This document shows, one piece after another, positions 1 to 56,000 of a stretch of DNA of 56,000 bases. Within the stretch, counting starts at the first letter, position 1, and each line of letters opens with the position of its first letter. The position numbers and the translations under genes are program-made. The notes beneath the pieces were generated by a model. The model was not told where the DNA came from and did not search any database. It saw nothing but the letters and a program-made list of their open reading frames with translations. The stretch spans positions 1-56,000 of the forward strand of contig CAIOJR010000041.1 of NCBI GenBank assembly GCA_903858685.1, in the 5' to 3' direction. This stretch comes from an uncultured Caulobacterales bacterium (GTDB taxonomy: Bacteria > Pseudomonadota > Alphaproteobacteria > Caulobacterales > Caulobacteraceae).

Positions 1-2
1 AT

Positions 3-686
<684 letters not shown>

Positions 687-689
687 GCG

Positions 690-1364
690 ATGACAGCACG
701 CCCTGACGCCCCATCTTCGGGTCTGATCATCGCCGTTGATGGACCGGCGGCCTCGGGAAAGGGCACGATCGCATCGGGCCTCGCGCGCGCGTTTCGCCTG
801 CCCTATCTGGACACCGGCGCCCTGTATCGCGCGGTCGGACTGGGCGTCCTGGGCGTTGGCGGCGATCCGGCTGACGCTGCGCTTGCAACCCAGGTGGCGC
901 AAGGCCTGCGTCCCGGCGAGGCGGATGAGGCCGCGATCAGGGCGCATGGGGTAGGCGAGGCGGCCAGCCTTGTCGCCGCGCATACTGGCGTGCGCGCGGC
1001 CCTGAAAACCCTGCAACAGAACTTTGCCCGCCAGCCCGGCGGCGCCGTGCTGGACGGTCGTGACATCGGCACGGTGATCGCCCCCTTCGCCACAGCCAAG
1101 CTGTTCGTTACCGCCTCGCCGGAGGTGCGCGCGGACCGGCGCTGGAAACAGCATCTGGGTCTGGGCCATGTGGTGAGCTTTGAAGAGGTTCTGGCCGACA
1201 TCGGCCAGCGCGACGCCCGGGATCGCGGTCGTGACGCCGCTCCCTTAAGGCCGGCGCAAGACGCGGTCTTGCTTGACACCACCCATTTGACTATAGAAGC
1301 CGCAGCCGATGCGGCCCGCCGCATCGTCGAGAAGGCGCGCGACGCGTCGGGTTCGTCCCGATAG
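690..1364 (+). CDS. cmk: cytidylate kinase
   Basis: Phosphorylates CMP and dCMP with ATP in the cytoplasm. The 224-residue length is normal for the family. The P-loop GPAASGKGT is at residues 18-26, followed by the YLDTGALYR segment that contacts the nucleotide, and a GRDIGTV motif near residue 125. The ATG lies three bases after the aroA stop, and the aroA-cmk-rpsA order is a common proteobacterial arrangement, which supports the assignment. Confidence 0.97.
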   Translation: MTARPDAPSSGLIIAVDGPAASGKGTIASGLARAFRLPYLDTGALYRAVGLGVLGVGGDPADAALATQVAQGLRPGEADEAAIRAHGVGEAASLVAAHTGVRAALKTLQQNFARQPGGAVLDGRDIGTVIAPFATAKLFVTASPEVRADRRWKQHLGLGHVVSFEEVLADIGQRDARDRGRDAAPLRPAQDAVLLDTTHLTIEAAADAARRIVEKARDASGSSR

Positions 1365-1539
1365 TCAAATCCAACGCGCCGTTTCCTCGGACGAGCTGTG
1401 GGCGATTTTCATACGGATGCGACGGGCGGCGCGACCTTGCGGTCGGCGCGCGCCTGCGTGTTTTCGGCTTCAACCCTTAATCCGGACCCGCTTGGCGCTG
1501 CGCAACAGAGCCCGTTGTCCGTTTCTGTCTGGAGACACC

Positions 1540-3246
1540 ATGGCTGATGACGCCAGCTTGAACCCATCCCGCGACGATTTCGCCGCACTGCTCGACGAGT
1601 CCTTCGGCGGGCGCGACATCATGGAAGGCACAGTCGTGCACGGCCATGTCGTCGCCATTGAAAAGGACTTTGTCGTTGTGGACGTCGGTCTGAAGACCGA
1701 GGGCCGCGTGCCGATGAAGGAGTTCGCCAATATGGAGGGCAAGCCGCTCCCCAAGCTTGGCGACACTGTGGAAGTCTATCTGGAGCGCGTTGAAAACGCG
1801 GCCGGGGAAGCGGTCATCAGCCGCGAAAAAGCCAAGCGCGAAGAAGCCTGGACCCGTCTGGAGGGCGTCTATGCCCGCCAGGAGCCGGTCATGGGCGCCA
1901 TTGTGGGCCGCGTGAAGGGCGGCTTCACCGTCGATCTGGGCGGCGCCTCGGCCTTCCTCCCCGGCAGCCAGGTCGATATCCGCCCCGTGCGCGATGTCGG
2001 CCCGCTGATGGGCAAGGAACAGCCCTTCGCCATCCTGAAGATGGACCGCCCCCGCGGCAATATCGTCGTGTCGCGTCGCGCCATCCTGGAAGAAGCTCGC
2101 GCTGAGCAACGCACCGAACTGGTGTCGCAACTCGCCGAGGGTGAAATCCGCGAAGGCGTGGTCAAGAACATCACCGATTACGGCGCGTTCGTGGACCTGG
2201 GCGGCATAGACGGCCTACTGCATGTCACCGATATGAGCTGGAAGCGCGTGTCCCACCCCAGCCAGGTTCTGGCTGTCGGCGACACCGTGAAGGTGCAGAT
2301 CATCAAGATCAATCCTGACACCCAACGCATCTCGCTGGGCATGAAGCAGCTCCAGTCCGACCCCTGGGACGGCGTGGAAGCCAAGTACCCCGCCGGCGCC
2401 AAGTTCACGGGCCGCATCACCAACATCACCGATTACGGCGCCTTTGTGGAGCTGGAACCGGGCGTTGAGGGTCTGGTTCACGTCTCGGAAATGTCCTGGA
2501 CCAAGAAGAACGTCCATCCGGGCAAGATCGTTTCGACCTCCCAAGAGGTCGACGTGGTCGTGCTGGACGTCGATCCGTCCAAGCGCCGCGTGTCGCTGGG
2601 CCTCAAGCAGGCTCTGCCCAACCCGTGGGAGGACTTCGTCTCCAAGCACCCGATCGGCTCCACCGTTGAAGGTGAAGTCAAGAACACCACCGAGTTCGGT
2701 CTGTTCATCGGCCTGGAAAACGACATCGACGGGATGGTCCATCTGTCCGACATCGACTGGAGCATCGCCGGCGAAGAAGCCGTGCAGCGCTACCATCGTG
2801 GCGAACTGGTGAAGGCCAAGGTCCTGGACGTGGATGTGGAAAAAGAGCGCATCTCGCTGGGCATCAAGCAGCTGGCGGGCGATCCGATGGCGGGCGACTC
2901 CTACCGCAAGGGTCAGACCGTCACCGTCACCGTGGCGGAAGTCACGACCGGCGGCGTGGAAGTGAAGTTCGGCGACGAAGCGGCGCCGATGTCCGCCTTT
3001 ATCCGCAAGTCCGACCTGTCTCGCGACCGTTCGGAACAGCGCCCTGAACGTTTCGCTGTCGGCGATCGTCTCGACGCCCAGATCACCAATATCGACAAGG
3101 CCGCACGTCGCGTCTCCCTGTCGGTCAAGGCTCTGGAAATGGCGGAAGACAAGGCCGCGATCGAACAGTTCGGCTCGTCGGACTCCGGCGCGTCGCTCGG
3201 CGACATCCTTGGTGCGGCGCTTCGAGAGAAGGCCTCCAAGGAGTAA
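1540..3246 (+). CDS. rpsA: 30S ribosomal protein S1
   Basis: RNA-binding ribosomal protein that docks mRNA on the 30S subunit. The product is 568 residues and shows six consecutive S1 (OB-fold) repeats starting near residue 28. Central repeats carry the typical DYGAFV core and end in motifs such as RISLGMKQL and RVSLGLKQA. The ATG at 1540 was chosen because it is preceded by GGAGA and gives the usual MADD-type N-terminus; the in-frame extension upstream to 1309 overlaps cmk and has no S1 features. The 175-base leader between cmk and this start may carry its own promoter or an autoregulatory element, but I could not identify one. A strong hairpin terminator follows the stop. Confidence 0.97.
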
Positions 3247-3280
3247 TATTCGCCTGCCTCGAGAATAGGCAGTCGGCCAA

Positions 3281-3314
3281 AGGCCCGTGCAGGAGACCCC
3301 TGCACGGGCCTTTT
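3281..3314 (+). terminator. Rho-independent terminator of rpsA
   Basis: A perfect 13-bp stem (3281-3293 with 3299-3311) closes a 5-base loop (AGACC) and is followed by TTTT. It starts 35 bases after the rpsA stop and ends the aroA-cmk-rpsA transcription unit before ihfB. Confidence 0.85.
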
Positions 3315-3436
3315 CGTATCCGAGGCTCAATGAGTCTGTGCATAACCCCTTGAACAAGCCGAATGTTTCGGCAATTGTCCGCCGCTGTTGGGGATGTTGA
3401 CCGGGCCACTCGCGCCCAGCCATCGGGGTCAAATAG

Positions 3437-3727
3437 ATGATCAAGTCGGAACTGATCGCCAAATTGGCGGCGGAAAATCCACATCTGACGCAAAAGGATG
3501 TCGAACGTGTCGTCGGGGTCGTGTTTGATCAAATGACGGATGCTTTGGTGGACGGCGGCCGGGTGGAGCTTCGGGGCTTTGGCGCCTTTTCGGTTCGCGC
3601 GCGTCCCGCCCGGGCCGGGCGCAACCCCCGGACCGGGGAGTCGGTGGATGTCCGCGCCAAGGCCGTACCGTTCTTCAAGAGCGGCAAGGAACTGAGAGAA
3701 CGTCTGAACGCATCGGGCGACGCCTGA
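3437..3727 (+). CDS. ihfB: integration host factor subunit beta
   Basis: Small nucleoid protein of the HU/IHF family that, with IhfA, bends DNA sharply at specific sites, including replication origins and sigma-54 promoters. The 96-residue length fits IHF-beta. The C-terminal block with NPRTGES and [14 protein letters not shown] separates it from HU. Its position directly downstream of rpsA is typical for ihfB. It is set off from rpsA by a terminator, so it probably has its own promoter in the preceding 120 bases. Confidence 0.95.
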
Positions 3728-3831
3728 TCGGCCAGGCCGCCAGACCAGCGGTTGACGCGCGTAGTTAATACGTTTCAACCTGTTGCAACCAGTAATGTCT
3801 GGCGCCCATCAAAGGTTGGAGCAGGTCCCAT

Positions 3832-4236
3832 ATGTCTATTTTCAGCGAATTCCGGGAATTCATCGCCAAAGGCAACGTGCTCGATCTGGCCGTAGGCGTG
3901 ATCATCGGCGGGGCCTTCGGGAAGATCGTCACAAGTCTGGTGGATCAGGTGATCATGCCGCCGATCGGGGTCCTGACCGGGGGCGTGGACTTCTCCCAGC
4001 TCAAGCTTGTTCTGAAGGCCGCTGATCCCATCAAGAAATCGGCTGAAACCGCCATTTCCTACGGCGCCTTCCTCAACACACTCATTCAATTCCTGATCGT
4101 GGCGGCGGTTATCTTCGCCGTGGTGAAGATGGCCAACAGCCTGCGCAAGACCGAGGCCGCCACAGCCGCGCCCGCGCCTGGCCCCACGCCGTCAGAGACC
4201 TTGCTGACGGAAATTCGGGACCTCTTGAAGAAATAG
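3832..4236 (+). CDS. mscL: large-conductance mechanosensitive channel
   Basis: Inner-membrane homopentameric channel that opens under membrane tension to release solutes on hypo-osmotic shock. The 134-residue product has the family signature: an amphipathic N-terminus (SIFSEFREFIAKGNVLDLAV), TM1 at about 15-40 with the small-residue gate, a periplasmic loop, TM2 at about 75-98, and a C-terminal helix ending LLTEIRDLLKK. The Ala/Pro linker before that helix is longer than in E. coli. It is a single-gene unit, convergent with the MarR gene. Confidence 0.97.
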   Translation: MSIFSEFREFIAKGNVLDLAVGVIIGGAFGKIVTSLVDQVIMPPIGVLTGGVDFSQLKLVLKAADPIKKSAETAISYGAFLNTLIQFLIVAAVIFAVVKMANSLRKTEAATAAPAPGPTPSETLLTEIRDLLKK

Positions 4237-4278
4237 CATCTCGCAAGACCGTGAACGACGAAACGCCCTGGACTCGGA

Positions 4279-4872
4279 TCAGCCGGGTTCGGGGTGCTTC
4301 TTTTTCTGTTTCTGGGCCTTCTTGTCTTTCTTCCGGTCAGACTTGGCCTTTTCGTCGCGAACCTTTTCGGCGGCCGACTTCTTTTTCTTTTCCGGTTTGG
4401 CGGCCTCATCGGAGCCAACCAGAGACTTCTCTCCGGCCTTGGCCAGATCCCGCAGCTGGTTGATGAAGGCGTCGCGCTTGGACGAGGAGAGAAGCGCCAG
4501 GATCCGTTGATCAGCGGCGGACACCTGCGGCTCTACAGCCTCCAGCACTGCGCGGCCTATGTCTGTCAGCCGGACCGTGTTGGCCCGTCCGTCCGTGGCC
4601 GATCTCTCCCGAACCAGATAATCCTTGGCGATCATGCGCGCGATCATGTCGGCCAGGGTGGAGCGATCGATCCCGGTCGCGCGAACCAGATCGGTCTGGG
4701 TCAGTCCCTCATGGGCGCTGACCGCTGCAAGGACCGCATATTGTCTTTGCGTCACGACGCCGGAGCCGGTCTCTTCTCCATAGATGTCCAGCGCCAATTG
4801 CAATGCACGGTGCAGAAGATGGCTGGGAGAACGGTCCAGACTGGCCACCGCAATCTTCGCGGACTTAGGCAT
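4279..4872 (-). CDS. MarR family transcriptional regulator with lysine-rich C-terminal tail
   Basis: Predicted dimeric winged-helix DNA-binding regulator. The MarR fold spans roughly residues 15-150 of 197: the recognition helix lies in TQTDLVRATGIDRSTLADMI and the wing in RERSATDGRANTVRLT. The ligand and targets are unknown. The unusual part is the last 45 or so residues, dominated by Lys, Glu, Asp and Ala (PEKKKKSAAEKVR followed by several KK and KKK runs), absent from ordinary 140-160 residue MarR proteins. It is likely a disordered basic extension that could add nonspecific nucleic acid affinity; that is inference. It sits tail to tail with mscL, and no divergent target gene is adjacent. 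Confidence 0.85.
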   Translation of the reverse strand: MPKSAKIAVASLDRSPSHLLHRALQLALDIYGEETGSGVVTQRQYAVLAAVSAHEGLTQTDLVRATGIDRSTLADMIARMIAKDYLVRERSATDGRANTVRLTDIGRAVLEAVEPQVSAADQRILALLSSSKRDAFINQLRDLAKAGEKSLVGSDEAAKPEKKKKSAAEKVRDEKAKSDRKKDKKAQKQKKKHPEPG

Positions 4873-4996
4873 CAGGCCCCCTTGCGTACAGACGGATCAA
4901 CCTGCCGCTTTGGCGGTTTCCTTCCGATCACCCCCTATGTAGCGGCAATCAGTGTCGGTTTGACGACAGAATTTTCCCGGGGGGCGCCGAACAAAA

Positions 4997-5623
4997 TCAC
5001 GATTCTTCGGGTTCGATCTTCGGTTCTGGATGAGATTGCGCGTGGACCAGAGCCGCCTCGCGCATGAATAATGGCGTCTGCGCCATAGCGAACACCAGGG
5101 TCAAACCGACCAGACCCGGCACGCGGAAAGCCACCCATACCTCAGTGGATTGGGTGCGCCAGATGAACTCGTTGAGCGCGGCCAGAATCAAAAAGAACAA
5201 GCCAAACCGTAGCGTAAGTTTACGCCAGCCCCTGTCCGTCAAGGGCAGCGCATCACCGATCAGCAACTTGATCGGGCTTTTGCCCCGCACCAACCCGCCC
5301 AGCATCACAAGACCCAGCACGGCGTCGATGATCGTGGTCTTCATCTTTACGATTGTCGGATCATGAAACACCAGGGTCAGGGTTCCAAAGACCAGCGCCG
5401 CACCGCCATAGATGGCGGGCAGCGGCGCAATGCGGCGCCGGATCATCAGCGACATGGCAAGGCCAATCACCGCCCCGACCACCAGGGCGAAGGTCGCCAC
5501 CAGAATTTGACGTGTCACCAGAAAGGCCACGCCAAAGGCTATGATCCCGACATAGTCCACCGCCATCTGGAAGCTGTCCAGCTTGTGGGCCGTGTGTGGC
5601 GGCGGGGACGCGGCTTGCGACAT
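4997..5623 (-). CDS. yciB: inner membrane-spanning protein YciB/IspZ (septation protein A family)
   Basis: Polytopic inner-membrane protein of 208 residues, with about five to six hydrophobic segments. Family hallmarks are DPTIVKMKTTIIDAVLG and the segment around residues 120-155 with the IKLLIGDALPLTDRGWRKLTLR core. Members interact with cell-elongation and division proteins in enterobacteria and influence envelope integrity; the molecular function is not settled. It follows ftsY on the same strand after 61 bases, so the two are probably cotranscribed. Confidence 0.93.
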   Translation of the reverse strand: MSQAASPPPHTAHKLDSFQMAVDYVGIIAFGVAFLVTRQILVATFALVVGAVIGLAMSLMIRRRIAPLPAIYGGAALVFGTLTLVFHDPTIVKMKTTIIDAVLGLVMLGGLVRGKSPIKLLIGDALPLTDRGWRKLTLRFGLFFLILAALNEFIWRTQSTEVWVAFRVPGLVGLTLVFAMAQTPLFMREAALVHAQSHPEPKIEPEES

Positions 5624-5684
5624 GAATCACGATCCAATCTGGAGGGCGCGCCCCTTGCGGCCAACCCTCGATACAAGGAATATA

Positions 5685-6692
5685 TCAGGCGACGGTTTCG
5701 TCCAGCCCCACCAGAGACCGGGCGAAGGCGGTGGCGTCAAAGGGTTGCAGGTCGTCGATCCCCTCTCCGACGCCGACCAGCTTTATGGGCACGCCGCCGG
5801 CTTCAGCCGCCGCCAGCAGCACGCCGCCGCGCGCGGTGCCGTCAAGCTTGGTCATGACCAGACCCGTCACGCCTGCGGTTCGGCCGAAGATTTCAGCCTG
5901 GCTGAGCGCATTTCGTCCGACCGTGGCGTCGAGCACCAGGAGGGTCTCGTGCGGCAGGCTTGGGTCCATCTTTTTCAGCACACGCACGACCTTGGCCAGT
6001 TCATCCATCAGACCGGACTTGTTCTGAAGGCGTCCCGCCGTATCGATCAGCACCACGTCGAAGTCTTCCGCCCGCGCCCTGGCGACAGCATCAAAGGCCA
6101 GTCCCGCCGCATCGGCGCCGGGCGGGCGAGATATGAAGGCGGCGCAGGAACGATCCGCCCAGACCTGAAGCTGCTCAATCGCCGCCGCGCGGAACGTATC
6201 GCCCGCCGCGATCAGAACCCGGGCGCCGCGACCGTGCAGGTCTGCAGCGATCTTGCCAAGGGTGGTTGTCTTGCCCGACCCATTGACCCCGACAAACAGA
6301 ACCACATAGGGCTTTGCGCCGCCCAGCGGCTCAAAGCGCGCTTCATGTGGGCGCAGTTCCGATGCAATCGCGTCGGCGAGACATTCCTTGACCTCCGCCT
6401 CGTCGGCTTCGCGCTCGAACCGGGCGCGAGCGAAGGCGGCGGTGATGCGGGCGGCGGCGGCGGCGCCGATATCGGCCTCGATCAGCATGTCTTCCAGATC
6501 ATCCAGATCTTTTTGATCCAGACGCTTCTTGGTCAGGACGCTGGCGACCTGTTCAGCCAGTCGCGCAGAAGATTTGCCCAGTCCCTGGGACAGACGCTGG
6601 AACCAGCCAGGCTTCTGGCGGCCAAAACCACCGGGCAGCGCGGCCACAATGGGCGCGTCGTCATGATCTGAACTATCGGGTGAAACCGTCAT
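5685..6692 (-). CDS. ftsY: signal recognition particle receptor FtsY
   Basis: SRP receptor GTPase that brings ribosome-nascent chain complexes to the membrane for cotranslational insertion. The product is about 335 residues with only a short N-terminal acidic region, as in other alphaproteobacteria. The N domain follows (LTKKRLDQKDLDDLEDMLIE), then the G domain with the P-loop GVNGSGKTTT near residues 135-144, DTAGRLQNK, and TKLDGTARGG. I chose the ATG at 6692; in-frame ATGs at 6704 and 6710 are equally possible, and anything farther upstream reads into low-complexity Arg-rich sequence overlapping oxyR. It precedes yciB. Confidence 0.95.
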   Translation of the reverse strand: MTVSPDSSDHDDAPIVAALPGGFGRQKPGWFQRLSQGLGKSSARLAEQVASVLTKKRLDQKDLDDLEDMLIEADIGAAAAARITAAFARARFEREADEAEVKECLADAIASELRPHEARFEPLGGAKPYVVLFVGVNGSGKTTTLGKIAADLHGRGARVLIAAGDTFRAAAIEQLQVWADRSCAAFISRPPGADAAGLAFDAVARARAEDFDVVLIDTAGRLQNKSGLMDELAKVVRVLKKMDPSLPHETLLVLDATVGRNALSQAEIFGRTAGVTGLVMTKLDGTARGGVLLAAAEAGGVPIKLVGVGEGIDDLQPFDATAFARSLVGLDETVA

Positions 6693-6747
6693 GGCCGCCT
6701 TCATACGCATCCGCCGCCGATTGGGCAAACGGACAGAAAGATTGAGC

Positions 6748-7665
6748 CTAGCGCCCCGCCCGCGGCGGAGCCTGCTGCAGGGTCTGCGCCAGAAGCTTTG
6801 CCTCAGCGCCCCGGCTGGACCCCGCGCGCCACGCCACCACCACTTCACGGCTCGGCGCGCCGTCAGACAGGGGACGCACCACGACCGGCGCCGCATCCGC
6901 CAGGCCGGCTTCGACCGCCATGGCCGGCAGAAGGGAGACGCCCAGACCGGACCCTACCATCTGCACCAGCGTATGCAGAGAGGTGGCGGCGAACCCGCCC
7001 TCCGACCCGGATGATCTATTCCCATCCAGGCTGCAGGCCGACAGGGCGTGGTCACGCATGCAGTGACCATCTTCCAGAAGGATCAGGTCGTCGCGATCAA
7101 GCACAGAGGACTCCACGCGCGTCAGGCGCGCGATTGCGTGATTGGCCGGGGCCACCGCAAAAAAGGGATCGACGAACACATCCGCATAATCGATTCCCTG
7201 CAGGTCATAGGGCAGAGCGATCAGGGCTGCATCCAGCGCTCCGCTCTTCAGGGCGGCGATCAGACGGCCCGTCAGATCTTCGCGCAGGAACAGTCGAAGA
7301 GAGGGAAACCTGTGACGCAGTTCAGGCAGAACCCTCGGTAGAAGAAACGGCGCTATGGTGGGAATGACACCCAGACGAAAACGCCCGGACAAGGGCTGGC
7401 CTGCGCTGCGCGCGACCTGCACCAGGTCCTCGGCGCGCGCCAGTATATCGCTGGCCCGCGCCACCGCCTCTTCCCCGACGGCCGTCAGGATCACGCCCGC
7501 CCGGCCGCGGTCCACGACCGGCGAGCCAAGAACCTTTTCAAGCTCAGCGACACCGGCTGACAGGGTCGGCTGGGTCACGTGGGCGGCCTCTGCGGCGCGA
7601 CTGAATGAGCCATGCTCGGCAAGAAGCTTGAGGTACTGAAGTTGGCGCAGCGTGGGGATCAACAT
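6748..7665 (-). CDS. oxyR: LysR-type hydrogen-peroxide regulator OxyR
   Basis: LysR-family regulator of 305 residues with an N-terminal winged helix (residues 1-62, FSRAAEAAHVTQPTLSAGV) and a periplasmic-binding-like sensor domain. The key evidence is the redox pair: Cys202 and Cys211 in HCMRDHALSAC, with the same nine-residue spacing as Cys199 and Cys208 of E. coli OxyR, so disulfide sensing of peroxide is expected. No catalase or peroxiredoxin gene is adjacent, so it would act in trans. Start ATG at 7665, with only 60 bases to the downstream end of the neighbouring transferase gene. Confidence 0.92.
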   Translation of the reverse strand: MLIPTLRQLQYLKLLAEHGSFSRAAEAAHVTQPTLSAGVAELEKVLGSPVVDRGRAGVILTAVGEEAVARASDILARAEDLVQVARSAGQPLSGRFRLGVIPTIAPFLLPRVLPELRHRFPSLRLFLREDLTGRLIAALKSGALDAALIALPYDLQGIDYADVFVDPFFAVAPANHAIARLTRVESSVLDRDDLILLEDGHCMRDHALSACSLDGNRSSGSEGGFAATSLHTLVQMVGSGLGVSLLPAMAVEAGLADAAPVVVRPLSDGAPSREVVVAWRAGSSRGAEAKLLAQTLQQAPPRAGR

Positions 7666-7724
7666 GATGGTTATATAGGTTAGGTCTATTCAAGGCGCAA
7701 AACCTATCGACCAAACCGACGGCC

Positions 7725-8912
7725 CTAGCCTTTCCCATCCGTCCAGGCGGCGGGTGCTGCGCTGGCATTGTCCGGATGCGACTCCAGATGACGCGCCAGT
7801 TCAGGGTCCAGGGTCGCCCAGCTGATCGTCTTGCCGACCATGGCGTAGACGAAATTGACCAGAGGGTTGCGATGACGCCCGTAATTGGTCAGGGGAATCA
7901 GACGATTGCCCAGTTCGATCTTTACCCGATAGCCCGTCTGGCCGCTTTGCAGACGACGAACACCCCGCGACAGGCACCAGTCGACACAGGCGTCCCACAG
8001 GCGGAAATAGAGCATCCAGTCCTTTGGCCGCCCATAATCCAGCCCGATGAACTTGTTGATCACCTGATCGCCCTGCAGAAAACAGAGCATGAAGGCGACC
8101 AGTCGGCCATCGTCGCGATGACGCAACAGGATGAACCAGCTTCCCTCATATTTCGCGATCTCGTCAAAGAAGCGCCGATCCAGCCGCTCGAAGCGGGTGG
8201 CGGCGCGCTCATAGGTCTGCATGAACAGGCCAAGCACCTCATCCATGACCTGGGATGGAGGGGTCTGGATCACGCTGATGTCCAGCGGCGCCTGTTCCAC
8301 ACTGCGACGGAGCTTGCGTCGAAGCTGCTGACGGTGCGACGGCTTCATCCGCGCAAAATAGTCTTCCTTGCCTGACGAGATGAAGTCGATCTCCGTGCCG
8401 GGATAGCTCACCGCCGGAAAGAAGCCCGCCTCTGACACGACCCTGGCCAGGTCGGCGGCGTCGCGGTCGATGAAATCCTTCCAGGCGATCATCCAGGCCC
8501 GGTGCTTTCGGGCTATGACGTCCAGGGCGCGACCCAGGGCGAGAAAGACGGCCGCTCTATCCTCGCCAGCGGCGACGGCTACGGAGCCTTCATCGGAACA
8601 GGGAGATCCGACAAACAGGGTTCGTTGCACAAGCAGCGACGGCAGGACGCGTCCGGCGATGCGGAACAGGGGCATGAGCTCTTCCGGCACCACCAGTTCG
8701 ATCGGCACGTCTGCGACGAACAGTGGCGCAAGCCCAACTGCCGCCCCATCCCGCTCGATCAAGGCGTAGAAAAAACGGAACTGGTCCTCCAGTCCGGACC
8801 GTTCCATGGTTTCATACCACCAGCGACCTTCCAGCGGCGGCGCAAAGCCTGAGTCCCACAAGGCGTCTGGCGCCTGGGCGGCCCCGTCGACAATCTGAAC
8901 CTGATAGCTCAA
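7725..8912 (-). CDS. GNAT/FemAB-like acyl- or aminoacyl-transferase
   Basis: A 395-residue protein resembling the Acetyltransf_6 / peptidoglycan-bridge (FemAB-like, COG2348-type) transferases. The central part has the characteristic YFARMKPSHRQQLRRKLRRS segment, then a GNAT-like core with FILLRHRDDGRLVAFMLCF. The substrate cannot be read from the sequence. The TTG start at 8912 was chosen because it gives SYQVQIVDG right after a GGGGGAGCAGG ribosome-binding site, and because it overlaps the stop codon of the preceding small transporter gene (TTGA). It is the last gene of a three-gene operon with two half-size DMT transporters, which suggests modification of a membrane-linked or exported substrate; this link is inference. 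Confidence 0.75.
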   Translation of the reverse strand: MSYQVQIVDGAAQAPDALWDSGFAPPLEGRWWYETMERSGLEDQFRFFYALIERDGAAVGLAPLFVADVPIELVVPEELMPLFRIAGRVLPSLLVQRTLFVGSPCSDEGSVAVAAGEDRAAVFLALGRALDVIARKHRAWMIAWKDFIDRDAADLARVVSEAGFFPAVSYPGTEIDFISSGKEDYFARMKPSHRQQLRRKLRRSVEQAPLDISVIQTPPSQVMDEVLGLFMQTYERAATRFERLDRRFFDEIAKYEGSWFILLRHRDDGRLVAFMLCFLQGDQVINKFIGLDYGRPKDWMLYFRLWDACVDWCLSRGVRRLQSGQTGYRVKIELGNRLIPLTNYGRHRNPLVNFVYAMVGKTISWATLDPELARHLESHPDNASAAPAAWTDGKG

Positions 8913-9241
8913 GCCTGCTCCCCCATGAAGGCCACGCCGCACAGGATCAGAACAAGTCCCGCGCCGCGCAACAGGGAAATCCGTTCGCCGAGAAATAGGC
9001 GTGAAAACAGGGCCACCGCGACAAAACTGAGGCTGCCCATGGCGAAGGCGATGCTCACATCCACCACCGTCAGGGCAAAGGTGTAGAGGAAGATCTCTAG
9101 GCCATAGGCGACGGCGCCCGCCGCGATCCAAAAGACCTTGCGGTCCGGGTGGCGGGAAGATGTCTTCCAGGCGATCTGGGCCAGGCCTTCGATCACGGCG
9201 CACAGCACAATCAGGGTCAGTCCCAGGGCGGTGCGGGTCAT
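8909..9241 (-). CDS. small DMT/SMR-like (EamA-type) membrane protein, second of a pair
   Basis: A 110-residue protein with four predicted membrane helices, the size of a single EamA/SMR repeat and similar in layout to ArnE/ArnF or EmrE. It begins MTRTALGLTLIVLCAVIEGLAQ and has the C-terminal GERISLLRGAGLVLILCGVAFM pattern typical of DMT proteins. Its ATG overlaps the stop of the preceding DMT-like gene by four bases (ATGA), and its own stop overlaps the TTG start of the transferase gene. Two unequal small DMT subunits encoded back to back usually form a heterodimer. The substrate is unknown; candidates are a lipid-linked intermediate or a small cation or drug. Confidence 0.8.
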   Translation of the reverse strand: MTRTALGLTLIVLCAVIEGLAQIAWKTSSRHPDRKVFWIAAGAVAYGLEIFLYTFALTVVDVSIAFAMGSLSFVAVALFSRLFLGERISLLRGAGLVLILCGVAFMGEQA

Positions 9242-9669
9242 GAGGGGTTAAGGGTGTTATGCTCGGTCCGGGCTACAAGGACGACGCCGATCAGGATCAG
9301 CGCCATCCCGGCCAGGCGCCCGGGCGTAAGGGCCTCATGCAGCCAGAGCGCAGAGACAGCCGCCACGGACAGGTAGCTCAGGGCGGTGATCGGCAAGGCG
9401 TAGGAGACGTCCGCATCATCCAGCACCTTGAGCCAGTTCGCCATCTGGGCCGCGATCATGACGCCGACGGCGATAAACAAGGGCTGGTGCGCCGCCGCGA
9501 TCATGGCCCCAAGCGGGTCGACCGGGGCGGTGACGGGCAGGCTCTGGGCCGCCCGCTTCCATATGGTCTGCACGGCGGTGTCCAGCCCGATGGCCAGGCC
9601 AAGTCCGAGCACGAGTCGCGGCGGAAGCCCGCGTCGCCCGGGCCGTGTCTGATGGTTTTCGGTTCCCAT
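9238..9669 (-). CDS. small DMT/EamA-like membrane protein, first of a pair
   Basis: About 143 residues with a short cytoplasmic N-terminus (MGTENHQTRPGRRGLPPR) followed by four predicted helices: one near 22-40, one after the loop with AHQPLFIAVGVMIAAQ, then YALPITALSYLSVAAVSALWL and LAGMALILIGVVLVA. The ALPITALSYLSV and LHEALTPGR segments are typical DMT features. The start ATG at 9669 is preferred over farther-upstream options that lack membrane-protein character; no clear ribosome-binding site was seen. It heads the operon with the second DMT-like gene and the transferase. Confidence 0.75.
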   Translation of the reverse strand: MGTENHQTRPGRRGLPPRLVLGLGLAIGLDTAVQTIWKRAAQSLPVTAPVDPLGAMIAAAHQPLFIAVGVMIAAQMANWLKVLDDADVSYALPITALSYLSVAAVSALWLHEALTPGRLAGMALILIGVVLVARTEHNTLNPS

Positions 9670-9780
9670 GAATGGTGTTTGGCTCAGGGCTGCGTCCGGG
9701 GCAAGGCCAAGGATGGTTCCCTTAAGGCAACAGATGCGCGTTTCCACCAAGCGGCAATCGGGTGCAGCGCGTCCATGGTG

Positions 9781-9809
9781 TTGACAATTCAGGCTTTCCG
9801 GCGTGAGAA
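9781..9809 (+). promoter_or_regulatory. possible sigma-70 type promoter for argDF
   Basis: TTGACA at 9781-9786, 17-base spacer, TGAGAA at 9804-9809, 66 bases before the argD ATG. The -35 is perfect and the -10 is weak. Assignment is by pattern only. Confidence 0.4.
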
Positions 9810-9874
9810 GAGCGACTTCTGTAACGCCCCGACGTCGCCCGGCGCGCCGGGGCTTTTGCATTTGGGAGCCCACC

Positions 9875-11101
9875 ATGTCGAACGTCGCCGCTCAGGTCCC
9901 CGCTGACCATCTGATGGGCGTTTACAACCGCGCGCCGGTTGCGTTCGACCGAGGCCGCGGCGTGCGCCTCTACACGGAAGAGGGCGTGGAATATCTGGAC
10001 TGCATGGCCGGCATCGCCACCTGCGGTTTGGGCCACGCCCATCCGCGTCTGGTGGACGCTGTCAAACGGCAAGCCGAAAAGCTGTGGCACGTCTCGAATG
10101 TCTTCCGCATCAAGGAACAAGAAGCGCTGGCCAAGCGGCTGACGGACGCATCCTTCGCTGATGTGGCCTTCTTCACCAATTCCGGAGCCGAAGCTCTGGA
10201 GTGCGCCCTGAAAACCGCGCGCAAATATCATCACGCCAATGGCCAGCCGGAGCGGATAGACGTCATCGGCTTTGACGGCTCTTTCCATGGCCGCACCTAC
10301 GCCACCATCAATGCCGCGGGCAATCCCAGCTATGTCGAGGGCTTCGGCCCGCGCCTGCCGGGCTATGTTCAGGTGAAATTCGGCGATCATGACGCGCTCA
10401 AGGCCGCCATCGCCGCGCCCACCACCGCCGCCGTGCTGATCGAGCCCGTCCAGGGCGAAGGCGGCGCACGCGCTGTGCCGGACCATTGTCTGCGCGGCCT
10501 GCGCGACCTGTGCACCGAGCATGGCGTGCTGTTGATCTTTGATGAGGTTCAATGTGGTCTGGGCCGCACCGGACAGCTGTTCGCCCACGAGTGGGCGAGA
10601 GAGGCGCAACCGGACATCATGGCCCTGGCCAAGGCGCTGGGAAACGGCTTCCCCGTCGGCGCCTGTCTGGCCACCGCTGAAGCGGCCAAGGGCATGACCA
10701 CCGGCGTGCATGGATCGACCTATGGCGGCAATCCCTTCGCCATGGCGGTGGCCCTGGAGGCATTCGACGAATTGTCCAAGCCCGAAACGCTCGCTCATGT
10801 CCGCGAGGTGGCAGGCTATTTCGCCCAGCAGCTTGAGGGGCTGAAAGCGCGCTATCCGGACGTCATCGTGGATATCCGCGGACGCGGGCTTCTGATCGGC
10901 ATCAAGCTTGTCCCCAATAATCGCCATTTCATGGTCTGGGCGCGGGACGAAAAGCTCCTCATCGCTGGCGGCGGGGACAATTGCGTGCGGCTGCTGCCGC
11001 CATTGATCATCACCCAGGCGGAAGCTCACGAAGCCATCGAGAAGATAGAGCGCGCCTGTGAAACCGCCCGGACAGAAATGCAAAAGGCGTCACCGCAATG
11101 A
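9875..11101 (+). CDS. argD: acetylornithine aminotransferase
   Basis: PLP-dependent class III aminotransferase of arginine biosynthesis; converts N-acetylglutamate semialdehyde to N-acetylornithine and often also serves in lysine synthesis. The 408 residues include TNSGAEALE (phosphate site, about 102-109), the cofactor-binding Asp223 in [13 protein letters not shown], and the Schiff-base lysine Lys253 in [22 protein letters not shown] and RGRGLLIGI follow as expected. The ATG at 9875 was chosen because it starts a normal N-terminus (MSNVAAQVP); upstream sequence in frame is Arg-rich and non-conserved. The last codon overlaps the argF start (ATGA), so translation is coupled. Confidence 0.95.
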
Positions 11102-12033
11102 CACCGGCCAGCCAGACCAAGCATTTTCTGGATCTATGGCGGCTCGAAGCGGGGGAACTGAGGCTTATCCTTGACGAGGCGCACAGGCGCAAGGCGGCGC
11201 GGGCGGGTTGGCCCAAGGGCCGTATCGACGCCGATGCGCCATTGGCAGGCCACGTACTGGCCATGGTGTTTGAAAAGAACTCCACCCGCACGCGCTTCTC
11301 GTTCGACGCCGCCATCCGCCAACTCGGCGGGGCGAGTATCATCGCCAATGCAGGTGATATGCAACTGGGCCGCGGCGAGCCCGTCGAGGATACGGCGCGC
11401 GTGCTGTCGCGCATGGTCGATGCGGTGATGATCCGTGCGAATCGCCATGAAGATGTCGAGCGATTCGCCCAGGCCTCAGTCGTTCCGGTGATCAACGGCC
11501 TGACCGACCGTAGCCATCCCTGCCAGATATTGGCGGACCTCCAGACGATCGAAGAGCAGCGTGGCGACGTGGCGGGCAAGACCTTCGCCTGGGTGGGCGA
11601 CGGCAACAATGTCTGCGCCAGTCTCATCCATGCCAGCGGCCAACTGGGCTTTAGCCTTCGCGTCGCCTGCCCGGCGGACTATCACCCCAACCTGATGGAC
11701 CTGGCGAGAAGCAGCCAGGGCGACGTCACGGTCGGCCACGATCCGGTCGCGGCCGTCAAGGGCGTGGACGCCATTTTTACCGACACCTGGGTGTCCATGG
11801 GCGACACGGATCACCATGAGCGTCTGGCGGCCTTCGAGCCCTATCAGGTGGACGACGCCCTGATGGGCCTGGCGGCGCCTGGCGCTCTGTTCCTGCATTG
11901 CCTGCCGGCTCATCGCGGCGAAGAGGTTACGGACCAGGTCATGGACGGCCCGCAATCGGTTGTCGTTGATGAGGCCGAAAACCGCATTCATGCACAAAAG
12001 GCGGTTCTGGTCTGGTGCTTTGGTCTCATCTGA
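11098..12033 (+). CDS. argF: ornithine carbamoyltransferase
   Basis: Forms citrulline from ornithine and carbamoyl phosphate. The 311 residues show the carbamoyl-phosphate loop STRTRFSF (about 62-69), a second phosphate-binding segment [12 protein letters not shown] near 142, WVGDGNNV in the ornithine domain, and the [11 protein letters not shown] loop near 276, which contains the catalytic Cys. Context with argD supports the anabolic role. The start overlaps the argD stop by four bases. A hairpin terminator follows. Confidence 0.96.
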
Positions 12034-12052
12034 TCTGGCTCTGACGCCCAAC

Positions 12053-12088
12053 AAAAGGGACGCTCCTGCCGGGGCGTCCCTTTTCTCT
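12053..12088. terminator. bidirectional terminator between argF and fba
   Basis: An 11-bp perfect stem (12053-12063 with 12074-12084), extendable inward by three pairs to a TGCC loop, flanked by A4 on the left and T4 on the right. The symmetry allows it to end both argDF (+) and fba (-). Confidence 0.85.
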
Positions 12089-12108
12089 TTCAGGCGGCCA
12101 AGGCCGGA

Positions 12109-13128
12109 TCAGACAGTCTTTTCCAGTTCGCTTTCCCACTGACCAAGGCTGGCGAGACTGTTCATACGGGCCCGATGGGTGAAAGCGGCCTGCGCAGCGC
12201 GGGTGTTTTCCGCCTTGCCGGACCACGCCTTTTGCGGCGCCGCCTGAAGCGCACGGCCATAGGAAAACGTCATCTTCCAGGGGAAGCCGCCGATCCGGTT
12301 CATGGCGTCCAGATGTGCCGTCGCCTGCTCGTCCGTCTGGCCGCCCGACAAGTAGGCGATCCCGGGAACAGCCGAAGGCACAATCTCCTTGAGCACGGCG
12401 ACGGTCCGTTCCGCAACCTGCTGAACACTGGCCTGGACCGGCGATTGCTTGCCCGAAATGACCATGTTCGGCTTCAGGACAATACCTTCAAGCGCCACAC
12501 GCTGCTCATACAATTCGTCAAACACCGTATGCAGCACAAAACGCGTCGCCTCGTCGCAGCGTGCAATGTCGTGATCGCCGTCCATGAGGATTTCCGGCTC
12601 CACAATGGGCACGATCTGGTGAGCCTGACACAGGGCGGCATAACGGGCCAGGGCGTGAGCATTGGCCTTCACCGCACCAGGCGTCGGAATGCCGCTGCCG
12701 GTATCGATCACAGCGCGCCACTTGGCGAAGCGCGCACCGCGCTCATAATATTTCACCAGACGCGTTGCGAGATTGTCCAGGCCGGCGGTGATCGTCTCGT
12801 TTGGGAAACCGGGAAGCGGCTGAACACCCTCGTCCACCTTGATGCCCGGCACAACGTCAGCGGCGTTGAGCAGGTCTACCAAGGGCGTGCCGTCAGCAGC
12901 GTTTTGCCAGATGGTCTCGTCATAGAGGATGACGCCAGACACATAGGACATTGCGTCCTTGGCGCGAAACATGAGTTCGCGATAGTCGCGGCGGTTTTGT
13001 TCGGTATTTTCAACGCCGATAGCGTCAAAGCGCTTCTTGATCGTGCCCGTCGATTCATCCGCCGCCAGAATACCGCGACCAGGCGCCACCATCTTCTCGG
13101 CGACCGCATTAAGTGCAGCCAGATTCAT
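12109..13128 (-). CDS. fbaB: class I fructose-bisphosphate aldolase
   Basis: Schiff-base (metal-independent) aldolase that interconverts fructose-1,6-bisphosphate with glyceraldehyde-3-phosphate and dihydroxyacetone phosphate. At 339 residues it resembles the animal/plant type class I enzyme rather than the archaeal-type FbaB: AADESTGTI (Asp24), VDEGV after Lys97, FAKWR (Lys136), VEPEI and the Schiff-base Lys219 in GIVLKPNMV all match rabbit aldolase positions. The C-terminus ends in Val rather than Tyr. The gene symbol is the usual bacterial label for class I and may differ in the reference. ATG at 13128 follows a good AAGGGG site. It is monocistronic, with its terminator shared with argF. 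Confidence 0.92.
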   Translation of the reverse strand: MNLAALNAVAEKMVAPGRGILAADESTGTIKKRFDAIGVENTEQNRRDYRELMFRAKDAMSYVSGVILYDETIWQNAADGTPLVDLLNAADVVPGIKVDEGVQPLPGFPNETITAGLDNLATRLVKYYERGARFAKWRAVIDTGSGIPTPGAVKANAHALARYAALCQAHQIVPIVEPEILMDGDHDIARCDEATRFVLHTVFDELYEQRVALEGIVLKPNMVISGKQSPVQASVQQVAERTVAVLKEIVPSAVPGIAYLSGGQTDEQATAHLDAMNRIGGFPWKMTFSYGRALQAAPQKAWSGKAENTRAAQAAFTHRARMNSLASLGQWESELEKTV

Positions 13129-13275
13129 GTGTTAGTCCCCTTACAGTTTTCAGAACCAGCCACACCACTCATTGACGGTTGTTTTGGCTTCATTGGCTCC
13201 TTGCATCACGCGACCTTATAGAGTGAGCGTTGCACTAGCGCGACGGGAAGTCGTCGCAGATATCGTTTGCAAAGC

Positions 13276-13437
13276 CTATCTTTGATTGGAGATTGCCGGA
13301 GCAAGGCCGAAAAGGGACCCCGCAAAGCCGAACGCCATTGCGCCGACAGCGGCGACAACGCTCGAGACACGAACAGCCGGCTGGGCCTTTTGGTTACGAC
13401 GGCCGGGGCGGGGTCCAGTGTCGAGCAGGATTTCCAT
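13276..13437 (-). CDS. predicted 53-residue single-span membrane protein, unknown function
   Basis: A short open frame: ATG at 13437, stop TAG at 13276. The start is preceded at good spacing by a strong ribosome-binding site (GAGGAAG about 8 bases upstream). The product has a polar Arg/Lys-containing N-terminus (MEILLDTGPRPGRRNQKAQ), one hydrophobic segment of about 20 residues (VSSVVAAVGAMAFGFAGSLF) and a short tail ending APAISNQR. The positive N-terminal half suggests cytoplasm-in topology. It lies 75 bases downstream of the receiver gene on the same strand and could belong to that FixK-linked unit. I do not recognise a family. The rest of the 384-base stretch between fba and the receiver gene shows no other convincing gene. 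Confidence 0.55.
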   Translation of the reverse strand: MEILLDTGPRPGRRNQKAQPAVRVSSVVAAVGAMAFGFAGSLFGLAPAISNQR

Positions 13438-13512
13438 CGTCTGTCTTCCTCAAGGCCGTACCGCTTTGGCACGTTGTATCCTTGAGGTCGCAAGTCCGGC
13501 GCCATGGCTGGA

Positions 13513-13929
13513 TCAGGCTGCGAAGGCTGCTCTGATCCGATCTGTGAGCGTTTCATCCAGCAATGGCTTTTCCACCAGGGGCACGCCCGTCTGGCTGGCC
13601 CAGAGGCGACAGCGTTGATCAGGGTTGCTGGTGATCAAGACGGTTGGTGGAATAGCGCCGCGGCTTATCAATTCGTCGATCATTTCGATGCCGCTCATGC
13701 CAGGCAGTTTGTAGTCGACAACCAGACAGCCCGCCTTGACGTGGCCTGCCGCCTTCTCGGAATGGTCCAGAAAGGCCCATGCGGTATGGAAGGACTGCAC
13801 AACATAGCCTTCAACGCCCAGTGAAAACTCCAGTGATCGAACGACAGCCAGATCGTCGTCCACAACGGCCACGACGGGCGTCAGAAGGACGGAATCCCCT
13901 TCAAGGACGGAGGACGGAAAACGCGTCAA
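13513..13929 (-). CDS. single-domain response regulator (FixT-like receiver)
   Basis: A 138-residue stand-alone receiver domain with no output domain. The acidic pocket is VVDDD (about 23-26), the phospho-acceptor is Asp72 in VVDYKLPGMSG, the switch Thr is in LITS near 100, and the conserved Lys is Lys121 in PLVEKPL. There are two cysteines, Cys68 just before the acceptor Asp and Cys107. In Caulobacter crescentus a stand-alone receiver, FixT, is induced by FixK, binds an iron-sulfur cluster and inhibits FixL; location beside fixJL and the upstream FixK box make this a candidate equivalent, but orthology is not shown. A sink or phospho-shuttle role is the alternative. Confidence 0.85.
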   Translation of the reverse strand: MTRFPSSVLEGDSVLLTPVVAVVDDDLAVVRSLEFSLGVEGYVVQSFHTAWAFLDHSEKAAGHVKAGCLVVDYKLPGMSGIEMIDELISRGAIPPTVLITSNPDQRCRLWASQTGVPLVEKPLLDETLTDRIRAAFAA

Positions 13930-14021
13930 TGGCGGCGCCTTTTGTGTATACCGCGCTTCTGCCCGATAGCCAGGTCGCCGCGGCTTGATGGGCTACTGGA
14001 CGATTTCGCGGTTCACCCGCC

Positions 14022-14035
14022 TTGATTCATCTCAA
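14022..14035. promoter_or_regulatory. FixK/FNR-type box upstream of the receiver gene
   Basis: Read on the - strand the site is TTGAGATGAATCAA, which matches TTGA-N6-TCAA exactly and TTGAT-N4-ATCAA with one mismatch. It overlaps the 3' end of fixJ and is centred about 100 bases before the receiver start at 13929. It predicts low-oxygen, FixK-dependent expression of the receiver. Pattern match only. Confidence 0.6.
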
Positions 14036-14754
14036 GGCCTGTATTTGTCCGGTCCAGAATCCACGTCCTCTGGCCGAGATACACTGGGTGCAAACGCGAT
14101 GTCCGCCAGCATGGCCATTCTGACGAGTTCCGCAAAACTCCCCGCGCCCATCTTGGTCATGGCCTTGGCCCGATACACCTCCACGGTCCGCGGAGAGATG
14201 CCCAGATGATAGGCGATGATCTTGTTGGGGTGCCCGTCGACCAGCCCTTGCAACACCTCCCGTTCTCGGGCGGAAAGCTGTTCCAGTCGGGCGCGGATGG
14301 CCGTTTTCTCTCCATTCGGCGCCTTTTCACCGCCTATGGCCGGCGCATGAGCCAAAGCCGTTCGCACAGCGCCAAGCAGGGTTTCCTCTTCAAACGGCTT
14401 CTCAATGAAATCCGCAGCGCCCGACTTCATGGCCCGGACCGCCAAGGGCACGTCTCCATGACCTGTTATGACGATAATCGGGAGAGCTGCGTCGATCTCA
14501 CGGATGCGGCGCACCAGTTCCAGCCCGTCCATTTCAGGCATTCTCACATCGGTGATGAGGCAAGACATGGACTGGCCGTCGGCCAGGCATTGGAGCACCT
14601 GCAACGGCGTTTCATAGGCGCAGACGTCAAATCCTGCGCTTTCCAGCAAAAAGGCGATGGAATCGCGCACGGCGTCATCATCATCGACAAGATGCACCTG
14701 GCCGTCACGCGGAGCAGGACCGTTCACGAAGGAAGCGCCGTCTCGCAAGGTCAA
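14032..14754 (-). CDS. fixJ: response regulator FixJ
   Basis: NarL/FixJ-type transcription activator partnered with FixL. The 240 residues comprise a receiver (about 18-130) with the acceptor Asp69 in [12 protein letters not shown], Thr in VITGHGD and Lys in FIEKPF, then a linker and a LuxR-type helix-turn-helix (about 168-232) with [22 protein letters not shown] and [11 protein letters not shown]. When phosphorylated under low oxygen it should switch on fixK. The ATG overlaps the fixL stop by four bases, so the two are translationally coupled. Confidence 0.93.
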
Positions 14755-16298
14755 TTCCCGTCATCCTCTTCATCCGTCGCAAGTCGCAGCGTGAAGCGAA
14801 ATATCGTCCCGCCTTCGGGATTGGGCTCCGCCCAGATCCGGCCTCCATGGGCTTCGATAATGGTCCGGCAGATCGACAGGCCAACGCCCATGCCCGACGC
14901 CTTGGTCGTGACAAAGGGCTGAAAGAGCTGGGCGGCAATCTGTTCCGCAAGACCAGGGCCGGTGTCCTGCACCGTCAGCAAGGTCATCAGCTCGCCAGAC
15001 TTCGGCTCGTGATAAATCCCGCTGGTCAGGGTCAGTTCCCGCCGGGGTTCGCCGGCCATGGCTTCCACGGCGTTACGCATCAGATTGATCAGGACCTGCT
15101 GCACCTGGACGCGATCCGCCAAGACCGAATCACAATCGGAGTCCAGGCGAAACACAGTTCGCACGCCGTGCTCCTTGGCGCCGACAAAGGCGAGCGCGCT
15201 CGCCTCCTCAACGATCTTGGCCAGGCTTTCGATCCGCCGTTCTGTCTCTCCACGGCGCACAAAGTCTCTGAGGCGGCGAATGACTTCGCCCGCGCGCAGC
15301 GCCTGTTCCGTCGCACGATTGAGCGCATCCTGCACCTTGGCCTGAGACGGATCGCCGGCTGTGGGCTCCAGCAAACGGCGGATGCCCTTCAGATAGTTGG
15401 CGATGGCCGAAAGCGGCTGATTCAATTCATGCGCCAGGGCTGACGACATTTCGCCAAGGGCGGTCAGCCGCGACATATGCACCAGTTCCGACTGCAGCTC
15501 CTGCAGACGGGCCTCTGTGCTTTGCCGCTCCGACAGATCGCGGATGAAACCTGTGTACATGCGGCGCCCATCGCCATTGGGCGCCTCGCCCACCGCCAGC
15601 TCGATGGGGAAGGTCGAGCCGTCCTTGCGCTCAGCCACCACAATCCGGCCAATCCCGATGATGCGTCGTTCGCCAGTCTGCCTGTAACGATCAAGATAAC
15701 CGTCATGTTGACCCCGATAGGGACTAGGCATCAGCAGACTGACATTGCAGCCGAACACCTCGTCCGCGCGATAGCCGAACAACCGCTCCGCCGTTTTTGA
15801 AAAGGCCTGGATGACGCCCAGCTCATCGATCACCAGCATGGCGTCCGGCACCGTATCCAGGATTGAGCGCAGGCGCGCCTCCCGCGCCACGACAGCGGCC
15901 ATGTGGGCCACCGCCTGAAGTCGGCTGCGGCGCAGGATCTCGCCAAAGGCGGCCGCGCCGAATCCGATCGCCATGAAGATCAGCGCCTGCCACCCGGCGG
16001 CGTCAGCCCGGGCCAGCATGACATAGCCGCAGACCAGACCGATGGCGGTCGCACAAACCCCGGGGCCCATGCCGCCCATGGCGCCCGCCAGCAATACTGA
16101 CGGCGTGAGAAGGAGAAAGGGCGTGCCCCCCCACACGGTCGCCGGAACAACAACCCGGCCAAAGCCGCTCCATAGCGGCAAAAGGCTGAGCAGATAACGT
16201 AACCGCTCTGAGCGGATAAGCCGCGCATCCACCAGGGCGACAAACTGAATCGCGCCCTGGACGACCGGTTGTAAGAAAGAGGAGACGATCCGCGCCAT
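14751..16298 (-). CDS. fixL: oxygen-sensing histidine kinase FixL
   Basis: Membrane-bound heme-PAS sensor kinase of 515 residues. The N-terminal 125 residues hold several hydrophobic segments (about 35-120). The PAS domain spans about 141-255; heme-ligand His198 lies in [13 protein letters not shown] and the distal Arg218 in IIGIGR, a 20-residue spacing identical to His200 and Arg220 of Bradyrhizobium FixL. The kinase core follows, with the phospho-acceptor His290 in [10 protein letters not shown], the N box [12 protein letters not shown], and the G boxes DTGPGL and GMGVGLSI. Oxygen bound to heme is expected to shut the kinase off. It heads the fixLJ operon and is divergent from fixK. Confidence 0.94.
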
Positions 16299-16366
16299 TC
16301 GCCCAGCCTAGCGAAGGTTGGCGCTTAACAAAACTGCTGCTTTTGGGGAATCCGCCCTCCGTTAAA

Positions 16367-16374
16367 CTACGTAG
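16367..16374. promoter_or_regulatory. possible FixJ operator in the fixL-fixK intergenic region
   Basis: The palindrome CTACGTAG sits within AACTACGTAGGGG, 125 bases before the fixK ATG and 69 bases before fixL. TACGTA cores occur in sites bound by FixJ/NarL-family regulators, and phospho-FixJ activates fixK in characterised systems. Tentative, based on position and symmetry. Confidence 0.3.
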
Positions 16375-16498
16375 GGGTTTCACCGAAATGGCGCAAAGGC
16401 GCTTCTGGAGCGAAGTATTAACCCACAGACGCAGCCGGTTCGAACCCTGTTGGTTCGCAGACCGTTTTCAGTCGCAGCGTCAGACGAAGGGATGTCAA

Positions 16499-17209
16499 AT
16501 GTCCGCTCAACTCGCCAGCAACGCCATCATGTTTGACATCCGTACTGCAAAGCGCAGCATCGGCATTGCGCCAACGCAAACGACCGTGACCAGCATCGAC
16601 GATGGCGTGGAAGCCATGGAAATGATGGGCGCGCGCATGACCTTCGATCGCGATGCCGAGATTTTCGGCGAGAGTGAAGCGGCGGATTTCGTCTATCGCG
16701 TCGTATCCGGCGCGGTTCGCACCTACAAGCTTCTGAGCGATGGCCGTCGCCAGATCGGCGACTTCCATCTGGCCGGAGACCTGTTCGGCCTTGAGGCCGG
16801 TGCGGAGCATCGCCTGAGCGCCGAAGCCATCTGCAAGACCGAAGTCATGGTCTTTCGCCGCGCGAACCTCTTTTCTTTGGCGGCCCGCACGCCCGCGGTC
16901 GGTCGCGCCCTATGGGCTGAAACCGCGCGCGAGCTGGAGCGCGCCCAGACTCACCTCATGTTGCTGGGCCGCAAGAGCGCCTGCGAAAGGGTGGCCAGCT
17001 TCCTCTCCGCCCTGGGAGAACGCGAGCCCAAGGCCAGTGAAATCGCCTTGCCCATGTCCCGACAGGACATGGCCGACTATCTGGGGCTGACCATCGAGAC
17101 GGTGTCTCGGACCTTCACCCAGCTTCAGTCCGATGGCGTCATCTCATTGAGCGGCTGCCGTCGGGTCCATGTCAAGAATCGTGGGGCCCTTGCCCGGCTG
17201 AGCGCCTGA
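16499..17209 (+). CDS. fixK: Crp/Fnr family regulator FixK
   Basis: A 236-residue cyclic-nucleotide-binding-fold regulator with a C-terminal winged helix. The N-terminus lacks the Fnr cysteine cluster, which fits FixK rather than Fnr. The effector fold contains FVYRVVSGAVRTYKLLSDGRRQI and the helix-turn-helix MSRQDMADYLGLTIETVSRTFTQL, whose ETVSR matches DNA-recognition residues for TTGAT half-sites. The ATG at 16499 is preceded by CGAAGGGA; the frame is open further upstream to 16343, but that part is Arg-rich and non-conserved. FixJ should activate it, and it would relay the signal to microaerobic genes. The stop codon lies inside the first unit of an 8-bp tandem repeat. Confidence 0.9.
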   Translation: MSAQLASNAIMFDIRTAKRSIGIAPTQTTVTSIDDGVEAMEMMGARMTFDRDAEIFGESEAADFVYRVVSGAVRTYKLLSDGRRQIGDFHLAGDLFGLEAGAEHRLSAEAICKTEVMVFRRANLFSLAARTPAVGRALWAETARELERAQTHLMLLGRKSACERVASFLSALGEREPKASEIALPMSRQDMADYLGLTIETVSRTFTQLQSDGVISLSGCRRVHVKNRGALARLSA

Positions 17210-17262
17210 GAGCCTGAGAGCCTGAGAGCCTGAGAGCCTGAGAGCCTGAGAGCCTGAGAGCC
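17204..17262. repeat. 8-bp tandem repeat (GCCTGAGA)n at the end of fixK
   Basis: Seven perfect consecutive copies of GCCTGAGA (17204-17259) plus GCC of an eighth. The fixK stop TGA (17207-17209) is inside the first copy, so copy-number change would alter the 3' untranslated region but not the FixK protein. Perfect copies of this length suggest recent slippage expansion. Confidence 0.95.
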
Positions 17263-17404
17263 CGCCTTGCGGCGAATGGGTCGCGGGGCAATCTGGCAAG
17301 TCTTCAACGGGTTTTGATCGCCTGTTGATTGTGCATAACGTCGCGCCAGGGCTGGCGCATTGGCAAACGCATCGTCGCACTGTGACAGACGAGGGAGGAT
17401 CGCT

Positions 17405-18235
17405 ATGGCTATCCGTTCAATACTTACACAGGTTCACGCCGCCGGTTCTGGGCCCGCACGCCTGAAATTCGCCGCGGATCTGGCCAAAAGCCTTGACGCC
17501 GACCTGATCGGCGTCGGCGTTCAGGCGTTCATGCCCTATGTGACCTCGGCGGGCGCTTTCGGTTTTGTGGACGGGGCCGCCGTTCAGGCGGTTCGGGATG
17601 AGATTGACCTGGAGATAGAGGCCGCTCACACCCTGTTTGTCGAAACCCTCGTCGCCACAAAGGTGACGGGCGAATGGCATAGCGCGGTGGACGATCCCGT
17701 CGAAGTGGTTTCGCGACTATCCCGCGGTGCGGATCTGGTGATCGCGACCCGGCACGAAAACGCGCTCGGCTCGGCCGCCATCGCCTTTGCATCTGACCTG
17801 TTGATGGAGGCGGGACGGCCCCTGCTGGTCATCCCGCCGGATCCAAAAACGCTGCGAATCGGCAAGGTCGTTCTGGCTTGGAAGGATAGCCGTGAGGCGC
17901 GCCGGGCCTTGGGCGACGCCCTGCCCTTGCTTGCCGGCGCGCAGGAAGTCGTGGTGCTGGAGATCTGCGCCGCTGACGACAGGGACGATGCGGTTCTGCG
18001 CACCGAGTCCGTGGTCAGACATCTCGCGCGCCACCATATCAAGGGCGTGTCCCATGTCGTGAAACATACCGAGGGCCGTGTGAGTGAAGAGCTGCTGCGC
18101 GAAGTCGCCATGCTCGGAGCCGATCTGGTCGTCGCCGGCGCCTATGCCCACTCCCGGATGCGCGAATGGGTGCTCGGCGGGGTGACGCAGGATCTGGTCG
18201 AGGGCGCGCCCCTGCCTTGTCTGCTCAGTCACTGA
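17405..18235 (+). CDS. universal stress protein, tandem UspA domains
   Basis: A 276-residue cytoplasmic protein with two Usp-type folds. The first begins at MAIRSILTQVHAAGSGPARL; the second contains GKVVLAWKDSREARRAL and ends with the G-x2-G-x9-G-(S/T)-like ATP-loop region (VVAGAYAHSRMREWVLGGVT). The ATG at 17405 follows GGGAGGAT and is preferred over an in-frame extension to 17360. Usp proteins of this type are frequent members of FixK/Fnr regulons. It precedes the pta-ackA pair on the same strand after 41 bases, so it is probably their first operon gene. I found no clear FixK box in the 195 bases upstream. Confidence 0.85.
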   Translation: MAIRSILTQVHAAGSGPARLKFAADLAKSLDADLIGVGVQAFMPYVTSAGAFGFVDGAAVQAVRDEIDLEIEAAHTLFVETLVATKVTGEWHSAVDDPVEVVSRLSRGADLVIATRHENALGSAAIAFASDLLMEAGRPLLVIPPDPKTLRIGKVVLAWKDSREARRALGDALPLLAGAQEVVVLEICAADDRDDAVLRTESVVRHLARHHIKGVSHVVKHTEGRVSEELLREVAMLGADLVVAGAYAHSRMREWVLGGVTQDLVEGAPLPCLLSH

Positions 18236-18276
18236 TCGACGGCGTCCTGCGGCCTTTGTGAAATCGGAGACCGGAT

Positions 18277-19263
18277 ATGGCTGAGGCCTCTATGGCTGTG
18301 GATGGTCGTCACGCCTGGCGCGACGACCTCGCCAGGCGTGCCCTGTCCGGTCAGGCCCTCGGCCATGCACCGGAGCCCACTGCGGTGTGCCACCCCTGCG
18401 ACGCCAATGCGCTCAGGGCCGCGCTGGAGGCGGCGGAAGCGGGCCTTGTCAACCCGATCCTGGTCGGGCCCGAGGCGAAACTTCGCAAGGCGGCCCAGGA
18501 GATTGGCGCGGATCTCTCGAAATATCGTCTGGAATTCACCCCCCACAGCCACGCCAGCGCCGCGCGCGCAGTCGAATTGGTTCGCGCCGGTGAAGCGACG
18601 CTGTTGATGAAGGGCTCGCTCCATACGGACGAGATGATGAGCGCTGTCATGGACGCCCAGCTGGGTTTACGGACCGAACGGCGGATAAGCCACGTCTATC
18701 TGATCAGTGCGCCATCCTATCCGCGACCACTGCTGATCACGGATGCGGCGATCAATATTGCGCCCACCCTGATGGACAAGCGTGACATTGTGCAAAACGC
18801 CATAGATCTGGCTCAGGTCGTGGGCATAGCCCGGCCCTTGACGGCGATCCTGTCCGCTGTCGAAACGATCAACCCGAAGCTTCAATCCACGCTCGATGCG
18901 GCGGCGCTTTGCAAGATGGCGGATCGCGGTCAGATTACAGGCGGCCTGGTTGACGGCCCCCTGGCTTTTGACAATGCTGTCAATCTGGACGCCGCTGCAG
19001 AAAAAGGGATTGTTTCTGCAGTGGCCGGCAAAGCTGATATTCTAGTGGTTCCTGATCTGGTGGCGGGCAACATTCTGGCCAAAATGTTGATCTATCTGGC
19101 GGGGGCGGACGCAGCCGGCGTCGTACTGGGCGCGCGGGCGCCGATCATCCTAACCAGTCGAGCGGATTCTCCGGAAACGCGCATCACATCCTGCGCCGTG
19201 GCGGTATTGATGACTCGCGCTCGCAATGGCCGCGATCATGCGTCCTGCCTGAGCAACGTCTGA
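18277..19263 (+). CDS. pta: phosphate acetyl/butyryl transferase (short form)
   Basis: Transfers an acyl group between CoA and phosphate, giving acetyl phosphate for the downstream acetate kinase. It has 328 residues, the size of the catalytic PTA_PTB domain alone, without the N-terminal regulatory part of the 700-residue E. coli enzyme. The core signatures are present: LMKGSLHTDEMM, RISHVYLISAPSYPRPLLITDAA (family motif), GLVDGPLAFDNA and DILVVPDLVAGNILAKML. A phosphotransbutyrylase-like specificity cannot be excluded. The stop overlaps the ackA start by one base (TGATG). Confidence 0.85.
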   Translation: MAEASMAVDGRHAWRDDLARRALSGQALGHAPEPTAVCHPCDANALRAALEAAEAGLVNPILVGPEAKLRKAAQEIGADLSKYRLEFTPHSHASAARAVELVRAGEATLLMKGSLHTDEMMSAVMDAQLGLRTERRISHVYLISAPSYPRPLLITDAAINIAPTLMDKRDIVQNAIDLAQVVGIARPLTAILSAVETINPKLQSTLDAAALCKMADRGQITGGLVDGPLAFDNAVNLDAAAEKGIVSAVAGKADILVVPDLVAGNILAKMLIYLAGADAAGVVLGARAPIILTSRADSPETRITSCAVAVLMTRARNGRDHASCLSNV

Positions 19264-20462
19264 TGGCGGAGGCGGTCCTGACCCTCAATGCCGGGTCTTC
19301 CAGCCTGAAATTCGCCCTGTTCGAGGCCGCATCTGACCATACGCCCGAGACCCTGAAGTTGCGCGCGCGCGGTCAGGTGGAAGGCCTGGGCGAGGCGCCG
19401 CGTTTGACGGCGCGCGACGCAGACGGACATCTCATTGGAGACAAGCGTTGGCAGGATGGCGCCAGCTTGCCTCATGAAGAATTTCTCGAAGCAGTATTTG
19501 ACTTCTGCGACGCGCATCTGGGATCAGACCGGCTGGTCGCATGCGGACACCGAATCGTTCATGGAGGCGACCTGTTTTCAGCTCCCGCCCGATTGACCCC
19601 CGCCGTCATGGCGCAGCTGGAAGGGTTGGACGCCCTGGCGCCCCTGCACCAACCTCATAACCTTTCCGCGGCGCGGGCGGCGATGGCGGCAAGGCCCGAG
19701 GCGCCCCAGATCGGCGTATTTGACACCGCTTTTCATCAGACTATCTGCCCTCTTGTTCGACGCTACGGGCTACCTTTTGCGCTTGAAGACAAGGGGATCC
19801 ATAAATACGGGTTTCACGGCCTGTCCTATACCTGGTTGACCCGGAGACTTCGTGCGATCGACCACGATCTGGCGTCAAGACGTATCATTTTCGCCCATCT
19901 GGGCGCGGGCGCCAGCCTTTGCGCGACGGTGGACGGGCAAAGCTGCGACACCACCATGGGATTCACTGCATTGGACGGGCTTGTGATGTCCACCCGAAGC
20001 GGTTCAGTGGATCCTGGCGTGGTGTTGCATCTGATGTCGGCTGAAGGAATGAACCCGTCCGACATTACAAAACTCCTCTATTATCAGTCCGGGCTCCTTG
20101 GCGTATCGGGGGTGAGCGGCGACGTCCGCACCCTTCTGGCGAGCAAGGCACCGCGCGCATCGGCGGCCATCGAGCTTTTCTGTTACCGCGCGGCGCGCGA
20201 GATTGGTTCGCTGGCCATTACCATTGGCGGACTGGACGGGCTGGTCTTCAGCGCCGGCATTGGTGAAAACGCGGCCATCATCCGGCGCAAGATCTGCGCC
20301 TATCTGGGCTGGATGGGGCTGTATCTCAGCCCTGCCAACGAGTCGCCGGATCAACGGGAATGGCGGATCTCCTCCCCAGACAGCCCTATCTTGGCCTTTG
20401 TCATCCCCACAGACGAGGAGCGGATCATAGCAGCGGGAGCTCTGTCCGCCTGCGCTGTCTAG
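19263..20462 (+). CDS. ackA: acetate kinase
   Basis: Makes ATP and acetate from acetyl phosphate. The 399 residues carry the ASKHA-fold motifs LNAGSSSLKFALFE (start), GHRIVHGG, FDTAFHQT, KYGFHGLSY, HLGAGASLCA and SAGIGENAA, so all expected catalytic segments are present. Translation is coupled to the upstream phosphotransacetylase through TGATG. With pta it would let the cell conserve energy when oxygen limits respiration, which fits its place behind fixK. It ends two bases from the convergent glycosyltransferase gene; no terminator was seen between them. Confidence 0.95.
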   Translation: MAEAVLTLNAGSSSLKFALFEAASDHTPETLKLRARGQVEGLGEAPRLTARDADGHLIGDKRWQDGASLPHEEFLEAVFDFCDAHLGSDRLVACGHRIVHGGDLFSAPARLTPAVMAQLEGLDALAPLHQPHNLSAARAAMAARPEAPQIGVFDTAFHQTICPLVRRYGLPFALEDKGIHKYGFHGLSYTWLTRRLRAIDHDLASRRIIFAHLGAGASLCATVDGQSCDTTMGFTALDGLVMSTRSGSVDPGVVLHLMSAEGMNPSDITKLLYYQSGLLGVSGVSGDVRTLLASKAPRASAAIELFCYRAAREIGSLAITIGGLDGLVFSAGIGENAAIIRRKICAYLGWMGLYLSPANESPDQREWRISSPDSPILAFVIPTDEERIIAAGALSACAV

Positions 20463-20464
20463 AT

Positions 20465-21607
20465 CTACCAGACAGCCAGGGCCGTCGTGACATAGTTCCA
20501 GACCGCGCCGAAGACAGCGCCGACACCGCCCGCGACGAAGCGGCCGCCCAACCACTGCTCCAACTGGTTGGCCACGGCGAGATTAGCCATAAACCCCACA
20601 GAGCAGAGCGCGCAGAACTGCACATATCCCGTGATCAGTCCAAGACCGCGCTTTCGACGATCGCGATAGGTGACCGCATTATTGATGAAGAAATTGGACG
20701 TCATGGCAGCCAGGGCGGCGATGAACTGTGCAGGGAGAAAGGTAATGCTGTGCGGCAGGACCTGAAGAACCGCCAGATGCAGAGCGACGCCGCTTGCCCC
20801 CACCAGGCCAAACAGTAAAAGGCGTGGTGAAACAAGATTGCTGCTGGCCCGCGACAGGATTAGGCCCAGATAATCAATCACTACCCGGCTATCGAGTTTG
20901 CTCACCCCGGCCTGACGTTCGCGAAAAGTATAGGGCAGCTCCAATATGGTCAGCTTTCCCGCCATGGCCGAAATCAGATCGAAAAGCAGCTTGAACCCCT
21001 GGGTCGAGAGCAGCGGCGCCGCCTGATCGATCACGGGACGACGCAGCATGAAGAACCCGCTGACAGGATCCGTCACGTCGCTTTTCAGGACCAATCTGGC
21101 CAGACGGGTGGCGAAACGACTGCCCGCCGCTCTTAAGGCGTTGAAACCGGTATCGGCCCCGCCCGTCCCGACATAGCGACTGGCGATCACCAGATCGGCG
21201 CGCCCCTGCCGAAGGGCGTCCAGCATCGGACGCAACAAGGTCTCATCATGCTGAAGATCAGCGTCGATGACGGCGACATAGGGCGCGGCGCTGGCCATGG
21301 CGCCTTCCAGAATAGCACCAGCCAGACCGCGGCGGCCGACACGACGCAGACAGGATATGCGTGGATCGTGTTGAGCCAGGGATTTTACAGCTTCGGAGGT
21401 TCCATCTGGGCTGTTGTCATCAACATAGATGGCTTGCCACCGCACGCCCTGAAGCGCGAGGTCAAGTTTCTCCACAAGAGGCCCTATGTTGTCGCGTTCA
21501 TTGAAGGCGGGCACCACAATGGTGAGTTCGTAGCCGCCCTGCGGCATTGCGGGTAAGGGGGCTTCAGGCGCCACGGGATGATGATCACTATGTTGAGGCG
21601 CCGGCAA
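20465..21607 (-). CDS. dolichol-phosphate mannosyltransferase-like GT2 fused to a GtrA membrane domain
   Basis: Two-part inner-membrane enzyme of up to 380 residues. Residues about 25-260 form a GT2 domain with TIVVPAFNERDNI, the nucleotide-binding VDDNSPDGT, the DAD-type metal motif in IDADLQHDE, and the QAGVSKL acceptor segment of polyprenol-phosphate glycosyltransferases. Residues about 265-375 hold a four-helix GtrA domain (LLLFGLVGASGVALHL, FFINNAVTYRDR). It likely loads a sugar onto undecaprenyl phosphate, with the GtrA part aiding membrane transfer. An alternative start is the Met about 20 residues in. It is convergent with ackA and probably monocistronic. Confidence 0.88.
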   Translation of the reverse strand: MPAPQHSDHHPVAPEAPLPAMPQGGYELTIVVPAFNERDNIGPLVEKLDLALQGVRWQAIYVDDNSPDGTSEAVKSLAQHDPRISCLRRVGRRGLAGAILEGAMASAAPYVAVIDADLQHDETLLRPMLDALRQGRADLVIASRYVGTGGADTGFNALRAAGSRFATRLARLVLKSDVTDPVSGFFMLRRPVIDQAAPLLSTQGFKLLFDLISAMAGKLTILELPYTFRERQAGVSKLDSRVVIDYLGLILSRASSNLVSPRLLLFGLVGASGVALHLAVLQVLPHSITFLPAQFIAALAAMTSNFFINNAVTYRDRRKRGLGLITGYVQFCALCSVGFMANLAVANQLEQWLGGRFVAGGVGAVFGAVWNYVTTALAVW

Positions 21608-21689
21608 AGGGCCGCGCGCCGTTCAGGAGTTTCTTTAGGCGAGGATGCGTCGGAAATCTTGAAATTCTGACTATGATGCGATGCTCTGA

Positions 21690-22114
<425 letters not shown>

Positions 22115-22118
<4 letters not shown>

Positions 22119-23932
22119 GATGCGTCGGAGGGAATATGGGCGCCCTCCCTCCCCGTTCGCGTCTTTTCCGTCTCGATCCAGGCGTCAATGCGCGTCTCCA
22201 GCACATCAAGAGGCATGGCGCCGCCTGACAGGACGGCATCATGAAAACGACGTATGTCAAAGTGGTCGCCAAGACTGGCCTCGGCCCGGCGGCGAAGCTG
22301 CATGATTTTCAATTCGCCAATCTTGTAGCCAAGCGCCTGGCCGGGCCATGAAATATAGCGGTCCACTTCGGTGTCGATATTATGCTCAGACAGGGACGAG
22401 TTCTGGAGAAAACAGGCGCGGGCCTGGTCTCTGGTCCATCGCAGCCAGTGGATGCCGGTGTCGGCCACCAGCCGACATGCCCGCCACATCTCGTAGGACA
22501 ACTGGCCAAATTGCTCATAGGAGGTGGCGTAGAGTCCGATCTCTCCACCCAACTGCTCCGCATACAACCCCCAGCCCTCGACAAAGGCGGTAAACTGGAG
22601 GTGTCGTCGAAACGCCGGAACATCGCCCTGTTCCTGGGCCAACGATATCTGCAAATGATGCCCTGGGACGGATTCATGGAGCGCCAATGTCGGCGCTTCG
22701 TACAGCGGTCTCTGATCCAGATGACTAAGGTTGACCGCAAAGGTTCCGGCTATGCCGCGGTTGGGACTGCCCTCTTCATAATAGGCGGTTGTCTGTCCTT
22801 CCTCGGTTTCTGAAGGTATTGGCTGCACGCCGTAGGTCAGACGAGGCAGGGTGGCGAACAGGCGGGGCAATTCCGGGTCAATTCGCTTGGCGATCACGCG
22901 ATAGCGATCAAGCAAAGCCTCGCGGCTCTTCGGATAGAATTGCGGGTCGGTCCGCAGAAAGGCGATAAACTGAGAGAAGTCTCCTTTAAAACCCGTCTGG
23001 ACGATGATCTTGTCCATCTCGATGCGGATACGCTTCACCTCATCCAGTCCAATCTGGTGAACCTGATCCGGCGTCAGGTTCGTGGTGGTGTATTGGCGCA
23101 CCTTGGCGGCGTAGTAATGGTCGCCATCCGGCAGGTCGCGCGCCGCGAGACTGACACGGGCGCGCGGCAGATATTCGTCTTCCAGAAACCGCACGATGCG
23201 TTGTTGAGCGGGTATGATCTGCGTCTTCAGCAGCGCCAAGGCTTCCGCCTTGAGTGCGGCCTGCCTTTCCGGAGATATTGAAGCGGGCAGATGTTCGAAA
23301 GGCGCGGTGATCATACTGGTCCGGGCATCTTGTCCGGCTTCCTTTTTCGCCGTGCGGATCGCGACCTCGACCACAAGCCGTGGTTGGACGAAACCCGTGG
23401 CGAGACCGCGTCGGCCATTGGCCATTTCCTGATCATAATAGGCAGGCAAGGCGCGAAGGCGCGCCATATAGGCGTCCGCCTCGGCGAAGGACCGGATAAC
23501 GGTTCTTCGCCCTAAGCTCGGCCCGAAGCTTGAGAAACTCCAATAGGCGGTAAAGGGTTCACGACGTTCATCAAAATCCAGGCTCGACAGATCATCCGTC
23601 ACAGCGCGCAGCAAAAGGTCGCGATTGAGCGTATCATTTGCGTCAAGCTTGGCGGCTCGCAGATTCTCCAATCGGCGGCGAAAACCGGACAGAGCGTCCA
23701 CCCGGCGCTGGTCCGCGGTCGGACTCACATCGGGCAATCTCGATAATGCGGTCTGGTCGCCCTCGTCCGACGCGGTCAGGGGATCATCCTGCGCTTCAAA
23801 ATGTTCATAGTCGGCGATTAGCGTCGATAATTGCGCCTTGACCGGGATCTGAAGCGCACTGGCGTGGGCCGAACCGACAATTGCGAGCGCTGTGACGGCG
23901 ATGGTGGTGAAATGGCTGGCGATCCGGCTCAT
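22115..23932 (-). CDS. DUF885 family exported putative metallopeptidase
   Basis: A 605-residue protein with an N-terminal signal peptide (hydrophobic TTIAVTALAIVGSAHAS, likely cleavage near 24) and a DUF885 domain over nearly the whole length. The zinc-type motif HESVPGHH (about residue 420) with the downstream EGWGLYAEQLG supports a metallopeptidase of this family. The substrate is not known. Its ATG lies 25 bases after the smr stop, and its stop overlaps the arfB start. Confidence 0.88.
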
Positions 23933-23957
23933 GAATTCGTCTATCCGCTTGGAAAAA

Positions 23958-24494
23958 TCAGCTGCGCGGCGTGCGCTTCAGGGCGACATAGAGCGCGCCC
24001 TCGCCCCCATGATGACGCTCGGCCTGGGACAGGCCTGCAATCAGCGGGCGGATGACGGGCTCGGCCAGCCAATCAGGCGTTCGGCGGCGCAAGACACCAT
24101 CCCCCAAGGCGCCCTTGCCCGTAATGATCAGGACGGCGCGGGCGCCGTCCGCATGCGCCCTTTGGATAAAGCCGTGCACGGCGATCCGCGCGCGATCCTG
24201 ATCCAGACCATGCAGGTCCAGTCGAGCGCTGATCGCCTCTCGATCCCGAACAATCCGCCGCTTTCGTCGCGGCTCAATCGGGTCTGGATGGAGGTGATGC
24301 TGGTGAAGGCGCGCGGGCAGGGAGGGCTCGGGCGGCACATGCAGGGCGCCACGATGAAAATCGGCGGAGGCCGGTCTCTGGACTTCCGGCGCAGCAAAAT
24401 TTGCAACAGGCGCTTCGCGACCCTTGGCCGGTCGGACGGTGGCGGTGATCAATGCCCAAAGCCTAACGTCTTCCGAGTGCAACGGGCGTCTCAT
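23958..24494 (-). CDS. Smr/MutS2-domain protein
   Basis: A 178-residue protein with a C-terminal Smr domain: LDLHGLDQDRA, followed by a basic surface and IITGKG and the terminal EGALYVALKR. Smr domains are nicking endonucleases or RNA-binding modules; in bacterial stand-alone proteins (E. coli SmrB type) they cleave mRNA at collided ribosomes. The first 90 residues are Pro/Ala-rich and poorly conserved. The ATG at 24494 overlaps the 3' end of mltA by 32 bases. Its place just ahead of arfB in the same chain gives two translation-quality genes in one unit, which may be coincidental. Confidence 0.85.
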   Translation of the reverse strand: MRRPLHSEDVRLWALITATVRPAKGREAPVANFAAPEVQRPASADFHRGALHVPPEPSLPARLHQHHLHPDPIEPRRKRRIVRDREAISARLDLHGLDQDRARIAVHGFIQRAHADGARAVLIITGKGALGDGVLRRRTPDWLAEPVIRPLIAGLSQAERHHGGEGALYVALKRTPRS

Positions 24495-25851
24495 CCCCGG
24501 CCTCCGCTGTCTCGGGATCAATGGGCACCAACCTCGCCATGTGAAGAATATGACGAACGTGGCCAGCTTCGCGGCCGGCGGCCTCGCCGGTGCCGAAATA
24601 GAGATCTGCACGGATCTCTCCACGAATGGCGCCGCCTGTATCCAGCGCCACAACCAGCCGACGATATCGCCGCGCGGCCCCGGCCAGAACGGGCGCTTCG
24701 GCGTCGAGCCAGTAGAGTTCTCCATAGGTGTGGCGGCTGTTGTCCAAGGCTATAGCCCGGCCCGGCGGCAGGGATATGCCCGCCGCACCTGCCGGCTCAC
24801 GGCCATCATCCGTTTTCAAACGGAAAAACACATAGCGAGGGTTTTTCGCCATCACGGCGTCGGCTTCCGGTCCCGCGTGCCTGGCCAGCCAGTCGCGGAT
24901 TGCGTCTCCGGACACCCCTGTCGAGGCGAGTTGGCCATCGCGCACCATGGTTCGCGCTATGCCGATAAAGGGCTTTCCATTATCGCCCGCATAGGCGGCG
25001 CGCAGACGGCGGCCGTCTTCAAAGACCAAGAGACCGGACCCTTGAATCTGCATGAAGAACAGATCCTCTGGCCGCATCCATGCGATGGCGTCAGACGCCG
25101 GCGCCGAACTGATCAGCGCCCGATCCGCCTGAGCCAGTCGGATGCGAAGCGGCGGCGGGGGCGGTCCCACCGTGGAATCTAGCGGCGGCGGCGGCGCGTT
25201 TGCGACGGGATCAGGCCGCCCCAACAGATCGGTCACCGGATCGGTTCTGACTGTCCCTGTCTGGTCAATCAGGGTGGAGATATCAATGACAGCGGGTTGG
25301 GTTGGGTCAACCACCGAGGCGGTCATTGTCGCGGCGCGCTCAGGCGAGGGCGAAAGGTCTGCTGCTGGCTGCGTCGTCGCGACTGTGGAGTCTGGCGCCT
25401 GAACATAGATGTCAGGTGATGGCGGTGGTCTGACTGGTGCGGTAAAGACGCCCCCCCGCTCTCGGCGCGCTGAATAGACAGGCGCAAAATAACCCGTCAG
25501 GACACCCTCGCCCGGTAAGGGCGCAACCCTGAACTGGCGCTCAAAAAATCGCCTTGCGGACGCTTCATCCAGGTTTCCCATGGCGCGGGCGGCATCACAG
25601 GCCGGGCGCAATTCTCGTTGGTGCGACGCGACACATCCCGCCCGAAACGCCGAAAGGGCTGCTGCATGATCATCATCAGCCCAGCCCTCCAGCGCGGAGA
25701 GCGGAAGAAGTTCAGCACGCCTCGTCTGCGGTTCCGCGGGGGGATGGGCGCGGCGCTTCCTGGGCCGGACTGGGACGGGTCGGGTAGGTGGGATAGGGTC
25801 GTGGGCTGTAACGCGGGGACGTGGCGCAGGCCGCCAGAAGCGCAAGCCCAA
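24463..25851 (-). CDS. mltA: membrane-bound lytic murein transglycosylase A, catalytic frame (5' end frameshifted)
   Basis: Lytic transglycosylase that cleaves peptidoglycan glycan strands at the outer membrane. The catalytic body shows family motifs GYFAPVYSARR, FFMQIQGSGLL, YAGDNGKPFIGI, NPRYVFFR, SRHTYGELYWL and the terminal ALDTGGAIRGEIRADLYFGTG with the catalytic Asp. Between about residues 140 and 245 lies an unusual Pro/Thr-rich insert. The open frame extends to a TTG at 25851, but its first 45 residues are Arg/Pro filler. The true lipoprotein N-terminus is in another frame (25712-25975), and dropping one C from a C6 run at 25738-25743 joins the two perfectly. Either a recent frameshift, a programmed or phase-variable slip, or a sequencing error. 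Confidence 0.85.
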   Translation of the reverse strand: MGLRFWRPAPRPRVTAHDPIPPTRPVPVRPRKRRAHPPAEPQTRRAELLPLSALEGWADDDHAAALSAFRAGCVASHQRELRPACDAARAMGNLDEASARRFFERQFRVAPLPGEGVLTGYFAPVYSARRERGGVFTAPVRPPPSPDIYVQAPDSTVATTQPAADLSPSPERAATMTASVVDPTQPAVIDISTLIDQTGTVRTDPVTDLLGRPDPVANAPPPPLDSTVGPPPPPLRIRLAQADRALISSAPASDAIAWMRPEDLFFMQIQGSGLLVFEDGRRLRAAYAGDNGKPFIGIARTMVRDGQLASTGVSGDAIRDWLARHAGPEADAVMAKNPRYVFFRLKTDDGREPAGAAGISLPPGRAIALDNSRHTYGELYWLDAEAPVLAGAARRYRRLVVALDTGGAIRGEIRADLYFGTGEAAGREAGHVRHILHMARLVPIDPETAEAGDETPVALGRR

Positions 25852-25975
25852 GGACCGCGCCCATGCTTCGCGCTTTTGCCCCCAGCCGGACGGAACCGTC
25901 AGCGCCCGAATGGTTCGAAGCGCCGTTCTGGGCCTGGCCGGATAAGGCTGCCCCGATCCGACCGGCCTCGATCAT
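25712..25975 (-). other. out-of-frame lipoprotein N-terminus of mltA
   Basis: This frame starts at an ATG that overlaps the tim44-like stop (ATGA, 25972-25975). It encodes a lipoprotein signal MGAVLGLALLAAC with a lipobox ending in Cys, then a Pro/Tyr/Arg linker, and stops soon after the C6 run. Removing one C continues it as SPAEPQTRRAELLPLSALEGW, exactly the catalytic frame. An internal ATG at 25864 may be the real start. As it stands it would yield only a secreted stub. Confidence 0.7.
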
Positions 25976-26607
25976 GCCTGGGCCGCCTCGACCCTCGACA
26001 GGATCCAGTTCGGGTCCCGACTGGCCGAAGGTCGCTCAAAGGTCCAGACTTCGGCGGCTCTACGTTCATCTGGCGCCGGCTCTGGCGCGCCGTCGATCTG
26101 AGCCGCCTTGGAGGTGCTGCGGAATTCTGACAGAAATCGCACTCTCATAATGGCCCTGTCTTCGCTGACCTCGGCGCTTTCGAGGTCGGCCCGGGCGGGG
26201 TTGATGAACTCCACCTTCTCTAGCAATCCAGCCTTTTCACGTTCCGCGATGGCGGTTTCAAAGGTTGAAAACACATGAGGGTCGGTCAGGCTTTTCAGGG
26301 TTTGGCGATCATTCGCAGCGAAAGCCTTCACAATCGTCTCATACGCCGTTCGGGCCCCCGCCAGAAAGCTGTCGATTTCGAAGCCCGGATCCTGAGCTCG
26401 CACGGCGGCCAATCCAGACAGGGCCACACCCTCTGCTCCATCTGTCGCAGGCGGGGTCGCTTCTATCGCACGGCGTGAGACAGCGCTGGCCAGCGCATCC
26501 TCGGGCTGTCGGCCGACGCGCTTGCCGAGAACCGCATAAAGGTTGAACAGCACCACGCCCGCCAGGGCGGCGAAGAACACCAGTCCAAGTATCTGCAAGG
26601 TCGTCAC
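25972..26607 (-). CDS. Tim44-like domain membrane-anchored protein
   Basis: About 211 residues with an N-terminal transmembrane anchor (LQILGLVFFAALAGVVLFNLYAVLG-type segment, given here only in part), a Gly/Arg/Gln linker (GKRVGRQPED), and a C-terminal Tim44/Bcs1-like domain with FLAGARTAYETIVKAFAANDRQTLKSL and LSEFRSTSK. Bacterial Tim44-like proteins bind membranes; their role is unclear, possibly in membrane-protein export or assembly. The GTG at 26607 is the preferred start; a TTG at 26598 is also possible. The extended frame to 27105 overlaps secB and is not coding. It is divergent from secB and first in the mltA-smr-DUF885-arfB chain. Confidence 0.8.
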   Translation of the reverse strand: MTTLQILGLVFFAALAGVVLFNLYAVLGKRVGRQPEDALASAVSRRAIEATPPATDGAEGVALSGLAAVRAQDPGFEIDSFLAGARTAYETIVKAFAANDRQTLKSLTDPHVFSTFETAIAEREKAGLLEKVEFINPARADLESAEVSEDRAIMRVRFLSEFRSTSKAAQIDGAPEPAPDERRAAEVWTFERPSASRDPNWILSRVEAAQA

Positions 26608-26808
26608 GCGCCATTTTGCCAAGGCGCCCTGCGGGCGATCCGTAGGGCTGGGAAGTAATATAGGCTTGTCTTGCCTGCGAGTCAGGTCCGTCTGTACGGA
26701 TGCGCGTAAAAACCGCCAGCCGTTGCACCCGGTGGCGGCCCATGATAGCGCACTGCCTTCCTTAACCCGGGCCGGGGTGCAAACTCCAGCCTGATGCGAA
26801 GACTTGTC

Positions 26809-27297
26809 ATGACAGACGTCGATCAGAGCGGCCAAATCACGCCGTCCCAATCCCAGATCCGTATTCTGGCGCAGTTCACCCGCGATTTCTCGTTTGAAAA
26901 CCCGCGCGCTCCAGACAGCCTGCGCTCTACAGCCCAGCCTCAGATTGAACTGGGCGTGGAAATGGCCGCGCGGGGTCGCACGGATGGCCTGTTCGAGGTG
27001 GATTTGAAGCTGAGCGCGGCGGCTCAATCGGAAGGCCAGACCGCCTTTCAGATCGAACTCGTCTATGGTGGTCTGTTCCAGATCGACGGCGTGCCGGAGG
27101 AACATATCGAACCGGTCCTTCTGATCGAATGCCCGCGCTATCTGTTTCCGTTCGCGCGCAAGATCATTGCGGACGCGGTGTCTGACGGCGGTTTCCCGCC
27201 GTTTCTGCTGGAGCCGATCGACTTCGCCACCGTTTACGCCAGTCAGCGCGCTGCTCGCGACGGCGGAATGGACCAGCCGATCGTAGGAAACGCCTGA
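26809..27297 (+). CDS. secB: protein-export chaperone SecB
   Basis: Tetrameric cytoplasmic chaperone that keeps preproteins unfolded for SecA. The 162 residues carry the SecB signature: [41 protein letters not shown] and [32 protein letters not shown]. The ATG at 26809 starts MTDVDQ; an upstream in-frame ATG at 26794 is possible. Alone on the + strand inside a long - strand block; the 200 bases to the divergent tim44-like gene must hold its promoter. Confidence 0.96.
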
Positions 27298-27355
27298 CGT
27301 CCATCGGGATGTAAAAGCCGGGGGTGCGGCGGTTGCGGCCTCCGTGCTCCACGAG

Positions 27356-28075
27356 CTAGCTGTCGAGACTGTTCCAGATCGCCTTGTCTTTCAGCTGTTT
27401 GGCGATAAAGGCGGCGTGCGTCTCCAGTTCGGCCGCGCTGAGACGCGGCGTAAGCGGTTTCGGACGCGGTCCATAGGCGCGTGCGTCCGGGGCGTTTATC
27501 CGGACCGGGCCCCTGTCCTGCTCTGCTGAAGACGGGGCAAGGTCGAGCGCTCGTTCTTTTCCGCCGCGCAGTTCCAGATAGACCATGGACAAGAGGCGGG
27601 TATCAATCAGCGCGCCGTGTTTTTCCCGTTCGGCCAGACTGATCTTGAATCTTTTGCACAGGGCGTCGAGGGAATTATAGGCGCCGGGAAAGCGCGACTT
27701 GGCCAGGTCATAGGTGCAGGTCCAGCGACTGTCCGGGATCGGCGCCTTTCCGATCTTCAGCAATTCGGCGTTGATGAACCCCCGGTCAAACGGCGCATTG
27801 TGCGCCACCAGGTTCGCCTCCCCGATAAAGTCGAGAAAGGCCGCTGCAACATCGGGATCTGCAAAGCGTGGCTTGTCCGCCAACATCTTGCGAGAAATTC
27901 CGTGAACCTTTTCGGCTTCGGGATCTATGTCGCGGTCTGGATTGATATAGCGGTGGAAGCTTCGCCCGGTCGGGATGAAGTCCTCTATTTCGATACAGGC
28001 GATTTCGACCAACCTGTGACCGGTTTTTGGATCAAGGCCAGTCGTTTCGGTGTCGAGACATATTTCGCGGGTCAT
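27356..28075 (-). CDS. dnaQ: DNA polymerase III epsilon subunit (proofreading exonuclease)
   Basis: 3'-5' exonuclease of the replicative polymerase. The 239 residues include DEDDh motifs ExoI DTETTGLDP (residues 8-16), ExoII HNAPFDRGFIN (near 93), and ExoIII HGALIDTRLL (His and Asp near 153-158). The C-terminal 40 residues with PLTPRLSAAELETHAAFI match the alpha-subunit-binding part of alphaproteobacterial DnaQ. Last gene of the ppsR-maf-aroE-coaE-dnaQ run. Confidence 0.95.
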   Translation of the reverse strand: MTREICLDTETTGLDPKTGHRLVEIACIEIEDFIPTGRSFHRYINPDRDIDPEAEKVHGISRKMLADKPRFADPDVAAAFLDFIGEANLVAHNAPFDRGFINAELLKIGKAPIPDSRWTCTYDLAKSRFPGAYNSLDALCKRFKISLAEREKHGALIDTRLLSMVYLELRGGKERALDLAPSSAEQDRGPVRINAPDARAYGPRPKPLTPRLSAAELETHAAFIAKQLKDKAIWNSLDS

Positions 28076-28131
28076 GGCTCAAGTCTTAACCTGTTCGAAC
28101 TTTGCGTCCAGCGACACGACCGCCTGACATA

Positions 28132-28752
28132 TCAGGATTTTCCGGGGCGGCGCGAGGTCCAGCCGGGATCTGAAAGCGTGGCCAATATGTCTCTGACCTG
28201 TTCGCGCGCATGGTCGATGCCATGGCTTGTATCGACCACAAAATCGGCCCGCGCGCGCTTTTCGGCGTCAGGAAGCTGTCGGGCCAGTATGGCGTCGAGC
28301 TTTTCAGGCGCCATGTCCGGTCGGGCCAATACCCGCTCTCTTTGCAAAGCGGGCGGGGCTGACACGACGACGATCGCGTCGAGCGCGGCATCCCCGCCCG
28401 TCTCGAACAGGAGTGGAACGTCCAGCACCGCCAAGTCGGCGCCGCCTTCCCGCGCCGCCTGGAAAAAGGCCATTCTGTCGGCGCCTAGTATTGGATGAAC
28501 CACGGCTTCCAGTTGTTTCAACGCAGCAGGGTCACCCAGAACCTTGGCGCTTAGACGGCTTCGGTCAATGGCGCCGTCGATGACGACGCCAGGAAAAGCC
28601 GCGCCGACAGGTCCGACAGCCGCGCCGCCGGGCGCATAGAGTTTGTGAACCGCAGCGTCAGCATCATAAACGGGCGCGCCGGCTTCTGCAAACAGAGCGG
28701 CCGTCGTGGATTTGCCCATTCCGATGGATCCGGTCAGCCCGATCAATCGCAT
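28132..28752 (-). CDS. coaE: dephospho-CoA kinase
   Basis: Final step of coenzyme A synthesis, phosphorylating dephospho-CoA at the 3' hydroxyl. The 206 residues have the P-loop GSIGMGKST (7-15), [17 protein letters not shown] and [11 protein letters not shown], all standard. The start at 28752 (MRLIGLTG) is supported by AAGGCGG upstream; the frame is open to 28800 without family similarity. It lies between aroE and dnaQ. Confidence 0.95.
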
Positions 28753-28796
28753 CTTGTGACCGCCTTGTAGCCCTTGATCATTCGTCCCGCGCCTCC

Positions 28797-29660
28797 TCAA
28801 ACCTGTCCAGCCAGCGCAGCTAACAGGATTGCGCGACTATCGACCGCTTCCGGCGGACTGACTCCATAAAACGCTGCAAAACTTGGTCGCGCCTGTCCGA
28901 TCAGCATGTCCAGCCCATCTACCGGCGCATATCCCAGATGCTCGCAGCTTTGAAGAAAGGCCGTTTTCAGCGGCGTGTAGACCATGTCCATCGCCACAGC
29001 CCCGGCACATGTCGCCGGCGGCGGCGTGGGCAGGGCGTCGCCGCCGCTCAACCCGCCCGATGTGGCGTTCACCAAGGTCGCCACGCCGTCAAACGCCCGT
29101 TCCGTCTGGTCCCAGCCAAAGGCGGAACACCCCAGGTCTGCCGCGATCGCTTCGGCTCGACTGAGCGTTCGGTTGAGCACGCGAACATCTTTCGCGCCAC
29201 CGGCCATCAAGGCGGCGACCGCGCCGCGCGCCGCACCGCCGGCCCCCAGAACAACCACCGGCCCCTGATCGGCTCGCCAATGAGGGGTTTGTTGCTGAAA
29301 GGCATAGAACAGCCCGAGTCCGTCGGTGTTTTTCGCCATGATCCGTTCATCCGGGGAAAAGACCAAGAGATTGGCCGCTCCAGCGCGACGCGCCGCCTCA
29401 TCCGCCTCATCGGCCAGGACCAGGGCGCGCTCCTTGAACGGCAAGGTGACGTTCAGGCCTGCAAACACGCCCCCCTTGAGTCCGTCGACAAGACGCTCAA
29501 ATCCACCCTCGGTGACGCGCAAGGGCACATAGGCGGCGTCCAGACCCAGATGATCAATCCAGGCGCCATGAAGTCTGGGGCTGAGAGAATGACGTATCGG
29601 GTGTCCCACGACGCCGGCTGTCCTGGCGGCGCCGGTTAAAAGCCTGCTTGCAGAGGTCAC
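28797..29660 (-). CDS. aroE: shikimate dehydrogenase
   Basis: NADPH-dependent reduction of 3-dehydroshikimate to shikimate. The 287 residues show [15 protein letters not shown] (substrate site), NVTLPFKE with the catalytic Lys, NTDGLGL with the catalytic Asp, [13 protein letters not shown] (dinucleotide fold) and NRTLSRAE. The GTG start at 29660 overlaps the maf stop (GTGA), so translation is coupled. It is a second shikimate-pathway gene in the window, far from aroA. Confidence 0.95.
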
Positions 29661-30247
29661 GAGGCGACAGCGCCCCGGATCCGCAGATAGTCAAGAAGCT
29701 CCACAAGGGGCAAACCCAGTATGGTGAAATAGTCGCCATCAATGGCGCTGAAAAGTTGCACGCCCAGCCCTTCCAGATGATAGCCGCCCACTGCGCAGAG
29801 CACGGTTTCGCCACACGAAGCTATATAATCGTCTAGCCAGTCGTCCGAAAACGGTCGAACCGTCAGACGGGCTGTTTTCAGAACTCGCCAGACGGGTTGG
29901 CCCTTTTCGGAAATGACCAGGGCGGAATGAAGCTGATGTGTTCGCCCGCGCATCTGGCGCAGGGTTTCGCGCAACACCTTGAGATCGTCCGCCTTATCGA
30001 CCAGTTTTCCATCCAGATCGAGGGTTTGGTCCGCTCCGATGACCAGTCCGGGTCTGGAGCCGGACAATTTCGACGCCTTCAGTTCGGCCAGCGCGTCAGC
30101 CACTTCACGCGGGCTGAGACCGCCGGCCAGAAGCGCGGGCTTGACGGACGCCTCGTCGATCCCCGATGCGACCATATCGACCGCGAGGCCCGCGGCTGCG
30201 AGCAGCGCGCGTCTGGCTGCACTTGTAGAAGCGAGGGTCAGTAACAT
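29657..30247 (-). CDS. maf: Maf family nucleotide pyrophosphatase
   Basis: House-cleaning nucleoside triphosphate pyrophosphatase of the Maf/YceF family. About 196 residues from the ATG at 30247. It has LASTSAARRALL (family signature SxSxxR), IGADQTLDLDGKL and RGRTHQLHSALVI as in alphaproteobacterial Maf. A TTG at 30262 overlapping the ppsR stop is an alternative start. Its stop overlaps the aroE start. Confidence 0.9.
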   Translation of the reverse strand: MLLTLASTSAARRALLAAAGLAVDMVASGIDEASVKPALLAGGLSPREVADALAELKASKLSGSRPGLVIGADQTLDLDGKLVDKADDLKVLRETLRQMRGRTHQLHSALVISEKGQPVWRVLKTARLTVRPFSDDWLDDYIASCGETVLCAVGGYHLEGLGVQLFSAIDGDYFTILGLPLVELLDYLRIRGAVAS

Positions 30248-30258
30248 GGCGTCCAGTT

Positions 30259-31113
30259 TCAAGGTTGTGGCGCTTCCAGACGGGCCGCCTGTCGAGCGTT
30301 CATCAGATTGATCACGGCAGCAGCCGTCTCTTCCACCGAACGCCGGCTCACATCAATGACCGGCCAGCCCTGACGGTCAAACAGTCGACGGGCCTGAACA
30401 ATCTCTTCGCGTACGGCGTCGGCATCCACATAGGCGCTCTCACGCGCCTCATTCAAGGATAACAACCGGTTACGACGAATCTGGATCAAACGGTCCGGCG
30501 AAAGGATCAGACCAACAATGAGGGGGCCGTCGCGGCGGAACAGCGCGTCCGGCAAGGTCGCGCCAGGGACCAGGGGGACATTGGCGGATCGAACGCCCCG
30601 ATGCGCCAGATAAATGCTGGTGGGCGTCTTGGATGTCCGGCTGACGCCGACAAGGATAACGTCCGCACTTTCAAGGTTCTGTCCGCCCTGGCCGTCATCA
30701 TGGCCGATTGCGAAGTTCAGGGCCTCTATACGATTGAAGTAGTCTGTATCCATGGCGTGCTGAGCCCCGACCCTGGTGGTCAGCTGAGCCCCCAAATACC
30801 GGCCCAGCGCCGCGGTCAGCGGATCCAGCGCGGCTATGCATGGCGCCATGAAGGACCGGCAACCGTCTTCAAGCAATGATCTGAGCTCCCGGTCGACAAT
30901 CGTATGGATCACGACGCCGGGCGCGTCTTCGATCTCGCGCATCACCCGTTCCAGCTGGCGGGTGGACCGGACAAGCGGATAGATGTGCTCGATCGGCAGG
31001 ACATTATCAAATCGCGCGACCACCGCTTTGGAAATGGCGTTCAGGGTTTCGCCGGTAGAGTCCGAGACCAGATGCACATGAAAATAGGTTGCGAGACGAT
31101 GGGCTGTGACCAT
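30259..31113 (-). CDS. ppsR: pyruvate phosphate dikinase regulatory protein (DUF299 kinase-pyrophosphorylase)
   Basis: Bifunctional Ser/Thr kinase and pyrophosphorylase that controls PEP synthase or pyruvate phosphate dikinase. The 284 residues begin with FHVHLVSDSTGETLNAI and hold the ADP-binding P-loop-like GVSRTSKTPTSIYLA, EALNFAIGHDDGQ and DVSRRSVEETAA, all typical of DUF299. It is the first gene left of the putative origin and is transcribed away from it, matching the gene reported on one side of the Caulobacter origin. Confidence 0.93.
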   Translation of the reverse strand: MVTAHRLATYFHVHLVSDSTGETLNAISKAVVARFDNVLPIEHIYPLVRSTRQLERVMREIEDAPGVVIHTIVDRELRSLLEDGCRSFMAPCIAALDPLTAALGRYLGAQLTTRVGAQHAMDTDYFNRIEALNFAIGHDDGQGGQNLESADVILVGVSRTSKTPTSIYLAHRGVRSANVPLVPGATLPDALFRRDGPLIVGLILSPDRLIQIRRNRLLSLNEARESAYVDADAVREEIVQARRLFDRQGWPVIDVSRRSVEETAAAVINLMNARQAARLEAPQP

Positions 31114-31217
31114 GGTCGGGGCTGTACCTCTCTCAAGTCTTCAAATGCCTTTCGTGGGACAGGGAAGTCCTGAAGCACAAAACGGTGGATGATCCGGTGA
31201 ATGACATTGGCCGAACC

Positions 31218-31226
31218 TGGGGATCA
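31218..31226 (-). promoter_or_regulatory. DnaA G-box-like site
   Basis: Read on the - strand: TGATCCCCA. It is one base from the TGATCCACA-like G-boxes described for the Caulobacter origin. No perfect TTATCCACA occurs in this intergenic region. Confidence 0.45.
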
Positions 31227-31395
31227 ATGAGGAGGAAACGCGTTCTGATCCGGTTTGCCAAGGGTCGCGGGGGGTTAGGGGGGAGGATTCACCATTTTGT
31301 CCACGCTTCGGCGCCGTGTGAAACAGACTTTTTCACCGGTCAAGGAAAACAAGGTTCGTGGGCCGCGCCCATCGGGATGGACCCACAGGACATCG

Positions 31396-31410
31396 TTAAA
31401 AAACCCTTAA
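31396..31410. promoter_or_regulatory. CtrA box 1 of the origin
   Basis: TTAA, seven bases (AAAACCC), TTAA: exact match to the full CtrA consensus TTAA-N7-TTAA. CtrA bound here would repress replication initiation. Confidence 0.8.
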
Positions 31411-31423
31411 CGAGCTCAGGAGC

Positions 31424-31438
31424 TTAACAAATGGTTAA
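31424..31438. promoter_or_regulatory. CtrA box 2 of the origin
   Basis: TTAA, CAAATGG, TTAA: exact match, 28 bases (start to start) from box 1, so the two are on nearly the same face or about two and a half turns apart. Confidence 0.8.
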
Positions 31439-31476
31439 CACGGCGGGATCAATGGGAGTCCAGCTCCGCCATATAG

Positions 31477-31491
31477 TTAACAAGCTGTTAA
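31477..31491. promoter_or_regulatory. CtrA box 3 of the origin
   Basis: TTAA, CAAGCTG, TTAA: exact match, 53 bases from box 2, about five helical turns, and 182 bases before the hemE start. Confidence 0.8.
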
Positions 31492-31672
31492 TAGATGGTC
31501 GCGGCCCTTGGGGTGGTGAGCGAGTGTCCCCGACCTCACCGGCTCTACAAGCCTCCACAAACCTAATTTATCTTCCTTTCAGGAGAGAGATAGAAAGAGG
31601 CTTTTCAGGGAGCTGGAACAGAATCTGATCTTCCTCTTGAGCCTGGGACGCGTTCGTCGTTTATGCGGTCTC

Positions 31673-32740
31673 ATGACAGCTGATACGCCTCATTCCGCCC
31701 CTGCCCAGACCTCATTGACTGAGCCCGATTTTTTGCGTGTGCTGAAAGGGGCGCGGCTAGCGTCGCCCCCTGTTTGGTTCATGCGCCAGGCTGGTCGTTA
31801 TCTGCCCGAATACAGGGCTTTGCGAGCGACAGCGCCGGATTTTATCAGCTTTTGCCTAAACCCGGATATGGCGGCTGAAGCGACCCTGCAACCGATGCGG
31901 CGTTTCCCGTTCAGCGCGGCTATCGTCTTTGCGGATATTTTGCTGATACCGGAAGCTCTGGGTCAAAAAGTGTGGTTCGAGGCAGGGGAAGGGCCCAAGC
32001 TTGGGGAATTGCCCGACATTTCGGTTCTGGAAGCCAATGTGCCCTTTGCCGCTGATCGCCTGTCGGCAGTGGGGGAAACCCTGTCCAGGGTTCGGGCGAA
32101 ACTTGAACCCAATCGCGCTCTGATCGGCTTTGCAGGCGCACCCTGGACGGTTCTGACCTATATGATAGAGCGAGGGTCGAGCAATCGCGAGCACGCCAGA
32201 TCCTATGCCTGGCGAAATCCGCAGCATGTGGATCAGCTTCTGGCCATTCTGGTGGAATCGACCGCCCAATATCTTGCGATGCAGGTCAAGGCAGGCGCGC
32301 AGGCTTTGCAAATCTTTGAGTCATGGGCTGAAGGACTGTCAGAAAGCCAGTTCAGACGTCTGGTCATTGCACCTCATCAGGCGCTTGTGTCCCGACTGGT
32401 TGAATTGGGTGTTTCTGTGCCCGTCATTGGTTTTCCGAGAGGCGGAGGCGGTCTGTCCCTCCTGTATGCGCAGAGTGTCGAGGTCCAGGCTGTCGGGCTG
32501 GATACGTCCACACCGCTGCAGCTTGGTCGTGACATTCAAAAGCTGCGAACGATACAGGGTGCGCTTGACCCGCTTGCCTTGCGGGCGGGAGGGCCGGAAT
32601 TGGATGCCGAAGTGGAGCGCCTCCTGGATGCCTGGGGTCAGGGGCCCTACATCTTCAATCTGGGACACGGCATTTTGCCAGACACGCCTATGGCTCATGT
32701 CGAGCAGGTTCTGGCTCGTGTCACGGGGCGGGGGGTTTGA
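31673..32740 (+). CDS. hemE: uroporphyrinogen decarboxylase
   Basis: Converts uroporphyrinogen III to coproporphyrinogen III in heme synthesis. The product is 355 residues with PVWFMRQAGRYLPEYR (signature 1), FPFSAAIVFADIL, GFAGAPWTVLTYMIE (signature 2) and FNLGHGILPDTP near the end. The ATG at 31673 is preferred; a frame extension to 31637 lacks conservation. Its promoter lies in the origin region, as in Caulobacter, where hemE transcription is linked to origin control. Its stop overlaps the hemH start (TGATG). Confidence 0.95.
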   Translation: MTADTPHSAPAQTSLTEPDFLRVLKGARLASPPVWFMRQAGRYLPEYRALRATAPDFISFCLNPDMAAEATLQPMRRFPFSAAIVFADILLIPEALGQKVWFEAGEGPKLGELPDISVLEANVPFAADRLSAVGETLSRVRAKLEPNRALIGFAGAPWTVLTYMIERGSSNREHARSYAWRNPQHVDQLLAILVESTAQYLAMQVKAGAQALQIFESWAEGLSESQFRRLVIAPHQALVSRLVELGVSVPVIGFPRGGGGLSLLYAQSVEVQAVGLDTSTPLQLGRDIQKLRTIQGALDPLALRAGGPELDAEVERLLDAWGQGPYIFNLGHGILPDTPMAHVEQVLARVTGRGV

Positions 32741-33804
32741 TGAGCACCGAACGCGGTAAGCTGGCTGTCGTCCTCTTCAATCTAGGCGGTCCTGATGGGC
32801 CAGACGCGGTGCGCCCGTTTCTGTTCAACCTGTTTCGTGACAAGGCGATTATCGGGGCGCCAGCGGCGATCCGATATCCCTTGGCGGCGTTCATTTCCAC
32901 AATGCGGGCCCCATCAGCGCGCAAGAACTATGATTTGATGGGCGGGGGATCGCCGCTCTTGCCCGAAACGGTTGCTCAAGCGGAAGCTTTGGAAGAGTCG
33001 TTGGCGCAGCGGTTGCCAGACCGTCACGTCAAGGTGTTCGTCGCCATGCGCTATTGGAAACCCTTTACCGAACAGGCGGCTAAAGCGGTGCAGGCGTTTG
33101 ATCCGGAAGAGGTGGTGCTGCTGCCGCTCTATCCGCAATTCTCCACCACCACGACCGGATCTTCGTTGAAGGCCTGGAACCGCGCCTATGATGGCGGTGC
33201 GTCAGTTCATACGGTCTGTTGCTACCCGACCTCGTCAGGATTGATCGAGGCTCACGCCAAGCGAATTCAGGACTGTTGGCAGGCGGCGGGGTCGCCCCCT
33301 AATATCCGACTACTCTTTTCGGCCCATGGTTTGCCCGAAAAAGTCATTCTGGACGGCGATCCCTATCAGGCCCAGATTGAACAGACTGCGGCGGCTGTCG
33401 CCGAAAGGCTTGGAGCGAGTTGGGATTGGCAGGTTTGTTATCAAAGCCGGGTGGGCCCACTGAAATGGATTGGCCCCTCGACCATCGAGGCCATTCAGAC
33501 AGCGGGAAAAGATGGCAAGGGCGTTTTGTTGACGCCCATCGCCTTCGTCTCGGAACATGTGGAAACCCTGGTCGAGCTGGATCATGAATATGCTGAGCTT
33601 GCTCGCGGGCTTGGGGTTTCCCCCTATTTGCGCGCACCGGCTTTGGGTGTCACGGATCGATTTATCGACACCTTGAGCGAAGCAACGATCGATGTGCTTC
33701 GTAAAACACCAGGAATGGAACCGTTCCAGTCTCAAGTCTGCGATAACAAATGGGGTCAGTGCCCAAGGACATGTAATGCGTATCAATCTGGAGCGAAGCG
33801 TTGA
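32740..33804 (+). CDS. hemH: ferrochelatase with C-terminal cysteine cluster
   Basis: Inserts ferrous iron into protoporphyrin IX. The 354 residues include LFNLGGPDGPDAV, AMRYWKPFTEQA, LLPLYPQFSTTTTGS, the catalytic-His motif FSAHGLPEK, and the C-terminal TPIAFVSEHVETLVELD. The tail VCDNKWGQCPRTC gives Cys-x6-Cys-x3-Cys, together with an earlier Cys pair in VCCYPTS. This matches the [2Fe-2S]-containing ferrochelatases reported for Caulobacter crescentus and mycobacteria. Start ATG at 32740 overlaps the hemE stop by one base; its stop overlaps hemJ. Confidence 0.95.
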   Translation: MSTERGKLAVVLFNLGGPDGPDAVRPFLFNLFRDKAIIGAPAAIRYPLAAFISTMRAPSARKNYDLMGGGSPLLPETVAQAEALEESLAQRLPDRHVKVFVAMRYWKPFTEQAAKAVQAFDPEEVVLLPLYPQFSTTTTGSSLKAWNRAYDGGASVHTVCCYPTSSGLIEAHAKRIQDCWQAAGSPPNIRLLFSAHGLPEKVILDGDPYQAQIEQTAAAVAERLGASWDWQVCYQSRVGPLKWIGPSTIEAIQTAGKDGKGVLLTPIAFVSEHVETLVELDHEYAELARGLGVSPYLRAPALGVTDRFIDTLSEATIDVLRKTPGMEPFQSQVCDNKWGQCPRTCNAYQSGAKR

Positions 33805-34253
33805 TCGCCCATTATAACCTGATCAGGGGATTGCATATTCTCTCCGTCATCGCCTGGATGGCAGGGATGCTTTATCTTCCACGGTTGTTTGTCTATCATA
33901 CGCGGGCAATTCCGGGCGGGGAATTGGACAAAACCTTAACGGTGATGGAAGAGAAACTTTTGCGGATCATCATGAATCCCGCAATGGTTGCTGCTTTACT
34001 GTTCGGCTTAAGTTTGGTCTGGATAGATGGGCACGTGCGAGGATGGGCTTTTCTTCTGAAGCCCTGGATGCTGACCAAGCTTGGCGCCCTGATCGTTTTG
34101 TTTGGCTGGCATGGCTTTTTGTCATCAGCCCGCCGCAGGTTCGCAGCCGGTGTGAACAATCGTTCTGAAAAGTTCTGGCGGATGACGAACGAATTACCTT
34201 TCGTCGCGGCGACGGTGATCGTTCTGTCAGTCACTACCAAGTTCCTGGACTGA
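33801..34253 (+). CDS. hemJ: protoporphyrinogen IX oxidase HemJ
   Basis: Inner-membrane, heme-containing oxidase that makes protoporphyrin IX, replacing HemG or HemY in many alphaproteobacteria. The 150 residues hold about four helices and conserved features: an early His in RGLHILSVIAWMAGMLYLPRLFVYH, EEKLLRIIMNPAM and LTKLGALIVLFGWHGF. The start is TTG at 33801, overlapping the hemH stop (TTGA). The three genes hemE, hemH and hemJ are coupled and encode steps of one pathway. Confidence 0.93.
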   Translation: MIAHYNLIRGLHILSVIAWMAGMLYLPRLFVYHTRAIPGGELDKTLTVMEEKLLRIIMNPAMVAALLFGLSLVWIDGHVRGWAFLLKPWMLTKLGALIVLFGWHGFLSSARRRFAAGVNNRSEKFWRMTNELPFVAATVIVLSVTTKFLD

Positions 34254-34462
34254 TCCCAGTCAGATCGCTTGACCCTGGGCTCGCATTATGGTTCCGCTGT
34301 GGTGATGTCGCTTGCGCGGTTCGCCGCTGCAGTGCGCGTCAACAGACCGCGTGCGGTTCTCGCATGACAACGGTCCCCACGATAATCCATGGCGTCTCAT
34401 GCGCCTTCACACCCCTTATTGCCGACCGGCCTATTGCGCCTGTCTGGCGGCGATGGGGTGTC

Positions 34463-34468
34463 TATAGT
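34463..34468 (+). promoter_or_regulatory. possible -10 element of rho
   Basis: TATAGT 17 bases before the rho ATG, in the 231-base hemJ-rho gap. No matching -35 is evident at 16-18 bases, so this is tentative. The rest of the gap holds no gene I can support; rho leaders often carry autoregulatory sequence. Confidence 0.3.
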
Positions 34469-34484
34469 CTAGAGAGCGACGATC

Positions 34485-35840
34485 ATGTCAGATGAATTCC
34501 CGACCGAGCTTGAAATCGAAATCGACGCTGAAAATAGCGTTCCTGGCGAGGCTGGCCTGGCTGGCGCCTTGGGCGTAGAGCGCATGTCGCTTCAGGAGCT
34601 CAAAGAGAAGACGCCAGCGGACCTTCTTGCTTTCGCTGAAAGCCTTGAAATTGAAAACGCCAATTCCATGCGTAAGCAGGATATGATGTTCGCAATTCTC
34701 AAGGCCCTGGCCGAAGAAGGCGTTGAGATTTCAGGCTCTGGTGTTCTGGAAGTATTGCAGGACGGATTTGGGTTTTTACGCAGCCCGGAAGCAAATTACC
34801 TGGCCGGACCGGATGATATTTACGTCTCCCCCACGATGATCCGTAAATATGGGTTACGGACTGGGGATACGGTGGATGGCCCTGTCCGCGCGCCGCGCGA
34901 AGGGGAGCGGTATTTCGCCATCACAAAGGTCGACAAGGTCAATTTCGAAAACCCTGAGAATGTCCGGCATAAGGTCCATTTCGATAATTTGACGCCGCTC
35001 TATCCTGACGAGCGGTTGTTCATGGAGATTCAGGATCCGACCCTGAAAGATCGCTCGGGTCGAGTGATCGATATTGTGTCGCCGCTTGGCAAGGGCCAAC
35101 GCTGTCTGATCGTGGCTCCGCCGCGGGTAGGCAAGACGGTGATGCTTCAGAACATCGCCAAATCCATAGCGGCGAACCATCCCGAATCCTACCTCATCGT
35201 GCTTCTGATCGATGAGCGCCCGGAAGAGGTTACGGACATGCAGCGCACTGTGAAGGGCGAGGTGATCTCTTCGACCTTCGATGAACCGGCGACCCGGCAT
35301 GTCGCGGTGGCGGAAATGGTCATAGAAAAAGCCAAGCGTCTTGTGGAGCACAAGCGCGACGTCGTGATCCTGCTCGACTCGATCACGCGTCTGGGTCGTG
35401 CCTATAACACGGTCGTGCCTTCGTCAGGCAAGGTGCTGACCGGGGGCGTGGACGCAAACGCGCTTCAACGGCCGAAGCGTTTCTTTGGCGCCGCCCGCAA
35501 TATTGAAGAGGGCGGTTCTCTGACGATTATCGCGACCGCCCTCATCGATACGGGCAGCCGGATGGATGAAGTCATCTTTGAGGAATTCAAAGGCACGGGC
35601 AATTCCGAAATCGTCCTCGACCGGAAGGTTGCTGACAAGCGTGTCTTCCCGGCTATGGATATTCTGAAATCGGGCACGCGGAAGGAAGAACTGCTGTCGC
35701 CTAAGGATCAGTTGCAAAAGACATATGTCTTGCGGCGGATTCTCAATCCGATGGGCGCACAGGATGCGATTGAGTTCCTGCTCGATAAGCTTCGCCAGTC
35801 CAAGAACAATGCGGACTTCTTCCAGTCCATGAACACCTAG
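34485..35840 (+). CDS. rho: transcription termination factor Rho
   Basis: Hexameric RNA-dependent ATPase that terminates transcription. The 451 residues begin with a short acidic extension (to about 32), then the Rho N-terminal and cold-shock RNA-binding domains ([23 protein letters not shown]), then the ATPase with Walker [32 protein letters not shown] (Walker B) and the Q/R loop [20 protein letters not shown]. All catalytic features are intact. Confidence 0.97.
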
Positions 35841-35859
35841 CCGGCCTTGCGGGGCCGGC
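35840..35859 (+). terminator. weak hairpin after rho
   Basis: A 7-bp GC stem (35840-35846 with 35853-35859) and a 6-base loop overlapping the rho stop codon, followed by CTTGTGGGG rather than a T run. Possibly a poor terminator or only a 3' end stabiliser. Confidence 0.35.
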
Positions 35860-35906
35860 CTTGTGGGGGGCGATGGATTTCAGCCCCCCCTCCCCCGCTC
35901 GGCATG

Positions 35907-36875
35907 CTAGAGTGTGATGATGGTGGCGCCCGTTGTTTCTCTGGCCGCCAAGGCCATATGGGCGTCGGAGATGCGGTCAAGCGTAAAACGCTGGCCGATC
36001 TGCACCTGGACCTTTCCCGACTGGATGATCGAGAACAAGGCGTGGGCGGCGGCGTCAAGCTCTTCGGTGTTGGCTACATAATCGAACAATGTCGGTCGTG
36101 TCAGGAATAACGACCCGCCCCTCGACAGGCGCAGAGGTTCAATGGCCGGAGCGGGGCCGGAGGCGTTGCCAAAGGAAATCAATATACCCCGGCGCTGGAG
36201 ACTGGCGAGACTGGCCTCGAAGGTCGTGGCGCCGACGGAATCATAGGCGACCTTGACGCCCATCCCATCAGTCAGATCTCGCACGCGTTCAGCAATATTT
36301 TCGCGCCGATAATTGATGACGGCGGTACAGCCGTTTCCTGCGGCAATAGACGCTTTGTCTTCAGAGCCTACGGCGCCAATGACCCGAATCCCAAGGCAGT
36401 TCAGCCATTGACATAAAATCAGTCCGACCCCCCCGGCCGCAGCGTGGACAAGAACGGTGTCACCCGCCGTCAGGGGCCAGATGCGTCGGGCGAGGAATTC
36501 GGCTGTCAGGCCTTTGAGGAACGATGCGGCGGCAATGTCTGAAGACACACCGTCCGGGATCAATACGGCACGATCAGCCTTGACCACATTCTGTTCTGCA
36601 TAGGCCCCAGGGCTGCTGCAATAGACAACACGATCGCCTGTCCTGAATCGCGTCACATCCTCGCCTACGGCCAGAACTCTACCCGCGGCTTCCAATCCCA
36701 ACCGGGCAGGCAGTTGCACAGGATAGAGGCCTTCGCGCTGATAGATGTCGATAAAATTCAACCCAATAGCATCATGTGCAATCAAGATTTCACCGGAGGC
36801 GGGCGGCGCTTGCTCCAGTTGCGCAAGCTCAAGCACTTCTGGTCCACCGGTCGTGTTGATCTGGACAGCGCGCAT
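35907..36875 (-). CDS. NADPH:quinone oxidoreductase (zinc-independent MDR family)
   Basis: A 322-residue medium-chain reductase of the quinone oxidoreductase (QorA) type: GLNFIDIYQREGLYP, LGLEAAGRVLAVGEDV, GAYAEQNVV, and the NADPH site VHAAAGGVGLILCQW. Zinc-binding Cys/His sets are absent, as expected. It probably reduces quinones or enones with NADPH in the cytoplasm. Its ATG overlaps the stop of the dienelactone hydrolase gene by one base (TAATG), so the two form a coupled pair. Confidence 0.92.
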   Translation of the reverse strand: MRAVQINTTGGPEVLELAQLEQAPPASGEILIAHDAIGLNFIDIYQREGLYPVQLPARLGLEAAGRVLAVGEDVTRFRTGDRVVYCSSPGAYAEQNVVKADRAVLIPDGVSSDIAAASFLKGLTAEFLARRIWPLTAGDTVLVHAAAGGVGLILCQWLNCLGIRVIGAVGSEDKASIAAGNGCTAVINYRRENIAERVRDLTDGMGVKVAYDSVGATTFEASLASLQRRGILISFGNASGPAPAIEPLRLSRGGSLFLTRPTLFDYVANTEELDAAAHALFSIIQSGKVQVQIGQRFTLDRISDAHMALAARETTGATIITL

Positions 36876-37573
36876 TAGTTCAGTTCCTTCTGAAAAAACG
36901 CCAGGGTCGCATCATTCGCCTTTTTGGCGTCTGCGGCGTGATAGTGCTGACCCCCAATGCGTGCAAAAGCATGATCGCGTCCTGGGTAGATGTCGAGTTG
37001 AACCTGGGGATTGGCCGATAGTGCAGAGATGATCTGGTCTCGCGCTGCCGCGGGTGTGAACTGGTCGTCTTCGGCAATATGCAACAGCACCGGATGGTCA
37101 AGTCCGGTCGATTCCACTATCCGCTTGTCCAGACCGACGCCATAATAGCCAACACTGGCGTCCGCATCTGTGCGTATCGCCGTCAGGAAAGCGAGGAGCC
37201 CGCCGAGGCAATAGCCGACCGCGCCAACCTTGTCTGTGCACCCGATGTCCTTGCGGATATGCCTTATCGTCGCTGCGATATCTGAAACGCCCTTGTCGAC
37301 GTCGAAGGCATTAAAGAGCTCAAATGCGCGTTTCCATTCGCCTTCGCTTTGGTCGGTCAGCTCAATCCCGGGCTCAATGCGCCAGAAGAGATCTGGGACG
37401 ATCGCCAGATAGCCCGCGCTGGCGAGCCAATCCGCCACGCCCCGCATTACGGCGTTGACGCCGAAGATTTCCTGGATCACCACCACTGCGGGCGCAGGCT
37501 GATGGGCCGGTCTTGCCACATAGGCGGAAAAGGAGCCGTCTGGTGTTGTGATCGTCGCCGTTTCAGTGGTCAT
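36875..37573 (-). CDS. dienelactone hydrolase family protein
   Basis: Alpha/beta hydrolase of 232 residues. The nucleophile is Cys123-type in GYCLGG, the acid is in AEDDQFTP, and the His is in GRDHAFAR. The N-terminal VVVIQEIFGVN segment is typical of the DLH family. Substrates of such chromosomal copies are usually unknown. It precedes the quinone oxidoreductase on the same strand with overlapping stop and start, suggesting a small detoxification pair, which is inference. Confidence 0.9.
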   Translation of the reverse strand: MTTETATITTPDGSFSAYVARPAHQPAPAVVVIQEIFGVNAVMRGVADWLASAGYLAIVPDLFWRIEPGIELTDQSEGEWKRAFELFNAFDVDKGVSDIAATIRHIRKDIGCTDKVGAVGYCLGGLLAFLTAIRTDADASVGYYGVGLDKRIVESTGLDHPVLLHIAEDDQFTPAAARDQIISALSANPQVQLDIYPGRDHAFARIGGQHYHAADAKKANDATLAFFQKELN

Positions 37574-37664
37574 AGTGCTGTCCTTGATCTGCCGAAGAAC
37601 GCTCGTTCTCGATCGGAAATTTGGCTAAGCGGGACCTTAATGTCGAGGGCCTTGGGAGTCTGCC

Positions 37665-37919
37665 ATGAAGATGAAAATCGAAGTCGAATGCACGCCTGAA
37701 GAGGCGCGGAGCTTTCTGGGCCTGCCGGATGTTTCGGGATTGAATGCGCACCTGGTGGAAGAGATGAAAAAGCGGATGGAAGGCAATATGAATATGTTGC
37801 AGCCAGACGAGTTGATGAAAACGTGGATGGCTTTTGGCGGGCAGGCGCAGGAGCAATTCCGCAAACTCATGACGGCCGCTGCGAGCGCGAGCATGTCCGG
37901 AACCCCGCCAAAACGATGA
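37665..37919 (+). CDS. small DUF6489-like protein
   Basis: An 84-residue, charged, cytoplasmic protein beginning MKMKIEVECTPEEARSFLGLPDV and containing VEEMKKRMEGNMNMLQPDELMKTWM. It resembles the short alphaproteobacterial proteins grouped as DUF6489; this is from recollection of the family pattern, not a search. Predicted two-helix, Met-rich in the middle. The stop overlaps the mnmE start (ATGA), so translation of mnmE is coupled to it. No known function. Confidence 0.75.
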   Translation: MKMKIEVECTPEEARSFLGLPDVSGLNAHLVEEMKKRMEGNMNMLQPDELMKTWMAFGGQAQEQFRKLMTAAASASMSGTPPKR

Positions 37920-39223
37920 ACGATACAATATATGCCCTGGCGTCGGCATCTGGGCGCGCGGCGGTCTGCGTGGTCCGCATATCCGGACGAGACTCAGGCC
38001 TTGTCATTGAACGCCTGACCCATCGCTCTCGTCCGGGGCAGCGCAAGGCAAGTTTGCGCAAGCTGTTTGACAATGATGGGGGGCTGCTGGATGAGGCGCT
38101 GGTGCTATATTTCGCGGGTCCAGCGAGCTTTACCGGGGAAGATGCAGCGGAGCTCCACCTGCATGGCGGCCGCGCCGTTGTCACAGGCGTTTTGGAGGCC
38201 CTGGCGGCTTTGGGCCTCCGGCAGGCCATGCCGGGCGAGTTTACCAGGCGGGCTTTCGAGCACGGCAAGATGTCACTGGCTGAGGCGGAAGGAATCGCCG
38301 ACCTGGTTGACTCCGAAACCAGTGCGCAGCGGGCTCAGGCGCTGGGACAGATGTCGGGGGCGCTGGATCAACGGTTCGCCGTCTGGCGGGCCGCCCTGAT
38401 TGAAAGCCTCGCTCTGATGGAGGCAGCCATTGATTTTCCTGATGAAGACCTGCCGCCGGATGTCGCTAATGGCGCACTTGCGGTTCTGGCCTCGCTTCGG
38501 GCTGATCTGGCGTCGGCGCTCACGGACCGCCGAGGCGAACGGATCAGAGAGGGCTTGCGCGTCGCATTGATCGGACCGCCGAATGTGGGCAAATCCAGTC
38601 TCTTTAACGGCCTGATCGGTCGCGACGCCGCAATTGTAACGTCAACCCCCGGAACCACACGAGACGTTATTGAGGCCGGGATGATGTTGAACGGTTATCA
38701 TGTGATCATCGCGGACACGGCTGGTGAGCGGGATACGACGGACGAGATTGAAGCGGAGGGCGTCAGGCGCGCCCATGCCTGGGCGCAACAGGCGGATTTG
38801 CGGATTTGGGTCAGGGATGCGTCGCAATTGACGGCGGATCCTGGTCAGGAGCGTGTCGGCCCTAACGACCTGGGTTCCGACTGGGTCGTATATAACAAGG
38901 CGGACATTGGCCCTGCCCCGCAGTCCCCTGTATCCGCCCTGACGGGTGCGGGCGTTGACTTGCTTTTGGATCGTATCGGCGCGTTTGCGGCCGAGGTGCT
39001 TGGTGGGAGTGATTTCCCGGCGTCAACCAGGGCCCGGCATCGCGTTCTGCTCGAAACGGCTGTGTATCATCTCGACCAGGCGATAAGCCATTTTGGAGGC
39101 GCGGCGGAATTGGTCGGGGAGGATATTCGGCTCGCATGTCGATCGCTTGAGCGCCTCTCGGGGCGCATCGGTGCGGAGGACGTCCTGGAACGGGTCTTTG
39201 CTAGTTTCTGCATCGGCAAGTGA
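37916..39223 (+). CDS. mnmE: tRNA uridine-5-carboxymethylaminomethyl modification GTPase MnmE
   Basis: With MnmG, modifies wobble uridine 34 of several tRNAs. The 435 residues have an N-terminal folate-binding domain (residues 1-115, [19 protein letters not shown]), a helical domain, and an inserted G domain with [10 protein letters not shown] (220-229), [17 protein letters not shown] and NKAD, then the C-terminal CIGK with the conserved Cys. Coupled to the upstream small gene by ATGA. Three parS sites separate it from mnmG. Confidence 0.96.
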
Positions 39224-39224
39224 G

Positions 39225-39240
39225 TGTTTCACGTGAAACG
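39225..39240. promoter_or_regulatory. parS site 1
   Basis: TGTTTCACGTGAAACG: matches the universal bacterial parS palindrome at 15 of 16 positions (last base differs). It begins two bases after the mnmE stop. Confidence 0.9.
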
Positions 39241-39279
39241 CTCGCGGATTGCCTGTCGTCGGGCTTGGGACATGTGTGA

Positions 39280-39295
39280 TGTTCCACGTGAAACA
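39280..39295. promoter_or_regulatory. parS site 2
   Basis: TGTTCCACGTGAAACA: full match to the parS consensus TGTTNCACGTGAAACA. Centre of the three-site cluster by order, 55 bases from site 1. Confidence 0.93.
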
Positions 39296-39374
39296 TGGTA
39301 TAGCCCGGTCTGACCCGGCCATACCGAAGATGTCCCGGTCGAAGCTATATGGGCAATGTGGTAAACGCCTTCTG

Positions 39375-39390
39375 TGTTTCACGTGAAACC
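39375..39390. promoter_or_regulatory. parS site 3
   Basis: TGTTTCACGTGAAACC: one terminal mismatch to the consensus. It lies 95 bases from site 2 and 80 bases before the mnmG ATG. Confidence 0.9.
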
Positions 39391-39469
39391 ATGAAAAGCT
39401 CGACGCGGTCAGATCCAGTCGGTACAAACCAGCCCGAACTCACTCTCTCTTTTGGCGGCCGAAAACCCA

Positions 39470-41326
39470 ATGCACTGGGATGTCATCATTATTGGCGGAG
39501 GCCACGCAGGCGCCGAGGCGGCGGCGGCGTCAGCACGCATCGGCGCAAGAACACTTCTCGTGACCCACAAGCTGGAAACGCTTGGGGAAATGTCGTGCAA
39601 TCCCGCAATTGGCGGCTTGGGCAAAGGTCACCTCGTCCGGGAAATTGATGCCCTGGATGGAGTTATGGGGCGAATGGCCGATCAGGCCGGCCTGCAGTTC
39701 CGCATGTTGAATCGCTCAAAGGGGCCGGCGGTGCGCGGCCCCCGGGCGCAGATTGATCGGAAGCTGTATCGACAGGCCATGCAAGCAGAGCTGAGAGCAA
39801 CACCCAATCTCTCGCTCCGCGCTAGCGCGGTGGACGACCTGATTGTGGATCAGGGCCGGGTGACAGGTGTCGTGTTTGATAATGGCGAAACCGCCACTGC
39901 GGCTGCCGTGGTCTTGACCACCGGAACCTTCCTGAAAGGTGTCATTCATCGCGGCGACGTCCGGATATCGGCGGGGCGGGACGGCGAGGCGCCGTCGATC
40001 GGCTTGTCAGACAGACTTTACGCATCCGGCCTCATGATGGGCCGATTGAAAACGGGAACGCCCGCCCGGCTCGATGGCCGCACGATAGATTGGGCAGCGT
40101 TGGACCGACAGGAGGGTGATGATCCGCCGACCCCATTCTCGTTTTTGAACAAGACAATTGAGCGGCCCCAACTGGCCTGCGGAGTGACATGGACAACGCA
40201 GGAGACGCATCGGATTATTGCGGATCGGCTGAGCGAATCCGCCGTCTATGGCGGTAAGGTCACCGGGGTAGGGCCGCGCTACTGCCCGTCCATTGAAGAC
40301 AAGGTGGTTCGATTTGCGGACAAATCGGCGCATCAGATATTTCTCGAGCCTGAAGGCTATGATGACCCCACCGTATACCCCAACGGCATTTCAACATCGG
40401 TGTCGGAAGAGACGCAAGATCTGTTCCTGCGCACAATTCCGGGACTGAAGCAGGTCGAGGTGTTCCGGTATGGATACGCCATTGAATACGACTATGTGGA
40501 CCCGAGGGAATTGGCCCCGACATTGGAGGTCAAGCGGTTGCCGGGGCTGTTTCTGGCAGGCCAGATCAATGGCACGACTGGCTATGAAGAAGCCGCAGCC
40601 CAAGGCTTGGTGGCGGGATTGAATGCGGCGCGAAAGGCCGGCGGCCAGGACGGGGTCATTTTCGCGCGGGACGAGGCCTATATCGGCGTTATGATCGATG
40701 ATCTGGTCACGCGCGGTGTCACTGAGCCATACCGGATGTTCACCAGCCGCGCTGAATTCCGATTGTTGCTAAGGGCGGACAATGCCGATCAGCGCCTCAC
40801 GGCCAAGGGCCAGTCGATAGGTCTCGTGGCTTCCAACCGGTGGCGGGTGTTTGCTGAAAAGGCGGCGGCGCTGAATGAGGCCAGAACCCAGGCCAAGTCC
40901 CACACCCTGACACCATCACAGGGCGCGCAATATGGCCTGGCCTTGAATGCAGATGGCCAGCGTAGAAATGTGTTCCAACTCCTCGCCCAGCATGACGTGA
41001 GCATGGACCGCCTGATCGCGATCTGGCCGGAATTGGCGCACTGGACGCCGCAAGCGCGGGAGCAGGTCGAGATCGATGCGCTCTATGCCGGCTATCTCGA
41101 CCGCCAGGCCGCCGATGTGGCGGCGTTCCGACGGGATGAAAATCTGCGTTTGGACCCTGATCTTGACTACCAGTCCATCGGCGGTCTCAGCAATGAGGCG
41201 CGGGAAAAGCTCGCAGCGGTGCAGCCTGTGACCCTGGGTCAGGCCGGGCGAATTGAAGGTCTGACGGCCGGAGCACTCACTGCCCTTCTCGCTCATGTTC
41301 GCAGAAACACCGATGACGCAGCCTGA
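39470..41326 (+). CDS. mnmG: tRNA uridine-5-carboxymethylaminomethyl modification enzyme MnmG
   Basis: FAD-dependent partner of MnmE. The 618 residues start with the dinucleotide fold [17 protein letters not shown], then [61 protein letters not shown]-like [15 protein letters not shown] with the catalytic Cys, and [21 protein letters not shown] at 39470 was chosen because it starts two residues before the FAD motif as in homologues; a TTG at 39452 is in frame, and neither has a clear ribosome-binding site. The end overlaps rsmG. Confidence 0.96.
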
Positions 41327-41981
41327 CTTTCCGCCCGACCTGAGCCCTACCGCCAGCGGCGCCGGCTTCTCCCGGTCTGACTTCGTCTCGCAGACGGGGG
41401 CGTGCGACCAGGCCATGCAGGACATGGACGCCTATCTGTCTTTGCTCAGCGATTGGAATGAGCGGATGAACCTGGTCGGGCCGTCGGCTCTGGCGACCTT
41501 TTGGGGACGCCATGCATTCGACAGCGCCCAACTATTGCGGACCGCGCCCAATGCGAAAACATGGGTGGACCTGGGAGCGGGTGCTGGTTTTCCAGGTCTT
41601 GTGCTGGCGATTCTGCTAAAAAACAGACCAGGCGCTACCGTGCATCTGGTGGAAAGTATGGCCAAGCGCTGCGGGTTTTTACGCGTGGTTTCGGCCGAAT
41701 TGAAATTACCCACACAAGTCCACAATGCTCGCGCCGAATCGCTTCACTTATCCCCAGTGGATGTGGTGACGGCGCGCGCGCTGGCCCCACTGCCTAAGCT
41801 TTTGCAGTATGCTTATCCTGTTCTCCGCGGTCATACCGTCGGCTTGTTCCTAAAGGGACGAGACGTCGAAACGGAAATCGGAGAGGCGCGCAAATCCTGG
41901 ACCTTCGATGCGACACTGATTCCCAGTGAGAGCGATCGGGAGGGCCGGATACTCAAGATCCAGAGGCTGAACCGTGTCTAA
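41295..41981 (+). CDS. rsmG: 16S rRNA (guanine527-N7)-methyltransferase
   Basis: SAM-dependent methylation of G527 in 16S rRNA. 228 residues from the ATG at 41295 (overlapping mnmG by 32 bases); an ATG at 41313 would give a shorter form. The family motifs are [31 protein letters not shown] (SAM binding), [14 protein letters not shown], and [13 protein letters not shown]. The ending overlaps the parA GTG. mnmG-rsmG-parA-parB is the classic origin-proximal order. Confidence 0.95.
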
Positions 41982-42792
41982 CACCACCCTACCCAATCCC
42001 CCCCGCGTCCTGGCTGTGGCCAATCAAAAGGGCGGCGTGGGCAAGACGACAACGGCCATCAATCTCGGAACAGCGCTTGCCGCTGTGGGGGAGAGGGTCC
42101 TGATCATTGATATTGATCCTCAGGGTAACGCTTCGACGGGGTTGGGCGTTCGAAGGGAGCATCGGGCCAAGACCATTTATGACGTGCTGGTGGGCGAAGC
42201 CGGTCTGGCCGACGCCATCGTCAAAACATCCGTGCCCGGCCTGGACCTGACGCCATCCGATGCGGATCTGTCGGGCGCCGAACTGGAGCTTGGCAATGCG
42301 CCACGCCGGTCTTATCGCCTGCGCGACGCGATCGAAGCCATGGCGGCTGCAGTCAGCGGCTATAACTATGTCCTGATTGATTGCCCTCCTTCGCTGAATC
42401 TCTTGACGGTCAACGCCATGTCGGCTGCGGACGCTGTACTGGTTCCCCTGCAGTGCGAGTTTTTCGCCCTGGAAGGTCTGACGCAGCTGATGCGAACGAT
42501 CGAACTGGTGCGGGGCAGCCTCAACCCCAAGCTCGAGATTCAGGGTGTGGTGCTGACAATGTTTGACCGACGCAACAGCCTCTCCGAACAGGTTGCGGCC
42601 GATGTCCGCGAGCATTTCGGGGATAAGGTCTACAAGGCAGTCATCCCCCGGAACGTGCGGATCTCTGAAGCGCCGTCATTTGGAAAACCGGCTCTGATCT
42701 ACGACCTGAAATGTGCAGGCAGCCAGGCCTATCTCAAACTCGCCCGCGAACTGGTTGGCCGCGAGCGTGACCGCCGCGCAAAAGCCGCCTGA
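41974..42792 (+). CDS. parA: chromosome partitioning ATPase ParA
   Basis: Walker-type ATPase that moves ParB-parS complexes to opposite cell poles. The 272 residues contain the deviant Walker A KGGVGKTTT (about 20-28), DIDPQGNASTGLG, LIDCPPSLNLLTVNA and CEFFALEGL, with the C-terminal NVRISEAPSFGKP and YDLKCAGSQAYLKLA. The start is GTG at 41974, overlapping the rsmG stop. parB follows after 11 bases. Confidence 0.96.
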   Translation: MSNTTLPNPPRVLAVANQKGGVGKTTTAINLGTALAAVGERVLIIDIDPQGNASTGLGVRREHRAKTIYDVLVGEAGLADAIVKTSVPGLDLTPSDADLSGAELELGNAPRRSYRLRDAIEAMAAAVSGYNYVLIDCPPSLNLLTVNAMSAADAVLVPLQCEFFALEGLTQLMRTIELVRGSLNPKLEIQGVVLTMFDRRNSLSEQVAADVREHFGDKVYKAVIPRNVRISEAPSFGKPALIYDLKCAGSQAYLKLARELVGRERDRRAKAA

Positions 42793-42803
42793 GGATAAGG
42801 ACG

Positions 42804-43727
42804 ATGGCCGAACCGACGACAGGGCAACCTGCAGGACGACGTGGGCTGGGGCGCGGCTTGTCAGCCCTGTTGGGAGAAAGCGATCCCGCCCTTGCGGCGG
42901 CGCAGCCGGAAATCGTGGTCGCGGAGGGCCTGACCGCGCGCGAAACGCCCATTGAGCTGCTGCGCCGCAATCCCGACCAGCCGCGCCGTGTTTTCAACGA
43001 AGATGAGCTGGAAGAGTTGTCCAACTCGATTCGGGAGAAGGGAATTCTCCAGCCCATTCTGGTGAGACCGGCGCCAGGCGCGCCGGGCGAATTCCAGATT
43101 GTGGCAGGTGAGCGGCGGTGGCGTGCGGCTCAGCGCGCGGGGCTCCATACCGTTCCGATTCTGGTGCGCGAGTTCGATGACCTCGACGTGCTGGAAATCG
43201 GCATAATCGAAAACGTCCAACGGGCAGACCTCAATCCGCTCGAAGAGGCCATGGGCTACAAGGTATTGATTGATCGCTTTGGTCGTACGCAAGATGCGGT
43301 GGCTCTCACGGTCGGCAAGAGCCGCAGTCACGTGGCCAACATGTTGCGCCTGCTGAATCTGCCTGAAGGCGTGCGCGACCATCTGGCGGAGGGACGGATC
43401 AGCACAGGCCATGCTCGCGCTATTGCGACCGCCCCCGATCCGGACGCCCTTGCCGAGTCTATCGTTCGCCACGGTCTGTCGGTTCGTCAGGCCGAGCAGA
43501 TGGCCCGCAAAACGCTTGAGCGGCCCAAGGCTGGAACGAAAGGGCCGCGACTGTCGTCACGATCAACAGGTCGAGATGCGGACACGACGGCCCTGGAACA
43601 CGACCTGTCCGAAGCGCTCGGACTTGAGGTGGAGGTTCTTGACCGAAATGGCGAAGGTGAGTTGCGTATCCGTTACAAGACCCTGGAACAGCTGGACGAG
43701 GTCTGTCGCCGCCTGAGCGAGAGTTGA
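42804..43727 (+). CDS. parB: chromosome partitioning protein ParB
   Basis: CTP-dependent DNA clamp that loads at parS and spreads. The 307 residues begin with the ParA-interacting GRRGLGRGLSALLGE, then the N-terminal CTPase domain with PDQPRRVF, the GERRWRA motif and ENVQRADLNPLEEA, a helix-turn-helix with GRTQDAVALTVGKSRSHVANMLRLL, and a C-terminal dimer domain ending LDEVCRRLSES. The three parS sites lie about 3.5 kb upstream. Confidence 0.96.
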   Translation: MAEPTTGQPAGRRGLGRGLSALLGESDPALAAAQPEIVVAEGLTARETPIELLRRNPDQPRRVFNEDELEELSNSIREKGILQPILVRPAPGAPGEFQIVAGERRWRAAQRAGLHTVPILVREFDDLDVLEIGIIENVQRADLNPLEEAMGYKVLIDRFGRTQDAVALTVGKSRSHVANMLRLLNLPEGVRDHLAEGRISTGHARAIATAPDPDALAESIVRHGLSVRQAEQMARKTLERPKAGTKGPRLSSRSTGRDADTTALEHDLSEALGLEVEVLDRNGEGELRIRYKTLEQLDEVCRRLSES

Positions 43728-43798
43728 ACAACTCGGGTGTCTTCCAACGAAGCGAACACCTGTTCGTCGCAAAAAAGGCTCTAATCATATAGGGTTAT

Positions 43799-43834
43799 GA
43801 GCAAAATCCGATCTAATCCTATCGGATTTTGCTC
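43799..43834. repeat. perfect 14-bp inverted repeat between parB and nth
   Basis: GAGCAAAATCCGAT (43799-43812), an 8-base loop, and its exact complement (43821-43834). It ends at the nth stop codon. There is no T run on the parB side (CTCTATG follows). It likely acts as a bidirectional transcript end for convergent parB and nth, but the length and AT content are unusual here. Confidence 0.8.
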
Positions 43835-44481
43835 TATGTCTGGCCGCGCGAAGGGCAAAGGTCTGCGAGAAAGCAAAGATCGCATTTCGGTTTGCGCGCG
43901 ATACAGACATAGCGTCCGTGGAGAATGAGCCAATGGTGGGCGCGTGTCAGCCAGGGCTCCGGGATGACAGCTTTCAACTCCAGCTCCACGGCCTCGGGCG
44001 TCTTGCCGCGGGCGAGACCCAGACGGTGCGACACCCGAAATACGTGAGTATCAACCGCCACGGCGGGTTCTATCCCCATTTCGTTGAGGACAACGCTGGC
44101 GGTCTTGCGCCCAACGCCAGGAAGGGCTTCCAGGGCGACGCGGTTGAGGGGCGTTTCTCCCCCGTGCAGATCGAGAATGATCTGCGAAAGGGCGATCACG
44201 TTTCTGGCCTTGTTGCGATAGAGCCCGATGGTCTTGATCAGCTCCGTCAGTCGCTCGAGACCCAGATCAAGCATGGCGCGAGGCGTGTCGGCTATGGCGA
44301 AGAGACGATTTGTGGCCTTGTTGACGGAAACATCGGTCGCCTGAGCAGATAGGGCGACCGCTACGACCAGGGTATATGGACTGTGATAGTGCAATTCCGT
44401 GCGCGGATGGGGTTCCTTCGCTTCGAATCTGCGGAACATTTCGGCGATCGCAGGGGTCGAAGCCGTCATGGTGCAATCCAT
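43834..44481 (-). CDS. nth: endonuclease III
   Basis: Base-excision repair DNA glycosylase and AP lyase for oxidised pyrimidines. The product is 215 residues. It has the helix-hairpin-helix LPGVGRKTASVVL with catalytic Lys126, catalytic Asp144 in VAVDTHVFRVSHRL, and the [4Fe-4S] cluster Cys-x6-Cys-x2-Cys-x5-Cys near the C-terminus. The ATG at 44481 was chosen because GAGGG sits 8 bases upstream; an ATG at 44469 is also in frame. It is convergent with parB and divergent from the DUF2244 gene. Confidence 0.94.
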   Translation of the reverse strand: MDCTMTASTPAIAEMFRRFEAKEPHPRTELHYHSPYTLVVAVALSAQATDVSVNKATNRLFAIADTPRAMLDLGLERLTELIKTIGLYRNKARNVIALSQIILDLHGGETPLNRVALEALPGVGRKTASVVLNEMGIEPAVAVDTHVFRVSHRLGLARGKTPEAVELELKAVIPEPWLTRAHHWLILHGRYVCIARKPKCDLCFLADLCPSRGQT

Positions 44482-44529
44482 TCTGAGAACCCTCTGGCGG
44501 ACGGCGTTGGGCCGCGCCATATCACCCGC

Positions 44530-45045
44530 ATGACAAGGTCGGAAGACAATGCAGATGGTGGCGGGAAGATATATCTCGATCAACCCCTCTTGCCTAACCG
44601 TTCACTGTCGCGGCGCGGCATGTGGATCGTTTTCGGCGTCATCGCCGCGTTCAACGGGCTGACGATCGCTTTTCTCTTGATCATTGGGGCTTACCCCGTG
44701 CCGTTCTTTGTGGGGCTTGACCTGGTTGGTCTCGGCGTCGCCTTTGCGGTCATCGAGCACCGGCGCAAGACGCATTATGAACAGCTCCGCGTGTCCAGTG
44801 ATGCGGTCGAGGTCTTGCGCCGTCAGGGCGGCGTAGCGCGATCCGTTTGGTCGACAGCCCCTGTCTTTACCCGGGTGCTGCTCGATACGTCTGACGAGGA
44901 TGCGCCCCGGTTGAGCCTGGCCTCGTCGGGTCGGGAATTGAGAATAGGGACCGACCTCGGACCAGACCGACGCCTGCGTTTGGCTTCAGATCTGCAGGCC
45001 GCGATCCGTCAGGCCAGAAACGAGCGCTATTTCGGCGAGGCCTGA
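44530..45045 (+). CDS. DUF2244 family membrane protein
   Basis: About 171 residues with two hydrophobic segments (about 30-50 WIVFGVIAAFNGLTIAFLL and 55-72 PFFVGLDLVGLGVAF) followed by a cytoplasmic PH-like part (THYEQLRVSSDAVEVLRR, WSTAPVFTRVLL). This layout matches DUF2244 (integral membrane proteins of alphaproteobacteria, function unknown). ATG at 44530 gives MTRSEDNADGG; the upstream frame to 44383 lies antisense to nth. The 48 bases between its start and that of nth must contain both promoters or they overlap. Confidence 0.82.
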   Translation: MTRSEDNADGGGKIYLDQPLLPNRSLSRRGMWIVFGVIAAFNGLTIAFLLIIGAYPVPFFVGLDLVGLGVAFAVIEHRRKTHYEQLRVSSDAVEVLRRQGGVARSVWSTAPVFTRVLLDTSDEDAPRLSLASSGRELRIGTDLGPDRRLRLASDLQAAIRQARNERYFGEA

Positions 45046-45152
45046 GCCGTGCATGTTTTCCAGACCGCAAGAAGCGGGCGGATTTTCCGGAGTGCGCCCT
45101 GTAGGTTCTGATCACAGGTTGCAATGTGTGAGATCAGAAGCCGAGCCCGCCA

Positions 45153-46040
45153 ATGACCCAGACCCTAGAGATTCAGTCCGCGTTTTCGGAACGTGCCGCG
45201 GATTTCCAGCGAATGGAAACCGTCCTGGCCTGGCTTGCAGACCACTGGCGAGATCATCCATCGCTGGATTCAGCGGCCCATGCGGCGGGACTATCGCCTC
45301 ACCATTTTCAGCGAATCTTCACGCGGTGGGCAGGCGTCAGTCCGAAGACGTTCGTTTCGGCTATAGCTCACGCAGAAGCCCGCCGTGTATTGAATGCGGG
45401 CGCCACCGTATTGGATGCGGCCTTTGAAGCCGGACTGTCCGGCCCATCCCGGCTACATGACCTATTTATCGCCCACGAAAACGTCACCCCGGGCGAGGCG
45501 CGACGGCGGGGCGAGGGTCTGACCATGCGTCTGGGCAGGGCCGCCACGCCATTTGGCGAGGGGGTCTTCGCCATGACGGATCGCGGACTGGCGGGCCTGG
45601 GCTTTTGCGACACAGGCGATGCGACGGCTGCGCAGGATCTGACGAGACGCTGGCCAGCTGCACAATGGGTCAATGACGACAACCTTGCGGCCGACTATGC
45701 GAAGCGGATTTTTGGCGATGCTCACTCAGGTCCCCTGCCTTTGGTGCTCATCGGGCCGCCTTTCCATGTGCAGGTTTGGAAAGCGCTCCTCGCCATACCT
45801 GCGGGCGCAACAGCGACCTATGGGGATGTGGCGCGACTGGCGGGGCGGCCTGGCGCGTTCCGGGCGACCGGAGCGGCCATCGGCGCCAATCCCATATCCT
45901 GGCTCATCCCCTGCCACCGCGCCATCGCCCGGGATGGACGGCTGACGGGCTATCACTGGGGTTTGCCTCGCAAGGCCGCGATGCTGGGCCTGGAGGCGGT
46001 AGGCCTCTATGGCGACGGTTCTGCCCAGGGACAGGGATGA
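45153..46040 (+). CDS. AraC-type HTH fused to O6-methylguanine-DNA methyltransferase (Ada-like)
   Basis: A 295-residue two-domain protein. Residues about 22-115 form an AraC helix-turn-helix (AAHAAGLSPHHFQRIFTRWAG, SPKTFVSAI). Residues about 125-285 form the methyltransferase, with FHVQVWKALLAIPAGATATYGDVA, the acceptor Cys in ISWLIPCHRAI, and GYHWGLPRKAAML. The N-terminal zinc domain that senses methyl phosphotriesters in E. coli Ada is missing, so it corresponds to the Ada B-C part. It repairs O6-alkylguanine by self-alkylation and may control its own gene; the latter is inference. Confidence 0.9.
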   Translation: MTQTLEIQSAFSERAADFQRMETVLAWLADHWRDHPSLDSAAHAAGLSPHHFQRIFTRWAGVSPKTFVSAIAHAEARRVLNAGATVLDAAFEAGLSGPSRLHDLFIAHENVTPGEARRRGEGLTMRLGRAATPFGEGVFAMTDRGLAGLGFCDTGDATAAQDLTRRWPAAQWVNDDNLAADYAKRIFGDAHSGPLPLVLIGPPFHVQVWKALLAIPAGATATYGDVARLAGRPGAFRATGAAIGANPISWLIPCHRAIARDGRLTGYHWGLPRKAAMLGLEAVGLYGDGSAQGQG

Positions 46041-46090
46041 GACAAACCGTCGCCCTTTGCCTTTGACCTCAAAGCGGCTCATATCGGCCC

Positions 46091-46960
46091 ATGCGGCCAA
46101 TTCCTCCAACCCCCAGCACTGCGCCACTCGCGCCCGGGCTCTATGTGGTCTCGACGCCCATCGGCAATCTGCGCGACATGACCTTGCGGGCGGTGGATAT
46201 TCTGGCCAATGCAGATCTGGTCCTGGCGGAGGATACGCGGGTCGCCGCCAAGCTGATGTCGGCCTATGATCTCAAGCCCAAGGTGGAGCGTTACGACGAC
46301 CACACGGATGCGCGCCGGCGTCCCCAGATCCTCGAAGCGCTCGCAGCGGGGCGCCGGATCGCCCTGATTTCCGACGCGGGCACCCCTCTGGTGTCTGATC
46401 CTGGATATCGTCTGGTAGAGGCCGCGGCTCAGGCCGGCCTGCCCGTCTTTGCAGCGCCTGGCGCTTCAGCGATGCTGGCGGCGCTGGCTGTGTCGGGATT
46501 GCCGAGCGACCGTTTTCTTTTTGCAGGCTTTGCGCCGTCGAAAAGCCAAGCACGGGCGACGTTTCTGGACGAACTGGCGCCGATCCGCGCCACCTTGATT
46601 CTTTATGAGACCGGGCCGCGTCTGCATGAGAGCCTTGAAGCGATGCTGACGGCTTTTGGCGACAGACCTGCAGTGGTCGCCCGGGAATTGACCAAGCTTC
46701 ATGAGACCGTCGTTCGGGGCGGGCTGAAGCAGCTGGCCCAGCATTTTTCCGGCGCCCCGCCCAAGGGTGAAATTGTCGTCCTGGTGGGTCAGGGCGACGA
46801 CGCGCCGGCGACGCCGGAAGACGCCGACACCGCCCTTAGGGAAGCCTTGACGCGGCTGTCGCCCGCCGAAGCCTCTGCGGAGGTCGCCAAGGCGCTGGGG
46901 TTGAAGCGTCGCGATCTCTATCAGCGCGCCCTCGCCTTCAAGGCTGAGGCCAAGGATTGA
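46091..46960 (+). CDS. rsmI: 16S rRNA (cytidine1402-2'-O)-methyltransferase
   Basis: SAM-dependent 2'-O methylation of C1402 in the ribosomal P site. The 289 residues show the tetrapyrrole-methylase fold: LYVVSTPIGNLRDMTLRAVDIL, VLAEDTR, DHTDARRRPQILEAL, ALISDAGTPLVSDPGYRLV, PGASAMLAAL and FLFAGFAPSK. The stop overlaps the TTG start of yraN, so the pair is translationally coupled, which is the usual neighbour relation. Confidence 0.95.
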   Translation: MRPIPPTPSTAPLAPGLYVVSTPIGNLRDMTLRAVDILANADLVLAEDTRVAAKLMSAYDLKPKVERYDDHTDARRRPQILEALAAGRRIALISDAGTPLVSDPGYRLVEAAAQAGLPVFAAPGASAMLAALAVSGLPSDRFLFAGFAPSKSQARATFLDELAPIRATLILYETGPRLHESLEAMLTAFGDRPAVVARELTKLHETVVRGGLKQLAQHFSGAPPKGEIVVLVGQGDDAPATPEDADTALREALTRLSPAEASAEVAKALGLKRRDLYQRALAFKAEAKD

Positions 46961-47331
46961 CCAGGGCGGCGCGTCGCCAGCGGGGCTTGAAGGCCAGACA
47001 TGACGGACGCACCGCCGAATGGATCGCGGCCTTGTGGCTGATGTTGCATGGCTGGCGCATTGTCGGCTTCCGAACACGGACGCCGGAGGCTGAAATTGAT
47101 CTGCTGATCCGGCGCGGCCATGTTCTGGCGGGCGTCGAGGTCAAACAGCGCAGGACCCTTGATGAGGCCCTGACGGCGGTCACGCCCCGCCAGCAGAGGC
47201 GTCTGTTGCTGGCGGTCGGCGCGATTGCGGCGCGCAGGCCCGGCTGGCGAAATCTGGACGTGCGGCTTGATCTGGTGGCTCTCGCGCCCGGGCGGCTGCC
47301 CCGACACCTGACAGATGTCTGGCGACCGTGA
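46957..47331 (+). CDS. yraN: YraN/UPF0102 family endonuclease-like protein
   Basis: A 124-residue protein of the UPF0102 family with a restriction-endonuclease-like core: GRTAEWIAALWLMLHGWRIVGFRTRTPEAEIDLLIRRG and VAGVEVKQR-like GVEVKQRRTLDEAL, which hold the Glu-Asp-(Glu/Val)-x-Lys catalytic pattern. Biological role unsettled. The start is TTG at 46957 within the rsmI stop (TTGA). Confidence 0.88.
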   Translation: MTRAARRQRGLKARHDGRTAEWIAALWLMLHGWRIVGFRTRTPEAEIDLLIRRGHVLAGVEVKQRRTLDEALTAVTPRQQRRLLLAVGAIAARRPGWRNLDVRLDLVALAPGRLPRHLTDVWRP

Positions 47332-47436
47332 ATGATGCTCGCCGGAATATCGCTTCGCCCTGTTCCCCTTGGCCTCGAACCCTCCTAGATGTCTGACGGA
47401 CAAATGAACACCGCCCGTCGTGCAGGAGCCGAAACC

Positions 47437-48384
47437 ATGGGTCTGAAAGTCGCCATTCAGATGGATCCCGTTTCGGGCATCAATCCCCGCTCGGACACCA
47501 GCTTCCTGATGGCCCTGAACGCCCAGGCGCGAGGACACAGGCTTTGGACCTACCAGCCGGACCGGCTCGCACTGGAGGATGGTCGCCTGATCGCGCGCGG
47601 TCGGTCTCTGGAGGTGCGCGAAGGCGATGGTCCTCACGCCATCGAAGGTGATCTGGAGATCATAGATCTGGCGGACATTGATGTGGTCCTGATGCGGCAG
47701 GACCCGCCCTTTGACATGGCCTATATCACCGCCACCCATTTTCTCGAGCATGTTCATCCGTCAACCCTGGTGGTCAACGATCCGGCCTCGGTTCGCAATG
47801 CGCCGGAAAAGCTGCTTGTCACCCATTTTCCCGGCGTGCAGCCGCCGACCCTGATCAGCCGCGATATCGAGGCCATACTCGATTTTCGCGAGCGCTATCC
47901 GGATATGATCCTGAAGCCCCTCTATGGCGGCGGCGGGTCGGGCGTGGCGCGCCTGAAGAATGATGACGGCAATCTCGAAGCCATGCTGGAACTCCACTTC
48001 GCTATTGGGCGGGAGCCGGTAATCTGTCAGGCCTTCCTTCCCGCCGTGTCCGCAGGCGACAAGCGCATCCTCATTGTGGACGGCGAGCCCGTGGGCGCGA
48101 TCAACCGGATTCCGGCGCAGGGACAGGTCCGGTCCAATCTGCGGGTCGGCGGCCGGGCCGAAGCTGTGGAGCTGACGGCGCGGGACCGCGAGCTTTGCGA
48201 CATCATCGGCCCAACGCTGAAAAAGCAGGGCCTGATCTTCGTTGGCGTGGATGTGATCGGGCACTACCTCACCGAGATCAACGTCACCTCTCCCACGGGC
48301 GCGCAACAGTTGAAGCGATTTACCGGTGTCGACGCCACCGCCATCATGTGGGATCGGATCGAGGCGATCCGCGCGGCGCGCTGA
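47437..48384 (+). CDS. gshB: glutathione synthetase
   Basis: ATP-dependent ligation of gamma-glutamylcysteine and glycine. The product is 315 residues of the prokaryotic ATP-grasp type: [68 protein letters not shown] (ATP-grasp loop), and [14 protein letters not shown]. The ATG at 47437 is preferred because AGGAG lies 8 bases upstream; an ATG at 47389 is in frame. Confidence 0.95.
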
Positions 48385-48415
48385 TAGAGTGGTGAAAGGC
48401 CCGATCGAGCTGAAT

Positions 48416-51100
48416 ATGGAGCGCGACACGCCCGCGCTGCCGCCAGAGGCGGCAGGCGCAACGCCTGTCATGCTGCAATATTTTGAGGCCAAGACGCGCC
48501 ATCCCGACGCCCTGGTCTTTTTTCGCATGGGCGATTTTTACGAACTGTTCTTCGACGACGCGCGCAAGGCCGCCGAGGCGCTGGGCATCACCCTGACCTA
48601 CCGTGGCAAGCACGGCGGTGACGACATCCCTATGGCGGGCGTGCCCGTTCAAGCGGCGGAAGCCTATCTCGCCAAGCTGATCCGCAGTGGATTTCGTGTC
48701 GCGGTCTGCGAGCAGATGGAAGACCCCTCTGAAGCGCGCAAGCGGGGATCAAAGTCGATTGTTCGCCGCGACGTGGTGCGGGTGGTGACCCCAGGCACCT
48801 TGACGGAGGACAGCCTGCTGGATGCGCGCGGCGCCAACTGGCTGGCCGCCGTGGCGGTGCGCTCCGGCCAGGCCGCGGTCGCTGCGGCGGAATTATCCAC
48901 AGGCGAGGTCTGGTCGTTCCAGATCGAATCTGACGGGCTTTCACCTGTGCTGGCCAGTCTGAGACCCACGGAAATCCTTGTTCCAGATCGCGCTTTCGCC
49001 GATTCGAGCCTGGCGGAAGCGCTGAAGGCCGGAGGCGGTCTGGTTCAACCAATGCCACAGGCGCTCGCCGAGCCGTCCGCCTCCGAAGCGCGGGTCAAGC
49101 GGCTGTACGGTGTCGATACACTGGATGGATTTGGCGGCCTGACGACAGTGGAGGTCGTGGCGCTGGGGCTGATCGCAGCGCATCTGGATCTGACCCAGGC
49201 GGGTCGGATACCCGCCTTGGCGGCGCCAAGGCGGGCCCTGGGCGCTCAGACGCTCGCCATCGACCCGGCGACGCGGGCCAGCCTCGAAATCGACCGCACC
49301 ACCAGCGGCGGCCGCGAAGGATCGCTTCTGGGGGCCATAGACCGCACGGTCACCGCACAGGGCGCCAGAACCCTGGCGGAGCGGCTGGCCCGGCCCTTGA
49401 TGACGGTTGATGCGATCAATGAGCGCCTCGATTCGGTGGCCTTGTTCATGGAGAACCGGCGACTGCGCGAAGATGTTCGCGCCGATCTCAGATCGGCGGG
49501 CGACCTGGCGCGCAGTCTGTCGCGTCTGGCCCTGGGGCGGGGCGGCCCGCGTGATCTGGGCCTGATCCGGTCCGGACTGGATGCGGGCGAGCGGCTCTGC
49601 GCCCGATTCATCCAGCTGGTCGATCCTTTGCGCGCCATACCGGTCGAGGTGAGCGATGCGCTCAACTCCCTCAGCCTGTCGCTGGAGCCCGAGGTTGGCG
49701 CGTTTCTGGACGTGCTGAAGCAGGCATTGGACGAGGACCTGCCCGCCCTGGCGCGTGACGGGGGATTTGTCGCCAAGGGATATCGACCCGAGCTCGACCA
49801 GACACGGGCGCTGCGGGACGACAGCCGACGCGTCGTCGCGGCGCTGGAAGCGAGGCTCCAGCAGGAAACTGGTCAGGCGATCCGGATTCGTCACAACGCC
49901 GTATTGGGCTATTTTGTCGACGCCACCGCAAAACAGGCCGAACCGCTCCTGCGGGAGCCGTGGAACACGACCTTTATCCATCGTCAGACCACCGCCAATC
50001 AGATCCGTTTCACCACGACGGAATTGGCCGATCTTGACGCGCGCATCTCTCAGGCGGCGGATCGGGCGCGGGCAATGGAGGCGGAGACCTTCGAGGACCT
50101 TCGCCGTCGCACGGAGGATCTCGCGGAACCCATTCGTGAGGCGGCTCGCGCGTTGGCCGCGCTGGACGTGGCCTCGGCCCTGGCGGAATGGGCCGAAGAG
50201 GTCGGTTGTGTTCGCCCGCAAATCGACGACAGCCTGATCTTCGAGGCCGAAGGCGCCCGTCATCCGGTGGTGGAGCAGGCGGTGCGCCGCGCCGGCCAGC
50301 CCTATACCCCCAATGATTGTCGACTGGATGGCGCAGGAGAGGCCTCCCCGCGGCTTTCCATCGTCACCGGTCCGAACATGGCGGGCAAATCGACCTTTTT
50401 GCGCCAGAATGCACTGCTGGTGGTCCTGGCTCAGGCCGGTTCCTTTGTGCCGGCGCGACGGCTGCGGCTTGGCGTTGTGGACCGCCTGTTCAGTCGGGTC
50501 GGCGCGGGAGATGATCTGGCGCGTGGCCGGTCGACCTTCATGATGGAGATGGTGGAAACCGCCGCCATTCTGACCCAGTCGACGCCGCGTTCGCTGGTCG
50601 TCCTGGACGAAATCGGACGGGGAACGGCGACCTATGACGGTCTGGCCATTGCCTGGGCGGCGGCGGAGGCTCTGCACGACGTCAATCGAAGCCGAACCCT
50701 GTTCGCCACCCATTATCACGAACTGGCCCGGTTGGAGGAACGCCTCGCCCATGTCGGCAATCTGTCTCTGCGTGCGCGGGAGTGGAATGGCGAACTGGTG
50801 TTTTTGCACGAGGCGGCGCCGGGGGCGGCGGATCGTTCCTATGGCGTGCAGGTGGCCAAACTGGCGGGTGTGCCCGCCCCTGTCGTGGCCCGGGCGCGAG
50901 ACGTCCTGGACAGGCTCGAAAGTGAACCAAACTCCCCTGCCCGTCTGGACGATCTGCCCCTGTTCGCGGCAAGACCCGCGCCTGTCGCGCGCGAGCCCTC
51001 TCGAATCGAACTTCAGCTGAAGGCGATCGATCCGGATCAAATGTCGCCGAGAGAGGCGCTGGAGGCGCTTTATCGGCTGAAATCCCTTCAGACGGACTAG
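48416..51100 (+). CDS. mutS: DNA mismatch repair protein MutS
   Basis: Mismatch sensor and ATPase. The 894 residues include the mismatch-recognition FFRMGDFYELF with Phe41 and Glu43, connector and lever domains, the Walker A GPNMAGKST (about 651-659), LDEIGRGTATYDGLAIAWA (Walker B and signature) and FATHYHEL. The C-terminus SPREALEALYRLKSL is the tetramer-forming tail. The ATG at 48416 was picked from N-terminal similarity; GTG codons at 48389 and 48392 are alternatives. No mutL is present in the window. Confidence 0.95.
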   Translation: MERDTPALPPEAAGATPVMLQYFEAKTRHPDALVFFRMGDFYELFFDDARKAAEALGITLTYRGKHGGDDIPMAGVPVQAAEAYLAKLIRSGFRVAVCEQMEDPSEARKRGSKSIVRRDVVRVVTPGTLTEDSLLDARGANWLAAVAVRSGQAAVAAAELSTGEVWSFQIESDGLSPVLASLRPTEILVPDRAFADSSLAEALKAGGGLVQPMPQALAEPSASEARVKRLYGVDTLDGFGGLTTVEVVALGLIAAHLDLTQAGRIPALAAPRRALGAQTLAIDPATRASLEIDRTTSGGREGSLLGAIDRTVTAQGARTLAERLARPLMTVDAINERLDSVALFMENRRLREDVRADLRSAGDLARSLSRLALGRGGPRDLGLIRSGLDAGERLCARFIQLVDPLRAIPVEVSDALNSLSLSLEPEVGAFLDVLKQALDEDLPALARDGGFVAKGYRPELDQTRALRDDSRRVVAALEARLQQETGQAIRIRHNAVLGYFVDATAKQAEPLLREPWNTTFIHRQTTANQIRFTTTELADLDARISQAADRARAMEAETFEDLRRRTEDLAEPIREAARALAALDVASALAEWAEEVGCVRPQIDDSLIFEAEGARHPVVEQAVRRAGQPYTPNDCRLDGAGEASPRLSIVTGPNMAGKSTFLRQNALLVVLAQAGSFVPARRLRLGVVDRLFSRVGAGDDLARGRSTFMMEMVETAAILTQSTPRSLVVLDEIGRGTATYDGLAIAWAAAEALHDVNRSRTLFATHYHELARLEERLAHVGNLSLRAREWNGELVFLHEAAPGAADRSYGVQVAKLAGVPAPVVARARDVLDRLESEPNSPARLDDLPLFAARPAPVAREPSRIELQLKAIDPDQMSPREALEALYRLKSLQTD

Positions 51101-51153
51101 GCCGGGCGCCAGGCCTGTTGGACTTGGACGCAAGGCGCCTTAACTTCACGTGG

Positions 51154-54009
51154 ATGGCTCGTCGTCTCCGCCCCACCCGTATCGAATATGTCGTCGACGG
51201 CCACCGTCTGCGCGCCCAGCTCAGCGCCGCAGCACTGGATGCTCTGGGGGATGAAGCGGAACAGCGGCGACGGGCCCTCGAAGTGTTGCGCGCGGCCCTG
51301 TTTCGCGGGCGGATGATCGCCAAGGAAAGATTGGAGGACGGCGCCAGCGGGATCGAAACGGCGCAAATTCTCGCACGTGTTGTCGATGAGGTGATCACAG
51401 CACTCTATGACTTCACGACGGTGCACGTCTTTCGCGCGCGAAATCCCACCGAAGGCGAACGTCTGGCCTTGATGGCGGTGGGCGGCTATGGCCGGGGCGC
51501 CATGGCGCCGTTTTCAGATGTCGATCTGTTGTTTCTAAGGCCCTACAAGCCGACGCCCCATGCGGAGAGCGTGATCGAGTTCATGCTCTACGCCCTGTGG
51601 GATCTGGGGCTGAAGGTCGGACACGCATCCCGCACGGTGGATGAATGCCTGAGACTGGCGCGGGAAGACTTTACGATTCGCACCGCCCTTCTGGAAGCGC
51701 GCTATCTGACTGGCGACGAGGCCCTGGCGGCTGATCTGGTGGTGCGATTTCGCAAGGAGGTCTGTGATGGGACGGGCGCCGAGTTCGTCGCCGCCAAGCT
51801 CAAGGAACGCGATGATCGCCACGCCCGGGCGGGAGCTTCGCGTTACATGGTCGAGCCCAATGTCAAGGAAGGCAAGGGCGGCCTGCGCGACCTGAACACC
51901 CTGTTCTGGATCGCACAATACCTCCACCCCGCGGACGGCCCGGCGGAGTTCATCCGCCTGAAGGAATTCACGCACCGGGAATTGAAGGCGTTCATCCGCG
52001 CCTTTGATTTCCTCTGGGCTGTGCGCGCCCATCTCCACTATGCCACTGGCCGCGCCGAAGAGCGTTTGTCCTTCGATCTCCAACCGGAAATCGCGCGGCG
52101 CATGGGCTATCTGGGCCAGATGGCGCAAGACGGCGAAGGGGTCAGTCTCGAAACGGGTGTCGAACGCTTCATGCGGCGCTATTTCCTCATCGCCAAGGAG
52201 GTCGGCGCCCTGACCCGCGCCTTCTGCGCCAAGCTTGAAGCCGAGGAGGCCAAGAAGCGGCCACAGGGCTTGTCGCGCTTTCTGCCGAACCGTCTGAAGG
52301 CGGGTCGCAAGGTCGTCGCCCCCGGCTTCGTGAACGAGGGCGGGCGACTGAGCATCGAATCGGACGACATATTCGAGAAGGATGCAGTGAATCTGCTGCG
52401 TCTGTTCCGGGTCGCGGATCGCGCCAATCTCGACCTGCATCCCGACGCCTTCACCGCCGTCAGCCGGGCCTTGAATCTGGTGACGCCCCGACTGCGCCGT
52501 GACCCTCTGGCGGCGGAGGTGTTTCTCGACATTCTGGCGCGCGGTCGCCACACCTACCGGACCCTCACCCTGATGAACGAGGCGGGGCTTCTTGGCCGTT
52601 ATCTGCCGGAGTTCGGCCGGGTGGTGGCCCAGATGCAGTTCAACATGTACCATTCCTATACGGTGGACGAACATACGCTGCGGGCGGTTGGCGTCATGGC
52701 CGATGTGATGGCTGGTCGCCTGGCGGAGGATCACCCTCTGGCCGTCTCGGTCGCGCCCATGGTCAGTGACACTGAAGCGCTTTTTCTGGCCATGCTGCTG
52801 CATGACACGGGCAAGGGCGGCGAAGGCGGACAGGAATTGGCGGGCGCCCGAGCGGCGCGTTCGGCCTGCGAGCGTCTGGGTTTGCCCCAAGCTCGGCTTG
52901 AGCTGGTGGCCTGGCTGGTTGAACATCACCTCGTCATGTCCGATTTCGCCCAGAAGCGGGATGTCGGCGATCCTCGCACCGTGTCGGATTTCGTGAAGAT
53001 CGTGCAAAACCCGGAACGAATGCGCATGTTGCTCATTCTGACGGTCGCCGATATCCGGGCCGTGGGACCCGGCGTCTGGAACGGCTGGAAAGGTCAGCTT
53101 CTGCGGGAGCTTTATGCCGCCTCGGAGGCAGTGTTCCGCGGCGGTCGAGGGGCGGACGCCGCAGAGCATGCGCGTCGCGCTGTTGCCGATGAGGCGCGTG
53201 AACGGCTGATCTCCTGGGCCGGCGCGGATCATGATGATCTGGCCGACTGGTCACGGAAGATGGAAGATGTCTATTTCACCGCCTTTGGACCGGAAGAGCA
53301 GTCCCGGCACTTCCAGCTCATTCGTCGCGCGGCGAGCCAGGGCGGCGCCGCAGCGATCGCCGAGATCCGCCGTGACGCCCCGGTGGCCGAAGTGACCGTC
53401 GCCGCGGCCGACCGTCGGGGCCTTTTCGCCGATCTGGCGGGCGTGATAGCGAGCATGGGCGCCAATGTGGTGGGCGCGCGCGTGTTCACATCCAGCGCCG
53501 GGCAGGCGCTCGACATGTTCCTGGTGCAGGACGCCGCCGGCGGTCCCTTTGGCTGTGATCATCCCCAGGCCATACAGCGAATGGTTCAGGCCTTGGAGGC
53601 GGTGGGACGCGGAGATGCCCAAAAGATCGAATCTGTCCGGCGCGGAGATCCCGGCCGGACAGCGGCTTTTTCCGTTACCGCGGCGGCATCGGTCGATAAT
53701 GAAGCCTCCGAGGCCGCCACCGTTGTGGAGGTCACCGGCAGGGACCGGCCAGGCCTGTTGGAGGCGCTGGCCCGAACCCTGGCTGAAGCCGGACTTTCCA
53801 TCCAGTCCGCCCATGTCGACTGTTATGGCGAGCGCGCGGTGGACGCCTTTTATGTCTCGCCAGTCGATGGCGGCAAGCTGGAAGACCCCAGGCGCATCGC
53901 CAATCTGAGGGAGGCCCTGGTCAGTGTCCTGGAGGCAGGCGACGCTGATCCACAGCAGCCCACTGCACGACCTAGACGGCAACGCGCCCGGGCCAGTCGC
54001 GCGCGCTGA
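51154..54009 (+). CDS. glnD: bifunctional PII uridylyltransferase / uridylyl-removing enzyme
   Basis: Primary nitrogen sensor that adds UMP to and removes it from PII proteins in response to glutamine. The 951 residues have the nucleotidyltransferase motif GGYGRGAMAPFSDVDLLFL (about 110-128), GKGGLRDLNTLFWIA, an HD hydrolase domain with LHDTGKGG near 548, and two C-terminal ACT domains (about 745-810 and 855-925; DRRGLFADLAGVIASMGANV and DRPGLLEALARTLAEAGLSI). ATG at 51154 gives MARRLRPTR; a TTG at 51118 is in frame. The end is unusually basic. It is 53 bases from mutS. Confidence 0.95.
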   Translation: MARRLRPTRIEYVVDGHRLRAQLSAAALDALGDEAEQRRRALEVLRAALFRGRMIAKERLEDGASGIETAQILARVVDEVITALYDFTTVHVFRARNPTEGERLALMAVGGYGRGAMAPFSDVDLLFLRPYKPTPHAESVIEFMLYALWDLGLKVGHASRTVDECLRLAREDFTIRTALLEARYLTGDEALAADLVVRFRKEVCDGTGAEFVAAKLKERDDRHARAGASRYMVEPNVKEGKGGLRDLNTLFWIAQYLHPADGPAEFIRLKEFTHRELKAFIRAFDFLWAVRAHLHYATGRAEERLSFDLQPEIARRMGYLGQMAQDGEGVSLETGVERFMRRYFLIAKEVGALTRAFCAKLEAEEAKKRPQGLSRFLPNRLKAGRKVVAPGFVNEGGRLSIESDDIFEKDAVNLLRLFRVADRANLDLHPDAFTAVSRALNLVTPRLRRDPLAAEVFLDILARGRHTYRTLTLMNEAGLLGRYLPEFGRVVAQMQFNMYHSYTVDEHTLRAVGVMADVMAGRLAEDHPLAVSVAPMVSDTEALFLAMLLHDTGKGGEGGQELAGARAARSACERLGLPQARLELVAWLVEHHLVMSDFAQKRDVGDPRTVSDFVKIVQNPERMRMLLILTVADIRAVGPGVWNGWKGQLLRELYAASEAVFRGGRGADAAEHARRAVADEARERLISWAGADHDDLADWSRKMEDVYFTAFGPEEQSRHFQLIRRAASQGGAAAIAEIRRDAPVAEVTVAAADRRGLFADLAGVIASMGANVVGARVFTSSAGQALDMFLVQDAAGGPFGCDHPQAIQRMVQALEAVGRGDAQKIESVRRGDPGRTAAFSVTAAASVDNEASEAATVVEVTGRDRPGLLEALARTLAEAGLSIQSAHVDCYGERAVDAFYVSPVDGGKLEDPRRIANLREALVSVLEAGDADPQQPTARPRRQRARASRAR

Positions 54010-54018
54010 TTTCACCCT

Positions 54019-55305
54019 TCAGCCGGGCGGCGCAGCCTCGTCTAGCGGTTGACCAAGCAAAAGGCCTGGCGCGTCGCCCGTCACGCCGCCGGCTTCGCGG
54101 GCTAGCAGGCGGCGCAGCGGCGCCATGGCGTTGACGGCGTCAAGACCCGCATCGCGGGCGAGACGCATCAACGGATTGTTGTTGGAAAAGGATTTGGCGA
54201 ACAGGTCGGACGCCAGCATAGAGCCCGCTGTATCGAACCGGCGCCAGCGGGCGTAACGATCGAGCACCAGGGGTGATCCAATGTCCTCGCCCAGCTTGGC
54301 CGCGTCGCTGAGGACCTGCGCCAGGGCGGCGACGTCCTTGAGGCCAAGATTAAGGCCTTGACCAGAAATCGGGTGCACCCCGTGAGCGGAATCGCCGACC
54401 AGAGCCAGGCGCTTTGCCGTGGATGAGTGTGAGAGCTGCAAGGACAAGGGATAGGCGAACCGCGCGCCGATCAGGCTGGGCTGGCCAATATCATCGCCGA
54501 ATCGACGTCGCAGCAGGGATTCAAAAGCGGCGTCGCTGATCGTCACCAGAGCTTCCGCCCGCGATGTCCGTTCCGTCCAGACCAGGGACGCCCGGTCCTG
54601 GGTCAGGGGAAGGATGGCCAGGGGTCCGGACGGCATGAAATGCTGCCAGGCGGTTCCATCGTGCGGCCGATCCAGCTGAACGGTCGCAACCACGCCGGTC
54701 TGTCCGTAGGACCAGCCGTTTGCGCCCAAGCCTGCTGCGACCCGCAGAGGCGACTTGCGTCCCTCTGATCCGATGGCCAGGCGGGCCGTCACCCGGCGTC
54801 CGTCCTCCAGCCTCGCCTCAATACGGTTCGTCTCAAACTGAACTGCAGCGATCGAGGCCGGACGAAGACAGGTCACATTGGAGCGCGTCAGAGCCGCATC
54901 CAGCGCCATCCGGATATGGCGATTTTCCAACATCCATCCCAAGGGCTCGTCTCGATGGGCGTCTTCGATATCACTGGCCTGGATGCACATGCGTCCTGTC
55001 ACCGCCGCACCGCCGCCGGGCCCCGGCGCATGGCCGTCGGTCACCACGATGCGGCGGATCGGTTGGGCGACGCCTTCCAAGGCCTCGGCCAGACCTAATG
55101 CGCGCCACTGACGCAGGGCCGAATAGGCGATAGCCGAAGCGCGACCATCGAAGCTGGGTTCCAGTTGATCGAGGACGGCGGCCACATCCACCAGGATGGT
55201 TTTCAGACCGGCCTGATCGAGCGCAAGCGCCATGGTCGCTCCCGCCATGCCGGCGCCTGCAATCACGACATCACAGTCCAGATCGGGTTCGATGCTTGTC
55301 CTCAT
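54019..55305 (-). CDS. UbiH/Coq6-type FAD-dependent hydroxylase of ubiquinone synthesis
   Basis: Flavoprotein monooxygenase of 428 residues that hydroxylates the ubiquinone ring, probably C6 or C8-type positions; which carbon cannot be told from sequence. It has GAGMAGATMALALDQAG (FAD-binding), a DGRASAIAYSALRQW segment typical of the UbiH/VisC/Coq6 group, and GDSAHGVHPISGQGLNLGLKDVAAL (second FAD motif). The start at 55305 is MRTSIEPDLDCDV. Divergent from ftsK. Confidence 0.9.
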   Translation of the reverse strand: MRTSIEPDLDCDVVIAGAGMAGATMALALDQAGLKTILVDVAAVLDQLEPSFDGRASAIAYSALRQWRALGLAEALEGVAQPIRRIVVTDGHAPGPGGGAAVTGRMCIQASDIEDAHRDEPLGWMLENRHIRMALDAALTRSNVTCLRPASIAAVQFETNRIEARLEDGRRVTARLAIGSEGRKSPLRVAAGLGANGWSYGQTGVVATVQLDRPHDGTAWQHFMPSGPLAILPLTQDRASLVWTERTSRAEALVTISDAAFESLLRRRFGDDIGQPSLIGARFAYPLSLQLSHSSTAKRLALVGDSAHGVHPISGQGLNLGLKDVAALAQVLSDAAKLGEDIGSPLVLDRYARWRRFDTAGSMLASDLFAKSFSNNNPLMRLARDAGLDAVNAMAPLRRLLAREAGGVTGDAPGLLLGQPLDEAAPPG

Positions 55306-55355
55306 GAGACACTATGTGGCCCTCTGTTGCGCCTTCGTCCAGCATGGGTCGCTGG

Positions 55356-55370
55356 TAAACGCCACGTTAA
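55356..55370. promoter_or_regulatory. near-consensus CtrA box upstream of ftsK
   Basis: TAAA, seven bases, TTAA: seven of eight matches to TTAA-N7-TTAA, 61-75 bases before the ftsK ATG and 51 bases before the divergent ubiH-like start. Many CtrA sites tolerate one mismatch. Suggestive only. Confidence 0.35.
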
Positions 55371-55430
55371 CCGGCCTCGGGAGATTAATCGCTCTTCAAC
55401 CAAGCTCCCGAAAAGAGCCGGAGACAGGTG

Positions 55431-56000
55431 ATGGCGAACGCAGCGGCCGAAACCCGGGCGCATTTCATTGTGAGGACCTGGTCAGGCTTTGGCCTGGTCT
55501 GGGGCGCGCCTGTGACTGCGCGGCTGCGCGGCGGCGCGCTCTTCATGACGGGTGCAGGCCTTCTGCTCAGTCTGTTGACCTATCATCCGGGCGATCCGAG
55601 CTGGAATGTCGCCACGGCTGAGCCCGCGCATAATATACTCGGCGGCGCAGGGGCTATCCTGTCGGACGTGGCGAACCAATCTCTGGGTCTGGCCGCATGG
55701 ACGCTTGCTGGCGTTTTCATCCTTGGCGGATTGGCCAAGGCGGGCGCCCGTGACCTGGCGCAGGACGGACCCATGGTGCGGCTTCGCATCTGGCAGGGTC
55801 TATTGGGCGTCATCCTTCTGTCGGTGGGCTTGGCGGTCCTGCCGCCGCCGTCCTTATGGCCGCTGGCGTCGGGGCTGGGCGGCTTCTGGGGCGAAGCCGT
55901 GCTGGGGCTGATTGGTCGCGGCTGCAGTGCAATCGGCTTTGCGCCGGGGCGCATTATTGCGGGCCTGCTGTTCATCATGGCGGCGTTTGCGATTCTGGGC
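55431..56000 (+). CDS. ftsK: DNA translocase FtsK, N-terminal part
   Basis: Start of the septal DNA-pumping ATPase; the gene runs off the right edge, with 190 residues visible. ATG at 55431 is preceded by GGAGACAGG. The visible part is the four-helix membrane domain: a cytoplasmic N-terminus MANAAAETRAH, TM1 at about 40-55 (ALFMTGAGLLLSLLTYHPGDPSWN with the FtsK-typical HPGDPSWN), TM2 near LAAWTLAGVFILGGLAKAG, TM3 near WQGLLGVILLSVGLAVLPPP, and the start of TM4. The motor and gamma domains lie outside the window. Confidence 0.9.
   Translation, partial: MANAAAETRAHFIVRTWSGFGLVWGAPVTARLRGGALFMTGAGLLLSLLTYHPGDPSWNVATAEPAHNILGGAGAILSDVANQSLGLAAWTLAGVFILGGLAKAGARDLAQDGPMVRLRIWQGLLGVILLSVGLAVLPPPSLWPLASGLGGFWGEAVLGLIGRGCSAIGFAPGRIIAGLLFIMAAFAILG

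Follow-up and report, generated by a model that had tools for sequence, protein, structure and literature searches.

A CtrA-Box-Bearing Gap beside hemE as the Likely Replication Origin of an Uncultured Caulobacteraceae Bacterium

Does the gap between a COG1806 gene and hemE serve as the chromosomal replication origin of an uncultured Caulobacteraceae bacterium, and which parts of its control have been kept or altered relative to Caulobacter crescentus? The C. crescentus origin (Cori) is described as occupying the hemE-COG1806 gap and as containing five CtrA sites, two G-boxes, five W-boxes, one IHF site, and an AT-rich region (PMC4468827, PMC4285127, PMC8959179, PMC1914354). In the window, by which we mean the entire 56-kb stretch of DNA analyzed here, the corresponding gap lies at positions 31114 to 31672, with the same flanking genes in the same order, COG1806-gap-hemE. 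The closest named relatives by COG1806 protein are Caulobacteraceae, e.g., “Caulobacter sp. S45” and Phenylobacterium. We consider it very likely that this gap is the chromosomal origin of the bacterium, opened by DnaA and blocked by CtrA in the manner proposed below, which would supply a defined origin for this genus.

The left flank is a COG1806/DUF299 kinase-pyrophosphorylase gene (30259 to 31113, minus strand; PF03618), and the right flank is hemE, encoding uroporphyrinogen decarboxylase (31637 to 32740, plus strand; TIGR01464), which starts at TTG 31637 or ATG 31673 and is followed by hemH, a UPF0093 gene, and rho. The initial annotation had labeled the gap ppsR-hemE. The hemE half of that label holds, but ppsR does not stand as a strict name: the product scores above the PPDK/PEP-synthase regulator subfamily model and below the PpsR equivalog cutoff, so that ppsR is a loose designation and COG1806/DUF299 the safer one.

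Within the gap, three perfect TTAA-N7-TTAA CtrA boxes lie on the plus strand at 31396 to 31410 (box 1), 31424 to 31438 (box 2), and 31477 to 31491 (box 3), a span of 96 bases with start-to-start spacings of 28 and 53, exactly as first annotated. The gap has six TTAA words, each of them half of a box. The expected number of such boxes in the 56-kb window is 0.04, and none of 100 shuffles reached three. We scanned the draft genome (3,865,639 bases in 279 contigs) and found the pattern at 23 places, compared with 17 for a reversed-pattern control; the triplet in the gap is the only cluster of TTAA-N7-TTAA in these 3.87 Mb. Since single perfect boxes are near background, only the cluster and a few gene contexts were used as evidence. 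Neighboring genes were inspected at 12 of the 20 other places, and perfect boxes were found to precede ftsZ, a CcrM-like methylase gene, and a gene for a FliI-type ATPase. The CtrA targets reported for C. crescentus include ftsZ, ccrM, and flagellar genes (PMC2877005), and from this correspondence we conclude that the host probably reads the CtrA motif.

The regulators of the C. crescentus system have counterparts in this genome. The encoded CtrA is 95% identical over 80 residues and scores 416.7 bits against an NCBIfam equivalog cutoff of 350, which removes the lack of a CtrA ortholog, named at the outset as a reason to abandon the origin reading. Genes for GcrA and DnaA are also present, together with a CcrM-like gene encoding a DNA methylase with a RAMA domain, an arrangement that we take to be the CcrM layout; among 14 control genomes, the domain occurred only in that of Caulobacter vibrioides. 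The gap has the three GANTC (CcrM) sites originally noted, starting at 31286, 31456, and 31621 and together spanning 31286 to 31625. GANTC is depleted in the window (103 per 56 kb, versus 271 in shuffles), and the count in the gap weighs little as evidence, since about 1.0 site is expected per 559 bases at window density and 3 are seen.

To place the boxes in a family context, we examined 60 Caulobacteraceae genomes, the window included, and found the COG1806 gene in 58 (no match in G002 and G025). At least one perfect box lay within 500 bases of the COG1806 start in 48 of the 58 gaps (0.9 expected), and a box with at most one mismatch in 57 (9.6 expected). The signal extends to four other families of the order, where 32 gaps obtained from 40 genomes included 21 with a perfect box (0.8 expected) and 31 with a box having at most one mismatch (9.4 expected). 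A 2015 review describes CtrA sites as not seen in origins beyond the Caulobacters and possibly Rickettsia; later work reports binding of Hyphomonas neptunium CtrA beside the origin (PMC7200025).

Box number and position vary between genera and tend to repeat within a genus, a comparison from which the duplicates L106, L107, and L132 were removed. Measured from the COG1806 start, the boxes fall at 283/311/364 in the window, and at 294/323/376, 294/322/375, and 295/323/376 in the congeners G001, G003, and G004, respectively, each of which has one box with one mismatch; the 28(29)/53 spacing is common to all four. Box 1 has homologs in these three congeners, two of them perfect and one with a single mismatch. 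Another congener, G005, has two boxes only, at 320 and 384, 64 apart. In an alignment of the window with G001, G003, and G004, the invariant bases number 22 of 24 in the half-sites, 6 of 21 in the spacers, and 120 of 475 elsewhere. Congener gaps are only 47 to 48% identical to the window overall in this alignment, so the boxes partly anchor it; unaligned box positions give the same spacing. These comparisons of the same gap in relatives, which the initial annotation had suggested as a check, support function, with box number and spacing varying between genera and largely kept within this one, and they leave intact its statement that CtrA site number and spacing differ from those of C. crescentus (five sites there; here three perfect boxes within 96 bp, at spacings of 28 and 53).

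Perfect boxes paired at a distance of 26 to 30 were present in 15 of the 299 family genomes scanned, and in 13 of these the pair is beside COG1806; the control pattern gave 0. In a tree of COG1806 proteins built from 30 of the 58 family rows and one outgroup, the other loci having a partial gene, the rows of g1, g11 to g14, and g19 form one clade (support, 97/92). Members with two boxes 28 to 32 apart, some with one mismatch, occur in g1, g12 to g14, and g19 but not in g11.

In C. crescentus, the W-box is given as TCCCCA and the G-box as TGATCCACA (PMC4285127). The gap of the window has no exact TGATCCACA G-box, a difference from Cori, and, as first noted, no perfect TTATCCACA box. It does have four candidate sites of the weak DnaA type, and motif and conservation favor W-type sites, like those of Cori, among them. 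Leftmost is a DnaA-box-like TCATCCACC at 31184 to 31192 (minus strand), with two mismatches and a GTGGA core kept in three congeners. A G-box-like site, of the kind mentioned in the initial annotation, is TGATCCCCA at 31218 to 31226 (minus strand); it differs from the C. crescentus G-box by one mismatch and contains a TCCCCA W-box, a core that is at the same place in three congeners. A DnaA-box-like TTGTCCACG at 31297 to 31305 (plus strand) retains TTnTCCAC in three congeners. The fourth site belongs to a directional W-box/GC module, TGTCCCCG-N7-CGGnnCTAC, at 31525 to 31548 (plus strand), which is recognizable in other Caulobacteraceae genera. Among the gaps of 22 genus representatives, the enriched words include GTTAAC, TCCACAG, and words containing TCCCCA, one of which, CTGGGGACA, occurs in 7 genera against 1.4 expected. 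The predicted DnaA-type boxes of the window are weak and partly unshared with its congeners. Three congener loci (L017 to L019) have a further DnaA-type box, TTAACCACA, with one mismatch, overlapping CtrA box 1 at about position 289; this box is absent from the window.

Beyond the module lies the AT-rich patch before hemE that had been noted initially, a proposed unwinding element at 31557 to 31596 with 32.5% GC in 40 nucleotides; just one of the 55,961 40-mers in the window has a lower GC content. We searched for the module in 54 other family gaps, leaving out the four rows that had defined the pattern, and recovered it with at most three mismatches in 16 gaps of ten genera (0.85 expected; largest shuffle, 2; one on the other strand). 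At this threshold it was not found in the other 38, G005 among them. The g14 match is at position 18, and a second g14 place, with 3 mismatches, is at 408. The module mostly precedes pyrimidine- and T-rich DNA; the g22 match has no T-rich DNA after it.

The position of the module relative to the CtrA boxes was compared in 21 gaps of ten genera, this genus included, that have the module with at most four mismatches and an AT-rich tail. A CtrA box ends 83 to 97 bp before the module in 15 of the 21, representing seven of the ten genera, and box 2 of the window is the box at this common distance. With one representative per genus, 7 of 10 have such a box, against 1.0 expected under random placement (P = 0.0002, a value qualified by the choice of the 80- to 100-bp bin after the distances had been seen). 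No box is at 83 to 97 bp in the six remaining gaps, from g3 (L059), g5, g9, and g21. Box 3, 33 bp before the module, has a counterpart at its position only in G001, G003, and G004 among the 21 gaps carrying the module.

The order of elements in the module, a DnaA-type box, a GC-rich GGCC-like spacer, CTA, and then AT-rich DNA, resembles that of the BUS, an unwinding module described as a DnaA-box, a spacer, and a DnaA-trio (PMC8287927). Beyond the module, runs of trio-type triplets are no more frequent than in shuffled sequence (30 versus 30.9, summed over ten genera), and a DnaA-trio or BUS identity is therefore not claimed.

The boxes could instead be mainly transcriptional, acting on hemE, on the COG1806 gene, or on a small RNA resembling the C. 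crescentus CcnA, with their place in this gap incidental. CtrA boxes do regulate promoters elsewhere, and in C. crescentus, CtrA boxes within the origin are reported to be linked with both hemE transcription and the RNA CcnA (PMC8959179). The history of hemE in this family speaks to the matter. In all four readable congeners (G001, G003, G004, and G005), hemE has gone and the gap is followed by hemH; the relocated hemE orthologs are 78 to 79% identical, and none of the four has a CtrA box with 0 or 1 mismatch in the upstream DNA searched (800 bases; 319 in G003). Across the 56 readable family gaps, with L032 and L070 excluded because contig ends cut them, the next gene is hemE in 47, hemH in 7, rho in 1, and another gene in 1 (L066). 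Each of the nine gaps without hemE (L017 to L020, L022, L023, L065, L066, and L077) still has one or more boxes of no more than one mismatch within 650 bases. The boxes thus go with the gap and not with hemE. They did not follow hemE when it moved in the four congeners, the distance between box and DnaA-type module is kept in seven of ten genera, and no Rfam family reaches its gathering cutoff in the window, and we regard a mainly transcriptional role as quite improbable. The sister species that lost hemE from the gap and kept its CtrA boxes amount to a natural experiment in which origin control is separable from hemE transcription.

Separation of hemE from COG1806 is already known from Wolbachia (PMC1914354). 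Like the gap described here, the Rickettsia and Wolbachia origins are described as having CtrA and DnaA sites in a gap by hemE or COG1806, with flanks that can rearrange; the predicted Wolbachia origin stayed with hemE, whereas in the congeners studied here the origin parts stay with COG1806 (PMC1914354). In the literature that our search covered, a range that did not include the comparison of Shaheen 2009, we found no report that treats this genus's origin or the departure of hemE from the origin within Caulobacteraceae. As a separate observation, the sole HemE found in G016, G031, G048, G056, and G037 is distant (46 to 51% identity), and HemE was not found in G021 or in the 88%-complete G002.

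The wider setting of the gap also resembles that of Cori. Three parS-like 16-mers, each with one mismatch, are located at 39225, 39280, and 39375 (together 39225 to 39390), 7.6 kb to the right of the gap, and are followed by parA-like and parB genes (41974 to 43727, plus strand). In relatives, parS-like sites are 6 to 7 kb (G004) and about 7 kb (G016) from the homologous gap, and in C. crescentus, parS is reported to be within 8 kb of Cori (PMC4468827). The dnaA gene is absent from the 56-kb window and is encoded on another contig. It is close to the origin in C. crescentus, and this is a further difference between the two loci.

GC skew, put forward initially as a check on the origin, gave a divided result. 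Near 30.5 kb, skew in the window moves from about 0 to +0.05, and none of 2000 bin permutations was as extreme, in a test that treats neighboring 500-base bins as independent when shuffling them and takes no account of gene orientation. The shift is one-sided and may reflect gene orientation: on the left side of the window, skew is close to zero and not negative, and cumulative skew reaches its minimum at 17,131, outside the gap. We sampled 20 stretches of 10 kb each from G004 (contig C16) and G016 (contig C1). The G004 stretches, 12 to the left and 8 to the right, gave no sign of a skew switch at the homologous gap (P = 0.79), and the 20 from G016 formed no pattern along the chromosome; skew was therefore dropped as support for the origin. 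Sampled stretches of two high-GC relatives that are practically without skew imply that origins in this group may escape detection by skew.

Such results, along with the location of dnaA on another contig, would fit a true origin elsewhere, for example near dnaA, with the gap a relic. Against this, Cori is reported at this very gap in C. crescentus by independent methods (PMC1914354), parS and parAB are nearby, and the boxes and DnaA-type motifs look constrained, making a relic extremely improbable. The match to the Caulobacter origin drawn in the initial annotation is sustained by the agreement of gap position, full CtrA boxes, weak DnaA-type boxes, AT-rich patch, parS/parAB, and the CtrA ortholog, and we retain the gap as the origin.

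How this origin might work can be modeled on C. crescentus, where CtrA is reported to exclude DnaA from Cori (PMC4468827, PMC8959179). By that analogy, DnaA would assemble on a series of weak G/W-type boxes ending with the one at 31525 and open the AT-rich patch beside hemE. CtrA~P bound to boxes 1 to 3 (31396 to 31491) would occupy the DNA between DnaA sites; with DnaA unable to assemble from 31297 to 31525, the patch would not open, and the origin would remain closed in the non-replicating cell type. Box 2 may represent the CtrA site whose distance from the opening module is nearly constant across several genera, and box 3 may be an added site close to it; from the genomes compared, box 3 looks lineage specific.

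A milder version of CtrA control would have the gap be the origin but DnaA regulation set the timing, with CtrA only fine-tuning and its boxes mattering mostly under stress. Lowered CtrA affinity at all five C. crescentus sites is reported to cause a mild cycle perturbation and sensitivity to antibiotic pulses (PMC4468827), and box number varies widely between genera, as fine-tuning would allow; the half-sites are nevertheless among the most conserved bases of the gap. We hold this version to be possible though somewhat doubtful, and since it overlaps with the preferred explanation, origin blocking by CtrA, it refines that explanation rather than excluding it.

The comparison suggests that one CtrA box and the opening module are the rigid parts of these origins, while the other CtrA boxes and individual DnaA boxes are replaceable. 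On this basis we offer, tentatively but as a reasonable possibility, the generalization that many Caulobacteraceae origins have a rigid core, a CtrA box 83 to 97 bp upstream of the directional DnaA/GC/CTAC module, around which other boxes come and go; that a third box, 33 bp from the module, is an addition of this lineage that brings CtrA nearer to strand opening; and that the core does not depend on hemE, a gene that has departed from it on repeated occasions. The action of CtrA at origins thereby becomes testable through box swaps in laboratory Caulobacter. As a minor observation on the end of the gap, short inverted repeats follow the module in several species (31557 to 31610 in the window, and in congeners), and in L019 a perfect 16-bp palindrome is found after the module near the gap end.
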